Of a stretch of 64,000 nucleotides of DNA, positions 1 through 64,000 are shown piece by piece; position 1 is the first letter of the stretch, and each line of letters starts with the position of its first letter. The DNA is from Saliphagus infecundisoli (GTDB taxonomy: Archaea > Halobacteriota > Halobacteria > Halobacteriales > Natrialbaceae): assembly GCF_020177375.1 (NCBI RefSeq), contig NZ_JAIWHV010000002.1:248001-312000 (forward strand), given 5' to 3'. The translations under genes were made by a program, and so were the position numbers. The notes under the pieces are model-generated. The model was not told the DNA's origin. It ran no database searches and was given only the letters and a program-made list of their open reading frames with translations.

Positions 1-352
1 CCGTCTCGGTGCCCTCGGAGAGGTCGGCCAGCCGGTCGGGAACTCTGAGGGATAGGGTCTCGGGTTCGGGGCCGATCTCGGTCGGCTTCCAGGGCTGGAA
101 CACGCCCCAGAACGGGTGGATTCTCGTCGGTTCGGGAGCAGAGAGCGTCACCTCGATCTCGGCGTCCCCCTCGGGAACGAACCGGATCTCGCATCCCGTG
201 GGTTCGCCCACCCGCTCGCGGGCGCTGTCGTTCAGCCCCTCGCCGACGGAGGCGGGCACGCGACGAAGCCGGTCGCCCTCGGGGTTCCACTCGGCGGGAA
301 CCGTCTCGGCGACGTTGTGCAACGAGATCGACGGGTACTCGGCGATCGACAT
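1..352 (-). CDS. SGNH/GDSL hydrolase-like protein, N-terminal part (runs off window)
   Basis: An open frame reads from an ATG at 352 leftward off the window edge, giving about 117 residues. The visible part is acidic and beta-rich (SLHNVAE near the start, then CEIRFVPEGDAEIEVTLS). It resembles the beta-sandwich domain that precedes the catalytic domain in some haloarchaeal SGNH/GDSL esterases, but no catalytic motif lies inside the window, so the function is an inference. It follows the aldo/keto reductase gene in the same direction after a 134-bp gap and may be cotranscribed with it. It could equally be an uncharacterised conserved protein. Confidence 0.5.
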   Translation of the reverse strand, partial: MSIAEYPSISLHNVAETVPAEWNPEGDRLRRVPASVGEGLNDSARERVGEPTGCEIRFVPEGDAEIEVTLSAPEPTRIHPFWGVFQPWKPTEIGPEPETLSLRVPDRLADLSEGTET

Positions 353-486
353 TGGATCTGACTCGGCGATCGGATCGGGGTTACATTGCTCTGTTGGAAC
401 GCCCTGGCTCTCGTCCGTCGGTTTCCTTCCTTCCCCGCTTCGGAACAGCGTACAGTCCGGACTACCAAGCCGGCCGATAGCAAGGG

Positions 487-1332
487 TTACTGCGAGATCC
501 CGTAGACGTCGCCGGTCCACTCGCGGGCGGGCGTGTCGTACACCGGCTGGTCGCGCTCGCGCTCGTCCAGCCGTTCTCTGTCCTCCTCGTCGAGTTCCCA
601 CTCGAGCACGTCGAGGTTCTCCCGGACGTGGTCGGGACTCGAGGATTTCGGGAGCGGAACGACGTCGCGCTCTATCGCCCACCGGAGGACGATCTGGGCG
701 GGGGACTTGTCGTAGGAGTCGGCGAGTTCGTTGACGACCTCGTCCTCGAAGATCTCGGTGCGAGCGAGGGGCGCTGCGGCCTCGATGGTGGTGTCGGTCT
801 CGCGGCAGTAGTCGACGAGGTCGGGGCGCTGGAACCAGGGGTGGAACTCGATCTGGTTGACCGCGATGTCGACCGGCGAGACGTGGTGGGCACAGCTGAG
901 CTGGTAGGCCGAGAAGTTCGAGACGCCGACGTTTCGCACCAGCCCCTCCTCCTCCAAGGTGGCCATCGCCTGGAGGCTCTCGCGGAGCGAGATCGCGGGG
1001 TTGGGCCAGTGGATCAGGTAGAGGTCCAGGTAGTCCGTGCCCAGTTTCTCGAGGGAGTCCTCGCAGGCCCCGATCAGCGACTCGTAGCCGAGGTTCTTCG
1101 GGAGCACCTTCGAGGTCACGAAGAGGTCCTCCCGGTCGATGTCGTGGTCGGCGATCGCCTCGCCGACCGCTTCCTCGTTCATGTATCCCTCCGCGGTGTC
1201 GATATGGGTGTAGCCCGCGTCGAGAGCAGCCCGGACCGACTCCTGGACCGTCTCGCCCGCGATGTCCCAGGTGCCACAGCCGACCACGGGCAGTTCGTCG
1301 CCGCTCGGGAGCGTCGTCGTCGGGGTCGTCAT
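487..1332 (-). CDS. aldo/keto reductase
   Basis: A 281-residue cytoplasmic NAD(P)H-dependent carbonyl reductase of the AKR superfamily, a TIM-barrel family about this length. The catalytic tetrad is visible as Asp45 and Tyr50 (DTAEGY), Lys75 (VTSKV) and His108 (LIHWP). The late motif LPKSSSPDHV matches the cofactor phosphate-binding region. The ATG at 1332 is chosen because the protein then starts MTTPTTTLPSGDELP, directly before the first barrel strand; an extension to 1479 has poor composition. The physiological substrate cannot be read from the sequence. It is divergent from the M28 peptidase gene. Confidence 0.93.
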   Translation of the reverse strand: MTTPTTTLPSGDELPVVGCGTWDIAGETVQESVRAALDAGYTHIDTAEGYMNEEAVGEAIADHDIDREDLFVTSKVLPKNLGYESLIGACEDSLEKLGTDYLDLYLIHWPNPAISLRESLQAMATLEEEGLVRNVGVSNFSAYQLSCAHHVSPVDIAVNQIEFHPWFQRPDLVDYCRETDTTIEAAAPLARTEIFEDEVVNELADSYDKSPAQIVLRWAIERDVVPLPKSSSPDHVRENLDVLEWELDEEDRERLDERERDQPVYDTPAREWTGDVYGISQ

Positions 1333-1572
1333 GGGCGAGCGTAGCCGGGTTGGCGCCTTTATCGTGGCGCTTGCGGCAGGAGTGATCGTAGTTGGTGACG
1401 TGACGAGGTCCCGTAGCGAGGAGTCCATCGGACAGCGGTGAAGACGATGTCGGAAGCCGCCGGCCCCTTCCAGTCCCATCCCGAAGCGGTTGCTCTGCTG
1501 GCACTCGCCTCTCCAAACACGACTTGTACCAGGGCCGGGAGCTTCATGGCTCGCGGGGCGAATCGGGACCCC

Positions 1573-2922
1573 ATGAGCGAGGAAATCGATATCGATGCCG
1601 ATGACAGTCTCGAGCGCGCGCTCGGCCGGGCGTGGTCCTCGGATCGGCCCTGGAACCTGCTGACCCGGCTGACCGAACTCCCGAACCGGATGGGCGGCTC
1701 GCCGGGCGAGCGCCGCGCGGCCGAACTCGTCCGCGAGGAGTTCGAGTCAATCGGCCTCGCGGACGTCCGAACGGCGGAGTTCCCGATGGCCCGCTGGGAG
1801 CGGGGGGAAACGGAGCTTGCGGTCACCGATCCCGTCGAGCGCTCCTTTCGGGCGATCGCCCTGCCGTACTCGCCGGCCGGCGACGTCGAGGGGCCGATCG
1901 TTGACGTCGGCTACGGCACCCCCGAGGAGATCGAGGACGCGGGCGAGGCTCTCGACGGAGCCATCGCCCTCTCGAGCACGACGACGCCGCCGGGCCGGCG
2001 GTTCGTCCACCGGATGGAGACCTTCGGCCACGTCGCGGCCGCGGGCGCCGCGGGCTTTCTGTTCGCGAACCACGTCCCCGGTCAGCTCCCCCCGACGGGC
2101 TCGCTCCGGTTCGACGGCGAGGCCGCGATTCCGGGAGTGGGCGTCAGCAGGGAGGCCGGCGACTGGCTCGCGGAGTACGCAGAGCGAGCGGGCCGGGGCC
2201 GGCTTCGCGTCGAGGCGACCACCACCGAGGGAACCAGCCGGAACGTCCACGGCACCCTCGGCGGGGGCGACGAGGAGATCGTTCTGCTGGCCCACTACGA
2301 CGCTCACGACGTCGGCGAGGGGGCACTGGACAACGGCTGTGGCGTCGCGGTCGTCGCGGGCGCCGCCGCCATCCTTGCCCCCCTGGAGCTCGACTGTCGG
2401 GTCCGGGTCGCCGCCGTCGGCTGCGAGGAGGTCGGACTGATCGGCGCCGAGGCCCTCGCCGAGGAACTCGATCTCGACGCGGTCCGGGCGGTCGTCAACG
2501 TCGACGGCGCGGGGCGCTTTCGGAACCTCAAGGCGTACAGCCACGCGAGCGACGCGATCGCCGACCTCGCCGAGTCGGTCGGCGAGGCGTTCGGCCAGCC
2601 GGTCCTCGACGAACCCGACCCCCACCCCTTCAGCGACCACTGGCCCTTTCTCCGGGCGGGGGTGCCGACCCTCCAACTCCACAGCGAGCGCGAGGGCGAC
2701 GAGCGCGGCCGGGGCTGGGGCCACACCGAGGCCGACACCCGCGAGAAGGTCGACCCGCGGAACCTCCGCGAGCACGCGATGCTCGCCGCGCTCCTGGTCT
2801 CCGAACTGACCCGTGCCGACCCGCCGCGGGTCCCCGACGACGTGCTCCGGGCGGCGCTCGCCGACCAGGAGTACGAGCCAGGGATGCGCGCCGCCGACAT
2901 CTGGCCCGCGGACTGGACGTAG
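1573..2922 (+). CDS. M28 family zinc aminopeptidase
   Basis: A 449-residue metallopeptidase of the M28 (aminopeptidase Y/S) family. The co-catalytic zinc ligands are visible in order: His and Asp in LAHYDAHD (about residue 240) with a second Asp in ALDNGCG, the Glu pair in GCEEVGL (about 285), Asp in NVDGAG (about 310) and His in WGHTEAD (about 384). The middle segment resembles an inserted PA-type domain. The ATG at 1573 gives an acidic N-terminus MSEEIDIDAD; an in-frame upstream extension is basic and unlikely. There is no signal peptide, so it is probably cytoplasmic. It converges on truA. Confidence 0.92.
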   Translation: MSEEIDIDADDSLERALGRAWSSDRPWNLLTRLTELPNRMGGSPGERRAAELVREEFESIGLADVRTAEFPMARWERGETELAVTDPVERSFRAIALPYSPAGDVEGPIVDVGYGTPEEIEDAGEALDGAIALSSTTTPPGRRFVHRMETFGHVAAAGAAGFLFANHVPGQLPPTGSLRFDGEAAIPGVGVSREAGDWLAEYAERAGRGRLRVEATTTEGTSRNVHGTLGGGDEEIVLLAHYDAHDVGEGALDNGCGVAVVAGAAAILAPLELDCRVRVAAVGCEEVGLIGAEALAEELDLDAVRAVVNVDGAGRFRNLKAYSHASDAIADLAESVGEAFGQPVLDEPDPHPFSDHWPFLRAGVPTLQLHSEREGDERGRGWGHTEADTREKVDPRNLREHAMLAALLVSELTRADPPRVPDDVLRAALADQEYEPGMRAADIWPADWT

Positions 2923-2965
2923 CCCGGCCGTCTCCGGCTCCTCTTCTCCCACCCTCGAACCGCCG

Positions 2966-3775
2966 TCAGCCGATTCCGTCCCGGAGCTGTCCGGCGACGC
3001 GGGCGCCGGTCCGGCGTTCGACGCGCCGCCGCTCGAACACCCGCCGGGCGCTCTCGGCGGCCTCGGCGTCGGTCACGAAGCCGAGATCGGGGTAGTCGAC
3101 GGCGGCGAGGACGAGCGGTTCGGCGGGCGCCGGGGGAATCCCCTCGTGGCCCGGGAGGGGCTCGGGGGCGAGCGCACGCCCGACCCGTTCTTCGGGGTAC
3201 TCCCCGCGGCCGACGCCCGCGGCGAGGCCGACCAGCCGCCGGACGAGCTGGCGCGAAAAGCCGCGCGCGCGGGCCGAGAGCCGGAGGTAGTCGCCGTCCC
3301 GAACGGCCGAGAGGGCGATCTCGCGGTCGGTGTTCTCGTCGTCGGGGGTCAGATTGTGGTAGTCGTGTCGCCCCGAGAGCTCCTCCATGGCGCGCTCGGC
3401 TCGCCCGTCGTCGATCGTTTCGGGTGGCGCGTGGAGGTGATAGACGTACTTCCGGCTCGAGGCGTGATGGGTCGCGTGAAAGTTCGACGGAGCGTCGGCG
3501 CTGGCCCACGCCCGGACGTCGGCGGGGAGTTCGGCGTTGACGGCCCGCGGGGAGAGCCAGTCGGGGGCCTCGAGGGCGACCGTCTGGGCGAGCGCCGAGA
3601 CCCCTCTGTCGGTCCGCCCGGCGGCAGCGTACCCCGATGGTTTGTCGGCGTCCTCGGCGAGCACGGAGAGTTCGCCGAGTGCGTCGAACAGCGCGTCCTC
3701 GACGGTCGGGACCGAGGGCTGGCGTTGGAAGCCGTAGTAGGGGGTGCCGTCGTAGGCGATCCGGAACGCGCGCAT
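2966..3775 (-). CDS. truA: tRNA pseudouridine(38-40) synthase TruA
   Basis: A 269-residue enzyme that isomerises uridines 38-40 in the tRNA anticodon arm. The start MRAFRIAYDGTPYYGFQRQ is the canonical TruA N-terminus, and the catalytic aspartate is Asp56 in GRTDRGVSA. Further family signatures are FHATHHASSRKYVYH and RARGFSRQLVRR. The ATG at 3775 is favoured over frame extension because it begins exactly at the conserved first strand. A TATA-like AGTATTACC on this strand lies about 30 bp upstream. It is convergent with the M28 peptidase gene. Confidence 0.97.
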   Translation of the reverse strand: MRAFRIAYDGTPYYGFQRQPSVPTVEDALFDALGELSVLAEDADKPSGYAAAGRTDRGVSALAQTVALEAPDWLSPRAVNAELPADVRAWASADAPSNFHATHHASSRKYVYHLHAPPETIDDGRAERAMEELSGRHDYHNLTPDDENTDREIALSAVRDGDYLRLSARARGFSRQLVRRLVGLAAGVGRGEYPEERVGRALAPEPLPGHEGIPPAPAEPLVLAAVDYPDLGFVTDAEAAESARRVFERRRVERRTGARVAGQLRDGIG

Positions 3776-4004
3776 TCGGTCGCCGTGGGGACTCCGGGGA
3801 GGTAATACTGCCGGCCTCCGCGCCCGCTGGCTCGTCATCGCGAGCGCGAGGGAGGATCCGATAGCCGGGCCCGTTCGTCGGGAGAACTGAGGGATCGAAC
3901 CCGTGGGGTCGCCGCAGTCCTGCGGTTCGCGGGACGGATCACGTGTAGGACCTGCATAGGCCAGGGTGCCAGCCTTCCCCGCGACGGGCGGATGGGCGTC
4001 CACG

Positions 4005-5531
4005 ATGGTCGAAACCGACGACGAGAGCGGGGCGTCACATGGCAGCGTGCGGAACGTGGTGCTGGTCGTCCTCGATACGGCCCGTGCGACGCGGTTCGAG
4101 GGAGTCGCCGGGGACGGCATCCCCTCTCGCTTCGCGAGCATCGACGACCGGACGATGCCGACGCTGGCCGACGTCGGGATGGAGGGGACCGTCTTCGAGC
4201 GGGCGTTCTCGACCGCCCCCTGGACGCTGCCCTCCCACGCCTCGCTGTTTACGGGGACGTACCCCTCCGAACACGGCGCCCACGGCGGTCACACCTACCT
4301 CGACGACTCGCTACGGACGCTGCCGGAGGCGTTTGCGGCCGCGGGCTATGAGACCGTCGGCGTCTCGAACAACACCTGGATCACGAGCGAGTTCGGCTTC
4401 GACCGGGGGTTCGACGAACTCCGCCGGGGCTGGCAGTACGTCCAGTCCGACGTCGACATGGGGACCGTCGTCCGCGGCGAGGACGTCGCGGAGAAGCTCT
4501 CTGCGGCCCGGGACCGCCTGCTCGAGGGCAACCCGGTCGTCAACGCCGCGAACGTCCTCTACAGCGAGTTCCTCCAGCCCGCCGGCGACGACGGCGCCGC
4601 CCGGACGACCGACTGGATCGGCGACTGGCTCGCCGGCCGCGAGGACGACCGCCCCTTCTTCCTCTTCTGTAACTACATCGAACCCCACGTCGAGTACGAC
4701 CCGCCACGTGCGTTCGCCGAACGATACCTTCCCGACGACGCCACCGTCGAGGAGGCCCGGGAGATCCGCCAGGACCCACGCGGGTACGACGTCGGCGACT
4801 ACGAGATCACCGACCGGGAGTTCGACCTCCTCCGGGGACTGTACCGCGCGGAGTGTGCCTACGTCGACAGCCAACTCGAGCGGCTCCGGGAGTCGCTGCG
4901 GGCGGCCGGCGAGTGGGAGGAGAGCCTGGTCGTCGTCTGTGGCGACCACGGCGAACACGTCGGCGACCACGGTTTCTTCGGCCACCAGTACAACCTCTAC
5001 GATACCCTGACCCACGTCCCGCTGGTCGTCACGGGCGGGCCCTTCACCGGCGGCGGCCGCCGCGAGGACCTCGTCTCCCTGCTCGATCTCCCCGCGACCC
5101 TCCCTGCGGTCGCGGGCATCGAGGACCCGCTCGCCGAGCAGGGTCACGGCCGGTCGCTGCTCGCGAGCGGCGAGCGCGACGCCGTCTTCGCCGAGTACGT
5201 CTCCCCCCAGCCCTCGATCGAGCGCCTCGAGGACCGGTTCGGCAAGGGGGCGATCCCCGAGCGGGTTCGGGCGTTCGACCGGCGGCTGCGGGCGGTCCGG
5301 ACGGGAGGGAAGAAGTACGTGGCCGGCGACGACGGCTTCGAGCGCTACCACGACCTGACCGAGGACCCCCGCGAGCGCGAGGACCTCGCCGAGGAGCGTC
5401 CCGCCCGGGCCGGGGCGCTTGCCGCCCGGCTCGAGGAGCGCTTCGGGGGCCTGACCGAGGCCGAGGCCAGCGGGAGCGTCTCGATGGCGGCCTCGACGGA
5501 GGACCGGCTGGCGGATCTGGGCTACCTCTGA
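4005..5531 (+). CDS. sulfatase-like alkaline phosphatase superfamily hydrolase
   Basis: A 508-residue protein of the sulfatase branch of the alkaline phosphatase superfamily. It shows the N-terminal metal site VVLDTAR, the nucleophile region APWTLPSHASLFTG (about residues 71-84) and the second metal site CGDHGEHVGDHGFFGH (about 312). Where type I sulfatases have a Cys or Ser converted to formylglycine, this protein has Thr74, as in phosphodiesterase and phosphoglycerol-transferase relatives, so sulfate ester hydrolysis is not assured. The start at 4005 gives MVETDDESGAS; an upstream in-frame start at 3966 is less acidic. No signal peptide or membrane segment is seen. Confidence 0.88.
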   Translation: MVETDDESGASHGSVRNVVLVVLDTARATRFEGVAGDGIPSRFASIDDRTMPTLADVGMEGTVFERAFSTAPWTLPSHASLFTGTYPSEHGAHGGHTYLDDSLRTLPEAFAAAGYETVGVSNNTWITSEFGFDRGFDELRRGWQYVQSDVDMGTVVRGEDVAEKLSAARDRLLEGNPVVNAANVLYSEFLQPAGDDGAARTTDWIGDWLAGREDDRPFFLFCNYIEPHVEYDPPRAFAERYLPDDATVEEAREIRQDPRGYDVGDYEITDREFDLLRGLYRAECAYVDSQLERLRESLRAAGEWEESLVVVCGDHGEHVGDHGFFGHQYNLYDTLTHVPLVVTGGPFTGGGRREDLVSLLDLPATLPAVAGIEDPLAEQGHGRSLLASGERDAVFAEYVSPQPSIERLEDRFGKGAIPERVRAFDRRLRAVRTGGKKYVAGDDGFERYHDLTEDPREREDLAEERPARAGALAARLEERFGGLTEAEASGSVSMAASTEDRLADLGYL

Positions 5532-5643
5532 CGGTCGGCGGGACCGGGACGCGATCCCTTCGGTGACGACGCGTGGGTCGTGGTCGGCGGGTCGAGCGGG
5601 AAGCGATCGTGGCTGTCGGCGTACGACGCGTTCGCGTTCGTCG

Positions 5644-6603
5644 TCAAGCCTCCCCGTGCTCGAACGCCTCCTGTGAGAGCTCCATGTTGACGGTCGCGCC
5701 CACGACGTTTCCGTCGGCGGCGGCGGCCGGAACGGAGAGCGCCGAGAGCGCCGAGGCGTCACCGGCGACGAACAGTCCCTCGATCGACGTGAACCCGACG
5801 CCGTGGCCCGAGCGCTCCGCTTCGACGAGCCCGGCCTCGGTCACCTCGAGACCAAGTTCCTCGACCAGATCGGCGCGTTGGGTCATCGCCGGCGGGTAAA
5901 AGAGCGCGTCACGGGGTATTTCGCGGCCGTCGGCGAGCGAGACGCTCTCGAGCCCGTCCCCGGTGCCGGTAAGTGCGACGATTGGTTCGTCCTCGATCTC
6001 GACTCCGCGATCCGCGAAGGCCGAGCGCGTGTCGGCATCGAGGACGTCGTGTCCGTCGGTGAAGACGACGAGGTCCTCGCTCAGATTCGAGATCAGCTTC
6101 GCGTACTCGATGAGGTGCTGATCGGTGATCAACACCCCGAGGGCCCCGTCTCTGACCTCGTAGCCGTGACAGTACGGGCAGTGGTAGACGCCGTTTCCCC
6201 ACAACTCTTCGAACCCGTCGGTTTCGGGAAGCTCGTCGGTAACCCCGGTCGCCAGAACGACCTTCCGGGTCGTAACGGTTTCGTCGCCGTCGAGCGTGCT
6301 CGTAAAGCCATGTTGGTCTTTCGTAACGGTCGTCACCCGTCGGTCCCGGAACTCGCCGCCGTAGTCGGCGACCTCCTCCCGGCCGAGCCGTCCGAGTTCT
6401 CGTGGTGCGATCCCGTCCCGGGTGAGATAGCCGTGTACTTCGGCGGCCGGACCGTTGCGCGGGTCGCCGTCGTCGCAGACGAGGACGCTCCGCAGCGAGC
6501 GACCCAACTGGAGCGCAGCGCTCAGCCCCGCCGGGCCCCCGCCGATGACGAGTACGTCGTAGTCCGTCGAGGTGTCGTCGCTGTCCGTCTCGGTCGGTCG
6601 CAT
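5644..6603 (-). CDS. NAD(P)/FAD-dependent oxidoreductase, thioredoxin-reductase-like
   Basis: A 319-residue flavoprotein. The FAD-binding Rossmann motif is GGGPAGLSAA (residues 21-30), the redox-active pair is Cys142/Cys145 in HCPYCHGYEV, and the C-terminal FAD motif is GLFVAGDAS. Length and order match the thioredoxin reductase / alkyl hydroperoxide reductase F C-terminal family. The CPYCHG form is typical of a subgroup whose electron acceptor is often not classical thioredoxin. The ATG at 6603 lies just downstream of an AT-rich promoter with direct repeats, so it is probably transcribed independently of the upstream cyclodeaminase gene. Confidence 0.93.
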   Translation of the reverse strand: MRPTETDSDDTSTDYDVLVIGGGPAGLSAALQLGRSLRSVLVCDDGDPRNGPAAEVHGYLTRDGIAPRELGRLGREEVADYGGEFRDRRVTTVTKDQHGFTSTLDGDETVTTRKVVLATGVTDELPETDGFEELWGNGVYHCPYCHGYEVRDGALGVLITDQHLIEYAKLISNLSEDLVVFTDGHDVLDADTRSAFADRGVEIEDEPIVALTGTGDGLESVSLADGREIPRDALFYPPAMTQRADLVEELGLEVTEAGLVEAERSGHGVGFTSIEGLFVAGDASALSALSVPAAAADGNVVGATVNMELSQEAFEHGEA

Positions 6604-6636
6604 ATTGATAACTATGTTAATAGAAATGATAACCCT
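6604..6636 (-). promoter_or_regulatory. AT-rich promoter with two TGATAAC direct repeats
   Basis: Immediately upstream of the flavoprotein start, the + strand carries TGATAAC at 6606-6612 and again at 6627-6633. Their 21-bp spacing places them on one DNA face. This AT-rich block stands out from its GC-rich surroundings and lies where TATA and BRE elements are expected for a start at 6603. A regulator binding the repeats is an inference. Confidence 0.45.
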
Positions 6637-6676
6637 TTCCCGGCGACGGAAGGACCCGTGAAGCGCGGAATCGGTG

Positions 6677-7675
6677 TTACCGGTTGCTACCGGCGATCCC
6701 GACGAGGTCGAAGGGGGTCCCCTCGCCCTCCGCGTTCGCTCGCTCGTAGACGACCCGGGCGGTGGCGACGTCCTGGATCGCGAGCCCCGTCGAGTCGAAC
6801 ACCGTGACGCCCGTCTCGGCGGTCCGGCCGGGGGCCGTCCCGACGACGACGTCGCCGATCTCGGCGTGGAGGTCGTCGTCGGTAAGGACCCCCTCGCTCC
6901 AGGGGACGTTGATCTCGCCCGAGTGGGTACACTGCTCGTAGTCGTCGATGACGATCCGCGCGTTTCGAAGGAGTTCGTCCGCGAGTTCGTGTTTGCCCGC
7001 GGCGTCGGCGCCGATCGCGTTGACGTGGGTTCGCTCGCCGACCGCGTCCGCGTGGACGATCGGCTCCTCGACGGGCGTCACCGTCGAGAGCACGTCACAG
7101 CTCCCCGCCTCGGCGATCGACCCCTCCCGGATCGCAAAGCGGTCCTCGAAGGCCGCGACGAACGCTTCGAGGCGCTCCGCGTCGGGGTCGCTCACGACGA
7201 CCTCCTCGATGGGGCGGACCTCGGCGATCGCCTCGAGCTGTGCGTACGACTGGACGCCGGCGCCGACGATTCCCAGGCTCCGGGCCTCCGGGATCGCGAG
7301 GTGGTCGGTGGCGACGGCGGCGGCCGCGCCGGTCCGCAGGCGGGTGAGCTCAGTGCCGTCCATGATCGACAGGGGGAAGGCGGTCTCGGGATCGGAGTAG
7401 ATCATCGTCCCGATCACCGTCGGCAGCCCCCGGTCGGGGTTGTCCGGGTGGACGTTGACCCACTTGACGCCGGCGGCGTCCCACTCCTCGGCGTCGAGGT
7501 AGGCCGGCATCGACCGGAAGTCGCCGTTGTAGCGGGGCAGGTCGACGTAGGACTTGGCCGGCATCACCGTCTGGCCCCGCGCCTCGGCGGCGAAGGCGTC
7601 CTCGACGGCACCGATCACGTCGGGAAAGCGGGCGTTGTCCTCGACGTCCTCGCTCGAGAGCAGCAGCGTCTCCAT
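6677..7675 (-). CDS. ornithine cyclodeaminase / alanine dehydrogenase family protein
   Basis: A 332-residue NAD(P)-dependent enzyme of the mu-crystallin/ornithine cyclodeaminase family, which includes archaeal alanine dehydrogenase. Visible features are the substrate-side MPAKSYVDLP with the conserved Lys, KWVNVHPDNPDRGLP, the nucleotide-binding GIVGAGVQSYAQ, and AIGADAAGKHEL. Family length is about 325-335 residues. The substrate (alanine, ornithine or another amino or imino acid) cannot be told from sequence. The ATG at 7675 starts METLLLSSEDV. Its upstream flank was disrupted by insertion of the IS element ending near 7716. Confidence 0.9.
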   Translation of the reverse strand: METLLLSSEDVEDNARFPDVIGAVEDAFAAEARGQTVMPAKSYVDLPRYNGDFRSMPAYLDAEEWDAAGVKWVNVHPDNPDRGLPTVIGTMIYSDPETAFPLSIMDGTELTRLRTGAAAAVATDHLAIPEARSLGIVGAGVQSYAQLEAIAEVRPIEEVVVSDPDAERLEAFVAAFEDRFAIREGSIAEAGSCDVLSTVTPVEEPIVHADAVGERTHVNAIGADAAGKHELADELLRNARIVIDDYEQCTHSGEINVPWSEGVLTDDDLHAEIGDVVVGTAPGRTAETGVTVFDSTGLAIQDVATARVVYERANAEGEGTPFDLVGIAGSNR

Positions 7676-7720
7676 GAGGCAAATCTTGCGGGCGGGTACT
7701 TGTACTTAGCTTAATCGAGG

Positions 7721-7821
7721 CGCTACGCCCCCTTCCTCAGCGAGCAGATCGAGCAGGGAGGGGATGTAGCGTCCCCAGAAATCTTCGATTTCTGGCGTGC
7801 GAAAGAGACGCAACGCGTCTC
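7721..7821. repeat. IS left-end palindromes
   Basis: Three inverted repeats lie in series. CGCTAC (7721-7726) pairs with GTAGCG (7766-7771) around a C-rich/G-rich stem. CCAGAAATC (7775-7783) and GATTTCTGG (7787-7795) form a perfect 9-bp stem. GAGACGC (7805-7811) and GCGTCTC (7815-7821) form a perfect 7-bp stem. Such subterminal hairpins are what Y1 transposases recognise in IS200/IS605 elements. Confidence 0.75.
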
Positions 7822-7918
7822 GTCAACACCGTTCGTTTTTCATACACTCTCCTACGGCGGGCCCACAGGCTCACGTTCCGCAACACTCATGCGCATATAG
7901 ACACATAATACGCATATC

Positions 7919-8041
7919 GTGAGACGGAAGAATATCACCATTCGAGAGGATCAAGCAGAGTGGGTAGAGGACAACCACCTGAACCTCTCGTCGTTCGTCC
8001 GTGCTCAACTGGACGAACTCATTGAGGAACGCGAGAGCTGA
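7919..8041 (+). CDS. small ribbon-helix-helix-like protein of the IS element
   Basis: This 40-residue ORF starts at GTG 7919, with no other start before the in-frame TAG at 7898. It reads VRRKNITIREDQAEWVEDNH and continues LNLSSFVRAQLDELIEE. The pattern, one beta strand then two helices around SSFVRAQL, is that of MetJ/Arc-type ribbon-helix-helix DNA-binding proteins. Its TGA overlaps the tnpB ATG as TGATG, implying translational coupling. A role in regulating tnpB or the guide RNA is inferred. Unlike tnpB, it is intact. Confidence 0.65.
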   Translation: MRRKNITIREDQAEWVEDNHLNLSSFVRAQLDELIEERES

Positions 8042-9198
8042 TGTATTACGCCTACAAGTATCGCCTCAAGCCGTCTGGTTCCCAACGCGAGGAATTGGAC
8101 CGCCACCGCGATATCTGTAGGTAACTGTACAATCATGCGCTCTACCGCTTCGACCAAATCCCCGAGAGTGCAGGCACGCTCAATCAACGGGTTCGGTCCA
8201 TCCGTGACGAAATTTCGTCTCTGAAAGACTGGTGGGATGCTCTCTCGGACGTATACTCAACAGTCCTGCAAACAACGGTTATGCGGATTGAGCAGAACGT
8301 CAACTCACTCGAAGGACTCAAGGAGAACGGCTACGGCGTCGGCCGACTCAAATGGAAGCCACCGCGCGAGTTCCGCAGTTTCACGTACAGTCAGTCTGGC
8401 TTCAAGCTCGACAAGAAGGGCGGTCAGACTGTCTTGTCCCTCTCGAAACTCGCGGACATCCCGATACGGCTCCACCGAGAGATTCCCGACGACGCCGCAC
8501 TCAAGCAGGTGACACTCAAGAAGGAACCGACAGGCGAGTGGTTCGCCACGTTCGGTGTCGAAGTCGACCGAGAGCCACCAGAGAAGCCGGATGTCCCAGA
8601 GAACGTCGTCGGCATCGACGTGGGGATTCTGACGTACGCCCATGACACTGACGGCCACGCTGTTGAATCGGTCGATCTCTCGGACGAACGCGACCGACTC
8701 GAGCGAGAGCAACGAAAACTCTCGCGCAAAGAGCACGGGTCGAACAACTACGAGAAACAACGCTATCGCGTTGCCGAGTGCCACGCCGACCTGAAGCGAA
8801 AGCGACGGGACTTCTTGCACAAGCTCTCGAACGACTACGCCCGAGAGTACGATCTCGTCGCGGTCGAAGACCTTGACGCGAAAGGTCTTGCCGAACGTGA
8901 GGGTAACTCTCGGAATCGTGCTGGAGCAGCGTGGGGAACGTTCCTCCGAATGCTCGAGTCCGACAAACCGCTGTGGGTCCGCGAACACTCCTGTCCCTCC
9001 TGTGGGTTCACCGCCGACAGGGACTGGAACGCAGCGTGGAACATTCTGTCTCGCGGTCTCAAGCAGGTAGGAGTGGGACGCTCCGAATCACCGCCTGTGG
9101 AGACTGCGCTCCCTACGGGAACCACGTTGGTTCCTGCACAGCGCGTCGTGGAAGCAGGAAGCCCCACCCGCAAGCGCGAGCCGAAAGGCGAGCGGTAG
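8041..9198 (+). pseudogene. tnpB: tnpB, RNA-guided nuclease gene (interrupted and internally deleted)
   Basis: The reading frame starts MYYAYKYRLKPSGSQREEL and hits TAA at codon 28 (8122-8124), where relatives usually have Gln before LYNHAL. It then reads open to 9198. RuvC motifs remain: GIDVGI (Asp), VAVEDLD (Glu) and DRDWNAAWNI (Asp). Only the second zinc-knuckle pair (SCPSCGF) is present; the first pair and about 35-40 codons around it appear deleted in frame near 8958, where FLRMLE runs straight into DKPLWVREH. The nuclease is probably inactive. An internal restart at Met 8281 could yield a truncated 305-residue product. Confidence 0.88.
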
Positions 9199-9213
9199 GG
9201 TGGGGTAGTTCAC
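9050..9213 (+). ncRNA. probable right-end guide (omega/re) RNA segment of the IS
   Basis: In IS200/IS605 elements an RNA derived from the tnpB 3' end and right end guides TnpB. Here the 3' end of tnpB runs into the stem CCCCACCC (9162-9169) / GGGTGGGG (9198-9205) and then GTAGTTCAC. The sequence supports the structure; expression is inferred, and the RNA 5' boundary is unknown. Confidence 0.4.
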
Positions 9214-9324
9214 TTCGTGCTGAACGCCGCTCCGACGTCCCGACTCTGACCGCGTTCGCGTCGAGGGGGGATGTCTCCTTCAGGATGGAAAACACATTTG
9301 GGCCGTCACTGTGACCACGCAGTC

Positions 9325-10248
9325 GTGTCCAGGCTCGCCGCGGTCGTCCTCGTCGCTTGTCTCGTTCTCACGGCGGGCTGTGGCGGCTTCTCCGCGAGTT
9401 CGAACGATCCCGCCCCAGACCGGGAACCGTACGGCGTCGAGGAGTCGGTCGACGCCTCGGTCGAGGAGGAGACGGAGGGAGAGCAGTTGCTCCCCGGGCT
9501 CACCACCGAGGGGCTGACCAACGTGGCTAACCTCCGGAAGGTCCACGGGGACGCCATCGGTAACGAGACGTTTACGGTCCGGACCGAAACCGAGTCCCTC
9601 TCCGATTCCGAAAACGAAAGCGAACCACGGACCACCGAGACGACGAGGTACGTCGATCCCGACGCCGGAACCGTCTTCGGGGTCACACGGATCAACCAGT
9701 CCGACGCCGATCCGGGATCCGGTGTCGACCGCTCACCGATCCGGGCGGTCGAGCAGTGGCACGGCGACGAGACGCTAACCCGGTTCGAGTTCGAGAACGG
9801 ATCCGTCGAGTACCCGTCGAGCGGCGATGGGTCAGTGTCCCGAAACGAGACGGTCCGACAGGCGATGACTGGTCCTGTCGTATCGCTGGGGAGCCTCGAG
9901 AACACGACGACCGTCGGGACCGTCGACGCCGAGGACGGCACCTACTACGTCGTCGAGGGCTCTATGAACGACTCGTCGGCCATCGAGGACGGGACGACCA
10001 GAGAGGTCGAGGTCCGAGCGCTCGTCCGCGAGGACGGCCTCGTCCGCCAGACGGTCGTCAACCAAAGCTACGGCGGAGACGGCGAGCGAACGACCATCAA
10101 CGAGACCATCGAAATCGTCGACGTCGGCGAGACGACCGTCGAACGACCCGACTGGTACGACGAGGCGCTGGCGGCCCAGCCCGCCGAGTCCGCGTCGGAA
10201 GAGGCCAACGAAACTTCGGGCGGGGCGAGGACAGCGAACGAGACGTAG
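9325..10248 (+). CDS. haloarchaeal lipoprotein
   Basis: A 307-residue secreted lipoprotein. GTG 9325 is chosen because it gives a short basic N-terminus (VSRLAAVV), a hydrophobic core and the lipobox LTAGC, with the lipid-modified Cys about residue 18. The mature part is acidic, rich in Glu, Asp, Thr and Asn, and has many N-x-T/S sequons, as expected for a haloarchaeal surface protein. The fold is probably all beta. No enzyme motif is recognised; similar lipoproteins are common and functionally unassigned in haloarchaea. It lies just downstream of the IS right end, whose insertion may have replaced part of its promoter. Confidence 0.8.
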   Translation: MSRLAAVVLVACLVLTAGCGGFSASSNDPAPDREPYGVEESVDASVEEETEGEQLLPGLTTEGLTNVANLRKVHGDAIGNETFTVRTETESLSDSENESEPRTTETTRYVDPDAGTVFGVTRINQSDADPGSGVDRSPIRAVEQWHGDETLTRFEFENGSVEYPSSGDGSVSRNETVRQAMTGPVVSLGSLENTTTVGTVDAEDGTYYVVEGSMNDSSAIEDGTTREVEVRALVREDGLVRQTVVNQSYGGDGERTTINETIEIVDVGETTVERPDWYDEALAAQPAESASEEANETSGGARTANET

Positions 10249-10320
10249 GTCGTCGTTCGGACGGGGGGCACGCGATGGATCGTCCTCTACGAAAGCGACG
10301 TCTCGACGGTTCCTCCCGTC

Positions 10321-10326
10321 AAAAAA
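10321..10326 (-). terminator. U-run terminator downstream of the thermosome gene
   Basis: On the minus strand a run of six T residues follows the thermosome stop codon by about 57 nt, within otherwise GC-rich sequence. Archaeal RNA polymerase commonly terminates at such U-tracts without a hairpin. Confidence 0.45.
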
Positions 10327-10382
10327 TCGGTGAGTCGGTTGCGGCTCTCTCGTCGCGTCGGTAGTGGTGTGGCGGGCCGAAC

Positions 10383-12074
10383 TTACATCGCGCCGCCCAT
10401 GCCACCCATACCGCCCATGCCGCCCATGCCGCCACCCATGCCGCCGCCGGGGCCGCCGGGTGGCATCTCGTCGTCGTCGTCGTCGCCGGTCTTCCCGCCG
10501 ACGAGGTCGCCCGCGGCGATGACGTCGTCGATGCGAAGCAGCATGACGGCGGCCTCGGTGGCCGACTCGATCGCCTGGGTCTTCACGCGCAGGGGCTCGT
10601 AGACGCCCTCCGCTTCCATGTCGATGACGTCGCCCGTGTAGGCGTCGAGGCCGGCACGGGTCTCGCCGCCGTCGTGCTGGCTGCGCAGGTCCACGAGCGA
10701 GTCGATGGGATCGAGGCCGGCGTTCTCCGCGAGCGTACGGGGAACGATCTCGAGGGCGTCCGCGAACGCCTCGACGGCGAGCTGTTCGCGCCCGCCGACG
10801 CTGTCGGCGTAGTCACGAAGCGCGAGGGAGAGCTCGACCTCGGGGGCGCCGCCGCCGGCGAGCACCTTCCCGTCCTCGAGGGTCGTCCGGACGACGCCCA
10901 GCGAGTCCTCGATCGCGCGGTCGACCTCGTCGATGACGTGTTCGGTGCCACCGCGGAGGATGAGGGTGACGGCTTTGGCGTCCTCGACGTCCTCGACGAA
11001 GATGCGCTGGTCGCCGCCGACGTCCTTCTGGGCGACGCTGCCGGCGTAGCCCAGGTCGTCCTCGGAGAGGTCGGAGACGTTCGAGACGGGCCGGGCGCCC
11101 GTCGAGCGCGCCAGCCGGTTCGCGTCGGAGTCCTTGACGCGCCGGACCGCGAGGATGCCCTCCTCGGCGAGGTAGTGCTGGGCCATGTCGTCGATGCCGC
11201 CGTCGACGAAGACGGCGTCGGCGCCGACCTCGACGAGGGCGTCGACCATCTCCCGGAGCTGGGCCTCCTCCTGGTCCATGAACTCCTGGAGCTGGTCGGG
11301 GTCGGTGACGTTGACCTCGGCGTCGATCTCGGTCTCCTTGACCTCGATCGCGTCGTCGATGAGCGCGACGTTTGCGTCCTCGACGAAGTAGGGCATGCTG
11401 TCGGAGACGCGCTCCTTGCTGATGATGGTGCCCTCAACGAGCTCGGAGTTCTCGATCGCCCCGCCGACGACCTTCTCGACTTTGACGTTCTCCGTGTCGA
11501 TCCCGTCGTCGTCGGCGACGGCCTGGACGGCGTCGACGACGAGGTCGGCGAGCAGGTCCTTGGCGCTCTCGGCACCCTTGCCCGTCATCGCCGTCGCGGC
11601 GATCTGTCGGAGGATCTCGGTGTCGTCGCTGTCGACCTCGATGGCCTCCTCCTCTAGGGCTTCGGTGGCCTGTTCTGCGGCCTGACGGTAGCCCTGGGCG
11701 AGGGTGGTCGCGTGGATGTCCTGGTCGAGAAGCTCCTCGGCGCGTTTGAGGAGTTCGCCCGCGACGACGACCGCCGACGTCGTCCCGTCGCCGACCTCGT
11801 CCTCCTGGGTCTCGGCGACCTCGACGATCATGTTCGCGGCCGGGTGGTCGATGTCCATCTCGCCGAGGATGGTGACGCCGTCGTTGGTGACGACGACGCC
11901 GCCCGAGGAGTCGACGAGCATCTTGTCCATCCCCTTCGGCCCGAGGGTCGTCCGGACCGACTGGGAGACCGCCTTCCCGGCCGTGATGTTCATCGACTGT
12001 GCGTCCTTGCCCGAGGTGCGCTGGCTGTCCTCGGAAAGTACGATGAGGGGCTGGCCGCCCATCTGTTGTGCCAT
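10383..12074 (-). CDS. ths: thermosome subunit (group II chaperonin)
   Basis: A 563-residue archaeal chaperonin subunit that folds proteins in a double-ring ATP-driven complex. Clear signatures are [49 protein letters not shown] (nucleotide site and catalytic Asp) and [16 protein letters not shown]. The C-terminus is the flexible Gly-Gly-Met repeat tail lining the ring cavity. ATG 12074 (MAQQMGGQ) is preferred over a TTG two codons upstream because a strong TATA box lies 28-36 bp upstream, predicting a leaderless mRNA. Haloarchaea usually carry several paralogues; which one this is cannot be decided. Confidence 0.98.
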
Positions 12075-12100
12075 GGTCAAGTCGAGGATTGATTGGTATT

Positions 12101-12110
12101 CTATATAAAT
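12101..12110 (-). promoter_or_regulatory. TATA box of the thermosome gene
   Basis: On the minus strand the sequence reads ATTTATATAG, an excellent archaeal TATA box in an AT-rich stretch. Its spacing to the ATG at 12074 places the start of transcription at or within a few bases of the start codon. No separate heat-shock element is evident. Confidence 0.8.
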
Positions 12111-12246
12111 CTTTCCGTATCCGGGAACCGAACCCCGTCAGGTAGCCGGGGTCCGGAGGTCGGTACCGGTTAGCACGCGGCATTTATACGGGGATCGGCA
12201 TCGAGGTCGACGGCGGCCGATGGACCGTGGCGACGGATTCCGGCGG

Positions 12247-12804
12247 TCAGGATCCGCCGCCGGGATACCGGTGGTAGGTCAGTCCCTGGGCTTTCATCTC
12301 GTTGTGGCGCTCCTCTAAGAAGGAGTAGACGGTACCGTGGGGTGCGCCGTCGAGCAACATCTCCGCGGCGGTCCGGACGGCATCGACCTGCGGGGGCGTG
12401 CCGATGATGCCAAGGGTCGAGCCGTAGATCACCACCGAGGCCCCCGACAGCTCCTCCATCAGCTCGCGGGTGCGCCCGTTCTCGCCGATCAGGCGCCCCT
12501 TCTTGCGTTTCATGTCGTTCGTGTTCCGGGCGGCGGCGTCGATGTCCACGAGGTCGAACGACACCATCTCGTCGTCGAGCAGGGACAGCGCGTCCTCCGG
12601 GGGAAAGCCACGCCCGATCGCCCGGACGATGTCGGGGCCGTTGAGCCCGGTCACGGGGTCGCCGACGGTCTCGATCGCGACCGAACCGTTCTCGGAGTCG
12701 ATATCCAGACGGACCTCCGCTTCGGCCTCGATCTCGCGCATCGTCTCGCCGCCCTCGCCGATGAGAACGCCGATGCGGTCCTGCGGAATCTTCACGTGCT
12801 GCAT
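12247..12804 (-). CDS. KH-domain RNA-binding protein (archaeal Pno1/Dim2-Krr1 type)
   Basis: A 185-residue protein with two KH domains. The first GxxG loop is GVLIGEGGETMRE near the start (MQHVKIPQDR) and the second is GRLIGENGRTRE in the middle. The archaeal family is related to eukaryotic Pno1/Dim2 and Krr1, which assist 3'-end maturation of small-subunit rRNA together with Rio kinases; a Rio1 gene lies 5 kb away. ATG 12804 starts at the conserved MQHVKIP, with a TATA-like GGGCTTAAC about 25-30 bp upstream. It is cytoplasmic. Confidence 0.93.
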   Translation of the reverse strand: MQHVKIPQDRIGVLIGEGGETMREIEAEAEVRLDIDSENGSVAIETVGDPVTGLNGPDIVRAIGRGFPPEDALSLLDDEMVSFDLVDIDAAARNTNDMKRKKGRLIGENGRTRELMEELSGASVVIYGSTLGIIGTPPQVDAVRTAAEMLLDGAPHGTVYSFLEERHNEMKAQGLTYHRYPGGGS

Positions 12805-12979
12805 GTCCTCGGGTAGTCGCCCGGTCGTGTTAAGCCCTTGGCTCGCACGTTCAGCGCCTCTCTCCGAGCGATCGGAAGCCGGTTTCGCCCGCCCTCGCGC
12901 CGGCGGTTGCACCGACTCACGATCGGAGAGTCATCGGTGGAAAAACGGGAGACGAGCCGGCAAACACTCGATATTCGGC

Positions 12980-14419
12980 TCACCTCCCGGACGCCGGTCT
13001 CCGTCCCCGGTCGGCGTCCTCCGCAGAGACGCGCCGGATCCGTCCCTCGAGGCCGACGTCCAGCCCGCCCTCACGGGCGTGCGCGACGAGCGTCTCCCAC
13101 TGGGGCTCGTGTTCGGCGACGGCGGCCCCCCAGTTCAGCGGCGGATACGTGTCCACGTCGACGGCGTACTGTGCGGTCGCGACCCGGTATCTCCGGTCGG
13201 GGGAGAGGGAGTTGCCGCCGACCGCGACGGAACGGAGATCGTTCGCGTCGGTCCAGACGACGCGCAGGCCGCTTACGTGCAGGCGGACCCAGCCGCGCTC
13301 GCCCGGATGCGGGTGGGCTGCCTCGGCGAGGACGTCCCGGAGGGCCGCCCCGCTCACCTCAAGTTCGACGACGCTTCCGGCGAACGGACACAGCGAGACG
13401 ACCTCGCCGACCGTGACGTCGGCCGACAGCGACGGCCCGGCCCGGAGCGATCCCGCGAGAAAGAGCCCGACGTCGGCGCCGGCCGCCGCGCGGAACGCGT
13501 CCGCGGCGAAGTTTCCCAGGCGGCTCTCGCCGCGGAATCGCTGCCGGCTCGTCCGCGGGAGTTCGTCGTCGGCGTGTGCGATCACCTCGTCGACGCCGAG
13601 GGCCTCCCGACGCTCCCGGTAGGCGGCGGCGACCTCCGCGGCGACCGCCTCGTCGATGGCACCCTCGATTCCGTTCTCGTCTACGGGAGTCCCGTCCCGG
13701 CCGACCTCGTGGAATCGGGCGGCGGCTTCGTCGGGACCGATTGTCACGTCGGCGAACTCGGCGTCGCCGTTCGTCCGGACGAGGAGCGTCCCGCCCACCC
13801 GTTCGGCGTACCGCTCGTGGAGGTGGCCGCCGAGGACGACGTCCGCGTCGGCGGCGGCCGCGACCGAGCGGTCGTCCGCACCGCAGTGGGCGAGCACGAC
13901 GCGGTAATCGACCGGCGGGAGGTCGTCGAACGCCGCCGTCACGGCGGCGGCAGGGTCGGTAAAGCGCAACTCCTCGATGGTGCCACAGATGTCGGCCGTC
14001 TTCGGGTGTGAGACGCCGACCACGCCGATCCGGGAACCGCCGCGCTCGACGACGGTGGCGTCGGGAATGCGGTCGGTCCCCGGCCCTTCGACGTTTGCAC
14101 AGAGATAGGCCGGAGGAACCGACTCGCCCCACTCGAAGGCCCACTCCCGGCCGAAGTCGAAGTCGTGGTTGCCGAAGGTGTCGGCGGCCGGTTCGACCGC
14201 CTCCAGAAACGGGCGGGCCTGGGCGCGACCCTCGTCGGTCAGGAGGGCGAGCGTCCCCAGTGCCGTGTCGTCGCCGGCACCGACGACGAGCGTCGTCTCG
14301 TCACGCACTGCCGCGATCCGGCCGGCGAAGGCGCCGATCCGATCGGGGTCGTCGAACGCGCTTTCCAGGTCCGAGTAGCCGAGGAGACGGATCGCCCCCT
14401 CGCGGGTAGCGTCGGGCAT
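12980..14419 (-). CDS. 5'-nucleotidase / UshA-like metallophosphoesterase
   Basis: A 479-residue protein with an N-terminal calcineurin-like phosphoesterase domain and a C-terminal 5'-nucleotidase domain. Metal-site motifs visible are GAGDDTALG, DTFGNHDFDFG, LAHCGADD and GGHLHERYAE. The C-terminal domain contains SRLGNFAADAFRAA and GDxFxxPFG-like SLCPFAGSVVELEVSG. The first metal motif, normally D-x-H, is YSDLES here, so one ligand is altered. There is no signal peptide, unlike bacterial periplasmic UshA, so it is probably cytoplasmic. It lies downstream of another phosphoesterase gene in the same direction. Confidence 0.88.
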   Translation of the reverse strand: MPDATREGAIRLLGYSDLESAFDDPDRIGAFAGRIAAVRDETTLVVGAGDDTALGTLALLTDEGRAQARPFLEAVEPAADTFGNHDFDFGREWAFEWGESVPPAYLCANVEGPGTDRIPDATVVERGGSRIGVVGVSHPKTADICGTIEELRFTDPAAAVTAAFDDLPPVDYRVVLAHCGADDRSVAAAADADVVLGGHLHERYAERVGGTLLVRTNGDAEFADVTIGPDEAAARFHEVGRDGTPVDENGIEGAIDEAVAAEVAAAYRERREALGVDEVIAHADDELPRTSRQRFRGESRLGNFAADAFRAAAGADVGLFLAGSLRAGPSLSADVTVGEVVSLCPFAGSVVELEVSGAALRDVLAEAAHPHPGERGWVRLHVSGLRVVWTDANDLRSVAVGGNSLSPDRRYRVATAQYAVDVDTYPPLNWGAAVAEHEPQWETLVAHAREGGLDVGLEGRIRRVSAEDADRGRRPASGR

Positions 14420-14549
14420 GTGTGGCTATGTGACTCTCCGTGTCGCGTCCGCCGTGGACGCGACGGTGCTACGTTCCGGTCCAACGGGCAACAGGAAAAC
14501 GTATTCGGTCCATTGTCAGCTCGTTCCGTGACTCGGCGCTTTCCGGCGT

Positions 14550-15047
14550 CTATCCGATCCGTTCGAACCGGACCTCCTCGGTTTCGGTGTCGACGACGGC
14601 GACCGTTCGGTGCTCGCTCGGAACGGTCGGGAACTGCGCGCCCGGATTGATGACGGTCGTCTCCCCCACCTCCCGCTGCTCGCGCTCGTGGTGGTGGCCG
14701 TAGCAGACGAAATCGTACTCGCCGCTCTCGGCGTAGCCCTCCACGTCCTCGCGGTCCTCGCCGTGGAGGACGGCGAACCTCGAGTCCTCGAACGTGAGGT
14801 CGGCGAAGCGGCCGTGGAGTTCGCTGCCGGCGAGGTCGGCAAAGCCCGCTTCTAAGCCCTCGACCTCGCCGTCGTTGTTCCCGAGGACGCCGTGGAGCTC
14901 GAGTCCCTCGAAGAACGGGAGGACGGGTGGCGCGATGAAGTCGCCACAGTGGACGACCGTGTCTACGCTTTCCGCCTCGAAGATGGCCACTGCATCCTCG
15001 ATCGCCTCGACGTTGTCGTGGGTGTCCGCGATGATGCCGACCTGCAT
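14550..15047 (-). CDS. YfcE/MJ0936-type metallophosphoesterase
   Basis: A 165-residue single-domain metallophosphoesterase of the YfcE/MJ0936 family, whose members hydrolyse phosphodiesters in vitro. All five metal motifs are present: GIIADTHDN (Asp-x-His), VVHCGDF, LGNNDGE, VLHGED and YGHHHERE. Its length matches the family. ATG 15047 begins exactly at the first strand (MQVGIIAD). The biological substrate is unknown. It could be cotranscribed with the upstream DUF2270 membrane protein gene and the downstream nucleotidase gene. Confidence 0.93.
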   Translation of the reverse strand: MQVGIIADTHDNVEAIEDAVAIFEAESVDTVVHCGDFIAPPVLPFFEGLELHGVLGNNDGEVEGLEAGFADLAGSELHGRFADLTFEDSRFAVLHGEDREDVEGYAESGEYDFVCYGHHHEREQREVGETTVINPGAQFPTVPSEHRTVAVVDTETEEVRFERIG

Positions 15048-15103
15048 GTATGGCTGTCGTGGCGTCGGCGACGGCCAAGTAGCTTCGGGCCCGGACGACT
15101 CTC

Positions 15104-15814
15104 TCAGGGTTTCTTCCAGCTGCCGGGCTCGGTCCCGTGGACCTCGCCTTTGGCTCGCCGACCGTGGGGCCAGGACGCGACTGCGAGCACGCAGACGAAA
15201 AACGCCGCGACCGCGGCCGCGACGGCCACGCCGGGGATCCCGGGCAACTCGGCGGCCTCCGTCCACCGGGATTCGGGGGTGAACAGGGTCACCTTCGCAG
15301 CCCACGCGATCCCGACGACGCCGAACAGAAGCCCGTAGATCCGACGGACGCGCCTGGACAGCGCCTCGAGCGTCGAGACCTTGAACGTCGGGTACCGGAG
15401 ATCCGCGCTCAGCTCCTCGCGCCAGCGGGGGTGTTCGGCCCCGACGGGATCGAGGGCGTTCGCGAAGACGTTCTCCTGAAAGAAGCGAACCCGCGCCCGA
15501 TAGAGGTCGAAAAACCGGTAGCGGCGAACCTCGTACGAGAGGAACATCGCGAGGACGAGTCCCCCGATCAGGAGGAGGTACGCGGGCAGCTCGGGGGCCG
15601 AAAAGACGATCGAGAGCAACGCGGCCAGGACGGTGATCGCCCAGTTGGTCGTCCGGTCGATGCGGTCCTGGGCGGCGTTGGCCTGAGCCACCTCCCCGCG
15701 GTAGTAGTGGGGCAACGCCGAGAGCAACGCCTCGGCGTCGTCGGCGATCTCGGCCCCGATCTCCTCGTCGCCTCGACCGATTCGGCTCCCGCCGTTCTCG
15801 TCGTCCGTGGACAT
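15104..15814 (-). CDS. DUF2270 integral membrane protein
   Basis: A 236-residue protein matching the DUF2270 family pattern: LPHYYRGEVAQANAAQDRID, then RTTNWAITVLAALLSIVFS (first membrane segment), a second segment around LPAYLLLIGGLVLAMF, and YEVRRYRFFDLYRARVRF with FQENVFANAL. Two more hydrophobic segments occur in the C-terminal half (YGLLFGVVGIAW and GVAVAAAVAAFFVCVLAV). The function is unknown. ATG 15814 (MSTDDENGG) gives the usual acidic N-terminus; a start at 15841 is possible. Confidence 0.85.
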   Translation of the reverse strand: MSTDDENGGSRIGRGDEEIGAEIADDAEALLSALPHYYRGEVAQANAAQDRIDRTTNWAITVLAALLSIVFSAPELPAYLLLIGGLVLAMFLSYEVRRYRFFDLYRARVRFFQENVFANALDPVGAEHPRWREELSADLRYPTFKVSTLEALSRRVRRIYGLLFGVVGIAWAAKVTLFTPESRWTEAAELPGIPGVAVAAAVAAFFVCVLAVASWPHGRRAKGEVHGTEPGSWKKP

Positions 15815-15856
15815 ATGGGGGCTCTCGACGCCGCCGACCATAGTCCCCCGACGCCA

Positions 15857-17101
15857 CTACGGGAGACGGGCCACGCCCGCCGACGCGAGCGCGCGCTCGC
15901 GCTCGCCGTCGGTCAGCCGATAGGGTGCGAGTTCCCCCTCGAGATCTCCGAGTGCCGCCCGCCGCTCCTGGTGGCGGGCCAGAAACCCGGTCAGGCGGTC
16001 GATCAGGATCTCCTTTAGCTCGCCGCTCAGGAGCTCCCCGGAGCGATAGCGCTCCTCGATCTCCGCGAGCCGGTCGTCGTCGGGCTCGAGAAACGCCCGG
16101 AGGTACTGGAAGGGAACGTCAGTAGCGGGGTCGCCGCCATGCTCGCGGTGGGCCTCGATGGTCGCGCGTCCGCCGGTGTAGGCGTGTTCGCGGATCGTCT
16201 CGGCAACCGTGTCAGGATCGTCGGCGAGCTCGATCGACGGCGCGTCGTCCGAGGAACTCATCTTTCCGGGACCGGCGAGACTGGGCAGAAATCGCCCGAG
16301 CAGCGCGCTGGGCTTCTCGACGGGCAGGGCCTCCTTCGCGGCGACGTCCCGACAGACCCGGACGTGGGGGTCCTGATCGACCGCGATCGGGACCAGCGTC
16401 GGCTGGCGGCCCTCCACCAGTTGGGGAGCCAGGAGGTGGGTCGCCTGGACCGCCGGATAGAACTGGAGGCCGACGGTGTCCTGCTCGCCGTACACTGCCT
16501 CGACGGTCGCCGGCGTGAGGTGCTTTGCGAGCCGAACCGCGATCGGATAGACGACGTCCGCGTCCGCAGTATCGATCACGATCCGGGTGCGCTCGGGGTC
16601 GAAGCCGACCGCGAGCAGGTCCCGGAGGTTCTCGCGGGTATGGGCGCCGATCGACTCGAAGGATTGGCTCTTGGCGAGGAACTTCTCGTCGTCCGAAATC
16701 GGGAGGTAGACCGTCGCGCCCGTCGCCTCCTGGAACCGTCTGGCGAGGTAGAGGGGAACGACGTGGCCCAGGTGCATCGGGCCGGAGGGTCCCCGGCCAG
16801 TGACGACCGCGTGGGGGTCGCCGGCTCGAGCCGCCTCGAGATACTCGTCCACATCGCGGCCCGCGTAGAACGTCCCCCGGCGGAGCAGGGGGTGGTCGGG
16901 AAGTCCTTCGATCTGCTCGTCGGTGAGGGGGTCTGCGCCGAAGCGTTCGACGAGTTTCTCGTAGTCGATCTCGCCGTCGACCTCGTAGGGCGTGACGGTG
17001 AACCCGTTGTCACCGCCGTCGTGGCGGTCGCTGCGGGAACCGTCGGCTCCATGGTCGCCATGCTGTGCGTCCGTCTCCGTCTTCTCCGTTGGTTTCGTCA
17101 T
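15857..17101 (-). CDS. trpS: tryptophan--tRNA ligase
   Basis: A 414-residue class I aminoacyl-tRNA synthetase of the archaeal/eukaryal TrpRS type. The HIGH-equivalent motif is PSGPMHLGH, followed by PISDDEKFLAKSQS and EAVYGEQDTVGLQFYPAVQA. The second signature is GKMSSSDD. The first roughly 45 residues are a charged His/Asp/Gly-rich extension. ATG 17101 (MTKPTEKTE) is chosen because upstream sequence is basic and untypical. No leader or attenuator is evident in the 229 bp upstream. Confidence 0.96.
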   Translation of the reverse strand: MTKPTEKTETDAQHGDHGADGSRSDRHDGGDNGFTVTPYEVDGEIDYEKLVERFGADPLTDEQIEGLPDHPLLRRGTFYAGRDVDEYLEAARAGDPHAVVTGRGPSGPMHLGHVVPLYLARRFQEATGATVYLPISDDEKFLAKSQSFESIGAHTRENLRDLLAVGFDPERTRIVIDTADADVVYPIAVRLAKHLTPATVEAVYGEQDTVGLQFYPAVQATHLLAPQLVEGRQPTLVPIAVDQDPHVRVCRDVAAKEALPVEKPSALLGRFLPSLAGPGKMSSSDDAPSIELADDPDTVAETIREHAYTGGRATIEAHREHGGDPATDVPFQYLRAFLEPDDDRLAEIEERYRSGELLSGELKEILIDRLTGFLARHQERRAALGDLEGELAPYRLTDGERERALASAGVARLP

Positions 17102-17330
17102 TGCTGTCGGTGTGACTGGCTGTGGCTGGCGCGTGGTTCGCCGATCGAAAAGAGGTGAAGGGAGCCGTCGGCACCGCACCCGCCGGGTTAGGCCGCGTCG
17201 GAGACGGTGTCGGGACTGTCCGCTCTCGGGACCGACCGCCAGTGCCAGCCGAGAGCGGACTGCATCGCCCGAAGCGAAGGCGCCGACTCACCTAACGGTT
17301 TCGCCGCGGGTGGCGACGCGATTCCGCTAG

Positions 17331-17495
17331 TCAGGACGGGTTCTGGTGACTGATCTTCTCGCCGACCGTTCCCGGGACGGGCGTGCCACAGTCCCGACAG
17401 ATAAAGCGCCGGCCGGTCGTCGTCGAGCGCGTCTCGACGTCCTGCTTGTAGCGGATCTCGGCCCCGCAGGAGCACCTGTAGCTCGTCCGGCTCAT
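17331..17495 (-). CDS. small zinc-ribbon protein
   Basis: A 54-residue protein with two Cys pairs (YRCSCGAEIRY and FICRDCGTPVPG), the spacing of a single zinc ribbon. Haloarchaea encode many such one-domain CxxC proteins of unknown function. ATG 17495 (MSRTSYRC) is the natural start; the frame upstream is basic and not conserved-looking. The 235 bp between this gene and trpS shows no other gene. Confidence 0.7.
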   Translation of the reverse strand: MSRTSYRCSCGAEIRYKQDVETRSTTTGRRFICRDCGTPVPGTVGEKISHQNPS

Positions 17496-17535
17496 GGCTC
17501 CGGGTACGAGCGCACGGACGAAAAATCGTGCGCCG

Positions 17536-18405
17536 TCAGTCCCGCGAGGGATCGGGCTCCGGATCGGTGACGAACTCGAGGAGCGCGTCGGGATCGGTCT
17601 CGACCCCCTGGCGGGCAAAGAAGTTCGCGACGTTCTCACAGTCGCGCTCGAGGAAGTCCCGGCTGTTGGGGTGGTGGACCGTCACGGCTTGCCCGAGGTC
17701 GATGACGACGAGCTGGCCCTCGTCGAAGACGACGTTGTACTCGCTCAGGTCGCCGTGGATCAGCCCCGCCGAGTAGAGCCGGCGCATGTACTCTCTCAGG
17801 ACCTCGTAGGCTGTTTCGGGGTTCTCGATCTCGACCTCGCCCAGCCGTCTCGCGCGGCCCTCCTCGTTGCCGATGTACTCCATCACGAGGACGTTCCGCT
17901 CGGTCGCGATCGGCTCGGGGACGCGAACGCCCGCCCGGCGGGCACGCTCTAAGTTCGACAGCTCCTTTTTCGTCCAGGCGAGGACGACGTCCTTTTTCTT
18001 CCCGCCCAGCCCCTCGAACCGGGGGTCACCCTCGAGGTAGTCGCGCATCTGGCGGAAGTTCGAGGCGTTGATCCGGTAGACTTTGACCGCGACCTCGCGA
18101 TCGTCGCCCAGCGCGTGGTAGACGTTGGCCTCCTTGCCCGTCGAGAGCGGGCCGCCGAACGCCTCGACGTGGCCGTCCTGGACGAGCTTGTAGAGCGCGG
18201 CGAAGGTGGCGTCGTCGAACACCGACTGCTCGACCTTGAACTGATCCGCGTCCTTGATGCGCTCCTGGAACTGCTCGAACTCCCGGTCGCGGTCGCGGGC
18301 GATCCGGTCGGCCTCGGTGTCGGCGACGTCGATCGGTTCCCACTCGTCGCCCTCGATGTCGCCGCCCTCGGGATCGACCATCCCGAACTCGGTGCCCGTG
18401 TCCAT
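17536..18405 (-). CDS. rio1: serine/threonine protein kinase Rio1
   Basis: A 289-residue atypical kinase of the RIO family. The nucleotide loop is STGKEANVY (residues 88-96), the ATP-anchoring Lys lies in VKVYRI (107-112), the catalytic loop is HGDLSEYNVV (217-226) and the metal-binding motif is VIDLGQ (234-239). Rio1 acts in late 30S/40S subunit maturation. The N-terminal acidic and helical segment before the kinase domain is normal for archaeal Rio1. It sits on the opposite strand to the ferredoxin gene, with an 85-bp intergenic region that must hold both promoters. Confidence 0.97.
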   Translation of the reverse strand: MDTGTEFGMVDPEGGDIEGDEWEPIDVADTEADRIARDRDREFEQFQERIKDADQFKVEQSVFDDATFAALYKLVQDGHVEAFGGPLSTGKEANVYHALGDDREVAVKVYRINASNFRQMRDYLEGDPRFEGLGGKKKDVVLAWTKKELSNLERARRAGVRVPEPIATERNVLVMEYIGNEEGRARRLGEVEIENPETAYEVLREYMRRLYSAGLIHGDLSEYNVVFDEGQLVVIDLGQAVTVHHPNSRDFLERDCENVANFFARQGVETDPDALLEFVTDPEPDPSRD

Positions 18406-18490
18406 TCGTCCTCCCTACGGGGCGCGGGTGGGTAAAGACTGGGTCTCTCCGGCCCGATCCGCTTTTGGCTCCCTCGATCCTACCGGCGGT

Positions 18491-18868
18491 ATGAACGACT
18501 CGTCCGGAGACGCGGGACGGGAGGAGTACGACGTCACCCTCGAGTGGCCGGACGGCCGCAGCCGAACCCTCGACGTCCGATCCCGGGAGAGCGTCCTCAA
18601 CGCCGCCCTCCGGGAGGGGCTTCGGCTGCCATACGACTGCCGGAAGGGGACCTGCACGACCTGCGTGGGCCGGGTCGTCGCCGTCGCCGACGACGCCGTA
18701 GATCCCGCGAGCGCCATGGACCACCGGCGGGCGCCCCGCGCGCTCGACCCTGACGACCTGGCCGACGGCTACGCCCTGCTCTGTATCGCCCTGCCGCGGG
18801 CGGACTGTCGGGTCGCGGTCGGGCCGACGGTCCGAAGCGAACTCGGTGACAGCCCGTGGGGGCGGTGA
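18491..18868 (+). CDS. 2Fe-2S ferredoxin (plant type)
   Basis: A 125-residue protein with the plant-type [2Fe-2S] pattern: three cysteines in DCRKGTCTTCVG and a fourth in ALLCIAL about 50 residues later. The N-terminal DVTLEWPDGRSRTLDV is the expected beta-grasp start. It is an electron carrier whose redox partner cannot be inferred from neighbours. It is slightly shorter than the abundant haloarchaeal Fdx (about 128 residues) and lacks the long acidic N-terminal insertion, so it is probably a secondary ferredoxin. The DUF302 gene follows after 53 bp. Confidence 0.92.
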   Translation: MNDSSGDAGREEYDVTLEWPDGRSRTLDVRSRESVLNAALREGLRLPYDCRKGTCTTCVGRVVAVADDAVDPASAMDHRRAPRALDPDDLADGYALLCIALPRADCRVAVGPTVRSELGDSPWGR

Positions 18869-18921
18869 CCGGGACGCGACGCCTGGCGAATCCTTTTGTC
18901 CGGCCCGCGACACGACGGGGT

Positions 18922-22523
<3,602 letters not shown>

Positions 22524-22527
<4 letters not shown>

Positions 22528-23453
22528 GCACTGACCTCCTCCCGGCGGTCGGTCGTGTACGCCCGGAAGACCTCCTCCAGAGAGGTGTCGTCGGTCGAGA
22601 AGTCGAGCACCTCACAGCCCGCGTCCTCGATCTCGTGGATGACCGCGGTCTTTGACCCCTCGGTGGCGACGACGATCGCCGGCGTCTGTCCCTCCTCGAC
22701 GTCGACCGACGTGACTTCGGGCATCGACCGGACCCGCTCGACGGCCCCCTCGTCGATCCGGTCGACGGAGACCCGAAGCGTCGCACCCGTCGTCACCGAG
22801 TCCTGGAGCCCCGAGACGGTATCGACGGCGACCATCTCGCCGTCCCGGAGAATGCCCACCCGATCGCAGACCGCCTCGACCTGCTCCATGATGTGACTCG
22901 AGAAAAAGACGGTCGCGCCCCGCTCGTTTTCCTCGCGAACGAGGTCACGCATCTCGCGTGCGCCGTTGGGGTCGAGCCCGGTCGAGGGCTCGTCGAGCAC
23001 CAGGAGATCCGGCTCTCCCACGAGCGCCATCGCGAGCAGGAGCCGCTGGCTCATCCCCTTCGAGTACCCCCCAGCCTTCCGGTCGATTGCCTCCTCCAGT
23101 CCGACGCGGGAGAGGAGGTGTTCGGGGTCGTCGTCGGCGTCCTTCGAGTCGATCGCGAACTCGAGGTGCTGGCGGGCGGTCAGCCGGTCGTAGGTCTCGA
23201 CGCCTTCGGGGAGGACGCCGGTCCGGCGGCGGATCTCGCGGCTCTCGGCGCGGACGTCCTTGCCGAAGACCCGGATCTCGCCGTCGGTCGGCCGGGCGAA
23301 GTCGAGTAAGACGTTGATCGTCGTCGACTTCCCCGCGCCGTTGGGTCCCAGAAAGCCGAACACCTCGCCCTCCCGGACCGTAAACGAGAGATCCTCCAGG
23401 GCGACCGTGTTCCCGTAGCGTTTGGTGAGCCCGTCCACTGCTATCGCTGACAT
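22524..23453 (-). CDS. ABC transporter ATP-binding protein (DrrA/CcmA type)
   Basis: A 309-residue ABC ATPase. Walker A is GPNGAGKST (residues 36-44), the signature is YSKGMSQRLLLAMALVG (the usual SGGQ altered to SKGM, as in DrrA-type exporters), Walker B is LLVLDEP, and the H-loop is FFSSH. The C-terminal 90 residues form the accessory domain typical of this class. ATG 23453 (MSAIAVDGLTKRYG) is chosen; an upstream Met at 23492 lacks conservation. It works with the permease whose gene it overlaps. Confidence 0.94.
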
Positions 23454-23508
23454 GTATGTGAAATCCCAGCAGAGTCCGATAAGTCTTGTCACTCGGGGAC
23501 GATGACGG

Positions 23509-23784
23509 TCAGATCGGGTCGTCGGGGGCGTGGTCGGCCGCGACGCGGGCGGCCTCCTCGGCGTACCGTTCCCGGCGGTCGTCGTCGGTCACCGCCTCGA
23601 GGTCGTCCTCGGAGATCCGCTTGCCGGCAGTCACCTCGTCGCCCGCTCGCATCGCCGCCGCCGAGCGCTCGCGGCGGTGAAAGCGGTCGCCGTCGGGGGT
23701 CGCGTAGACGGTCGTCACGAGGTTGCGGTCGTCGAACGCCCGCTCGACGAGCCAGCACTGGACGTCTTCGTCGGGATCGGTCAT
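23509..23784 (-). CDS. conserved haloarchaeal hypothetical protein
   Basis: A 91-residue acidic protein that starts MTDPDEDVQCWLVERAFDDR. Strands near the N-terminus (CWLVERAF, LVTTVYATPDGDRFHRRE) are followed by a helical C-terminal half rich in Glu, Asp and Arg. Composition and codon use match neighbouring real genes. I do not recognise the family. It lies between the ABC exporter operon and uvrC, divergent from uvrC. Confidence 0.65.
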   Translation of the reverse strand: MTDPDEDVQCWLVERAFDDRNLVTTVYATPDGDRFHRRERSAAAMRAGDEVTAGKRISEDDLEAVTDDDRRERYAEEAARVAADHAPDDPI

Positions 23785-23885
23785 GGTCGGCGTTCGACCT
23801 CCGGCGTGGTGAATCTGGCGTCCGTCCGTGGACGTGACCGGCCGGGGACGTCAGGCTCAAACCCGTCGACTCGCTAGGGACCCCG

Positions 23886-25619
23886 ATGAACGCCGAGGCC
23901 CTTTCGACGCGGGCCGGGGAGCTCCCCCGCGAGCCCGGCGTCTACCAGTTTCGGGAGGGGGAGACGACGATCTACGTCGGGAAGGCAGTGGACATCCGCG
24001 ACCGGGTTCGGTCGTACGCCGACCCCCGAAGCGCCCGCATCCGCCGGATGGTCGACCGCGCCGACGGCCTCGAGGTCGCCGTCACCGACACCGAGACCCA
24101 GGCCCTTCTTCTGGAAGCGAACCTGATCAAGCGCCACCAGCCCCGGTACAACGTCCGGCTGAAAGACGACAAGTCGTATCCGATGGTCCAGCTGACCGAC
24201 CATCCCGCACCGCGCATCGAGATCACGCGGGACCCCGACGAGTCCGCGACGGTGTTCGGCCCCTACACCGAGATGGGGCGAGTCGAAACCGTCGTGAAGG
24301 CCCTCCGGGAAACGTACGGGATCCGGGGCTGTTCGGACCACAAGTATTCGGGCCGCGAGCGGCCCTGTCTCGACCACGATCTGGGGCTCTGTACCGCCCC
24401 CTGCACCCGCGAGATCGAACTCGAGGACTACCGCGAGGACGTCTCCCTGGTCGAACGCTTCCTCGAGGGCGAGACAGGGATCCTCGCCGATCCGATCGAG
24501 CGGGAGATGGAGGTCGCATCCCAGGAACAGAACTTCGAGCGGGCGGCGAACCTCCGGGACAGGTTGGAAGCCGTCGAGGCGTTCCACGGCGAGGGCGGCG
24601 AGGCCGTCCAGTCGGTCGGCGACGAGCGCGCCGTGGACATCCTCGGGGTGGCGATCGAGGGCGAGTCGGGGACCGTCGCCCGGCTCCGGGCCGAGGACGG
24701 GAAACTGATCGACCGCGAGCGCCACCGGCTCTCTGCGCCCGACGGCCCCGGCGGCGTCTCCGAGTTGCTCGCGGCCTTTCTCGTCCAGTACTACGCCGAG
24801 CGGGAGCTACCGGACGCGATCCTCCTCCCCGAGGAACACGGAGACGACGAAGTGGGGGCCTGGCTCGAGGCCGAAGGGGTCTCCGTGCGGGTGCCCGGCG
24901 CGGGCCGGGAAGCGAAACTCGTCGAGCTGGCGCTGAAAAACGCCAGAAAGAACGTCGGCGGGCGCGATGCGTGTGGGATGCTCGCCGACGCGCTCGGACT
25001 CGACTCCGCGGCCCGAATCGAGGGCTTCGACGTGAGCCACGCCCACGGCGCGTCGGCGGTCGGCAGCAACGTCGCCTTCGAGGACGGGAGCCCCGACAAG
25101 TCGGGCTACCGCCGGAAGAAGCTGACCGACGCAAACGACGACTACGCCAACATGAAGACCCTGCTCGAGTGGCGTGCGACCCGCGCCGTCGAGGGGAGAG
25201 ACGACCGTCCCGACCCCGACCTCCTGTTGATCGACGGCGGCGAGGGTCAGCTCTCGGCCGCCCGCGAGGCCATCTCGGAGGCGGGCTGGGAGGTTCCCGT
25301 CGTCGCGCTCGCAAAAGCGGAGGAGCGGGTGATCAGCGCCGACCGGAGCCACTCGTGGCCCTCGGATGCGGCCCACCTCCACCTCCTCCAGCGGGTCCGC
25401 GACGAGGCCCACCGGTTTGCGGTGCAGTACCACCGGACGGTCCGCGACGACGTCTCTACGGTCCTCGACGACGTTCCAGGGGTGGGCCCCGAGACCAGAA
25501 AGCGGTTGCTTGGACGGTTCGGCAGCGTCGAGAACGTCCGGGAGGCCAGCCGCGAGGACCTGACGAGCGTCTCGGGGATCGGCGAGCGGACCGCCGAGAC
25601 GATCCGGTCGCGGCTGTAG
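23886..25619 (+). CDS. uvrC: excinuclease ABC subunit C
   Basis: A 577-residue UvrC that makes the dual incisions in nucleotide excision repair. Domains in order are GIY-YIG nuclease ([17 protein letters not shown], residues 18-34), the Cys-containing linker ([17 protein letters not shown]), a UVR motif ([18 protein letters not shown]), the RNase H-like endonuclease domain ([11 protein letters not shown] and [13 protein letters not shown]) and two helix-hairpin-helix motifs at the end ([25 protein letters not shown]). uvrB lies at 51.5 kb; uvrA is not in the window. The SUI1 gene follows after 41 bp. Confidence 0.98.
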
Positions 25620-25660
25620 GACCCGACGGAACTATGGGTCTCGGTGTCGTTTCTCGACGT

Positions 25661-25954
25661 GTGTCCGAGGACGAACTCGACGACCTGCTCGACGAACTTG
25701 ACAGTCAGGGCGACCTGGAGACCTCCCAGCAGCTGCTCACGCTCCGAACCGAGAGCCGCCGGTACGACAAGCCGGTGACGATCATCGAGGGGTTCGACCT
25801 CCCCGACTCGGAGGTGGAGTCGATCGCCTCCGACCTCAAGTCCTCCGTGGGCGCCGGCGGCACGGTCGAGGACGGTCGGATCGAGATTCAGGGCGACCAC
25901 CGCGACCGCCTCCCCGAGTTGCTTCGCGACCGGGGGTTCGACGTTCGGGCCTGA
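25661..25954 (+). CDS. translation initiation factor eIF1/SUI1 homologue
   Basis: A 97-residue SUI1-domain protein. The C-terminal core reads YDKPVTIIEGFDLPDSEVES followed by DLKSSVGAGGTVEDGRIEIQG and HRDRLPELLRDRGF, the standard SUI1 fold that acts in start-codon selection on the small ribosomal subunit. GTG 25661 gives VSEDELDDLLDELDSQGDLE, the usual haloarchaeal N-terminus and length. An ATG nine codons upstream (25634) is in frame and cannot be excluded. Confidence 0.93.
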   Translation: MSEDELDDLLDELDSQGDLETSQQLLTLRTESRRYDKPVTIIEGFDLPDSEVESIASDLKSSVGAGGTVEDGRIEIQGDHRDRLPELLRDRGFDVRA

Positions 25955-26065
25955 GAACGGACGCTGTGCGGACGGGACGGGATCGCGGGGTCGAGGGCCC
26001 CCTAGCGAGTGGCTCGGCGTCCGTCGATCGACGGCTCGTTCCGGATCAGAATGAGTGCCACCGCA

Positions 26066-26076
26066 ACATATAAACC
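26066..26076 (+). promoter_or_regulatory. TATA box of the putative manganese exporter gene
   Basis: ACATATAAACC is a strong archaeal TATA box in an AT-rich stretch. It predicts transcription starting near 26095-26100, inside the palindrome that follows, so the transcript would carry a leader of about 50 nt. Confidence 0.7.
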
Positions 26077-26092
26077 ACTCACTGTGAACTAA

Positions 26093-26114
26093 ATAATTAG
26101 ATGGGTCTAATTAT
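26093..26114. promoter_or_regulatory. palindromic operator at the predicted transcription start
   Basis: Perfect 9-bp inverted arms, ATAATTAGA (26093-26101) and TCTAATTAT (26106-26114), flank a 4-bp centre. The palindrome overlaps the predicted transcription start, so a bound protein would block initiation. Archaeal DtxR/MntR-type metal regulators bind AT-rich palindromes with TTAG/CTAA-like half-sites, which fits the metal exporter downstream. The identity of the regulator is inferred. Confidence 0.65.
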
Positions 26115-26146
26115 CCACTCCCCTCCCGACCGGGGGGTGTTCGTCC

Positions 26147-27373
26147 GTGCCTGAAGCGACGACGATCCTGCTCGAGTCGCTCCGGGACGGCTACGTCCAG
26201 GTGAGCGTCTTCGTCGCGATCACGGTGCTCGCGTTCGGCCTCGTCCAGTATCTGACCGGCGGGGCGCTCCTGCGCGCGATCGAGGAAAACGAGCGCCTCC
26301 AGCCGGCACTCGGCGGGCTGCTCGGGCTGACCCCCGGCTGTGGCGGCGCGATCGTCGTGATGCCGCTGTATCTCCGTGGCACCGTCAGCTTCGGGACCGT
26401 CGTCGCGACGCTCGGCGCGACCGCGGGCGATTCCGCGTTCGTCATCCTCGCGCTCGCGCCCGAGGCCGCCCTCTACGCCTACGCGATCGCCTTCGCCGCT
26501 TCGGTGGCGACGGGCTACCTCGTCGATTCGGTTGGGCTCGGCGTCTCGCGGGTCGACGCCGCCGTCGCGCGGCTCTCGCCCGCGACGGCCGACGGCGGGA
26601 CCGTCGCTGGCGGCGGCGCCATCGGTCCGAACCCGGCCCACGACTACGCCGGCGAGTCCCCGACCCACAGCCACGAGACGGGGCCGGATCGCCACTCGCG
26701 GGTCCTCACGCCGCTGTCGCACCTCGCTCACGTCCTCTGGTGGGTCGCCGCGATCGTCGGCCTCGTCCTCGGCTCGCTGTACCTGCTCCGGGGCGGCCCC
26801 GAGGTCGCACTCGCGGTCGGCCCCGGCTTCGACGGCCTGTTCACCGTCGTCGGCCTCGTCGGCGCTTCCCTCTCGCTCTATCTCTACGCCGTCGGCCGCC
26901 ACTACGTCGGCGAGGGGACCGTCGCCCGCGCCCGGGACTCGTTCTCGTCGGTCTACGACACACTCGTCCACGCGGCGATGGAGACCAGCTTCGTCACCGT
27001 CTGGGTGCTCGTGGCCCTGGCGGGCTACGAGTACGTCGTCTTCTTCACCGGGGCCGACGTCGCGACCCTCGCGGCGTCGGCGGGCGTCCTCGCACCCCTC
27101 GGCGGCGCCGTCGTCGGGCTGATCCCCGGCTGTGGCCCCCAGATCGTGCTGGCGAACGTCTACGCCGAGGGCGGGCTGCCCTTCTCCGCGTTGAGTGCGA
27201 ACGCGATCGCCCAGGACGGCGATGCCCTGTTCCCGCTGCTCGCAGTCGACGCCAAGGCCGCCATCATCGCGTCGATCTACAACTTCCTGCCCGCCGTCGT
27301 CGTCGGGGTCGCACTCCACTTCCTGTGGGGTCCCGTCTTCGGGATGGCCGAGTTCGGGTTCGGCGTGTTGTGA
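26147..27373 (+). CDS. putative manganese exporter (10-TM metal efflux family)
   Basis: A 408-residue membrane protein with about ten hydrophobic segments in two homologous halves. Each half carries a Gly-Cys-Gly motif after a membrane segment: LTPGCGGAIVVMPL (about residue 65) and LIPGCGPQIVLANV (about 330). These mark the family annotated as putative manganese transporter / heavy-metal exporter. A His-containing polar loop (SPTHSHETGPDRHSR) lies between the halves. GTG 26147 is preceded by a G-rich GGGGGTG. The operator upstream suggests metal-dependent control. Confidence 0.87.
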   Translation: MPEATTILLESLRDGYVQVSVFVAITVLAFGLVQYLTGGALLRAIEENERLQPALGGLLGLTPGCGGAIVVMPLYLRGTVSFGTVVATLGATAGDSAFVILALAPEAALYAYAIAFAASVATGYLVDSVGLGVSRVDAAVARLSPATADGGTVAGGGAIGPNPAHDYAGESPTHSHETGPDRHSRVLTPLSHLAHVLWWVAAIVGLVLGSLYLLRGGPEVALAVGPGFDGLFTVVGLVGASLSLYLYAVGRHYVGEGTVARARDSFSSVYDTLVHAAMETSFVTVWVLVALAGYEYVVFFTGADVATLAASAGVLAPLGGAVVGLIPGCGPQIVLANVYAEGGLPFSALSANAIAQDGDALFPLLAVDAKAAIIASIYNFLPAVVVGVALHFLWGPVFGMAEFGFGVL

Positions 27374-27502
27374 CCAGCGGGACGTAACACGGCCCTTCTC
27401 ACGAAGGCTCATCGTGCCTGCCGAACGACCCTGCTCGGAGGCCGTGATTCCCTGCTCAAGTCCACCGTTTCGCGTCTCCTCACGGCGTGTTCGTCGCGAA
27501 GC

Positions 27503-27586
27503 GGAAGGGGTGGGATTCGAACGCCACGCGGCCTGAGGGCCGCCGCGGGCAAGGCCCGCGGTGCTCTGCCACTGAGCTACCCTTCC
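27503..27586 (-). tRNA. atypical tRNA-like gene, isotype unresolved
   Basis: On the minus strand the 84-nt sequence has a perfect 7-bp acceptor stem (GGAAGGG / CCCTTCC), a D arm GCTC-AGTGGCA-GAGC, and a T loop TTCGAAT with stem partners GTGG/CCAC. The anticodon region is odd: the CCGCGGGC / GCCCGCGG complement forms an 8-bp stem with only CTT as loop. A second hairpin, GCGGCC-CTCA-GGCCGC, occupies the variable region as in type II tRNAs. The T stem has one extra C. No anticodon with U33 fits canonical spacing. It may be an intron-bearing, unusual or degenerate tRNA. A TATA-like TTACTAAT lies about 28 bp upstream. Confidence 0.55.
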
Positions 27587-27714
27587 GCGTTTCCATCCAG
27601 CGGAGCCACCCGATTAGTAACCGACCGCCTACCCCGGTCGCGTCCGGCGGTAGGCGCCGCTTTCCTCCCGATCGATTCGGTGGCTTTAGGGGTCTACCGA
27701 ACCCCCACCCATCG

Positions 27715-29532
27715 GTGAATCCCGCCCGGATCGAGAGCGAGTTTCCCGCCCCCGGCTACCGGGGCGCCCAGGAGCAGGCCCTCGCGGACATACGCGAGGC
27801 GTTCGCGGCCAATCGGGTCGTCCTGGTGCGGGCGCCCACGGGTAGCGGTAAGTCCCTGCTCGCCCGTGCGGTCGCGGGCTGTGCCCGGACGGTCGAGGAG
27901 GCAGAACCGAGCGAGGCCACGGGTGCCTACTACACGACGCCGCAGGTCTCACAGTTGGACGACGTCGCGGGCGACGACCTCCTCTCGGACCTTCGGATCG
28001 TCCGCGGGAAGGGCAACTACCGCTGTATCCTACCTCACGAGACGAACACGCCGGTCGATCGGGCACCCTGCGTCCGCGAGCGGGGCTACGACTGCTCGGT
28101 CCGACACCGGTGTCCGTACTTCTCGGATCGCGCGATCGCGGCCAACGGTTCGATCGCCGCGATGACCCTCGCCTACTTCATGCAGACCGCCGGCAGCGAG
28201 GTGTTCCGGACGCGGGACGTCGTCGTCATCGACGAGGCCCACGGCCTCTCGGAGTGGGCCGAGATGTACGCGACGATCCGGCTCGGTCCCCGATCGGTCC
28301 CCATCTGGGAGGAGCTTCGGGTGCCCGACGTCGAGGGCGCGGACGACCCCGTCGAGCGGACGGTCCGCTACGCCGAGAGCCTCGCGGGGACCTGCGAGCG
28401 CCACAAGGACGAGTTGCTCGGCGAGGACGAACTCACTCCCGGCGAGGTCCGCGATCGCGACCGCCTCCAGGAGCTGATCGGCGACCTCGAGTGGTTCGTC
28501 GACGACTACCGGAACCCCGAGAGCCCGACGACGTGGCTGGTGGACCAGGACCCCGGCGAAGGCGACGGTCGAGAGGGCAAAGAGGGCGGCGCTGGCGGCC
28601 CGCTGACGATCAAGCCGATGGACCCCGAGCGCTATCTCCACCACACCGTCTGGGACCGGGGCAACCGGTTCGCGCTATTCTCGGCGACCATTCTCGACAA
28701 GGAGGCGTTCTGCCGGGGCGTCGGCCTCGATCCGGACGACGTCGCCCTGGTAGATGTCCCCCACACGTTCCCGATCGAGCATCGCTCGCTGTACGACGTC
28801 ACCTGCGGGAAGATGACCTACGAGCACCGCGGAGAGACGATTCCGAAGATCGCGCGAACGATCGTCCGGATCATGCAACACCATCCCGACGAGAAGGGGC
28901 TGATCCACGCCCACTCCTACGCGATCCAGGAGCGGCTGCGGGACCTGCTTGCCGACTTCGGCGTCTCCGATCGGATCTGGAGCCACGGCCGCGAGGACCG
29001 CGACGCGACCTTGGAGGAGTGGAAGGCCTCGACCGGATCAGGTGTGTTCCTCTCGGTGAAGATGGAGGAAGCCCTCGATCTGGAGGGCGACCTCGCGCGC
29101 TGGCAGGTGCTCTGCAAGGCGCCCTTCCTCAACACGGGCGACTCGCGGGTGGCCCATCGCTTGGAGTCCGGCCAGTGGGCGTGGTACTTCCGGGCCGCCC
29201 TCAGAACGGTGATCCAGGCCTGTGGCCGGATCGTCCGGGCGCCCGACGACCACGGCGCGACCTACCTTGCCGACTCGAGCCTGCTCGACGTCTTCGATCG
29301 CTCGCGGTCGGCGATGCCCGGCTGGTTCGCAGAACAGGTCGATCGCATAGAAGAGCCCGACCTCCCCGCGTTCGACCCGTCGGCGGCCGGCGGCTCCGGG
29401 GATGGGTCCTCGGGGGCGGCCGGCTCGAGGGACGCCTCGTGTTCGGGCGGCCATCGGTCGCGTTCCCGGTCGGGCTCTCGCTCCGACTCGGGGTCGCGGA
29501 ACAGCCCCCTCGCGGACGTCTGGGACGCCTAG
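27715..29532 (+). CDS. DinG/XPD-type Fe-S DNA helicase
   Basis: A 605-residue superfamily 2 helicase. Walker A is RAPTGSGKS (about residue 40), motif II is VVIDEAHGL (DEAH), and motif VI is QACGRIVRAPDDHG. Four cysteines between motifs Ia and II (KGNYRC, APC, YDC, HRCPYF) match the iron-sulfur cluster domain of XPD/DinG helicases. The C-terminal 60 residues are a low-complexity Ser/Gly/Arg tail. GTG 27715 is chosen because extending further runs through the tRNA-like gene. A likely role is repair or recombination; the exact paralogue is uncertain. Confidence 0.92.
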   Translation: MNPARIESEFPAPGYRGAQEQALADIREAFAANRVVLVRAPTGSGKSLLARAVAGCARTVEEAEPSEATGAYYTTPQVSQLDDVAGDDLLSDLRIVRGKGNYRCILPHETNTPVDRAPCVRERGYDCSVRHRCPYFSDRAIAANGSIAAMTLAYFMQTAGSEVFRTRDVVVIDEAHGLSEWAEMYATIRLGPRSVPIWEELRVPDVEGADDPVERTVRYAESLAGTCERHKDELLGEDELTPGEVRDRDRLQELIGDLEWFVDDYRNPESPTTWLVDQDPGEGDGREGKEGGAGGPLTIKPMDPERYLHHTVWDRGNRFALFSATILDKEAFCRGVGLDPDDVALVDVPHTFPIEHRSLYDVTCGKMTYEHRGETIPKIARTIVRIMQHHPDEKGLIHAHSYAIQERLRDLLADFGVSDRIWSHGREDRDATLEEWKASTGSGVFLSVKMEEALDLEGDLARWQVLCKAPFLNTGDSRVAHRLESGQWAWYFRAALRTVIQACGRIVRAPDDHGATYLADSSLLDVFDRSRSAMPGWFAEQVDRIEEPDLPAFDPSAAGGSGDGSSGAAGSRDASCSGGHRSRSRSGSRSDSGSRNSPLADVWDA

Positions 29533-29615
29533 AGCAGCGCGCCCGCGCCCCAGGCGACCATCGAGGTCACCATCAGGAGGGCAAACAGCAGGGCGATGAG
29601 CTGGTTTCTGTCCAT
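29529..29615 (-). CDS. 28-residue single-pass membrane protein
   Basis: This short frame reads MDRNQLIALLFALLMVTSM and continues VAWGAGALL before TAG, a short polar start plus one transmembrane helix. Codon use and a clean start fit a real small protein; similar tiny MDRNQ-type membrane proteins occur in haloarchaea as far as I recall. Its stop overlaps the helicase stop tail to tail, and it lies upstream of taw2 on the same strand's far side. Function is unknown. Confidence 0.55.
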   Translation of the reverse strand: MDRNQLIALLFALLMVTSMVAWGAGALL

Positions 29616-29655
29616 GTAGGGTCGTTCGCGCCGCGGTCCAAAGAAGCTCACGACC

Positions 29656-30864
29656 TCATTCGACCCACACGTCGAGGACGACGTGGGCGACCCCCGGGCT
29701 GTGGCTCTTCACTCGCCGCCGTTCGAGGATCTCGAGTTCGCGGCCCGCCCGGGAGACGGCCGACTCGAGCCGTTTTTCGGGTCGATCCCGGAGTTCGGAC
29801 TCGGGGGTGGCCTCGTGGTAGTGGACGACGCCGCCGGGAGCGAGCGCGCGGAGGGCGTCGTCGAGGTAGGTGTGGGCCGCCGCGGTTCGCTCGGTTCCGC
29901 CACGGTCCCCCCCCTCCGAACCGCCGCTGCCGTAGTAACCCATGACGATCCGGTCTGCACCTCCCGAGTCGGCGACGCCGTCGGCGACCGCCCGGCAGTC
30001 CGCCCGGTAGGCGTCGATCCGCTCCTCGACCCCGTTCAGGACGGCGTTCTCGAGCAGGTAGCGGAAGGCGGTCGGATTGATCTCCGCCGCAGTTACGTCC
30101 GCGCCGGCACGGGCCATCGGCAGCGTGAAGTAGCCGATCCCGGCGAACATGTCGAAGACGCGTTCCCCGGGTTCGACCGTCTCGCCCATCCGGACGCGCT
30201 CGGCCTGGTTTCCCGGCGAGAACATTACTCTCGAGGGATCGAGCGCGTACCGGGTGCCGTGTTCGGTATGGATCGTCTCCGTGTCGGCCTCGCCCGCAAG
30301 CAGCCGCGTCCGGGGTTCGCGGTAGGTGCCCGCGTCCCCGTCGGTCGCGATCCCGCAGTCGGCGAGCACGCTGTCGGCCTCGCCGTGATGTTCGAGCAGG
30401 GCCTCCCCCAACTCCCGCTCGTCGGGACAGTCCTCGGGAACGCTCACGAGGATCACCGAGCCGATCACGGCCCACGATCCAGGCACCGTCTCGAGAGCGG
30501 CCTCGTCCCAGCCCCGCTCGGCCAGCCGGTCGGCGAGGTCGGTCGTACGCCGGTCGGGATCGATCTGGCGGACGACCTCGAGAACGCGGGTCTCCGTCGG
30601 CGGCTCGGTGACCGGAAGCGCGACCCGCTCTCCGTCCTCGCGGTCGCCGCCGGCTCGCGCTGTGGTGGCGTCCTCGCTGTCCTCGGCCGTGCTCGCCTCC
30701 TCCCGGACGCGTCTCGAGTCGTCGTAGACGCCCTCCGTGCGAAGCGACTCGATGGCCGTCTCCACACGCGGTTTCTCGACGATCACCGCCAACGGCGCGT
30801 CGATCCGGTCGAGATCGGGCTCGACGGTCGCCTCCGGGTCCCCCGAATTCTGGTCATCGGTCAT
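29656..30864 (-). CDS. taw2: tRNA wybutosine-pathway protein Taw2 (Trm5/TYW2 family)
   Basis: A 402-residue class I SAM-dependent enzyme. The N-terminal region is followed by MFSPGNQAERVRMGE, the SAM loop VFDMFAGIGYFTLPMARAG, AAEINPTAFRYLLEN, then IVMGYYGSG and VHYHEATP, ending RVKSHSPGVAHVVLDV. Trm5 methyltransferases have an NLP catalytic motif where this protein has MGYYG, matching the aminocarboxypropyl transferase Taw2, which modifies G37 of tRNAPhe. A Gly/Glu-rich insertion follows that motif. Trm5b remains an alternative. It overlaps the nmd3 stop by one base (TGATG), implying coupled translation. Confidence 0.82.
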   Translation of the reverse strand: MTDDQNSGDPEATVEPDLDRIDAPLAVIVEKPRVETAIESLRTEGVYDDSRRVREEASTAEDSEDATTARAGGDREDGERVALPVTEPPTETRVLEVVRQIDPDRRTTDLADRLAERGWDEAALETVPGSWAVIGSVILVSVPEDCPDERELGEALLEHHGEADSVLADCGIATDGDAGTYREPRTRLLAGEADTETIHTEHGTRYALDPSRVMFSPGNQAERVRMGETVEPGERVFDMFAGIGYFTLPMARAGADVTAAEINPTAFRYLLENAVLNGVEERIDAYRADCRAVADGVADSGGADRIVMGYYGSGGSEGGDRGGTERTAAAHTYLDDALRALAPGGVVHYHEATPESELRDRPEKRLESAVSRAGRELEILERRRVKSHSPGVAHVVLDVWVE

Positions 30865-32033
30865 CAGTTCTGCCGGTCCGCGTAGGGGTCGTACGGTTCG
30901 TCCTCCCCCTCATCGCTTGCGGGGTCGTGGTCGGGGAGGACGTGCAGGCCCGCGCGGCTCTTCAGGACGGGGACGGTTTCGGCGTCGGGGTCAAAGTAGT
31001 CGGGTCGGGCGACGGTCTCGGCCTGGAACGTCTCCGGATCGAGGACCTGGACCGCGTTCTCGTCCTCGACGGTCACGACCGTCGTCTCCTGGGCGTCCTC
31101 GATGGCTCCCAGCCGTCGGGCATCGGGCGAGTCGCCCTCCTCGTAGCCCGCCTCGTACCGTTCCCCGGTCGTCACGCGGACGCCTTTGAGGTTCCCGCGG
31201 GCGCTGCGGACGAGGACCGGCCCACCCTCGTCGTCGGCGAGGTCGATGACCTCCCCCGGCCGGTAGGGCGGCAGGCGGACGGCGAACGTCACCCGGTACA
31301 CTTCGTTGCCGTCCTCGTCCTCCGTGACCAGGGTCTCGGCGTCGTTGACGCTGCCGCCGAACTCCTCTATCATCTTGTTCGAGATCTTCTTCCCGATCTT
31401 GTTCGTCGAGACCTTGATGTCGGCGCCGTCGTCGGTCTCAGTGAACTCGGTGACGAAGGCGTTTCGGTCGCCCGTCGCCTCCATTTCCGCGACCGTCCGC
31501 TCTGCGATCTCTCTGGCGCGCTCGACTTCCTCGCTCGTCGGGGTTCGGTCCTCGGCGCGGATCTGGACGGTGCTCGCGTAGTAGTCGCCCGCGATCCGGC
31601 CACACCGGGTGCAGGTCTGGCGGGCGATCCGGACGAGGATCGAACGCTCCTCCTCGACGGGCCGTCCGCGGGCGACCCCGGTGAAGTACGAGTGCATCCG
31701 GATCGTGTTCTCGTCTACCTGCTCGGGTTCGACCTGCCAGGCGAACTCCCGGACATCGACGTGGACCGCGACCGCCTCGCTTACCTCCTCGATCGCGACG
31801 TCGGTGTAGTCGTCGGCATCGACGTCCACCCAGCGCCGGCCCCGGTGGACCGCACCACACTGGGCACAGACGGAGACGTCGATCCGCTCGGGCGCCTCGA
31901 CGAACTCGAACTCCTCGAAGTAGCAGTCCTCACAGATCGCGGGACCGTCGCCCTCCTCCCCCTCCGCGGCCGCGGCGCTCTCCCGATCGATCGGGTCCCC
32001 ACACCGCGGACAGAACGCGCGCGACGTCGTCAT
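30864..32033 (-). CDS. nmd3: Nmd3 homologue
   Basis: A 389-residue archaeal Nmd3. In eukaryotes Nmd3 escorts the large ribosomal subunit; the archaeal role is presumably in subunit maturation. Four CxxC zinc motifs are visible: FCPRCGDP, ICEDCYF, VCAQCGAV and TCTRCGRI. The central domain (STNKIGKKISNKMIEEFGG) and SH3/OB-like region (VLVRSARGNLKGVR) follow. The C-terminus is acidic. ATG 32033 (MTTSRAFCPRCG) is the conserved start. A TATA-like CGTTTAAC lies 26-33 bp upstream. It is the first gene of the pair with taw2. Confidence 0.95.
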   Translation of the reverse strand: MTTSRAFCPRCGDPIDRESAAAAEGEEGDGPAICEDCYFEEFEFVEAPERIDVSVCAQCGAVHRGRRWVDVDADDYTDVAIEEVSEAVAVHVDVREFAWQVEPEQVDENTIRMHSYFTGVARGRPVEEERSILVRIARQTCTRCGRIAGDYYASTVQIRAEDRTPTSEEVERAREIAERTVAEMEATGDRNAFVTEFTETDDGADIKVSTNKIGKKISNKMIEEFGGSVNDAETLVTEDEDGNEVYRVTFAVRLPPYRPGEVIDLADDEGGPVLVRSARGNLKGVRVTTGERYEAGYEEGDSPDARRLGAIEDAQETTVVTVEDENAVQVLDPETFQAETVARPDYFDPDAETVPVLKSRAGLHVLPDHDPASDEGEDEPYDPYADRQN

Positions 32034-32146
32034 CGTCCCCCGTTGGACCCTCGGCCTGTTAAACGACCCGCTCGCCCGGCCACGCCCGTCGCGGGGCCTC
32101 TCACCCCGTGAGAACTCCACACGAAACGAGGGGGTCGAGATCCGGC

Positions 32147-32156
32147 CATATTTATC
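32147..32156 (+). promoter_or_regulatory. TATA box of htpX
   Basis: CATATTTATC lies 23-32 bp before the htpX ATG at 32179, the right distance for a leaderless or nearly leaderless transcript. Confidence 0.65.
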
Positions 32157-32178
32157 CTGTCAACCCCTACTGACGTCC

Positions 32179-33075
32179 ATGGACTGGCAGCCCGACTGGG
32201 GACTCCGCGCGCGGATGGGACTGACGATGTTTCTGCTCTTCTGTGTCTACCTCGTCTTCCTCGTCGGACTCACGACCGCCTTCGGCGGCGGCGCCGAGAG
32301 CCTCCTGCTGGTCGCCGTCCTCCTTGGAAGCTTCTCGCTCGTCCAGTTCTTCTTCAGCGACAAGATCACCCTCTGGAGCATGGGCGCCTCGAAAGTCGAC
32401 GAATCCGAGTACCCCGAGCTCCACGCCGCCGTCTCCCGGCTCTCCCAGCAGGCCGACCTCCCGAAGCCGACCGTCGCCGTCGTCGACTCCCGGACGCCAA
32501 ACGCCTTCGCGACGGGGCGCTCGCCGAGCAACGCCGCCGTCGCGGTGACCACCGGCCTGCTCGAGACCCTCGACCGGGAGGAGCTTGACGGCGTCCTCGC
32601 CCACGAACTCGCCCACGTCAAGAACCGCGACGTCGCCGTGATGACCATCGCCTCCTTTCTCTCGACGGTCGCCTTCCTCATCGTCCGCTTCGGCGGCCAG
32701 ATGATGTTCTACACCGGCGGCGGACGGGGCCGGGACGGCAAGGGTGCGGCCGGGATCCTGGTCGCGATCCTGGTCTCCCTTCTCGTCTGGATCGTCAGCT
32801 ACCTGCTGATCCGAGCGCTCTCGCGCTATCGCGAGTTCGCCGCGGATCGTGGTGCGGCCGCGATCACGGGCAACCCCTCGGGGCTCGCGAGCGCGCTCAT
32901 GAAGATCTCCGGCGAGATGGAGAAGGTGCCCGACGACGACCTCAGGGAGGAAGCCGAGATGAACGCCTTCTTCATCATCCCGATCAGGTCGGGCATCGTC
33001 GGCCGACTCTTTTCGACTCACCCCTCGACCGAACGCCGGATCGAGCAGCTCCGCGAGCTCGAACGCGGGATGTAG
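32179..33075 (+). CDS. htpX: membrane zinc protease HtpX
   Basis: A 298-residue M48 family membrane protease for quality control of membrane proteins. Two N-terminal membrane segments (about residues 14-34 and 40-60) precede the zinc motif HELAH at 142-146, and two further hydrophobic segments lie around residues 155-170 and 190-210. The third zinc ligand is the Glu in YREFAADR. The next gene encodes PspAB, a known genomic partner of HtpX. Confidence 0.96.
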   Translation: MDWQPDWGLRARMGLTMFLLFCVYLVFLVGLTTAFGGGAESLLLVAVLLGSFSLVQFFFSDKITLWSMGASKVDESEYPELHAAVSRLSQQADLPKPTVAVVDSRTPNAFATGRSPSNAAVAVTTGLLETLDREELDGVLAHELAHVKNRDVAVMTIASFLSTVAFLIVRFGGQMMFYTGGGRGRDGKGAAGILVAILVSLLVWIVSYLLIRALSRYREFAADRGAAAITGNPSGLASALMKISGEMEKVPDDDLREEAEMNAFFIIPIRSGIVGRLFSTHPSTERRIEQLRELERGM

Positions 33076-33118
33076 CGGGAAGCGGGGGGTTTCTAAGGCT
33101 CGACCACCGACCCCCGCC

Positions 33119-33724
33119 ATGGGACTGTTAGACGGGCTCCGGTCGGTGCTTGGCGTGCGCGCGGAGTCGGACGCCAAACGCGAGGCCGACCCCGAGGACC
33201 TCTTCGGGATGAGTACCGCCTACCTCACGATGGAGGCGGACCTGGGCTACGACTCCGCCGACGCGGGCGCGCTCTGCTTTTCCGGCGTCGACTCGAAGCG
33301 CTTTCGCGAGGCGGTCGAGGAGGTCCAGGCCATCCTTGAGGCGGGCCAGGAGGAGACCGAGACCGACTTTCGGATCACGGAGGACGACCACGGCTACCAC
33401 TGGGTCGTCCTGGAGGACACCGACCCCGAGGACCTGATCACGAGCCTCCACTTCGCTGCCGACACCTTCATCGAGGAGGGGTTTGGCTCCCGGCTGCTCG
33501 CCGCCGTCTTCGCCTATCGCAACGAGGACGGCCCCGCCTACTGGATCTACTCCTTCCGGCGGGGCGCGTTCTACCCCTTTGCCCCCCGCTCGGGCCATGA
33601 ACGGGACTCGAGCGCCGAGTTCAAACTCGAGTCGACCCTTGAGGGCGAACTCGAGATCGAGGACGAAAAGGAGCGCTGGCACCCCCTCTGGCCGAGCGCG
33701 GCCGGCGATCATCCCTGGGAGTGA
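33119..33724 (+). CDS. pspAB: PspA-associated protein PspAB
   Basis: A 201-residue soluble protein starting MGLLDGLRSVLGV. The family pattern is visible in EDLFGMSTAYLTMEADLGY, SAGALCFSGVDS-like DAGALCFSGVDSKRF, and HYHWVVLEDTD-like GYHWVVLEDTDPEDL with YWIYSFRRGAFYPFAP. PspAB proteins accompany HtpX and PspA-type envelope stress systems in actinobacteria and archaea; a direct function is not established. It starts 43 bp after htpX, so cotranscription is likely. No PspA homologue is in the window. Confidence 0.85.
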   Translation: MGLLDGLRSVLGVRAESDAKREADPEDLFGMSTAYLTMEADLGYDSADAGALCFSGVDSKRFREAVEEVQAILEAGQEETETDFRITEDDHGYHWVVLEDTDPEDLITSLHFAADTFIEEGFGSRLLAAVFAYRNEDGPAYWIYSFRRGAFYPFAPRSGHERDSSAEFKLESTLEGELEIEDEKERWHPLWPSAAGDHPWE

Positions 33725-33793
33725 CGACGTCGTCGATCCGCGACCGACCCCGCTTCCCGCTCGCAGTTTCACTTCCACTTTCCTGTTAAAGAG

Positions 33794-33802
33794 GCTTTAT
33801 GG
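33794..33802 (+). promoter_or_regulatory. TATA box of radA
   Basis: GCTTTATGG lies 24-32 bp before the radA ATG at 33826, in an AT-richer pocket (TGTTAAAGAGGCTTTATGG). It predicts a leaderless mRNA and supports ATG 33826 over the in-frame ATG at 33799, which lies inside the promoter. Confidence 0.65.
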
Positions 33803-33825
33803 CCCCCGGGCGACAACGACGGGGT

Positions 33826-34857
33826 ATGGCAGACGCAGACCTAGAGACCCTCCCCGGCGTCGGACCGGCGACCGCTGACAAGCTCTTCGAGGCGGGCTTC
33901 GATAGCTTCCAGAGCCTCGCGGTCGCCTCGCCCTCCGAGCTGTCGAACACGGCCGACGTCGGCGAGTCGACCGCGAGCGACATCGTTCAGGCCGCCCGCG
34001 ACGCGGCGGACATCGGCGGCTTCGAGACCGGCTCGACGGTCCTCGAGCGACGAAACGAGATCGGCAAGCTCTCCTGGCACATCGACGAGGTCGACGACCT
34101 GCTGGGCGGCGGCATCGAGACCCAGTCGATCACCGAGGTGTACGGCGAGTTCGGCGCCGGCAAGTCCCAGGTCACCCACCAGATGGCCGTCAACGTCCAG
34201 CTTCCAAAGGAGGTCGGCGGTCTCCACGGGTCGTGTATCTTCGTCGACAGCGAGGACACCTTCCGGCCCGAGCGGATCGACGACATGGTTCGGGGCCTCC
34301 CCGAGGAGGCCATCGAGGCCGCTCTGGAGGACCGCGAGATCGAGGGTAGCCCCAGCGACGAGGAGGCGATGGAGCAACTCGTCGAGGAGATTTTAGAGAA
34401 GATCCACGTCGCGAAGGCGTTCAACTCGAACCACCAGATGCTCTTGGCCGAGAAGGCCAACGAACTCGCCGGCGAACGCGAGGACGACGACTACCCGGTT
34501 CGGCTGGTCTGTGTCGACTCGCTGACCGCCCACTTCCGGGCGGAGTACGTCGGCCGGGGCAACCTCGCCGACCGCCAGCAGAAGCTGAACAAGCACCTCC
34601 ACGACATCGACAAGGTCGGCAACCTCCACAACGCCGCCGTCATCGTCACCAACCAGGTCGCCTCGAACCCCGACTCCTTTTTCGGCGACCCGACCCAGCC
34701 CATCGGGGGGAACATCCTGGGTCACAAGTCCACGTTCCGGATGTATCTCCGGAAATCGAAGGGCGACAAGCGGATCGTCCGCCTCGTCGACGCGCCCAAC
34801 CTCGCCGACGGCGAGGCCGTCATGCGCGTTCAGGACGGCGGACTCAAACCCGAGTAA
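33826..34857 (+). CDS. radA: DNA repair and recombination protein RadA
   Basis: A 343-residue archaeal RecA/Rad51 recombinase, the family's usual haloarchaeal length. The N-terminal helix-hairpin-helix domain ([19 protein letters not shown]) is followed by Walker [10 protein letters not shown] (residues 107-115), [13 protein letters not shown], Walker [15 protein letters not shown], and the DNA-binding loop L2 region ([17 protein letters not shown]). It catalyses strand exchange in homologous recombination. It is transcribed from its own promoter and converges on the sufU-like gene. Confidence 0.99.
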
Positions 34858-34962
34858 GGCCCGAACGGTCCCGGTACGACGGCGGTTTTTCGTGTCGTTT
34901 CTTCGTGGCCACCGAGTCGGCGGCACCATCCAGAAAGCAGGGGTGGCCCCGGACGCCGCGGC

Positions 34963-35388
34963 CTACTCCTCGTCGTCCTCGGTCGTCGTCCGTTCCTTGT
35001 CGAGTTCGCCCCGGTGGATCTCGGCGCCGTCTTGGGCGACCTTCTCGGCGAGGACGGCACACTTGATCCGCATCGGGGAGACCTCCACTCCCAGCAGGTC
35101 GACCGCGTCGTCGCGGTCCATCTCGAGGAGTTCGTCTATCGTTGCTCCCTGGAGTTCCGTCGAGAGCAGGCTTGCCGACGCCTGGCTGATCGCACAGCCG
35201 TCGCCGGTAAAGGAGAGTTGCTCGATCCGCTCGTCGTCGTCGAGGCGGACGTCGATGCGGATCTCGTCGCCACACATCGGGTTCTCGCCGACGTGGCTGA
35301 ACGTCGGCTCCTCGAGTTCCCCATAGTTCCTGGGGTTCTTGTAGTGATCGAGGATCTGCTGTCGGTACATGTCCGAGCCCATTCCCAT
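34963..35388 (-). CDS. sufU: Fe-S cluster assembly scaffold, NifU/IscU/SufU N-terminal family
   Basis: A 141-residue SUF-type scaffold. The three conserved cysteines are Cys39 (ENPMCGDEI), Cys65 (TGDGCAISQASASLL) and Cys110 (MRIKCAVL). The Asp in CGDE is the usual fourth ligand. The region between the second and third Cys has the longer SufU-type spacing, so it may act as a zinc-dependent sulfurtransferase partner of SufS or as a scaffold. ATG 35388 (MGMGSDMYRQQI) is preferred over GTG 35397. No other suf genes are adjacent. Confidence 0.92.
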   Translation of the reverse strand: MGMGSDMYRQQILDHYKNPRNYGELEEPTFSHVGENPMCGDEIRIDVRLDDDERIEQLSFTGDGCAISQASASLLSTELQGATIDELLEMDRDDAVDLLGVEVSPMRIKCAVLAEKVAQDGAEIHRGELDKERTTTEDDEE

Positions 35389-35432
35389 AGTTGTCACTGG
35401 TAGGAGGGTCCGTCCGAAAAGGGTTGCGCCCG

Positions 35433-35711
35433 TCAGGCCGCCCCTTCGTCGGGATCGATCGGCGGATTCAGGTAGCAGGCGTCGGCGACGACGGCGGCCG
35501 CGACGACCGCCGCCGGAACCAGGGCCCCTTCGACTGCTACTCCCGCAACGGGCGCGATGGCCAGTGCGACCCCGAAGACGACCGGGATGACCGCGAGCAT
35601 GAGGTCGTACCGGTCCGCCGAGGCGAGGACGGTGACCAGTCGTTCGAGTGGATCCGGCCGCCGATCGGGGTCGTGTCTCCGTCGTCTGGAGCTGTCGATC
35701 GTCTCGGTCAT
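35433..35711 (-). CDS. small haloarchaeal membrane protein
   Basis: A 92-residue protein with a charged N-terminus (MTETIDSSRRRRHDPDRR), an amphipathic segment DPLERLVTVLASADRYDLML, then two hydrophobic segments (VIPVVFGVALAIAPVAGV and LVPAAVVAAAVVADACY). Similar short membrane proteins with the DRYDLMLAxIP motif occur in haloarchaea. Function is unknown. ATG 35711 is the best start; the in-frame Met upstream (35726) is weaker. Confidence 0.65.
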   Translation of the reverse strand: MTETIDSSRRRRHDPDRRPDPLERLVTVLASADRYDLMLAVIPVVFGVALAIAPVAGVAVEGALVPAAVVAAAVVADACYLNPPIDPDEGAA

Positions 35712-35828
35712 CGTTCTCACCTCCAATCGACGGAAGGCGCTCCGATCACAAAAGTTCTACGGGGCCGAGCGACGACACCGTCGGGTCGCATCGCTTTTGG
35801 TCTGCCAGCACCAATTCGAGCCAACGCC

Positions 35829-36278
35829 GTGGCCATCACCGACAAGATCTACGTCAAGAACCACCGCCAGCTCGCCTCCCAGCTTGAGACGTCCATCCCG
35901 AAGGGGGCGTTCAAGGGCGCGACCCTCGACGTCCTCTTCCAGGGATCGGGTCTCGAGAAGTTAGACGACGCGAGCCAGGAGCGGGTGCTCGACTTCGCGA
36001 GCGACTTTCTCGACTGCGACTGCGAGACCAACCCCTACTGTGGCTGCCCCGAACGGAAGTTCGCCGGCTACCTGCTCGACCTGCGCGCACAGGGGCTCGG
36101 CCCCGACGCCATCGTCGACGTGATGGGCGACGACTACATGCTCTACGCCTACCCCGGCGACGTCCTCTCCTTTCTCGACGACGCCGTCCGGACCCTGGAG
36201 GCGGCCGAGGCCCTTGCCCGGGTCGACGGCGCCGACGCCGACGAAATCGCCGGGGTCAGGCGCGACCTCGCGCGATAA
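35829..36278 (+). CDS. conserved haloarchaeal protein with Cys cluster (DUF5814-like)
   Basis: A 149-residue protein starting at GTG 35829 (VAITDKIYVKNHRQLASQLE). The middle carries a Cys-rich cluster, FLDCDCETNPYCGCPERKF, able to bind zinc or an iron-sulfur cluster. The C-terminal half is helical with DDYMLYAYPGDVLSFLDDAV. I recall a haloarchaea-specific family (DUF5814) of this pattern. The cluster resembles metal-binding insertions of nucleic-acid enzymes, but no catalytic motif is present. Confidence 0.78.
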   Translation: MAITDKIYVKNHRQLASQLETSIPKGAFKGATLDVLFQGSGLEKLDDASQERVLDFASDFLDCDCETNPYCGCPERKFAGYLLDLRAQGLGPDAIVDVMGDDYMLYAYPGDVLSFLDDAVRTLEAAEALARVDGADADEIAGVRRDLAR

Positions 36279-36290
36279 CGCTCTCCCGGC

Positions 36291-36704
36291 TCAGCCCAGG
36301 CGGTACGGCCCCTGCTCGCCGTCCGTGATCTCGTCGTCCGCGTCCAGATCGTCGAGCAGGAGCACCTCTTCCTCGCCTTCCAGTCGGTCCTGGAGCTCGG
36401 TGACGTACTCGCGGTACTCCGCGACCTGTTCCCGGAGGTGTTCGGACTCGAGTTCGAGGCGTTCGTGTTCCCGGACGAAGCTCTTCGAGACCTCGACGGT
36501 CGGGGGGAACGAGGGCTCGTCTTCCGTCCGGCCGAGTTCGTCCTCGGGGACGACCGCGACCTCGCCGTCGTGGGCGACGAGCATGTCGACGTAGTCCCTG
36601 AACACCGACGACAGCGAGATGTCCCGCTCCTCGGCGATCTCCTGGAGCGCGACGAAGGCGTCCTCGTTGACCCGGAAGGAGACGGTCTTGTTCTTGTTGC
36701 CCAT
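36291..36704 (-). CDS. ribbon-helix-helix protein with coiled coil
   Basis: A 137-residue protein. The N-terminal 45 residues (MGNKNKTVSFRVNEDAFVAL, then DISLSSVFRDYVDML) form a ribbon-helix-helix DNA-binding domain. A long Glu-rich heptad region (FVREHERLELESEHLREQ and beyond) predicts a coiled coil, and the C-terminus is acidic. It is probably a dimeric transcription regulator or nucleoid-associated factor. A TATA-like CGTTAAGTGG lies about 30 bp upstream, predicting a leaderless mRNA. It is next to the RPA operon in the same direction. Confidence 0.8.
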   Translation of the reverse strand: MGNKNKTVSFRVNEDAFVALQEIAEERDISLSSVFRDYVDMLVAHDGEVAVVPEDELGRTEDEPSFPPTVEVSKSFVREHERLELESEHLREQVAEYREYVTELQDRLEGEEEVLLLDDLDADDEITDGEQGPYRLG

Positions 36705-36785
36705 TCGGGCCGTTCTTCCCCGCCAGTCCACTTAACGATTCGTCAGACGGCCGGCCGTGAGCGATCGCTGAAGCGGGCGGTCGGG

Positions 36786-37406
36786 TCAGTCCGCCGATCC
36801 CTCGACGCTCTCCAAGGCTTCGACGACCGCCCGGCGATAGTTCTCGACGGGGAGGTCGTAGCGCTCGTCGACCATCCGGGCGTACTCGTTGCCCGTCGCG
36901 TCGGGGGCGCCCTCGGGTGATTCCTCCTCGGCTTCCCACGCCTCGAACGCCTCGATCCGGTCCAAGGTGCGCTCTGCGGTCTCGACGACCCAGCGGTTCC
37001 GGGTTGCCTCGTCGACGACCGCGATCGACTCCGGCCGCAGAGAGACGTTGACGGTGCCGTCGTCGGTCTCGTAGGTTCGGGGTTTGCCGACGACCGAGAC
37101 GTACGCCGGGGTCTCTGCCTCCCGCAGGACGGAGGCGGCCTCGGGCTGGTACTGGCCGGCGTAGACGAAGAACGTGCCCGTGGGGTCGACGACCCGGCCG
37201 CGCCAGTACTCGCTGTCCTCGCCGACGTCCTCGGTTTCGGTGAGGGTGCCGACGACGAAGACGCGGTTGGCCCGCTCTCCGGTCGGGAGCAGCGCGTAGT
37301 TGGGCGCGCGCTCCTCGTCGCTCTCCTTGAACGTGTAGGTCGCGTCGTTGAACTCGCTGGCGAACGTCCGGCGTGCGACCTCTCGGGTGAGCTGTGATCC
37401 GGACAT
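36786..37406 (-). CDS. rpap: RPA-associated protein
   Basis: A 206-residue OB-fold protein of the archaeal RPA-associated family (COG3390). It starts MSGSQLTREVARRTFASEFN, a conserved N-terminal helix, followed by the OB region VFVVGTLTETEDV, YWRGRVVDPTGTFFVYAGQY and YVSVVGKPRTYE. Such proteins are co-transcribed with and bind their cognate RPA in haloarchaea. It begins immediately after the RPA stop codon (37406/37407), so translation is likely coupled. Confidence 0.92.
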   Translation of the reverse strand: MSGSQLTREVARRTFASEFNDATYTFKESDEERAPNYALLPTGERANRVFVVGTLTETEDVGEDSEYWRGRVVDPTGTFFVYAGQYQPEAASVLREAETPAYVSVVGKPRTYETDDGTVNVSLRPESIAVVDEATRNRWVVETAERTLDRIEAFEAWEAEEESPEGAPDATGNEYARMVDERYDLPVENYRRAVVEALESVEGSAD

Positions 37407-38336
37407 CTACATCGACCTCGCTCTGATCAGCAGGGCCTCGCCATCCACGGCCCCATCGAGCTCCTCGACGTCGTCTGCGAGCACGTACCGGCCAAAGGTG
37501 GGCCCCTCGATCCGGTAGTAGGTGCCGACGACCCGACCGCGGATCTCGTCTGCGACGACCGTCGTATCGAGGGCGTCCATCGCCATCTCCTTTGCCTCCT
37601 CGAGACTGATGCCCGTGAGGCCCTCGGTCGCCTCGGCGTCGAAGATGACCTCGTGGGCGTCGATGCCGTCGTCGACGACGCCCTTGATGCGGAGGTCGAA
37701 CTCGCCTTCGACCTCGCCGTGTTCGTTACACCGGCCGTTCTGGAGCACGCGCGTGCAGTCGTCGTGGGGACAGCGCTTGATCAGCCCGCTGCCCCGTTGC
37801 ATGTCGACGAGTGCCCCTTCGACGACGCTGGTGTCGTCGCCGACCTCCAGATCCCCCTCTACTTCCTCGATGCCCGTCGTCGAGTTGAGCTTGACCGAGT
37901 ACCGGCCCTCGTACTCGTCGGTGACGACGTTTCGAAGCTCGTAGACGCCGCCCTCCGAGAGCGAGGGAAGGTCGGATTTGGCCCACTTCGTGAACTTGAT
38001 CGTTCCCGTGGGATCGCCGAGCAGACCGACCTGGGCGACCGAGTCGCTTCTTGGCTCCCAGAGCTCGATCACCTTCGCCGTGAGGTCGATCCACTGTTCG
38101 GGCTCGTCGACGTCCTCGATCTCCGCGGCCTCGCTCCCGCCGCCGGCGATGTCCTCGCGCTCCAGGCCCGCCTCCTCCAGGTAGTGGTTGGTGACGCTGC
38201 GTCGGGCCTCCTCGACGGGCACCTTGTACTCGTCGACGAGGGTCCGCAGGCGTCCCTCGACGTCGTCTACTGCGACGTCGATGTGGTCTGAAAACTGCTC
38301 GTGTACGTCCTCCGCGTGTTGTCGTACGTCGCTCAT
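37407..38336 (-). CDS. rpa: replication protein A (single-stranded DNA-binding)
   Basis: A 309-residue single-stranded DNA-binding protein, most like haloarchaeal Rpa3-type. An N-terminal helical region (DVHEQFSDHIDVAVDDV) precedes two OB folds; the first contains VGLLGDPTGTIKFTKWAKSD, the second follows IKRCPHDDCTRVLQNGRCNEHG, a four-ligand zinc finger. It protects single-stranded DNA in replication and repair. A micro-ORF ends 4 nt before its ATG, and the operon promoter lies about 60 bp upstream. The RPA-associated gene follows directly. Confidence 0.95.
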   Translation of the reverse strand: MSDVRQHAEDVHEQFSDHIDVAVDDVEGRLRTLVDEYKVPVEEARRSVTNHYLEEAGLEREDIAGGGSEAAEIEDVDEPEQWIDLTAKVIELWEPRSDSVAQVGLLGDPTGTIKFTKWAKSDLPSLSEGGVYELRNVVTDEYEGRYSVKLNSTTGIEEVEGDLEVGDDTSVVEGALVDMQRGSGLIKRCPHDDCTRVLQNGRCNEHGEVEGEFDLRIKGVVDDGIDAHEVIFDAEATEGLTGISLEEAKEMAMDALDTTVVADEIRGRVVGTYYRIEGPTFGRYVLADDVEELDGAVDGEALLIRARSM

Positions 38337-38340
38337 TGTC

Positions 38341-38373
38341 TCACGCCTCCGCCTGTGTTTCGTTGGGAGGCAT
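38341..38373 (-). CDS. 10-codon micro-ORF upstream of rpa
   Basis: ATG 38373 opens a frame MPPNETQAEA that ends with TGA at 38341-38343, 4 nt before the rpa ATG. The TATA box centred near 38399 puts the expected transcription start at about 38372, so this ATG would be the first codon of a leaderless mRNA. It may be a translated leader that couples or tunes rpa translation. A chance ORF is possible; only the geometry supports it. Confidence 0.4.
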   Translation of the reverse strand: MPPNETQAEA

Positions 38374-38393
38374 GTCGGTCTTCGCTCCCGATC

Positions 38394-38403
38394 GTATTTA
38401 AAC
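38394..38403 (-). promoter_or_regulatory. TATA box of the rpa operon
   Basis: On the minus strand the sequence is GTTTAAATAC, a near-consensus haloarchaeal TATA element. It predicts transcription starting about 38370-38375, some 35 nt before rpa and at the micro-ORF ATG. Confidence 0.7.
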
Positions 38404-38473
38404 TGCCGCCACCGGAGCGAAAGTGGTCCTGCCGGCGACGGGCCTTTGGGTCTCGCCGCCGAACCGTCCTCCG

Positions 38474-38791
38474 ATGGCCGACCGCGACGAACTCGAGGGC
38501 TTCCTCCGCACTACCCTGCAGGACGCCGGCAGCCGCTTCGAACGGCTGCGCCGCTCGGCCGGACTCGCGGAAGCCCGAGAGCACTACGAGTCGGCGCGAA
38601 ACGCCGCCGGACTCCCCGAGGACGACGCCGGGCGCGCCCGGATCGTCTGCCGGCGCTACGCCGAGCGGCGGGCGACCCGGCTGGACGAGGAGTTCCGGCC
38701 GGCATGTTACGAGGCGGGCCACCCCGACTGCGAGGGCTGTCTCGAGGACGTCCGCGAGGGCCGCGTCGAGACCTGGTCTCGTAGCCAGTGA
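38474..38791 (+). CDS. conserved haloarchaeal protein with Cys motif
   Basis: A 105-residue acidic, mostly helical protein starting MADRDELEGFLRTTLQDAG. Its C-terminal part holds a metal-site-like pattern: Cys in RIVCRRYAERR and the cluster CYEAGHPDCEGCLEDVREG. I recall unassigned haloarchaeal proteins of this type (DUF7091-like). It is divergent from the RPA operon, sharing its short intergenic region. Confidence 0.72.
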   Translation: MADRDELEGFLRTTLQDAGSRFERLRRSAGLAEAREHYESARNAAGLPEDDAGRARIVCRRYAERRATRLDEEFRPACYEAGHPDCEGCLEDVREGRVETWSRSQ

Positions 38792-38903
38792 TCCACACAC
38801 CGGACGCACCGCCGTCATGTGGTCGAGTGTGCAGTGGCTCTTCCTGACTCCGATAGCTCGCGCGGTCGCGGCATTTAGTCACATGGGTGCTCTTCCACCG
38901 ATA

Positions 38904-38913
38904 TCTTTATACG
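38904..38913 (+). promoter_or_regulatory. TATA box of nadE
   Basis: TCTTTATACG is a good TATA box. The expected transcription start, about 38932-38938, lies close to GTG 38938 and 15-20 bp before ATG 38953, so it narrows but does not settle the nadE start. Confidence 0.6.
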
Positions 38914-38952
38914 GTAGGTTATTGTCCAACTCTATCTGTGAAAACTCCATCT

Positions 38953-39861
38953 ATGGGCGCTGATAGAGGTGAAACGAGTACGAACGATCACGAAGAGTTC
39001 TCGGAGACCATGTTCGTCACGGCCCCCGACGACCTCGAGTCGGTCCACGCCGAGGCCGTCGGGACCATCGAGCGGGCGGTCCGCGATGCGGGCGCCGAGG
39101 GCGCCGTCGTCGCGATGAGCGGCGGGATCGACTCGACGCTGACCGCGGCGCTCTCCCGGGAGGCCCTCGGCGAGGAGCGGGTGCTCGGACTCGGGCTTCC
39201 CTCGACGAAGACGGAGGCCGCAGACGGCGCCGACGCCCGGACGATCGCCGAGGGGCTGGGGATCGAGTATCGTGAAATCCAGCTTCGTCCCCTCGTGGAT
39301 GCCTTCGAGCGGACCGTCGGCGCGGCGGTCGATCCCGACACCGAGGGCGACCACGGCGACGACCGCCTCCTCGGGAACGCCACCGCCCGGTTCCGGATGA
39401 CCGCGGCCTACTACGCCGCAAACGCCACGAACCGGCTCGTCGTCGGGACGGCCAACCGCTCGGAGCTCCTCCTGGGATACTTCACGAAATACGGCGACGG
39501 CGGCGTCGATCTCAACCCCCTCGGGGATCTCTACAAGACCGAGGTCCGGGCGCTTTCGGCCTGGATGGGCCTCCCCAAGCGGATCGTCGGCAAGGACCCC
39601 ACGGCGGGCTTCTGGGCCGGCCAGACCGACGCCGACGAGCTCGGTGGGACCTACGACGAGATCGACCCGCTCCTCCGGCGGACGATCGACCGGGGCGAAC
39701 CCGTCGAAAGCGCGGCCGCCGCCGTCGGGATCGAGACGGACCTCGCTCGCGAGATCGTGGCGATGTGCGTCGAATCAAGCCACAAGCGGGCCACCCCGCC
39801 GACTCCGGGGATCGCCGACCGACGGCTCGAGGCTCCCCCGTCCGCGATCGAGGACGCCTGA
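38953..39861 (+). CDS. nadE: NAD+ synthase
   Basis: A 302-residue NAD+ synthase that amidates nicotinic acid adenine dinucleotide. The PP-loop is MSGGIDSTLTAAL (residues 55-67). Other signatures are LGLGLPSTKT, LLGNATARFRMTAAYYAAN, VVGTANRSELLLGYFTKYGD and LNPLGDLYKTEVRALSAWMG. There is no glutaminase domain, so ammonia is the expected nitrogen donor. Possible starts are GTG 38938, ATG 38953 and ATG 39010 (MFVTAPDDL); ATG 38953 is a compromise between promoter position and codon strength. Confidence 0.95.
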   Translation: MGADRGETSTNDHEEFSETMFVTAPDDLESVHAEAVGTIERAVRDAGAEGAVVAMSGGIDSTLTAALSREALGEERVLGLGLPSTKTEAADGADARTIAEGLGIEYREIQLRPLVDAFERTVGAAVDPDTEGDHGDDRLLGNATARFRMTAAYYAANATNRLVVGTANRSELLLGYFTKYGDGGVDLNPLGDLYKTEVRALSAWMGLPKRIVGKDPTAGFWAGQTDADELGGTYDEIDPLLRRTIDRGEPVESAAAAVGIETDLAREIVAMCVESSHKRATPPTPGIADRRLEAPPSAIEDA

Positions 39862-39903
39862 CGCTCCGTCATATACTTGGCGAGGGGGTCCTAAGCGCGT
39901 CCA

Positions 39904-40746
39904 ATGGAACCGCTCGAGCGCCGTCGGGGGCTGATCGAGGAGCGCCTCGTCTCGGTCGTCGACGGCGTCGAGCCCGACCGGCTCTCCGACGAACTGCGCC
40001 ACGTCGCGCTCTCGGGTGGGAAACGCGTCCGGCCGACGGTCACCGTGCTGGCCTGTGAGACCGTCGGCGGCGAGGCCGCGGAGGCCGTCGACTTCGGCGT
40101 CGGGATCGAACTCGTCCACGGCGCCTCGCTCGTGATCGACGACATCATCGACCGTTCGGAACTCCGCCGGGGCTCGGCGAGCGCGTGGGCCGAGTTCGGC
40201 CACGGGCCGGCGATCGTCGCCAGCGACGGTCTGCTGGGGGAGGCGTTTGCCCTCCTCTCTGCGGACCCCCGGGCGACCCGGGTCGTCGCCGAGGCGATGG
40301 TCGAACTCGGCGTCGGCGAGGCGACGGAGCTCTCGGAGGTGCCCGAGACCGAAGCCGAGTACATGACCCTCGCTCGCCGGAAAACGGGGGCGCTCTTTCG
40401 GGCCGCGGCCGAACTCGGCGCGATCGCCGCCGACGCCGACGCCGTCGCGATCGAAGCCTTAGGGGAGTACGCAGAACGCGTCGGCGTCGCCTTCCAGATC
40501 CGCGACGACGTCCTCGATGCCGTCGCCGATCCCGCGACCCTCGGCAAACCCGCCGGCCGGGACGCCGAGATGGATCGCCCCTCGGTGGTCCAGGTCACCG
40601 ATCTCTCGCCCGAGGAGGCCGACGAGCGCGCCCGCGCGGAGGCCGAACGCGCGATGGACGCCCTCTCGCGGATCGACGCCGCCGACTCCGAAGCGCGAGG
40701 CTATCTCGAGGACCTCGCCGAGTTCGTCGTCGACCGCGAGCGGTAA
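39904..40746 (+). CDS. polyprenyl synthetase family protein (prenyl diphosphate synthase)
   Basis: A 280-residue trans-prenyltransferase building isoprenoid chains for lipids or quinones. The first aspartate-rich motif is DDIIDRSELRRG (residues 79-90) and the second is FQIRDDVLDAV (about 197-207). SGGKRVRP near residue 37 is the pyrophosphate-binding loop. The sequence before the second motif (ARRKTGALFRAAAELG) is normal. It is shorter than the main haloarchaeal GGPP synthase (about 340 residues), so it is probably a paralogue. Product length cannot be told. Confidence 0.9.
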   Translation: MEPLERRRGLIEERLVSVVDGVEPDRLSDELRHVALSGGKRVRPTVTVLACETVGGEAAEAVDFGVGIELVHGASLVIDDIIDRSELRRGSASAWAEFGHGPAIVASDGLLGEAFALLSADPRATRVVAEAMVELGVGEATELSEVPETEAEYMTLARRKTGALFRAAAELGAIAADADAVAIEALGEYAERVGVAFQIRDDVLDAVADPATLGKPAGRDAEMDRPSVVQVTDLSPEEADERARAEAERAMDALSRIDAADSEARGYLEDLAEFVVDRER

Positions 40747-40795
40747 GCACCGGTCGCGGCTACCGTGTTCGGATCGGACGGGAGCCGACGCGTTC

Positions 40796-40984
40796 TCACT
40801 CGTTCGGACTGTCGAAGCTCTCGTACACCGCGTGTTTTCGGAGATCGGAGTGATACGCCCAAGTCGCCCCGAGACCTGCCCCGACCACGATCCCGGCGAG
40901 GAGGCCGACCACCCCTCCGAGCGAGGCGCCGGCGAGCCCGCTCAGAAAGGCGAGCGAGACGACGACGGCGTCCTTGTAGTCCAT
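40796..40984 (-). CDS. small glycine-zipper membrane protein
   Basis: A 62-residue protein, MDYKDAVVVSLAFLSGLAGA, followed by GGVVGLLAGIVVGAGLGATW and a short polar tail. It has two hydrophobic stretches with Gly-x3-Gly spacing, a glycine-zipper pattern that favours helix packing in membranes. Codon use is that of real genes here. Function is unknown; it converges on the prenyl synthase gene. Confidence 0.62.
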   Translation of the reverse strand: MDYKDAVVVSLAFLSGLAGASLGGVVGLLAGIVVGAGLGATWAYHSDLRKHAVYESFDSPNE

Positions 40985-41099
40985 GCGGATAGGTCGTAGC
41001 GAACTGTCATAACGGTTCGGGCCGTCTTTCGTTCGCCCCCATCGTGGGTGGAGTTCGCAATCGAACGCGAGCGGTGAACGTCTCGACGGAGAGTCCGAA

Positions 41100-42860
41100 C
41101 TACTCGAGCGCCGAGAGTTCGAACTCGAAGGCCGCGACGGGCACTTCGAGGTCGTGGGCGACGATGACTTCGGGGTGGACCTCGCCGACGACGCCGACTT
41201 CCTCGCCGTCTACGACGACCGCGGCGGCCCGCCCGTCGATGAAGCTCGGATGCTCCGCAGGTGGCGTCTCGAGGTCGGCGCCAAAGGCGCGCACGACGGT
41301 CTGGAGGCGGGCTTTCGCGTCCTCATAGGCCGCGTCGTTCCGGGCGACGAGCCCGGCGACGTGGCGGCTCTCGGCGACGTTGGTGGTCTCGGCGTCGTCG
41401 ATTCGGGCGGTGAAGCCGACCTCCGAGAGGTCCTGGGGGTAGGCCCGGTGGGTGTTGTTCTCGAGGACCGAGAGCAGGGAGGGGAGGAGCCAGGTCCGGA
41501 CGATGGTGTACTCCTCGCTGTAGGTCTCCTTGATCCGCGGGGGCGCGCCGGCGCCGAAGCCCTCGCCGTCGGGCGAGATCGACATCGCCTCGAAGGTCGC
41601 TTCCTCGCTGGTGAGGTGGAAGGTGAGCATGTCCTCGAAGCCGAGGCCGACGAGGCGGGTCCGGACGGCGGCCTCGAGCCTGGACCGCTCGTGACGACCG
41701 CCGACGGTGCTGACGTCGGGATAGCGGGGTTCGAGATCGTTGAAGCCGTAGGCCCGGCCGATGTCGTCGATCAGGTCCCGCGGATGGAGGACGTCAACGC
41801 GGTAGGGCGGAATCGTCACCTCGTAGGCGAGTTCTTCGGGCTCCTCGATTTCGTGGCCTTCGCGGGAGACGTCGAGGCCCGCACGCTCGCCCAGGTCGAT
41901 CACCTCCTCGGGACCGAGATCGATTCCGAGCACCGACTCGATCCGGTCGTGAGCGAGGCGCTTCTCGTCGGTCGAGAGATCCGGCCGGACGAGGTCGCGG
42001 CCGGCGTGTTCGCCGCCTGCGTCCTCGGCGTACTCGACCGTGACCTCCTCGAGCGTTCCCCCGCGAGCCGAGAGAGCGTAACAGACGATGACGCACATCT
42101 TGTCGATCGTCCACTGGTCGGTGCCGGTGAGTTCGACGAACAGATCCCGGGAGTCGGTCGAGACCTCGGTCCGCCGGCCGTTGATCACCGGCGGGAACGA
42201 GAACAGCCCGAGGTCGTCGTAGATCGCGGGATAGCGGTCGCCGCCGACGAGGTCGGCGTACGTTTCCCCAGTGGGGTGCTCGGTGAGCACCTCCCCCGGG
42301 GTCAGCTCGCTGTCGGAATCGAGGGGGACGAAGCGGTCGCCGTCGGGGGAAACGCCGGTGTAGCGAACGGTCGGCTTCCCGTCGGTCGCCTCGGCCGATG
42401 CGGAGAGCGCGTCGCTCCCCTTCAGCATGGTCAGATCGTGGATCCCGATCGCGCCTTTCGCGCGTCCCCGGCCCATCGTCGCGTGGAGCTTCTCCTGGAG
42501 CTGGATGATCGAGTCCAATGCTGCGTCGTCCAGATCGACGCCCCGGACGACCGCACCCGTCACGTACGGGCGGTCGTCGGGGACCTCGCCATCGACCTCG
42601 ATGGTCCACTCCGGGGAGTTGGTCTTCGGGACGTACACCCCGCGTGCGTCGCCGTACTGGTAGCGAAGCGAGCGGGCGACTCCCTCGACCGAGAGCCGAT
42701 CCAGTCTGTCGGGGGCGAACTCAAGTTCGAACTCGTCGTCCTCGGTTCGGCCCTCGAACTCGAGGCCGAGCGCGAACAGGTCGTCGATCAGCTCGTCGTC
42801 GCCCGCCTCGTGGCCGGTCAGCTCCCGGAGCGCGTCGGGAGAGATCTCGACGGTGGGCAT
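41100..42860 (-). CDS. pheT: phenylalanine--tRNA ligase beta subunit
   Basis: A 586-residue archaeal/eukaryal-type PheRS beta subunit. It starts MPTVEISPDALRELTGHE and contains the B3/4 editing domain (WTIDVDGEVP-like TIEVDGEVPDDRPYVTGAVV, KLHATMGRGRAKGAIGIHD), the B5 domain (PPYRVDVLHPRDLIDDIGRAYGF) and the catalytic-like core near the end. Together with PheS it forms an alpha2-beta2 enzyme. Its ATG overlaps the pheS stop by one base, so translation is coupled. Confidence 0.97.
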   Translation of the reverse strand: MPTVEISPDALRELTGHEAGDDELIDDLFALGLEFEGRTEDDEFELEFAPDRLDRLSVEGVARSLRYQYGDARGVYVPKTNSPEWTIEVDGEVPDDRPYVTGAVVRGVDLDDAALDSIIQLQEKLHATMGRGRAKGAIGIHDLTMLKGSDALSASAEATDGKPTVRYTGVSPDGDRFVPLDSDSELTPGEVLTEHPTGETYADLVGGDRYPAIYDDLGLFSFPPVINGRRTEVSTDSRDLFVELTGTDQWTIDKMCVIVCYALSARGGTLEEVTVEYAEDAGGEHAGRDLVRPDLSTDEKRLAHDRIESVLGIDLGPEEVIDLGERAGLDVSREGHEIEEPEELAYEVTIPPYRVDVLHPRDLIDDIGRAYGFNDLEPRYPDVSTVGGRHERSRLEAAVRTRLVGLGFEDMLTFHLTSEEATFEAMSISPDGEGFGAGAPPRIKETYSEEYTIVRTWLLPSLLSVLENNTHRAYPQDLSEVGFTARIDDAETTNVAESRHVAGLVARNDAAYEDAKARLQTVVRAFGADLETPPAEHPSFIDGRAAAVVVDGEEVGVVGEVHPEVIVAHDLEVPVAAFEFELSALE

Positions 42861-44362
42861 CAGTAGCTCACCTCCGCGTTCCGCAGGAAGTCCAAGTCGG
42901 CGAGCGTCCCGTGGAGATCCCGGATGTCCTCGGCACCGGTCGTGAGCATCGCCAGCCGCTCGAGGGCGAGCCCCCAGGCCATGACGTCACACTCGACCCC
43001 CAGGGGCTCCAACATTTCCTCGCGGAACAGTCCCGAGTTGCCGATCTCGATCAGCTCGCCGGTCGTCGGATGCGTGCCGAACAGCTCGAAGCTCGGCTCC
43101 GTGTAGGGGTTGTAGTGGGGTTTGAACTCGATGTCCGTGATCCCGAACTGGGCGTAGAACTCCTCGAAGGTGCCCATGAGGTCGCGCACGGACAGCGAGT
43201 CGGCCATTACCCAGCCCTCGATCTGGAAGAACTCCAGTAAATGGGTCGCGTCCAGGGTGTCGTTTCGGTAGGCCTTCTCGACGCTGAAGAATCGGGCAGG
43301 GGGGTCGATCTCGCCGATTTCGGTCCCCGAGAGGTATCGAGTGGTGAGCGAGGTCGTGTGTCCGCGCAGGGCGAGCGCGCGGGCGAAGCCCTCGTCCCAC
43401 GGCGAGTGATAGCCGTCGCCGTCGGGGCCGACGCCCTCGCGGTGGGCGCGTTCGACGCGGGAGACCAGGCCTTCGGGGAGGTCGTCGATCTCGCTCGGCT
43501 CCTCCAAGGCGAAGCGGTCCCAGTGGGTTCGCGCGGGGTGGTCCTGGGGCATGAACAGGCAGTCGTTGATCCAGAAGTCGGCGTCGGCGTGGGGGCCGTC
43601 CATCTCCTCGAACCCCATCCCGACGAGCACGTCCTTGACTCGCTCGCCGGTCTCGCGCAGGACGTGCAGCCGGCCGCCATCGACGCGTTCGGCGTCGGCT
43701 TCGACGTTGTATGCGCCGAACTCGACGTCTCGCCACTCGCCGCTGGCGAGCAGTTCGGGAGTGAGCTGGCCGACCGTCTCCCGGCTCTCGACGCCCTCCA
43801 TCAGCGCGGTGACGCCGTCGTCGGAAAGCGTCACCGTCCGTTCGGTCCGCTCGCTGCGCTCGATCAGCCCCCGACGCTCGAGTCGATCCAACACCTCGTC
43901 GCTGGGAGCCGCCTCGCCCGCCGTGATCGCGTCGAGAGCCATCGCCTCCGAGTCCGTGTCGGGGACGGCGTCGGGGTCGGTCGTCACGGTTCCGGAGTCG
44001 ATTTTGCCGTACCCCTTCCGGGCGTAGTTCGAGAGCGCGATATCGACCTCCGGTCCTTCGAGACCTGCCCGGCCGATCGCCTCTCCCATCGGAACCGGAT
44101 CGGCGTCGAGCCCGCGGGCGGCCTCGTAGAGACGGACCTCGGGGAGGCCCCGATCGGCGTACTCATCGCCCTCCTCGGTCAGCGTGGTCGATTCCTCCTC
44201 GCGCGAGAGGACGACGACCAGCCCCCGCTCCTCGAGTTCGAACGCGGCCCCGGTGACGGTCTCGGGCGGAAGGTCGGTCTCGGCGGCCAGTTCGTCGATC
44301 GGCGTCGCGTCCTCCGCGCTCGCTGCCCGGAGGACCGCGGCCTGTGCGTGTGGGAGTTCCAT
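42860..44362 (-). CDS. pheS: phenylalanine--tRNA ligase alpha subunit
   Basis: A 500-residue catalytic subunit of archaeal/eukaryal-type PheRS. The N-terminal 200 residues hold winged-helix DNA-binding-like repeats (LPPETVTGAAFELEERGLVV), as in the eukaryotic enzyme. Class II motifs follow: MGFEEMDGPHADADFWINDC (motif 1 region), FSVEKAYRNDTLDATHLLEF (motif 2) and GVECDVMAWGLALERLAML (motif 3). It is the first gene of pheST. The 495 bp upstream shows no obvious attenuator for it. Confidence 0.97.
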   Translation of the reverse strand: MELPHAQAAVLRAASAEDATPIDELAAETDLPPETVTGAAFELEERGLVVVLSREEESTTLTEEGDEYADRGLPEVRLYEAARGLDADPVPMGEAIGRAGLEGPEVDIALSNYARKGYGKIDSGTVTTDPDAVPDTDSEAMALDAITAGEAAPSDEVLDRLERRGLIERSERTERTVTLSDDGVTALMEGVESRETVGQLTPELLASGEWRDVEFGAYNVEADAERVDGGRLHVLRETGERVKDVLVGMGFEEMDGPHADADFWINDCLFMPQDHPARTHWDRFALEEPSEIDDLPEGLVSRVERAHREGVGPDGDGYHSPWDEGFARALALRGHTTSLTTRYLSGTEIGEIDPPARFFSVEKAYRNDTLDATHLLEFFQIEGWVMADSLSVRDLMGTFEEFYAQFGITDIEFKPHYNPYTEPSFELFGTHPTTGELIEIGNSGLFREEMLEPLGVECDVMAWGLALERLAMLTTGAEDIRDLHGTLADLDFLRNAEVSY

Positions 44363-44857
44363 TTGGTGTGTAGACTGCGTGTCGGTCAGTTAGCGGTTCC
44401 GACTCGTCTCGAACGATCGCGCGAACGCCCGCGTTCGCGGGCGGTTTCCCCGGCGGCGTCGGTCGTCGCCGGCTCCACCGGCCCGCTCACCGGGCGAAGA
44501 AGAAGCCGAACCCCGGACGGGAGCCACGCGGCTGGCGGACGACGCTGGCACGGTGGGGTTCGGGTGCCATGCCCGACTCGAGACGCGGCCGGAGCAAAAA
44601 CCTTGCGGCGCCCTGTCGTGTGAAGCGGTATCACTCATCGCCAGGAGTTATGTTTCCCGGGCCGACAGGTATGTTCACACGATGACCGACCTCCGATTCT
44701 AGGTCCGGTCGGAGGGGCTTCCCCGACGGCCGGACTCGACGGCACCGTCCGGCCGCGTTCTCGACGGCGGATCCGCAGGCGACCGCCTGCGGGACCGTCC
44801 GCACTCGCGTCCGAACTCCGACTCCACCGGGGAGAGTCGTCCCCGGACTCACCACCA
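44363..44857. other. intergenic region without a confident gene
   Basis: These 495 bp hold the divergent promoters of pheS and the small membrane protein at 44858. Frames present on the minus strand are basic, proline-rich and lack haloarchaeal acidity, so they are not called. On the plus strand a six-codon frame MTDLRF ends in TAG at 44699-44701, within a potential stem CCTCCGA / TCGGAGG. A TATA-like GTTATGTTTC lies near 44648. Nothing stronger is seen. Confidence 0.5.
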
Positions 44858-45100
44858 ATGCAGCGACTACGCACGCGCGACGAACTGGCACACGAACGAC
44901 GCAGGCGCCGCGAACGCGCCGAGGACCGGCCCTCGAGGGTCGACGCCGTCCTCATCGCGCTCGCGGCCGCGGTCGTGCTGGCGGGGACCGTCGGGGTGGC
45001 GGTCGTCGTCGCCCTCGCCGTCGGCATCGTCCTCGGGGCCGTCCTCGCGAGTTCGGCCCGTAGACCGGTCCCCGCACCCGCCGAATCGACGGCGGGGTGA
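44858..45100 (+). CDS. small membrane protein, hypothetical
   Basis: An 80-residue frame with a very basic N-terminus (MQRLRTRDELAHERRRRRERA), one long hydrophobic region (VDAVLIALAAAVVLAGTVGV, AVVVALAVGIVLGAVLA) and a short tail. Two closely packed membrane helices are likely. The start is unambiguous, and a heptad of Arg before the helix would anchor it at the inner face. I do not recognise the family. Codon use is compatible with a real gene, but there is no domain evidence. Confidence 0.5.
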   Translation: MQRLRTRDELAHERRRRRERAEDRPSRVDAVLIALAAAVVLAGTVGVAVVVALAVGIVLGAVLASSARRPVPAPAESTAG

Positions 45101-45245
45101 CCGACGACACGGTCCACGATCCGAGCTTTCGGTGACGGCTCCCGGCTCGAGGGGTTCGACGCCGGCGGACGACGAGTTCGGCGATCACGCCCTCCTCTCG
45201 GCGTCGGGACTCCCGCCGGGCGGCCCGGCCGGTCACGACGACCGG

Positions 45246-45620
45246 CTACGAGAGGTGGGCCGCGACGTCCGTCGAGGAGACCATCCCGACGTAGTCGTCG
45301 TCGACGACCGGGAGGTGTTTGATCCCGTAGGTCGTCATCATCGCGGCGACCTCCTCCATGTAGAGGTCGGGCGAGACGGTCTCGACGTCGGTCGTCATCA
45401 CGTCGCTCACGCGGATGTCGGAGGGGGTTGCGCCCTCGGCGACGGCCGCGAGGACGTCCGTACTGCTGATTATTGCCCGGGGAGTGGTGAGCACGACCAG
45501 CGCGCTGATCCCCTCCTCGTGCATCCGCCGGGCGGCCTCCTGGACCGTCGCGTCCGCGGCGATCGTCTCGAGGGGCGTCGACATCACGTCCGCGACTCTC
45601 GTCCCGTCTCGGGAGCTCAT
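45246..45620 (-). CDS. CBS-domain-pair protein
   Basis: A 124-residue protein consisting of two CBS motifs: VADVMSTPLETIAADATVQE to GISALVVLTTPRAIISSTDV, and VSDVMTTDVETVSPDLYMEE to IKHLPVVDDDYVGMVSSTDV. CBS pairs bind adenosine nucleotides and act as energy or redox sensors; stand-alone forms are frequent in haloarchaea. ATG 45620 (MSSRDGTRVADVM) fits the domain start. Its target is unknown. It is divergent from cspA. Confidence 0.93.
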   Translation of the reverse strand: MSSRDGTRVADVMSTPLETIAADATVQEAARRMHEEGISALVVLTTPRAIISSTDVLAAVAEGATPSDIRVSDVMTTDVETVSPDLYMEEVAAMMTTYGIKHLPVVDDDYVGMVSSTDVAAHLS

Positions 45621-45706
45621 ACCCGTCTCGACGCGGACCGTCGGTATGGTCCTTTCCCCGGCCGGCGGTCGGGGTCGTCGACCTGCCGGGCCACCGCTTC
45701 CGGAAC

Positions 45707-45714
45707 CGTTATCC
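45707..45714 (+). promoter_or_regulatory. probable TATA element of cspA
   Basis: CGTTATCC lies 27-34 bp before the cspA ATG. It is weak in sequence but correctly placed for a leaderless transcript. Confidence 0.35.
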
Positions 45715-45740
45715 CGGAGCCCGGCGTACGAGCGGGCGCA

Positions 45741-45935
45741 ATGGCAACCGGTACGGTCGACTTCTTTAACGACACTGGCGGCTACGGATTCATCGAAACC
45801 GAGGACGCGGACGAGGACGTCTTCTTCCACATGGAAGACGTCGGCGGCCCCGACTTAGAGGAGGGTCAGGAGGTCGAGTTCGACATCGAACAGGCCCCCA
45901 AGGGCCCCCGTGCGACGAACCTCACCCGAAAGTAA
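45741..45935 (+). CDS. cspA: cold-shock domain protein CspA
   Basis: A 64-residue cold-shock domain protein. The start MATGTVDFFNDTGGYGFIET holds the RNP1-type motif GGYGFI, and DEDVFFHMEDV holds RNP2 (VFFH). The charged loops are highly acidic, as in haloarchaeal Csp. It binds single-stranded nucleic acid, probably as an RNA chaperone. A hairpin plus T-run follows directly, starting inside the stop codon. Confidence 0.97.
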   Translation: MATGTVDFFNDTGGYGFIETEDADEDVFFHMEDVGGPDLEEGQEVEFDIEQAPKGPRATNLTRK

Positions 45936-45962
45936 CGCCGTCTTCGACGGCGTGCGGTTTTT
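45935..45962 (+). terminator. hairpin and T-run terminator after cspA
   Basis: ACGCCGTC (45935-45942) pairs perfectly with GACGGCGT (45946-45953) across a TTC loop, followed by GCGGTTTTTATC with five T residues at 45958-45962. The first stem base is the last base of the cspA TAA codon. This looks like a compact factor-independent terminator. Confidence 0.8.
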
Positions 45963-46087
45963 ATCGACGCGACCGCCGAGAGACGCGACCACCCAGCGAC
46001 GCAACCGCCGGCAACGCGCGCCTCGCGGTCGCTCACGGACGTTCATGCCACACAACCGCTTTAGTTCTCCAGTGCCTACCGCGTCCA

Positions 46088-46297
46088 ATGACGCAGCCTT
46101 CGACCGACCGAAAGACGCGACCGCCGCCGGACCGGACGAAACACACGCTGTTCTGTCCGGCCTGTGGCCACGAGGCAGCGATCGACGGCGACTGGGAAGT
46201 CATAGAGGAGGACGGCGAACGCGTGCTTTCCTGCCCGCGCTGTGGGGAGGTCGTCGACCGGCGACCCCGCCGAGGACGGCGCCCGCTCGTCGCCTGA
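46088..46297 (+). CDS. small zinc-finger protein
   Basis: A 69-residue protein with two CxxC pairs: TLFCPACGHEAAIDGDW and RVLSCPRCGEVVDRR. The N- and C-termini are basic and disordered-looking. Short HTLFCPACGHE-type zinc-ribbon proteins are common in haloarchaea and unassigned (similar to DUF8106 as I recall). A CTTTAGTT element about 25 bp upstream could be its TATA box. Confidence 0.78.
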   Translation: MTQPSTDRKTRPPPDRTKHTLFCPACGHEAAIDGDWEVIEEDGERVLSCPRCGEVVDRRPRRGRRPLVA

Positions 46298-46310
46298 GCG
46301 GCTGGTTCCG

Positions 46311-46532
46311 TTACTGGCCCGCACCGCCGGCGTCCCGGCCCCGAATCAGCTTTGCGATTCCCCCGGCGACGAAGGCGATCAACGCCCACTTCCAGGCGAG
46401 GACCCCGAGGACGACCAGCGCGATCCCTCGCAGCGGGTGGCCGTTCGCGAACGCCCGCTTTGCGTGGCGGAGCACCGAGAGGACCGCGAGCAGTCTGCCG
46501 ACCGTCCCGCGGGAGAGTTTCGTGAGTACCAT
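46311..46532 (-). CDS. small haloarchaeal membrane protein
   Basis: A 73-residue frame starting MVLTKLSRGTVGRLLAVLSV, then RHAKRAFANGHPLRGIALVV, LGVLAWKWALIAFVAGGIAK and a polar tail. One clear and one possible transmembrane helix are present, with positive charges between them. The start at 46532 is well placed, and the region upstream on this strand is non-coding. Function unknown. Confidence 0.6.
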   Translation of the reverse strand: MVLTKLSRGTVGRLLAVLSVLRHAKRAFANGHPLRGIALVVLGVLAWKWALIAFVAGGIAKLIRGRDAGGAGQ

Positions 46533-46626
46533 GCGGAATGCAGGCGCCGAGCGGGAATAACCCGCTCCCTTGTGACGGAGACGGGGGTACCAAGGCTTTT
46601 GGCGTCCCGGGGCAAGTCCGGTGACG

Positions 46627-48615
46627 ATGGAGTTCGAGGCGATCCCCGGGGTCGGGGCAAAGACCGCGAGCGCCCTCGCCGAACTCGAGGCGCCCGAGGA
46701 GGCCCTCCGGACGGGCGACGTCGCGGCCATCGCCCGCGCGCCGGGGCTCTCCCCGGGGCGGGCCGCCCGGATCGCCCGCGGCGCGATCCGCCTCGACCAC
46801 GACGACCCCGGCGGGTTCCTCGCGACCGAACGCGCCCGCGAGATCCACCGCGACCTCCTCGCGCTCGTCCGGGAGCGGGCGGTGACCGACTACGCGGCCC
46901 GCCGCCTCGAGACCTTTTATCCCAGCCGCCGGGCCTCCCGGATCGAGGAGGCCCGCGGGTTCGTCGAGCGCGCCATCGAGCGCGACCCCGACCCCGACGT
47001 CCTCGCGGCCTTGGAGGACGTCGTGCCCCTCGAACGCCCCGGCGACGTCCGCGTCTCCGAACGGTGTCTCGCGACCCGGGACGCGGAACGCTACGCGGAG
47101 GCCCGCGAGGCGGTCCCCGAGCTTCCGGTCGAGATCGTCGAGGACGCCCGCGGACTGGCCGAACTCGCCCGCGGCTACGCGACGGTGGTCGCCCTCGACG
47201 AGGCGTTCGCGGGCGTCGACGTCTCCGGCGACGTCCGGGTCCGGCCCGACGCCGTAGAGGACCCTGCCGACATCGTCCCCGAGCGGGCGCTCGCCTTTTT
47301 CGCGCGAAATCGCGGCTCGATCCGGGCCGCCATCGATGTTCACCGTGCCGCCGGCCTCGAGGCGCCCTGCGAGGTCGACGGGCTCGAGTCGGCCATGGAC
47401 CGGCTGGGAGCGGACGGGACTGTCGCCGGCGACGACGAACTCGACCGGCTGGCACGGGCGGTCGACGACCTCGACGCGGCGGTCGGAACGGCCGAGAGCG
47501 TCGCCAACGACCGGCTCCGGGAGGCGATCCGCGAGCGGGACGTCACCATCGAGGGCAGCGATCTCCTCTCGCTGGTCGAGCAGGGTGCGGGCGCCGACTC
47601 GCTTCTGGCCCGCGAGCTGAGCGAGGAGTACGACGCCGCCGTCGCGGCCGCTCGCAAGCACCTGCTCGACGCGCTCGATCTCGACTCCGGGGAGGCAGAC
47701 CTCGCCCGCCGGATCCTCGACGACGACCCCACGTTTCCCGTCGAGCGCGACGAGGAGGCCGTGGCCCGCCTGCGCGAGGAGCTGGTCGCCGCCCGCGACC
47801 GCCGGGCGGCGGAGCGAAAACGCGAGCTCGCGGCGACGCTCACCGATCGCCGCGAGGGCGTCGAGGAGCTCGTTCGCGGGGCCTTGGAGCTCGACGTCGA
47901 ACTCGCGATCTCGCGGTTCGCACGGGACTTCGGCTGTACGACGGCGGAGTTCGGCGGCGACGGCGTCGCCATCGAGGGTGGGCGTTCGCCGTTGCTCCCC
48001 GAGGCCCGCGAGGAGGTCGAACCCGTCGATTACGAGGTGACGGGGCCGACGCTGCTCTCGGGGGTCAACAGCGGCGGGAAGACCTCGACGCTGGATCTGG
48101 TCGCCGCGGTCGCCGTTTTGGCCCACATGGGGTTTCCGGTGCCCGCAGACCACGTCCGCCTGCGTCGGTTCGAGGAACTGCACTACCACGAGAAGAGCCA
48201 GGGCACCCTCAACGCGGGCGCCTTCGAGTCCACCGTTCGGGACTTTGCGGACCTCGCGACGGGCGCCGACGGCCGGCTCGTGCTCGTCGACGAACTCGAG
48301 AGCATCACCGAGCCGGGTGCGAGCGCGCGGATCGTCGCGGGTATCCTCGAGACGCTCGCCGAGCGGGACGCGACGGCCATCTTCGTCTCGCATATGGCCG
48401 GCGAGATCCGCGAGCGGGCCGACGTCGCGGTCGGCGTCGACGGCATCGAGGCCGTCGGGATCGTCGACGGCGAGCTCCGGGTGGATCGCTCGCCGACGAA
48501 GGGTCGGCTCGCGCGCTCGACCCCGGAGCTGATCGTCGAGAAGCTCGCCGCCGAGGACGGGAACGAGGGCGACCGCGGCGGCTTCTACGGCCGGCTGCTC
48601 GAGAAGTTCGAGTGA
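46627..48615 (+). CDS. MutS-related ATPase with N-terminal helix-hairpin-helix
   Basis: A 662-residue protein. The first 55 residues (MEFEAIPGVGAKTASALAEL, ARAPGLSPGRAARIARGAI) contain helix-hairpin-helix motifs. A long helical middle region corresponds to the MutS lever/clamp. The C-terminal ATPase has Walker A SGVNSGGKTSTLD (about residue 479), the family motif LNAGAFESTVRDF, Walker B LVLVDELESITEPG and the H-loop FVSHM. There is no mismatch-recognition domain I or Smr domain, so it is nearer MutS5/MutS2-type proteins than MutS1. A junction-binding role is inferred. ATG 46627 follows a GTG at 46621. Confidence 0.88.
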   Translation: MEFEAIPGVGAKTASALAELEAPEEALRTGDVAAIARAPGLSPGRAARIARGAIRLDHDDPGGFLATERAREIHRDLLALVRERAVTDYAARRLETFYPSRRASRIEEARGFVERAIERDPDPDVLAALEDVVPLERPGDVRVSERCLATRDAERYAEAREAVPELPVEIVEDARGLAELARGYATVVALDEAFAGVDVSGDVRVRPDAVEDPADIVPERALAFFARNRGSIRAAIDVHRAAGLEAPCEVDGLESAMDRLGADGTVAGDDELDRLARAVDDLDAAVGTAESVANDRLREAIRERDVTIEGSDLLSLVEQGAGADSLLARELSEEYDAAVAAARKHLLDALDLDSGEADLARRILDDDPTFPVERDEEAVARLREELVAARDRRAAERKRELAATLTDRREGVEELVRGALELDVELAISRFARDFGCTTAEFGGDGVAIEGGRSPLLPEAREEVEPVDYEVTGPTLLSGVNSGGKTSTLDLVAAVAVLAHMGFPVPADHVRLRRFEELHYHEKSQGTLNAGAFESTVRDFADLATGADGRLVLVDELESITEPGASARIVAGILETLAERDATAIFVSHMAGEIRERADVAVGVDGIEAVGIVDGELRVDRSPTKGRLARSTPELIVEKLAAEDGNEGDRGGFYGRLLEKFE

Positions 48616-48711
48616 GCGGTTTCGGAGGTGTCGGGGTCCCCACGTACTGCCCTCGAGTCCGAACCCGGCCCCGCGCAAACACTGAAGTAGCCCGGGAGCG
48701 AGGTGAAAGTG

Positions 48712-49836
48712 ATGGGAGGCGACGAGGGAATGCTGTCCTGGGACGAGTCGGTGTTCAGGGACGAACACGTCTTCGAGATCGATTACGTCCCCGAGGCGTT
48801 CGTCCACCGCGAGAGCCAGATGCAGGGGCTGTCCCACGCGCTCCGGCCCGCGCTCCGGGGCTCGCGCCCGCTGAACGTCTCGGTCCGGGGCCCGCCCGGA
48901 ACCGGGAAGACGACGGCGATCCAGAAGCTGTTCGGGGAGGTCGCCGCCGAGACCGCCGAGGTGGAGACGATCCGGGTCAACTGCCAGGTCAACTCCACCA
49001 GGTACGCTGTGTTCTCCCGGCTGTTCGAGGGCTGTTTCGACTACGAACCCCCCTCCTCGGGGATCTCGTTCAAGAAGCTGTTCGGCCAGATCGCCGAGAA
49101 GCTGATCGAAGAGGACCGGGTGCTCGTCGTCGCGCTCGACGACGTCAACTACCTCTTCTACGAGAACGAGGCCAGCGACACCCTGTACTCGCTGCTCCGG
49201 GCCCACGAGGAACACCCCGGCGCGCGGATCGGCGTCATCGTCGTCTCCTCGGACCCGACCCTCGAGGCCATCGACGAACTCGACGCGCGCGTCCAGAGCG
49301 TCTTCCGGCCCGAGGACGTCTACTTCCCGGTGTACGACGAGCCCGAGATCGAGGAGATCCTCGGCGAGCGCGTAAAGCGGGGCTTTCACGACGGGGTCGT
49401 CTCCGGGGACGTCCTCTCGCGGGTCGCGGCCCTGACCGCCGAGAGCGGCGACCTCCGGGTCGGGATCGACCTGCTCCGGCGGGCCGGCCTGAACGCTGAG
49501 GCGCGCGCGAGCCAGGTCGTCGAGGGCGGCGACGTCGAGGACGCCTACGAGACCTCGAAACACGTCCACCTCTCGCGGAGCCTCGCGAACCTCGCGGCGA
49601 GCGAACGCGAACTGCTCGCGGCGATCGCCGACAACGACGGCGAACAGGCCGGCGCGGTCTACGAGGCGTTCCACGAGCGGACCGATCTGGGCTACACCCG
49701 CTACTCCGAACTCGTCAACAAGGTAGACCAGCTCGGCCTCATCGACGCCGAGTACGCCGACGTCGAGGGACGGGGGCGCTCGCGGTCGCTCTCGCTTTCG
49801 TACGACCGGGAGGCGGTACTCGATCGCCTCGAGTGA
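48712..49836 (+). CDS. orc: Orc1/Cdc6 family replication protein paralogue
   Basis: A 374-residue AAA+ ATPase. The N-terminal region DEHVFEIDYVPEAFVHRESQ precedes Walker A GPPGTGKTT (residues 60-68), Walker B VLVVALDDVNYLF, sensor 1 VIVVSSDP, and a C-terminal winged helix. It binds origins and loads MCM in archaea, although extra copies may regulate or serve other replicons. ATG 48712 is preceded by GAGGTGA, a good Shine-Dalgarno. The 96 bp upstream contain no AT-rich tract or ORB-like repeat, so no origin is called here. Confidence 0.92.
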   Translation: MGGDEGMLSWDESVFRDEHVFEIDYVPEAFVHRESQMQGLSHALRPALRGSRPLNVSVRGPPGTGKTTAIQKLFGEVAAETAEVETIRVNCQVNSTRYAVFSRLFEGCFDYEPPSSGISFKKLFGQIAEKLIEEDRVLVVALDDVNYLFYENEASDTLYSLLRAHEEHPGARIGVIVVSSDPTLEAIDELDARVQSVFRPEDVYFPVYDEPEIEEILGERVKRGFHDGVVSGDVLSRVAALTAESGDLRVGIDLLRRAGLNAEARASQVVEGGDVEDAYETSKHVHLSRSLANLAASERELLAAIADNDGEQAGAVYEAFHERTDLGYTRYSELVNKVDQLGLIDAEYADVEGRGRSRSLSLSYDREAVLDRLE

Positions 49837-50868
49837 CTACCGCTGGGAGTCCCGGAGGATCAGCGGCCCGATCGCCAGGGTCCGTTTCGCGGCGGTCGCG
49901 ATCCGGGTGATGTAGGCGGTGAGCAGGAGAAACGGCGAGAGCGTGAAGGTGAACGCGGCCCCGACGAGCCAGAGGAGGTTCTCGACGCCGAGGGTCGACC
50001 CCGGCGCGGTCGCGGTGTCGACGAACACCACCATCATCCCGCTGACGACGATCGCGGGGATCGCGAGATAGAGGATCAGCCGCGAGAGGTCGATCAGCGC
50101 CCACTGGAAGTACAGCGTCTTGACGTGTTCTCTGGCGGGCCCGAACATCGACAGGGCGGTTCGGAGCTCGTCGAACGCCTCCCAGCCCTCCTCGTCCAAA
50201 GCGTCCCGGTAGTCGTCCTCCAAGCGTTCGATCTGAAAGACCTTCCAGGAGTAGTTGTAGTCGAGGGCGGCGTAGACGACGTCGAACGTGCCGAACTTCG
50301 CGCCGTCTAGCTTCTCGCGGACGGTTTCGGCGTTGCCGGTAACGCTCTCGACGAACTCCTCGACCTCGCCGGCGAACTCGTCGTTTTCGGAGTCCTGGAC
50401 GACCTCCTCGAGCTCGTCGGCCCGGGACTCGGTCGCGTCGACGAGCCCCCGGAGGAACGCGGAGGGGTCCGCGGGCGCGGGTTTGCCGGTGAGGTCGCGC
50501 ATGTAGTCGCGGAAGTCCATCGTCTCGCTCATCCGGGTCCGCTGTTCGCCCAGCGGGCCGTTCTCCTGGGAGAGGATCAGCTGGCTGATCGTGACGACCA
50601 GCGTGACGCCGGTGATCAGGGCGCTGAGCATCGTCCCGAATATCCATCCCATGACCGACCGTTGCTGGACGACCTCCGGGATCGTCGGGTCGAGTGCCGC
50701 CCCGAGCATGAAGACGAGGAAGACGGCGACCGAGAGGCCGGCGGTGACGCCCAGCCGGTTGGCGCCGAGCAACAGCCAGAGCTTGAGGCGGCTCTCTCCG
50801 GCCCGCTCGCGCATCGTGTTCTCGGTGCTGACCTGGTCTTCGTCGCCGTCGTCGCTCTCCTCAAACAT
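49837..50868 (-). CDS. haloarchaeal multi-pass membrane protein
   Basis: A 343-residue protein with hydrophobic segments near residues 37-58 (GVTAGLSVAVFLVFMLGAAL), 75-97 (FGTMLSALITGVTLVVTISQ), 267-289 and 300-322. A 160-residue acidic, helical soluble region lies between the second and third. The first two segments and linker (QLILSQENGPLGEQRTRMSE) look like a conserved haloarchaeal family that I cannot name. Its stop is adjacent to the orc stop (convergent), and its start overlaps the DUF4177-like gene by 8 bp. Confidence 0.78.
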   Translation of the reverse strand: MFEESDDGDEDQVSTENTMRERAGESRLKLWLLLGANRLGVTAGLSVAVFLVFMLGAALDPTIPEVVQQRSVMGWIFGTMLSALITGVTLVVTISQLILSQENGPLGEQRTRMSETMDFRDYMRDLTGKPAPADPSAFLRGLVDATESRADELEEVVQDSENDEFAGEVEEFVESVTGNAETVREKLDGAKFGTFDVVYAALDYNYSWKVFQIERLEDDYRDALDEEGWEAFDELRTALSMFGPAREHVKTLYFQWALIDLSRLILYLAIPAIVVSGMMVVFVDTATAPGSTLGVENLLWLVGAAFTFTLSPFLLLTAYITRIATAAKRTLAIGPLILRDSQR

Positions 50869-51067
50869 CGTCGTCCGCGGGCCGTTTGAAGACGAGGAAC
50901 TTCGTCCCGCCGCCGGTGTACGTGATCGTATCGACCAGCTCCCAGCCGTCGGCGCCGTACTCGTTCAACAGCTCCCGGGGATCGGAGGCCTCCTCCATCG
51001 TCGGGTCCCGAGGGGGTTCGGCGGTCTCGTACTCCCACCGGGTCGCCGGGCCGTCGTCTCCGCTCAT
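50861..51067 (-). CDS. DUF4177-like small protein
   Basis: A 68-residue protein fitting the DUF4177 pattern: TRWEYETAEP, LLNEYGADGWELVDTITYTG, TKFLVFKRP. These are small alpha/beta proteins of unknown role. ATG 51067 is clear. The gene overlaps the start of the downstream membrane protein by 8 bp (ATGTTTGA), so the two are probably translated together and may form a functional pair. Confidence 0.8.
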   Translation of the reverse strand: MSGDDGPATRWEYETAEPPRDPTMEEASDPRELLNEYGADGWELVDTITYTGGGTKFLVFKRPADDDV

Positions 51068-51112
51068 TGGGGACCCGTACTTGCTTCGGTATCAAAACGG
51101 TTCGGCCGGCAG

Positions 51113-51388
51113 CTAGCTCTGGGGGAGCTCCTCGCGGTAGCTCTCGGCGTGAGAGAGCGCCTGCTCGATCCGGTCTTCGGTCTCTCCCTCGGCGCGCTCC
51201 TCGGCCTGGCGGAGCGCGTTCAGGTGTTCGTCCATCAACGCGTGGTCGGGCGTCCGGCCGTCGTCTACCAGCTCGGCGAACGCGGCCGCGGTCTCCTCTA
51301 CGTCCTCGCGGACGTCGTCGTCGGCGGTCTCCGCCGCCGCCTCGAGTTCCTCGCGGGCGCTGGTGAGTCGGAGTTCGTCGGGGGCCAT
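51113..51388 (-). CDS. conserved haloarchaeal helical protein (DUF7553-like)
   Basis: A 91-residue, all-helical, very acidic protein: [20 protein letters not shown], then a region ending [20 protein letters not shown]. The pattern [20 protein letters not shown] is shared by small haloarchaeal proteins I recall as DUF7553. Function unknown. It is divergent from uvrB. Confidence 0.72.
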
Positions 51389-51509
51389 ACCGCGGGAGAA
51401 CGGACGCGCGATGAAAACCCTGGCGATGGCCCGCCGGCCTCCCGTCGAGAGTCCGCCCGGCGGCGGGAAGCGAGTCCTCAAGTGGCTGGGACACCTACTC
51501 CGGCCAACC

Positions 51510-53567
51510 GTGAGCGACTCCCGTGGCCCCCTCCAGCCCGACCGCCCCGACGCCGACCATCCCCTCGAGGTCGACGCCCCGTTCGAGCCCGCCGGCGACC
51601 AACCCGAGGCGATCACCGACCTCGTCTCCGGCTTCGAGTCCGGTCTCACAGAACAGACGCTGCTGGGCGTCACCGGCTCCGGGAAGACCAACACCGTCTC
51701 CTGGACCGTCGAGGGCATCCAGACGCCGACGCTGGTGATCGCCCACAACAAGACCCTGGCCGCCCAGCTCTACGAGGAGTTCCGGGAGCTGTTTCCCGAC
51801 AACGCCGTCGAGTACTTCGTCTCCTATTACGACTACTACCAGCCCGAGGCCTACGTCGAGTCCTCGGACACGTACATCGACAAGGACGCCTCGATCAACG
51901 ACGAGATCGACCGGCTCCGACACAGCGCGACCCGGTCGCTTTTGACCCGCGAGGACGTGATCGTCGTCGCTTCGGTGTCGGCGATCTACGGCCTCGGTGA
52001 CCCCCGCAACTACGTAGACATGTCTCTCCGCCTGGCGGTCGGCGAGGAGGTCGGCCGCGACGACCTGCTGGCCCGGCTCGTGGACCTGAACTACGAGCGA
52101 AACGACGTCGACTTCACCCAGGGCACGTTCCGGGTGCGGGGCGACACGGTCGAAATCTACCCGATGTACGGCCGGTACGCGGTGCGGGTCGAACTCTGGG
52201 GCGACGAGATCGACCGGATGGTGAAAGTCGACCCACTCGAGGGCGAGGTCCAGGGCGAACAACAGGCCGTTCTGCTCCACCCCGCAGAACACTACTCGAT
52301 CCCCGAGACGAAACTCGAACGGGCGATGGACGAAATCCGCGAGGACCTCGATTCGCGCATTTCGTACTTCGAGCGCCAGGGCGATCTCGTCGCCGCCCAG
52401 CGCATCGAGGAACGCACCACCTTCGACCTCGAGATGATGCAGGAAACGGGCTACTGTTCGGGCATCGAGAACTACTCGGTGTATCTCTCCGATCGGGACT
52501 CCGGGGAAGCACCGTACACCCTCCTCGACTACTTCCCCGAGGACTTCCTGACGGTGATCGACGAGTCCCACGTCACCCTCCCCCAGATCAAGGGCCAGTA
52601 CGCCGGCGACAAGTCCCGGAAGGACTCGCTGGTCGAGAACGGCTTTCGCCTGCCGACGGCGTACGACAACCGGCCACTGACCGCAGAGGAGTTCCGGGAG
52701 AAAACCGGCAAAACGCTGTACGTCAGCGCCACGCCGGGAGAGTACGAGCGTGAGGAGAGCGACCGGATCGTCGAACAGATCGTCCGCCCGACCCACCTCG
52801 TCGATCCCGCAGTGGAGGTCTCGCCGGCCAGCGGCCAGGTCGACGACCTGATGGACCGGATCGCAGAACGGATCGACCGCGACGAGCGCACGCTCGTCAC
52901 CACCCTCACAAAGCGGATGGCCGAGGACCTGACCGAGTACCTCGAGGAAGCCGGCGTCGCGGTCGAGTACATGCACGACGAGACCGACACCCTGGAGCGC
53001 CACGAGATCATCCGCTCCCTTCGACTGGGCGAGATCGACGTCCTCGTCGGGATCAACCTCCTCCGAGAGGGGTTAGACATCCCCGAGGTCTCCCTCGTGG
53101 CGATCTTAGACGCCGACCAGGAGGGCTTTCTCCGCTCGGAGACGACGCTCGTCCAGACGATGGGCCGCGCCGCCAGAAACGTCAACGGCGAGGTCGTCCT
53201 CTACGCCGACGACCCCTCGAGCGCCATGGAATCGGCAATCGAGGAAACCCGCCGCCGGCGCGAGATCCAGCGCGAATACAACGCAGACCACGGCTACGAG
53301 CCGACGACGATCGAGAAGGCGGTCGGCGAGACGAACCTCCCGGGGAGCCAGACCGACACCGGGGGCGTCTCCGGCCGGGAGGTCGGCGACGACGAGGAGG
53401 CCGCCCGGTATATCGAGGAACTCGAGGATCGGATGGAGGAGGCCGCGAGCAACCTTGAGTTCGAACTCGCCGCCGACATCCGCGACCGGATCCGGGAGGT
53501 CCGCGAGGAACACGACCTCGCGGGCGACGACGAAGACGGAATCGCCCCGCCCGCCGAGGAGTTCTGA
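51510..53567 (+). CDS. uvrB: excinuclease ABC subunit B
   Basis: A 685-residue UvrB helicase-like damage verifier. GTG 51510 gives [10 protein letters not shown], close to homologues, while upstream frame is poor. Signatures are Walker A GVTGSGKT (residues 53-60), the beta-hairpin [29 protein letters not shown] (motif II), the helicase motifs [14 protein letters not shown] and QTMGRAARN, and a C-terminal UVR domain ([17 protein letters not shown]). It acts with UvrC (23.9 kb) and UvrA (not in the window). Bacterial-type NER is a known acquisition in haloarchaea. Confidence 0.98.
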
Positions 53568-53690
53568 AGCCGGACTCGGCCATCGTACGGTCGCCGATTT
53601 CCAGTGTGTGACTCGAGCCCGATAGCGTTACTCCGGTCTCGAGTGCGCGTTGTGCAGTCGTTGGTGTTCAGGTTATCTACCCAGAATAGA

Positions 53691-53699
53691 TATATAAAG
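53691..53699 (+). promoter_or_regulatory. TATA-box-like element in AT-rich gap
   Basis: TATATAAAG stands in an AT-rich stretch between uvrB and the HD gene. On the + strand it would drive transcription into the 3' end of the HD gene, antisense to it; no ORF follows. It could be a relic promoter or produce an antisense RNA. Confidence 0.35.
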
Positions 53700-53762
53700 T
53701 AATGATATAACACTGCTGACTCGGCAGCATCCGGAACCTCTCTCCTAAATATAACTCGATGA

Positions 53763-54308
53763 TCAAGTCTCAATGTTTTTCCTCACTCGTTCCTTCACAG
53801 TGGGGAACTTCTTCTTGAGATCTTGATATATGTCTTCCTCCCCGATATACGATTCGGAATTCTCGATGAAATACTCCATCTTCTCGATCTGATTGTTTTG
53901 TAGACTGTCGGAGTCTCCCAGACCGTAGTACTCACTGTTGTCTAGGATATCCGTAGCTTTCACAACCACCGCAGCTCTTCCCAGCTCAAAACACCTTTCA
54001 TAAATATCGTAGTGTCTCTCGAGGTAGTCGTCGATACTCTCGTCGAAACTAGTGGCTTCAACGATATTTGCAACGTTCTTCCCGAACCTCGAACGAATCT
54101 CGTCGGAAGTTACATCCGTATCCTCTAATAGGTCGTGCAGAAGGCCAGATATGACGATACGCTTTTCATAGCCTCTCTGGTAAAGAGCTATTCCCACTCT
54201 CGTACTGTGGAGGATCACTGGCTTCGGGTTGTCTCCCGACCCTTCGAATGAACGTGCCAGATACTGGATACCTCGCTCGATCTCTTCGTCTTCTTCTAGA
54301 TCCCTCAT
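53763..54308 (-). CDS. HD-domain (p)ppGpp-hydrolase-like protein
   Basis: A 181-residue protein with the metal and catalytic residues of the RelA/SpoT-MESH1 HD family: His34 (ILHSTRV), His58-Asp59 (LLHDLLEDTDVT), Glu62-Asp63, and Asp120 (VVVKATDILDN). SDEIRSRFGKNVANIVEATS matches the ppGpp hydrolase pattern. No synthetase, TGS or ACT domain is present, so it is a small alarmone hydrolase or related nucleotide phosphohydrolase. Codon use (AGA, ATA, TTT, many A/T third positions) is unlike neighbours, indicating recent transfer. Confidence 0.85.
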   Translation of the reverse strand: MRDLEEDEEIERGIQYLARSFEGSGDNPKPVILHSTRVGIALYQRGYEKRIVISGLLHDLLEDTDVTSDEIRSRFGKNVANIVEATSFDESIDDYLERHYDIYERCFELGRAAVVVKATDILDNSEYYGLGDSDSLQNNQIEKMEYFIENSESYIGEEDIYQDLKKKFPTVKERVRKNIET

Positions 54309-54337
54309 CTCTGATGAAAAGCCGGGCTCGCTATTGA

Positions 54338-54347
54338 ATTATATTTG
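54338..54347 (-). promoter_or_regulatory. TATA box of the HD-domain gene
   Basis: On the minus strand AAATATAATT lies 30-39 bp before the ATG at 54308, giving a leader of only a few bases. It is part of the same AT-rich insert as the gene. Confidence 0.6.
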
Positions 54348-54448
54348 GTTCGAACTGCCTGAAACGCTTCTGCTGACGACCCCACGGGGATCGCTCGGAG
54401 ACGAGACGGCGTTCGAAACGTTGGCGTTCGAAGCGGGTGGCTCCTTGG

Positions 54449-55021
54449 TCAGCGGTCGAACCGGTCGGGATCGGTCCCGTCGCCGGTCGAACTCGACCCC
54501 GTTCGCTCGCGGTCGTCCTCGAGAGCGCGGTCGATCGGATCGAGGTCGGCGTCGTCCCGTCCGGCTCCGGCGTGTGGCTCCTCGTCGAGGGACGTGTACC
54601 GCTCCCGGTCCGTGGGTCGGTCTCGCCCCATTCCGAGGGTGTCCCGGGCCGACGCCCGGTGCTCGGGGAACTCCCGGGCGAGGACCGCCCCGAGGTAGCC
54701 CCCGGCGGCGCTGAAGCCGACGGTGTAGACGACGGCCGCCGCCGTGACGAGGCCGACGACGACGATCATCGCGACGATCCCGCCGGCGGGAACCCCGAGG
54801 ACGCCGAGCCAGGCCGATAGCACGGCGAGCCCGAGGAGGCCAAGCCCCGCGAACGGGAGCAGGGTGATGAGGCCGGCGAGGGCGCCGACCAGGGTCCCCG
54901 CCCGCCCGTCCTCGCCCTCCAGGAAGCCCGAGACCGCGCCCCCGAGCACCGTCGAGAACGGCAGGAAGGCGAGGACGACCGCCGCGACCGCGCCGACGAC
55001 TGCGTTGACGATCGTTCCCAT
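54449..55021 (-). CDS. DUF5518 membrane protein
   Basis: A 190-residue protein. The membrane part has four hydrophobic segments: VVGAVAAVVLAFLPFSTVLG, LVGALAGLITLLPFAGLGLL, VLSAWLGVLGVPAGGIVAMI and a last one ending in GGYLGAVLAREF. The FLPFSTVLGGAVSGFLEGED pattern is the DUF5518 hallmark in haloarchaea. The C-terminal 65 residues are a hydrophilic, Asp/Arg-rich tail. It is divergent from the thiamine-type ABC operon and shares its short promoter region. Confidence 0.85.
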   Translation of the reverse strand: MGTIVNAVVGAVAAVVLAFLPFSTVLGGAVSGFLEGEDGRAGTLVGALAGLITLLPFAGLGLLGLAVLSAWLGVLGVPAGGIVAMIVVVGLVTAAAVVYTVGFSAAGGYLGAVLAREFPEHRASARDTLGMGRDRPTDRERYTSLDEEPHAGAGRDDADLDPIDRALEDDRERTGSSSTGDGTDPDRFDR

Positions 55022-55063
55022 GGGTCGAGGGACGCTACCGGCGGCCAAAAGGTCGGCGGTCGG

Positions 55064-55101
55064 TTCCACCGAGTCCGTGTCCTTAAGACCACTCGGTGGA
55101 A
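55064..55101 (+). promoter_or_regulatory. perfect 11-bp inverted repeat around the TATA element of the thiamine-type ABC operon
   Basis: TTCCACCGAGT (55064-55074) and ACTCGGTGGAA (55091-55101) are exact inverted repeats flanking CCTTAAGACC, whose CTTAAGA (55082-55088) is the TATA-like element 24-30 bp before ATG 55112. A dimeric regulator bound here would occlude TBP. Archaeal thiamine regulon control by ThiR is established elsewhere; its action here is inferred. A TPP riboswitch is not seen. Confidence 0.65.
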
Positions 55102-55111
55102 ACACCCTGTA

Positions 55112-56665
55112 ATGAACCGACGAGCGTTCCTCAGGGCAGCCGGCGTCGGCGGCGTCGGCGTCACGATCGCGGGCTGTTCGACCGGGAACGGCGGCGACGA
55201 CGACGGGAACGAAACCAACGATACCGACACCGGCGACGCGAACGAGACGGACTCCAACGCTACCGGCGACGAGGCGAGCGGGGACGACGGGACCGATGGC
55301 GAGGACGACGCGAACGACACCGGGCCGAACGGGACCGGGTCGAACGGGACCGACGACAACGCCACCGACGGCGCCAACGGGACCGACGGAAACGGGGACG
55401 ACGGCCACGACCTCGTCGTCACCGTCGAGGACGAGGCGGGCGAGCCCGTCGACGACGCGATCGTTCGGATCAGGACGGAAGGCGACATCCTCGGCGGCCT
55501 CTTCGGCGGCGAGGAGACGGAGGAAGCGGCGACCGACAGCGACGGCGAGGTCGTCGCCGAGGGCCTTTCGGACGGCACGTACACCGTTGCCGCCGAGAGC
55601 GGCGACCTGAGCGGCGAACGCGAGGTCGAGATCGACGGCGACAGCGCGGAGGTCACCGTCGCCGTCGTCGAGCAGACGGAGGGACGGCTCCGGATCGCGA
55701 CCTACAGTTCGATGGTCGACGGCGAGGAGCCCGCCGGCGTCTGGCTCAAGGAGGCCTTCGAGGAACGCTATCCCGACGTCACGATCGAGTGGACCGTTCC
55801 CGAAGCGGGGGTCAACCACTACATCCAGCGCGCCCAGCAGGACGCCGGGATCGACGTCGACGTCTACTTCGGGCTCAACGTCGACGACCTCGTCCGGATC
55901 GACGACACCCTCGACGAACAGCTGTTCGCGTCCCTCGAGCGCGACCGGGTAGAGCGGGCCGACCGCGTCCGGGACGACCCGGCCGTCGAGTTCGGCGACC
56001 CCGACGACCGGGTGCTCCCCTACGACACGGGGTACATCAGCCTCGTCTACGACGAGGGGGAGGTCGAGGGCCCCGAGAGCTTCGAGGACCTCGTCGACCC
56101 CGCATACGAGGGGACGCTGCTCGCCCAGAACGCCCAGGACTCGGATCCGGGCCGGGCGTTCTTGCTGTGGACGATCGACGCCTACGGCGCGGACGGCTAC
56201 CTCGACTACTGGCGGGAGCTAGTCGACAATGACGTCCGCATCCTGGGGAGCTGGGACGATGCCTACAGTGCCTACGAGAACGCCGAACGCCCGATGGTCG
56301 TCTCCTACTCGACCGACCAGGTCTACACCAACCGCTACGACGGCGACATGTCCCGGAGCCAGATCGCCTTTCTCGAGGACCAGGGATACGCAAACCCCGA
56401 GGGGATGGCGGTGTTCGAGGGAAGCGAGAACGCCGACCTCGCGTACGCGTTCATGGACTTCGTGCTCTCGTCGGAGGCCCAGGCCGAGATCGCCGTCCGG
56501 AACGTCCAGTTCCCCGCCGTCGCCGACGAACACGTCGATCTCGACGCCGAGTACGACGAGTACGCCCACGAGCCCCCCGAGTCGATCGCGCTCGGCTACG
56601 AGGAGCTGAGCGGGAACCTCGGCGGCTGGATCGAGGACTGGGCCCGCGAGATCGCCTCCCAGTAG
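55112..56665 (+). CDS. thiB: thiamine-type ABC transporter substrate-binding lipoprotein
   Basis: A 517-residue Tat lipoprotein: twin-arginine MNRRAFLRAAG and lipobox IAGC with Cys22. Residues 23-97 are an Asp/Asn/Thr/Gly linker rich in N-x-T sequons. Residues about 100-188 form an extra beta domain (LVVTVEDEAGEPVDDAIVRI ... GLSDGTYTVAA) of the carboxypeptidase-regulatory/Ig-like type. The solute-binding domain begins at about 190 (LRIATYSSMV), with YDTGYISLVYDE and NPEGMAVFEGSEN typical of ThiB. Its stop overlaps the permease GTG. Confidence 0.87.
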   Translation: MNRRAFLRAAGVGGVGVTIAGCSTGNGGDDDGNETNDTDTGDANETDSNATGDEASGDDGTDGEDDANDTGPNGTGSNGTDDNATDGANGTDGNGDDGHDLVVTVEDEAGEPVDDAIVRIRTEGDILGGLFGGEETEEAATDSDGEVVAEGLSDGTYTVAAESGDLSGEREVEIDGDSAEVTVAVVEQTEGRLRIATYSSMVDGEEPAGVWLKEAFEERYPDVTIEWTVPEAGVNHYIQRAQQDAGIDVDVYFGLNVDDLVRIDDTLDEQLFASLERDRVERADRVRDDPAVEFGDPDDRVLPYDTGYISLVYDEGEVEGPESFEDLVDPAYEGTLLAQNAQDSDPGRAFLLWTIDAYGADGYLDYWRELVDNDVRILGSWDDAYSAYENAERPMVVSYSTDQVYTNRYDGDMSRSQIAFLEDQGYANPEGMAVFEGSENADLAYAFMDFVLSSEAQAEIAVRNVQFPAVADEHVDLDAEYDEYAHEPPESIALGYEELSGNLGGWIEDWAREIASQ

Positions 56666-58515
56666 TGAGCTCGAGGGCGGGCGGACCCGGCGGCCGTCGG
56701 GATGGCCGGAGCCGTCGGAGCGGGCGGAATCGGTTGCGTGGATGGGCCGGGAGGCACGCCCTCACCGTCCTCGCCGTCGCGACGGCGGCGATCCTCGCCG
56801 TCATGTTGTATCTCCCCGTCGGGATCGTCTTCTCCCAGGCCGTCTTCTCCGAGGGAACTCCCACGCTCTCGGCGTTCCGGGCGGTGCTCGCCGACCCCTT
56901 CTACACGGGCGCGCTCGCGGGCGTTCTCGCCGATCCGCTCGCGATCGGGGCTCACGTGGAGGGCGTCCTCGAGTGGCTCCGGGCGGGAGCGCCCGTCCCC
57001 CGGATGGGACTGTTCGGCTTTACGGCCTACCAGGCCGCCCTCTCGACCGTCGCGAGCGTCCTCCTCGGGCTTCCCGCGGCCTACGTACTTGCGACCTACG
57101 AGTTCCGGGGCCGCCGGACGATCCGGTCGCTGACGATCCTCCCGTTCGTCCTCCCGGGGATCATGGTCGCGGTCGGCTTCTACGCGATGTTCGGTCGGGA
57201 CGGGACCCTAAACGCGGCCCTGGACTTTGCGGGCCTGGGCCCCGTCGACTTCATCGGGTACAGCCCCCTCGCAGTCGTGATCGTCGCCCACGCGTTCTAC
57301 AACGCGCCCCTGGTGGCGCGGGTCACGCTCGCGGCCTGGGAGTCGGTCGATCGCCGGGCCGTCGAGACCGCCCGGTCGCTCGGGGCAGGTCCCGGACGGG
57401 CGTTCCGGGACGTTGTCGTTCCCCAACTCCTCCCCGCCGTACTCACCGGCGCCCTCCTCACGTTCGTGTTCACGTTCATGACGTTCCCCATCGTCCTCGC
57501 GCTCGGCGGGCTCGGGCTCGCGACCGTCGAGGTCTGGATCTACGACCGGATCTCCCAGCTCGCGGTCGCGGAGGCCGCGACCCTCGCCGTCCTCGAGACG
57601 GTCCTCACCCTGGGGCTGACCTACGCCTACCTCCGCTACGAGTCCGCCCAGGCCGGAATGAGCCGCGGGGACGCCTCGCCCGCTCGCGAGCCGCTCTTCC
57701 CGGATCTCCGAACCGCTCTCTCGGCCCGCCGGCTCGCCGTCCTCGCCTACGGCGCGGTCGCCGTCGTCGTCTTCGTCGGGCCGATGGCGAGCATGGTCGT
57801 CGGCGGGGTCACCGACGGCGGCGGCTTCACTCTCCGTCACTACCGCTTTCTCGCCGAGCGTCAGGCGACCGGCGCGGCCTACCAGACGCTTCCCTGGCCC
57901 GCGATCCGCAACTCGCTTCTGTTCGGCGTCGCGACCCTCGCCGTCGCGCTCCCGATGGGCGTGACGATCTCCGTGCTGACGGTCCGCTCGCGGTGGGGGA
58001 CGGCGATCGACGCCCTCGCGATGGTCCCCCTCGCGGTCAGCGGCGTCGTCTTCGGGATCGGGCTGCTCGAGGGGCTCGTGTTCGGAACCGATATCGGAGG
58101 GTTCCGTCTTCAGGTCACTGGAGCCGCGGCGATCGTCGCTGCCCACGCCGTCGCCGCCTACCCCTTCGTCGTCCGGAACGTCTCACCCCTGCTGGCCGAC
58201 TTGGACCCGGCGCTCGTCGAGTCCGCGCGCGCACTGGGCGCGAGCCGCGCCCGCGCGCTGCTCGACGTTGAGCTCCCCCTCGTGGCGAGCGGGATCGTCG
58301 CCGGCGCCGCCTTCGCCTTCGCCATCTCGATCGGCGAGTTCTCCTCGACGGTGATTTTGGCGAGCGGGAGCGACGCCTACACGATGCCCGTCGCCGTCGA
58401 GCGCTACCTCGGCCGCCGGAACGGCCCCGCGATCGCGATGGGGACCGTTCTCCTCGTCGTGACCGCCGCGAGCTTCGTCGTCGTCGACCGCGTCGGCGGG
58501 AGGTTCGAGGCGTGA
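56665..58515 (+). CDS. thiP: thiamine-type ABC transporter permease (fused ThiP)
   Basis: A 616-residue permease made of two homologous halves, about twelve membrane segments, each with an EAA-type loop: ETARSLGAGPGRAFRDVVVP in the first half and ESARALGASRARALLDVELP in the second. This fused arrangement is typical of ThiP and iron-type permeases. GTG 56665 overlaps the thiB stop by one base and the 3' end overlaps the ATPase start by four, so the three genes form a tightly coupled operon. Confidence 0.9.
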   Translation: MSSRAGGPGGRRDGRSRRSGRNRLRGWAGRHALTVLAVATAAILAVMLYLPVGIVFSQAVFSEGTPTLSAFRAVLADPFYTGALAGVLADPLAIGAHVEGVLEWLRAGAPVPRMGLFGFTAYQAALSTVASVLLGLPAAYVLATYEFRGRRTIRSLTILPFVLPGIMVAVGFYAMFGRDGTLNAALDFAGLGPVDFIGYSPLAVVIVAHAFYNAPLVARVTLAAWESVDRRAVETARSLGAGPGRAFRDVVVPQLLPAVLTGALLTFVFTFMTFPIVLALGGLGLATVEVWIYDRISQLAVAEAATLAVLETVLTLGLTYAYLRYESAQAGMSRGDASPAREPLFPDLRTALSARRLAVLAYGAVAVVVFVGPMASMVVGGVTDGGGFTLRHYRFLAERQATGAAYQTLPWPAIRNSLLFGVATLAVALPMGVTISVLTVRSRWGTAIDALAMVPLAVSGVVFGIGLLEGLVFGTDIGGFRLQVTGAAAIVAAHAVAAYPFVVRNVSPLLADLDPALVESARALGASRARALLDVELPLVASGIVAGAAFAFAISIGEFSSTVILASGSDAYTMPVAVERYLGRRNGPAIAMGTVLLVVTAASFVVVDRVGGRFEA

Positions 58516-59600
58516 CCGAACTCGCCCTGGATGGGGTCTCGAAGGCGTACGACGAAACGACCGCCCTCCGGGACGTCTCCCTCGCCGTCGCGGACGGCGA
58601 GTTCTTCACCCTCGTCGGTCCCTCGGGCTGTGGAAAGACCACCACGCTCCGGACGATCGCGGGCTTCGAGGAGCCCACCGCGGGCGAGGTCCGCTTCGAC
58701 GGGGAATCGGTGACCGGGCTCGGGCCCGAAGCCCGGGACGTCGGCGTCGTTTTCCAGAACTATGCACTCTTCCCCCACATGAGCGTCGCCGAGAACGTCG
58801 GCTACGGCCTCAAGTTTCGGGATTCGGGGACCGCGAGTTCGGAGGCGCGGATCGAGGAACTCCTCGAGCTGGTCGATCTTTCAGGAATGGGCGAGCGAGA
58901 GCCGAGCCAGCTTTCGGGGGGGCAACAACAGCGGGTCGCACTGGCCCGCGCGCTCGCCCCCGAGCCGAGCCTCCTCCTGCTCGACGAGCCGATGAGTGCC
59001 CTCGACGCCCGCCTCCGGGAATCGCTCCGCCGCCAGGTAAAACGAATCCAGTCCGAGCTCTCGATCACCACCGTCTACGTCACCCACGACCAGGAGGAGG
59101 CCCTGGCGATCTCCGACCGCCTTGCGGTGATGAACGAGGGCCGGGTCGAACAGATCGGCACCCCCGAAGCGATCTACCGGCGACCACGAACGAGGTTCGT
59201 CGCCGAGTTCGTCGGCGACAACAACGTTCTGGCAGGCGAGGTCCGTGGACGCGAGGACGACCGACTCCGGGTCGGCGTCGACGGCGGCGAGTTCGCGATC
59301 GGCGATCCCGTCGCGGACTCGGGCCGGGATTCCGGCGACCGGGACGGGGGAGTCGAGTCCGCGCCGTCTCCCGGCGACCGAATCATCTTCTGCGTTCGCC
59401 CCGAAGCGCTCCGGGAGGACGCCGAAACGAATCGAGTACGGGTGAGCGTCGAGGGCCAGGAGTTCCACGGCGAGAGCGTCCGGGTGGACGGCCGGTGGGG
59501 AGAGACTCCGATCGTGCTTCGGCTTCCCGACGTTCCCACGCACGAGGAGTTGACCGTCGGGTTCGAGCCGGAGGCGGCACACGTCGTCGAGCGAGAGTAA
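58512..59600 (+). CDS. thiQ: ABC transporter ATP-binding protein (thiamine/iron type)
   Basis: A 362-residue import ATPase. Walker A is GPSGCGKTT (residues 36-44), the signature SQLSGGQQQRVALARAL, Walker B LLLLDEPMSALD, and the H-loop VYVTHDQEEAL. A C-terminal TOBE domain follows (FVGDNNVLAGEV to the end), longer than in bacterial ThiQ and more like PotA/FbpC. Substrate assignment comes from ThiB; iron or polyamine transport is an alternative for this subunit. GTG 58512 overlaps the permease stop. Confidence 0.9.
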   Translation: MTELALDGVSKAYDETTALRDVSLAVADGEFFTLVGPSGCGKTTTLRTIAGFEEPTAGEVRFDGESVTGLGPEARDVGVVFQNYALFPHMSVAENVGYGLKFRDSGTASSEARIEELLELVDLSGMGEREPSQLSGGQQQRVALARALAPEPSLLLLDEPMSALDARLRESLRRQVKRIQSELSITTVYVTHDQEEALAISDRLAVMNEGRVEQIGTPEAIYRRPRTRFVAEFVGDNNVLAGEVRGREDDRLRVGVDGGEFAIGDPVADSGRDSGDRDGGVESAPSPGDRIIFCVRPEALREDAETNRVRVSVEGQEFHGESVRVDGRWGETPIVLRLPDVPTHEELTVGFEPEAAHVVERE

Positions 59601-59636
59601 GTCGGCCTCGAGAGTCCGCCGAAAGGGGCGGCGAAT

Positions 59637-59646
59637 CAAATATTTG
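59637..59646. promoter_or_regulatory. palindrome CAAATATTTG upstream of the TA-like pair
   Basis: A perfect 10-bp palindrome just upstream of the BRE/TATA region, in an AT-rich pocket. It is a plausible operator for autoregulation by the winged-HTH protein encoded downstream. Binding is inferred. Confidence 0.4.
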
Positions 59647-59657
59647 TGAGATCTGAG

Positions 59658-59666
59658 GATATATTG
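59658..59666 (+). promoter_or_regulatory. TATA box of the wHTH-TumE operon
   Basis: GATATATTG lies 24-32 bp before ATG 59690, predicting a leaderless transcript for the two-gene unit. Confidence 0.65.
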
Positions 59667-59689
59667 CGTTTCGGGGCGTAGGGAGAGCC

Positions 59690-60226
59690 ATGACCGATAT
59701 CGATCCGACTCCGCCGCCGGAGGACGTCGAGGAGGTCCGGACGCGCTGGCACGACGACGCCGACACGTTCGATCGGGTCTACGACGTCGTCCTCGGGATC
59801 ACGGAGCCGACGAGCCACGCCGAGATCGCGGAGATCGCGGACTGCTCGCCGAACGCGGCGAAAAAGCACGTCGAGCGCCTCGCGGAGATGGGCATCGCGC
59901 GCGCCGACCGCTCCGGTCGTCCCGTCCGGTACGAACGCAACGACGGCTACCTCGAGTGGCAGGAGGCGAGCCGGCTCGCCGAGGAACTGACCGTGGAGGA
60001 GATCGTCGATCGCGTCGAACGACTCGAGGAGCGCCGGGGCGAGTTCGAGGACCGCTTCGGAGCGACGGATCCGACGGCGGTGTCGGTCTTCGATCTGGAC
60101 GATCACGACGCGATCCACGAGCGGATGGAGGCGGTCGGCGAGTGGCAGTCGATCGACCGGGACGTTCGGCTGTACGAACTCGCACGGCGGCTGATCCAGA
60201 ACGACGGGCACCTCCTCCCGGCGTAG
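59690..60226 (+). CDS. winged-HTH regulator, probable antitoxin (DUF7342-like)
   Basis: A 178-residue protein. An acidic N-terminus precedes a winged helix: FDRVYDVVLGITEPTSHAEI, AEIADCSPNAAKKHVERLAE, MGIARADRSGRPVRYERND. The C-terminal half is helical and Glu/Arg-rich (LAEELTVEEIVDRVERLEER), a likely oligomerisation or toxin-binding region. The family (DUF7342-like as I recall) is common in haloarchaea beside TumE-like genes. Its stop is immediately followed by the next ATG (60227), so the two proteins are translationally coupled. Confidence 0.82.
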   Translation: MTDIDPTPPPEDVEEVRTRWHDDADTFDRVYDVVLGITEPTSHAEIAEIADCSPNAAKKHVERLAEMGIARADRSGRPVRYERNDGYLEWQEASRLAEELTVEEIVDRVERLEERRGEFEDRFGATDPTAVSVFDLDDHDAIHERMEAVGEWQSIDRDVRLYELARRLIQNDGHLLPA

Positions 60227-60679
60227 ATGAACCCGCCAGGAAATGGGGAAGGGGGATCGACGGGGCCGCCCGATCGCCAAACCCTCCGGCTGCTCGAAGG
60301 CGTCCTCGCCGAGGACCCGACGGTCGCCACGACCGAGTTCGAACCGAACGGCTCCGAACCGACCCTGCTCCGTGCCTCGTTCGAGACGGACCGATATCCG
60401 GACACCGTCGAGGCCGCCCGGCTCGACGTCCGCTGGTTCGCGAGCGGCGACTTCTCGATGCACTATGTCGAGACTCTCGCCGACGGCGACCGCTGGGAGT
60501 GTCGATGGGATCGCCACCCCAACCCGCACGACGGGCGGCTCCACTTTCACCGACCGCCGACCGGCGACGAGGTCGAGGCCCTCGAGATGGCGGCGGTTCA
60601 CCCGCTCGACGTCACGGCAACGGTGCTCGCCGCAGTCGAGCCGCGAATCGAAGGCCACTGGTCGGCCGACGGGTCTTGA
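60227..60679 (+). CDS. TumE-like toxin (DUF6516 family)
   Basis: A 150-residue protein. The core pattern DRYPDTVEAARLDVRWFASG, DFSMHYVETLADG and WECRWDRHPNPHDGRLHFHR is the TumE/DUF6516 signature in haloarchaea, with conserved Arg, Asp, Trp and His residues (RWDRHPNPH) that would form the active site. TumE proteins are toxins of type II toxin-antitoxin systems, with ribonuclease activity shown for some members. Here it follows the winged-HTH gene without a gap. The first 30 residues are variable. Confidence 0.8.
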   Translation: MNPPGNGEGGSTGPPDRQTLRLLEGVLAEDPTVATTEFEPNGSEPTLLRASFETDRYPDTVEAARLDVRWFASGDFSMHYVETLADGDRWECRWDRHPNPHDGRLHFHRPPTGDEVEALEMAAVHPLDVTATVLAAVEPRIEGHWSADGS

Positions 60680-61254
60680 CTCCTCTCGTTCTCTTTTCGC
60701 ACTCTCGAGCCGTCGTCGATCGCTCTCGCCGACGAGACGAACACGAAGGACTGCTCTCAGCAAACGGTAGCGAGGAGCCTCCTTCCTCAACGAGCGACCG
60801 ACGGGAGCGAGTAGGGTGGAGAGGAATCGCGTTGCGAAGCTGGACGAAACCGCAAGGCTTAGGCCGTCTCCGCCCGTTATGTGAGATACTGCCGTCCTCG
60901 CACAAGCCGGGGTCGGTAGGAGCCACGAGTAAACTGGCTCCCGTGGTGCGACGGCGTGGCCGTCGCACCCTATACTCGGGAACGACGACCGCGAACGGGT
61001 TCGATCCCCGTCCCCAGTGTTGGGGTAGAGTGAGAGAACACCGGGAATTAAATCGGCGGGACAATCCACGGAACGGATCCGGTAGGCGGGTCGCAGCAAC
61101 AACTCCGACCCGCCGTCCGCCCGTGGACGGTAAGAGGAAGCCGGGCCGCGCCCTTGCATGGGGTTGCGGGGTACAATGTCGTTGCGGTAAAGCCCCGCCC
61201 TCAAGGAGTGACCGACCGCCGCAAGGCGGGAGGGTGCGAGTAGGGCGGGGTAGT
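60680..61254. other. 575-bp non-coding region between tumE-like gene and helicase
   Basis: No acceptable gene lies here: frames are short or basic and lack haloarchaeal codon bias. It contains IS200/IS605-type end palindromes (60781-60824 and 61193-61258) and several perfect hairpins between them, described separately. Confidence 0.7.
60919..60969 (+). repeat. paired perfect hairpins inside the PATE-like element
   Basis: GGAGCCA (60919-60925) pairs with TGGCTCC (60935-60941), and GGTGCGACGG (60945-60954) pairs perfectly with CCGTCGCACC (60960-60969). A TATA-like AAGGCTTAGG lies about 60 bp upstream of the first stem. The run suggests a structured RNA; expression is unknown. Confidence 0.55.
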
Positions 61255-61258
61255 TTAC
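61193..61258 (+). repeat. IS200/IS605-type right-end stem
   Basis: CCCCGCCCT (61193-61201) and AGGGCGGGG (61242-61250) form a perfect 9-bp outer stem; CCGCC/GGCGG forms an inner stem. It is followed by TAGTTTAC, equivalent to TAGTTCAC at the IS right end near 9206-9213. Confidence 0.75.
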
Positions 61259-63633
61259 AGCCGATCCCGAAACCGATCCAACCCGAGCCCCAGCATATCG
61301 GGACTCACAGGTTGAAACTCCTCGCGTTCGTCCTCGGGGAGGAACTTCCGGACCGAGTCCCACTCCTCGCGGGCGTAGCGCTCGTCCACGAGCACCCGGA
61401 TCCCGACCTCCTCGGGACCTCTGATCACCCGCCCGATCGCCTGGCGGGCCTTCCGAACGGCGGGGACCGTCAGCGCGTAGGTGAAGCCGTCCCCGAAGGC
61501 ATCGTCGTAGGCCCGCCGGACCGCCTTCGTCCGCGGGCTCGAGGTGTTGACGATCGGGACGCCACAGACGGCGGCGGCGGCCAGCCGGTCGCCGCCGTAA
61601 TCGACGCCCTCGGTGAGCGTCCCCCGGAGGCTCGTGACCAACACTTTCCCCTCGCCCGCGAAGAACTCGTCCTTCAGGGTCTCGGTCGCGTCGTCCCCGC
61701 TCGCGGCGTCGAGCAAGACCGGTTTCTCGACGCGCGCCTCGAGTACACCCGCAGCCCACTCGGCCTCCGCATAGCTCGGCATCCCGACGAGGACGTTGCC
61801 GGGGACCGACGCGACCTGTCCGATCGCGTCGGCGTACTGCCGGCGAGTGGGGGTCTCCTCGCCCGGCGCCCCACGATTCTCGTAGGTGAACTTCGGCGCC
61901 GCGACCGCGAAGCTCTCGCGGTTTTCCTCGGGGAAATGCAGCCCGTAGCGCCGAGTTGCGACGGGCCGGTCCTCGCCCTCCAGATAATCGAGCCCGGTGA
62001 CCTCGGTGAAGACGTCCATCGGCTCAAGGGTCGCGCTCATCAGGATCCCGCCGCCGAAGGAGGCGAGCCGAGAGCCGATCGCGTCGCTGGGCACGCAGTT
62101 GTGCAAGGCGAGCCGGCCGTTGTAGGCCCGGCGCCAGCTATCGGCGGGTTCCTCCTCGTTCCAGGTCCGCTCGAGTTCTACCTCCCGGAAGTACTCGGTG
62201 TGATCCCGGCGGTACCACTCGCCGACGACGCGACCGACCGCGGGCGCCGCTCGCGACTTTTCCTCGCCCTCGGCCTCGTTGATGATCCGGGCGACGACCG
62301 CGCCGACCGACTCCGTGCGGACCCACAGCTTCTCGCCGTAGCCCGCCTCGCGGGCCCACGCTGAGATCTCGTCCTCGGCGGGCACCTGGGGATCGCGAAG
62401 CGGGATCTCCGCGTCCTCCAACTCCATCAGGTCGGACTTCCAGCCCCGGTGCTCGCCGTCGAGATGCGCCCGCACGCGCCGGTCGAGTTCCTCGCGCAGT
62501 GCTTCCAAAAAATCGCGAACTGCTTCGATCTCGTCGGCCGAGACGTCCGAATCGTTCAGTTCCGCACGCACGAGGTCGGCGTCGGCGGTCTTCGACCCAC
62601 TCTCTGTACTTCGCCCCTCGCGGTCGAACTCGAGGGGCTGGAGGACCCGCGAACACTCGGTGACGGCGTCCCTGAGCGAGGTGTCCGCGATCCCCTCGCT
62701 CACGAGGTCCCGGACGCGGGGTTCGAGCATGTGGGCCTCGTCACAGACGACGAACGTCTCTTCGTTCAACAACTCGCCCGTGAACGCGCCGGTCGTCGTC
62801 GGGTCGAAGGCGTGGTAGTAGTTGCCGATGACGACCTCGACCTCGGGGAGGGCCGCGCCCATGATCGAGTGGGGACACGAGCCATGGCGCATTCCCAGCG
62901 AGACGAGTTCCTCGGGGGTGACGAGGCCGACATCGGTAAGGTCGAACGGGACCGCTTCGGCCCGCGAGCCGCCCTCGTCGCCCTCGTCGGGGAGGTCCTC
63001 CAGGTACTGGGCGTAGAACGGACAGTACTCGACGCCGCCGGCCGGGCCGCCGTCGTCGTACGTGGGGATCTCGGGAGGGTAGGAGGCGGTCTCGCCCGCG
63101 CTCTCGAGCAGTCGGATGCCCCCGTCGCTGCGACCGCTGTCGGCGAGCCCGGTCTGCTGGCTTCTGGCATCTGCCGCGAGAGAGCCCGCGGTGGTCGCCC
63201 CGCCCTCGCCCGTCAGGTCGCGGGTCCGCTCGCGGAGGTTCTCACACCGGTCGTACACCACGCCGTCGTCGAACTCTGCGACCCCCTCACGGTTGTACGG
63301 GCAAACGTCGGCCTTCCCGACGAGGGTCAACCCCGAAACGGGATCCCACTCCCCTGGAAGGTTCGCGTTGATCGTCTCCAAGTCCTCCTCGAACTGCCGG
63401 AGCTGTTGTTTGACGCTCGTGAGGACGACCACGCGCTCGTAGTCGCTGTCGGGGTCCCGGACGAGGTCGATCCCCGCCGAAAGCGCGAGCATCGTCTTTC
63501 CCGTACCGCAGGCTCCCTCGACGACCGTAAACCCGCCCTCGCGGGCGGTCTCGAGTGCGGTCTCGATCCCGTCTACCTGGTCCGCGTAGGGTTCGGCGTG
63601 GCCGAACACCTCGCGCCAGGAGCCCTCGCTCAT
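61255..63633 (-). CDS. XPD/Rad3-type ATP-dependent DNA helicase
   Basis: A 792-residue Fe-S superfamily 2 helicase. Walker A is EGACGTGKTMLAL (about residue 38), motif II is VVCDEAHML, and motif VI is RKARQAIGRVIRGPEEVG. Cysteines of the Fe-S domain are at KADVCPYNREG, YDRCENL, VEYCPFYAQY and GSCPHSIMG. Between them lies a long polar insertion (residues about 105-160). ATG 63633 (MSEGSWREVFGHAEPYADQ) matches family starts; 63699 is a weaker upstream start. Its TAA stop lies within the right end of the PATE-like element. Confidence 0.94.
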   Translation of the reverse strand: MSEGSWREVFGHAEPYADQVDGIETALETAREGGFTVVEGACGTGKTMLALSAGIDLVRDPDSDYERVVVLTSVKQQLRQFEEDLETINANLPGEWDPVSGLTLVGKADVCPYNREGVAEFDDGVVYDRCENLRERTRDLTGEGGATTAGSLAADARSQQTGLADSGRSDGGIRLLESAGETASYPPEIPTYDDGGPAGGVEYCPFYAQYLEDLPDEGDEGGSRAEAVPFDLTDVGLVTPEELVSLGMRHGSCPHSIMGAALPEVEVVIGNYYHAFDPTTTGAFTGELLNEETFVVCDEAHMLEPRVRDLVSEGIADTSLRDAVTECSRVLQPLEFDREGRSTESGSKTADADLVRAELNDSDVSADEIEAVRDFLEALREELDRRVRAHLDGEHRGWKSDLMELEDAEIPLRDPQVPAEDEISAWAREAGYGEKLWVRTESVGAVVARIINEAEGEEKSRAAPAVGRVVGEWYRRDHTEYFREVELERTWNEEEPADSWRRAYNGRLALHNCVPSDAIGSRLASFGGGILMSATLEPMDVFTEVTGLDYLEGEDRPVATRRYGLHFPEENRESFAVAAPKFTYENRGAPGEETPTRRQYADAIGQVASVPGNVLVGMPSYAEAEWAAGVLEARVEKPVLLDAASGDDATETLKDEFFAGEGKVLVTSLRGTLTEGVDYGGDRLAAAAVCGVPIVNTSSPRTKAVRRAYDDAFGDGFTYALTVPAVRKARQAIGRVIRGPEEVGIRVLVDERYAREEWDSVRKFLPEDEREEFQPVSPDMLGLGLDRFRDRL

Positions 63634-63752
63634 CTCTCCGGAACTCGTCGTCGCTCGTCCATAGGGATGTCGGAGCCGACTGGGCGCGCCATCGGTCATA
63701 AACCCGCGGATCGGATGGAGTCGATGGGGCCGAAGCGGGTTCTCGCCGGATC

Positions 63753-64000
63753 TCAGCCGAACGAGTGGTTCGTCCGGCTCCGCTTGTCGTCACCTTCTGG
63801 GCCACTCCACACGATAACCGCACTCTGTGCCACGAAGAGGGCGGCGAGCGTCACGAGACAGAAGAACAGATCCGGACCGGACAATAGGTAGTGTAACGAG
63901 CCGAACAGCGTCACGACCACGCCGGCCTCGAGAGATCTCGTTCTCCAGGATTCCGCCTCGAGAGACTCCAAATAGAGCCCACCAACCCCCACGAGGAGCC
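63753..64000 (-). CDS. membrane protein, C-terminal part (runs off window)
   Basis: The frame is open to the window edge and ends at 63753. The visible 82 residues include LEAGVVVTLFGSLHYLLSG and LFFCLVTLAALFVAQSAVIV, two hydrophobic segments, then a polar tail WSGPEGDDKRSRTNHSFG. It could start at GTG 63992 or upstream outside the window. The family is not recognised. Confidence 0.55.
   Translation of the reverse strand, partial: LLVGVGGLYLESLEAESWRTRSLEAGVVVTLFGSLHYLLSGPDLFFCLVTLAALFVAQSAVIVWSGPEGDDKRSRTNHSFG

Follow-up and report, generated by a model that had tools for sequence, protein, structure and literature searches.

A conserved hairpin in the predicted 5' leader of haloarchaeal rpa3 mRNAs, recurring before CBASS and TGT-like operons, as a candidate RNA operator

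The stretch of Saliphagus infecundisoli DNA analysed here (the window; 64,000 nt) carries on its reverse strand a gene for replication factor A whose mRNA is predicted to begin only shortly before its start codon, raising the question of what this short leader does. A sequence-only reading had proposed that it is a leaderless micro-ORF with a geometry suited to coupled or regulated translation of rpa. The gene in question (rpa3 or rfa3; 309 aa; 37407..38336, minus strand, with its ATG at 38336-38334) codes for a protein of the haloarchaeal RPA3/Rfa3 type (NCBIfam NF005553, 484 bits against a cut-off of 353), and an orthologue is found in 390 of 391 sampled haloarchaeal genomes (protein match, E 1e-60 or better). 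The second operon gene in the open reading frame list (206 aa; 36786..37406, minus strand) returned no match in NCBIfam and Pfam searches, and by its position we take it to correspond to the RPA-associated protein. Another gene, third after rpa3 (36291-36731), looks ribbon-helix-helix-like, with weak NCBIfam matches only.

Examination of the region upstream of rpa3 reveals a TATA box (GTTTAAATAC; 38394..38403, minus strand), preceded by a promoter motif (CACTTTCGCTCCG; 38413..38425, minus strand) that matches CACTTTCRCYCCG exactly and is the sole exact match within the window. The centre of the TTTAAA lies 26.5 nt from the micro-ORF ATG, a spacing that fits the start of transcription predicted earlier at this codon (38373, minus strand); hence we consider a 5' end at about 38373 a good prediction from sequence. 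We compared 140 leaders, namely those of the window, 29 genomes of the same family, 80 named GTDB loci and 30 genomes of a group that we assign by inference to the Haloferacaceae. The corresponding spacing is 24.5-26.5 nt in all 140, part of the spread being excluded by design as the best TATA-like hexamer was taken within a 16-nt search range. The predicted +1 is a purine in 134 of them, and the first triplet is ATG in 99, ACG in 19, GTG in 13, TTG in 4, GCG in 3 and CTG in 2. An inverted repeat (TTCGCTCC ... GGGAGCGAA; 38381-38389 and 38414-38422, minus strand) surrounds the TATA box in the window and in many other Natrialbaceae, and none was seen outside this family among the leaders read.

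The micro-ORF itself is present as described: its ATG (38373-38371) opens a frame of ten codons (ATG CCT CCC AAC GAA ACA CAG GCG GAG GCG TGA, for MPPNETQAEA; 38341..38373, minus strand) ending in a stop at 38343-38341, four bases (GACA) before the rpa ATG. Ten codons followed by a gap of 4-5 nt recur in 43 of 79 Natrialbaceae leaders, a geometry that would suit coupled translation, but an ATG frame with a stop upstream of rpa is missing in 31 of 31 leaders from other Halobacteriales and in 28 of 30 from Haloferacaceae. A stop just upstream of rpa is seen in 44 of 79, 0 of 31 and 2 of 30 leaders of these three groups, respectively (25 of 41, 0 of 26 and 2 of 27 after removal of duplicates). Thus, the conservation of ATG, stop and peptide that the sequence-only reading suggested as a check does not hold: the ATG is kept in 99 of 140 leaders and lost in 41, and the stop is kept in 46, nearly all of them Natrialbaceae. 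Furthermore, one-base indels in what would be the middle of the frame disrupt it while leaving the flanking complementary arms intact (for example in L011 and L046). In the Natrialbaceae, this middle segment varies most at third codon positions (0.87 bits versus 0.44 and 0.60), whereas 19 leaders from outside this family that lack the ATG show no such preference; this mild bias is, as far as the alignments indicate, the sole sign of coding constraint, and the distinct codon variants comprise 16 non-synonymous versus 4 synonymous ones. Given the indels, the sparse stops and the 16:4 codon variants, the ATG and stop seem to arise incidentally from a purine at +1 followed by YG-YCUCC. Translational coupling through a leaderless micro-ORF is in our judgement very improbable, although weak translation of the peptide in Natrialbaceae is possible. 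What stands of the earlier proposal is that the rpa mRNA has, at its predicted 5' end and adjoining the rpa start, an element of regulatory appearance.

This element is a hairpin, on which the micro-ORF lies. In the predicted fold of the window RNA, the very 5' end forms a 9-bp stem in which CAUGCCUCC pairs with GGAGGCGUG across a 15-nt loop (-15.9 kcal/mol, z -2.7; 0 of 200 shuffles equally low), and the outer pairs of the stem involve the AUG itself, a further point against initiation there. The 5' arm (GCCUCC; 38366..38371, minus strand) is anti-Shine-Dalgarno-like, the loop (CAACGAAACACAGGC; 38351..38365, minus strand) has the consensus C-R-N-N-GAAA, and the 3' arm (GGAGGC; 38345..38350, minus strand) holds the Shine-Dalgarno of rpa, GGAGG (38350-38346), with 9 nt separating it from the start codon. 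A 5'-terminal hairpin of the form YCUCY…14-16 nt…RGAGR is kept in 140 of 140 leaders, with arms that are complementary throughout if G-U is allowed. The arm pairs are GCCTCC/GGAGGC in 102 leaders, GTCTCC/GGAGAC in 27 and GCCTCT/AGAGGC in 6, and the five remaining leaders have G-U forms (GTCTCC/GGAGGC in 3, GCCTCT/GGAGGC in 2). Base counts over the same leaders show the first loop base to be C in all 140 and the second A or G in 137, with GAA in 121 and GAAA in 116.

As the leader set includes duplicates (94 sequences are distinct over 60 nt), we aligned the 99 distinct hairpins as alignment A2. Here changes on both sides are counted at 4 stem pairs and, in a count of the core pairs, at 2 of 6; 91.1% of cells pair versus 86.9% after shuffling, and covariation is 0.237 versus 0.155 shuffled, both values being equalled in 0 of 500 shuffles; slid controls gave 0.061-0.127. 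RNAalifold, unprompted, returns a 7-bp stem from these leaders, the outermost pair of which is U-G in 56 of the 99 rows, U-A in 24 and C-G in 16. The first 60 nt of the 94 distinct leaders fold modestly more strongly than shuffles (mean z -1.45), and their Shine-Dalgarno segment has a mean pairing probability of 0.992. The Rfam covariance models found no match up to E 5 in 38200-38600. Compensatory stem changes appear in A2 as well as in the mixed and accessory alignments described below, and we see in these alignments strong evidence that the hairpin is under selection.

A covariance model built from rpa3 leaders only (R1) detects one match in the window's own genome (46 bits). Of 292 haloarchaeal genomes, 284 have a match with an E-value no higher than 0.01, mostly one in each; in the cases compared by eye, a subset of the 284, the best match lies directly before rpa3. 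Among the eight genomes without a match, reading of the rpa3 leaders by eye found the hairpin in five (G227, G261, G286, G302 and G337, with arms GTCTCT/AGAGAC in G261), a weak hairpin in G222 and none in G125 and G129, which belong to one genus. The hairpin is not wholly specific to rpa3: additional R1 matches precede rpa3 paralogues (L209, L211, L212, L213, L216, L217), and the structure is also found at the TGT-like and CBASS loci discussed below. Several copies of an rpa3 paralogue with the hairpin occur in G301 (contigs C36, C70, C102, C110 and C116), some of these contigs showing a tandem duplication around an N that is possibly an assembly artefact.

A looser model (R2) matched 79 of 80 genomes chosen at nearly one per genus, usually with rpa3 as its best match, and twenty further matches were read individually. 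A match in G120 (L317) was dropped as it overlaps a conserved coding motif, IPNENHQGF, which recurs in L327 and L328 where the gene is operon-internal. Those at L298, L300, L302, L303, L304, L306, L307, L308, L309, L311 and L312 fall within long open frames, and we attribute them to chance; L301 and L305 are likewise chance-like, and L267 has a second match, which is internal to an ORF. A possible hairpin lies at L310/L318 (G165). In G249, a candidate match (L316, E 0.01) precedes a prim-pol-like gene of an integrase-bearing element. Within L316, the segment 5876-5908 has the same loop on an unrelated stem, CGCGCC/GGCGCG, at a predicted +1, and the hairpin is followed by a small ORF and a DUF5906/D5-type replication gene. 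Two hairpin patterns matched 3 and 8 viral contigs, with 0 of the 11 sites being leader-like with a downstream gene; a scan of viral contigs for the TGT-like protein found no relative, and a phage collection yielded no relative of RPA3.

In G080, G029 and G335, R1 also matches before a different gene, coding for a protein of about 290 aa that has a PADLOC TGT match (E 3e-21 to 5e-30) and belongs to no Pfam family. TGT-like proteins are accessory to some CBASS types, and a TGT-like gene lies beside an annotated CBASS cyclase in L327, L328 and L334. The family of the 290-aa protein occurs in 24 of 391 genomes (E 1e-15). In 14 of 18 neighbourhoods the gene is followed by a member of one common protein cluster, named DsbA family protein in plasmid records, and four of five members tested have a DsbA/Thioredoxin_5 domain above the Pfam cut-off. 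The TGT-like gene and the adjacent DsbA-like gene (L264-L281) make up a two-gene accessory cassette that is a candidate defence system, the DsbA-like protein having a long acidic Gly/Ala-rich N-terminus. R2 places the hairpin directly upstream of the gene, on its strand, at 16 of the 24 TGT-like loci, a count that is partly circular because R2 was trained on 15 of them; it misses eight (L249, a partial match, L254 and L257-L262). R1, untrained on accessory loci, recovers 12 of the 24, two of these 12 with E-values no better than 0.02 and 0.24, and in addition the plasmid locus L338. When R2 was applied to 19 plasmid loci, the hairpin was detected at L338, L320 and L321 and weakly at L336; its matches at L327 and L328 (coding) and L332 (other strand) were discounted. 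The TGT-like operons (L240-L257) have in common an upstream motif of another kind, near-palindromic and about TTTAGGCGGCCCTAGAC, which is probably a transcription-factor site.

The accessory leaders add to the range of stems, with GTTCCC/GGGAAC in four (L250, L252, L255, L256), GACTCC/GGAGTC in L251 and GCCTCT/AGAGGC in L263. In 43 mixed sequences both-side changes occur at 5 of 7 pairs, 96.7% of cells pair and covariation exceeds that of all 500 shuffles. The 19 accessory leaders alone give both-side changes at 4 of 7 pairs, 96.2% of cells pairing and a covariation of 0.391 versus 0.234 shuffled (0 of 500). These leaders bear on whether the structure might act intrinsically, in the absence of a trans factor, through thermometer-like masking of the Shine-Dalgarno or protection of the mRNA 5' end. 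The near-complete pairing of the Shine-Dalgarno segment would fit such a role, and a Halobacterium study (PMC5924565) reports rfa3 operon mRNA as abundant as that of eef2. On the other hand, the loop is conserved while being unneeded for masking or stability, the window's Shine-Dalgarno is still 0.983 paired at 70 C in the model, and the GTTCCC/GGGAAC stems of the four TGT-like leaders hold no Shine-Dalgarno. Plain masking or a thermometer as the general rule is ruled out by these GGGAAC stems, together with the modelled lack of melting at 70 C, and we consider an intrinsic structure as a whole quite unlikely. Since some stems lack a Shine-Dalgarno, we favour a bound factor over plain masking.

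The second type of accessory locus is a CBASS operon, in which R2 detects the hairpin before a CD-NTase–Cap15 pair in four haloarchaea (R1 alone does not detect the CBASS hairpins). The matches in G086, G362 and G364 lie about 40-100 nt before the CD-NTase gene, which is followed by a Cap15-type effector in G362 and G364, the G086 contig ending inside the CD-NTase. These assignments derive from the PADLOC cyclase profile PDLC00788 (E 4e-99) and the Cap15 family PF18153 (E 2e-22), and L271 likewise combines a CD-NTase with an effector gene as a CBASS locus. Haloglomus halophilum (L320) and Salinigranum rubrum (L321) have the same hairpin and operon on plasmids, that of S. rubrum being identical with the one in G364. 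Because the hairpin-bearing CBASS loci are orthologous, they count as one independent case.

The CBASS operons are further connected to rpa3 by the upstream promoter motif. Of 338 loci retrieved, 80 contain a stricter form, CACTTTCACYCYG, once in each, and only in rpa3 or CBASS promoters (the latter being L296, L297, L313, L314, L320, L321 and L324, a list in which several entries duplicate one another). If one mismatch is permitted, CACTTTCRCYCYG is found up to 200 nt upstream of 7 of 13 CD-NTase/Cap15 starts, of which L313, L314, L315 and L320 are orthologous and L323, L324 and L271 separate, as against 0.32% of 20,000 random 200-nt windows, which were sampled from the same accessory loci without removal of the motif sites. 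It is found at 0 of 6 starts of TGT-containing CBASS or related systems and is absent from 16 TGT-like promoters, where the best site has 3 mismatches. Ten further one-mismatch sites lie elsewhere in 1.6 Mb, most of them in coding sequence. The other RPA gene of the window's genome (L006) has the motif with one mismatch, and a one-mismatch rpa3-type motif also lies before a metallophosphoesterase gene near a TGT-like cassette (L264:10045). Five loci (L313, L314, L320, L271, L324) have paired CBASS cassettes with two CD-NTase sets, convergent or divergent, and the rpa3-type promoter motif occurs in only one of each pair. Together the motif and hairpin counts indicate that CBASS-Cap15 operons share the promoter motif with rpa3, one group of them also sharing the hairpin, whereas the TGT-like operons share the hairpin only.

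The main competing explanation is that the inverted repeat past +1 acts as DNA, as a dyad for a dimeric transcription factor, which would serve as repressor or activator of rpa3 and of the accessory operons. Symmetric changes in the arms are equally expected of a DNA dyad, roughly two turns of the helix separate the arm centres when the loop has its commonest length of 15, and a site near +1 suits an archaeal repressor. The separate promoter motif in common with CBASS also points this way, and given this shared motif some transcription factor probably exists. However, loop length varies by inspection from 14 to 19 nt across the rpa3 and accessory hairpins, which would rotate one half-site relative to the other by roughly half a turn of the helix, the predominance of U-G at the outermost pair fits RNA and not a symmetric DNA site, and the loop is both conserved and asymmetric. 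A DNA operator is, on balance, unlikely. In light of the transcribed position, the outer U-G pair, the tolerant loop length and the asymmetric conserved loop, we think it likely, on these sequence features, that the hairpin works as RNA.

We propose, with somewhat better than even confidence, that the rpa3 5' leader is an RNA operator to which a factor acting in trans binds, perhaps RPA3, and that immunity operons have borrowed it. Under this proposal, the first 30-odd nucleotides of the rpa3 mRNA would form a hairpin in which a stem of 6 bp or more closes a loop, about 15 nt long, with a conserved CRNN-GAAA core; a free regulator would bind loop and stem and stabilise the hairpin, which, so held, would cover or abut the ribosome entry site and limit translation of the rpa3 operon, and loss of the regulator would let it open. 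The likeliest regulator would be the RPA3 complex, titrated off by single-stranded DNA as in the autogenous control of T4 gp32, and CBASS and TGT-like/DsbA-like operons with the same hairpin would answer to the same signal. We infer each of four elements here: the RNA as the active form, the binding of a protein, its identity as RPA3 and whether regulation is negative or positive. What makes RPA3 the natural candidate is that almost all genomes have the hairpin and almost no gene other than rpa3 does, together with the T4 gp32 precedent, in which, according to the T4/RB69 study, the single-stranded DNA-binding protein represses its own mRNA via a 5' structure (PMC535899). The fullest version, with RPA3 as autogenous repressor, its operator captured by the CBASS and TGT-like/DsbA-like operons (by CBASS along with an rpa3-type promoter), and all of them released upon titration by single-stranded DNA, is tentative and, taken whole, rather doubtful.

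If it were correct, viral or damaged single-stranded DNA would titrate RPA3 and thereby release RPA3 synthesis and immunity genes together, constituting a single-stranded DNA sensor for archaeal innate immunity made from a host single-stranded DNA-binding protein's control circuit. Thus, DNA maintenance and immunity may share a switch, and, if the immunity operons are indeed under such hairpin control, the switching of archaeal abortive defence becomes directly testable. In a Haloferax volcanii dRNA-seq study, translational control via structured leaders was judged atypical of haloarchaea (PMC4983044). The rpa3 hairpin, at a gene of DNA maintenance, is one small structure of this kind that almost all of the class has preserved. 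It may also be relevant to radiation-resistant mutants of Halobacterium in which the rfa3 operon is over-expressed (PMC5924565).

The literature titles and abstract openings covered, a set to which key older RPA papers do not belong, describe no conserved rpa3 leader hairpin and no sharing of it with CBASS. Among known systems, the closest likeness is to the gene 32 operator of T4/RB69 (PMC535899), which is also a folded 5'-terminal RNA in the mRNA of a single-stranded DNA-binding protein, adjoining the ribosome entry site. That operator comprises a pseudoknot with an unstructured A/U-rich tract and belongs to phages, whereas the rpa3 element is a simple hairpin with a conserved loop on archaeal chromosomes, its binding by its own product being hypothetical. 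With bacterial translational riboswitches and thermometers it has in common a Shine-Dalgarno paired in a short stem near the start codon, but it differs from these in its conserved loop, in relatives whose stems hold no Shine-Dalgarno and in having no visible ligand domain. Finally, the operons bearing the hairpin or motif resemble other CBASS systems with a CD-NTase and a Cap15 or 2TM effector in that their genes are ordinary CBASS genes; what sets them apart from usual CBASS is a control region resembling that of a housekeeping gene, rpa3.
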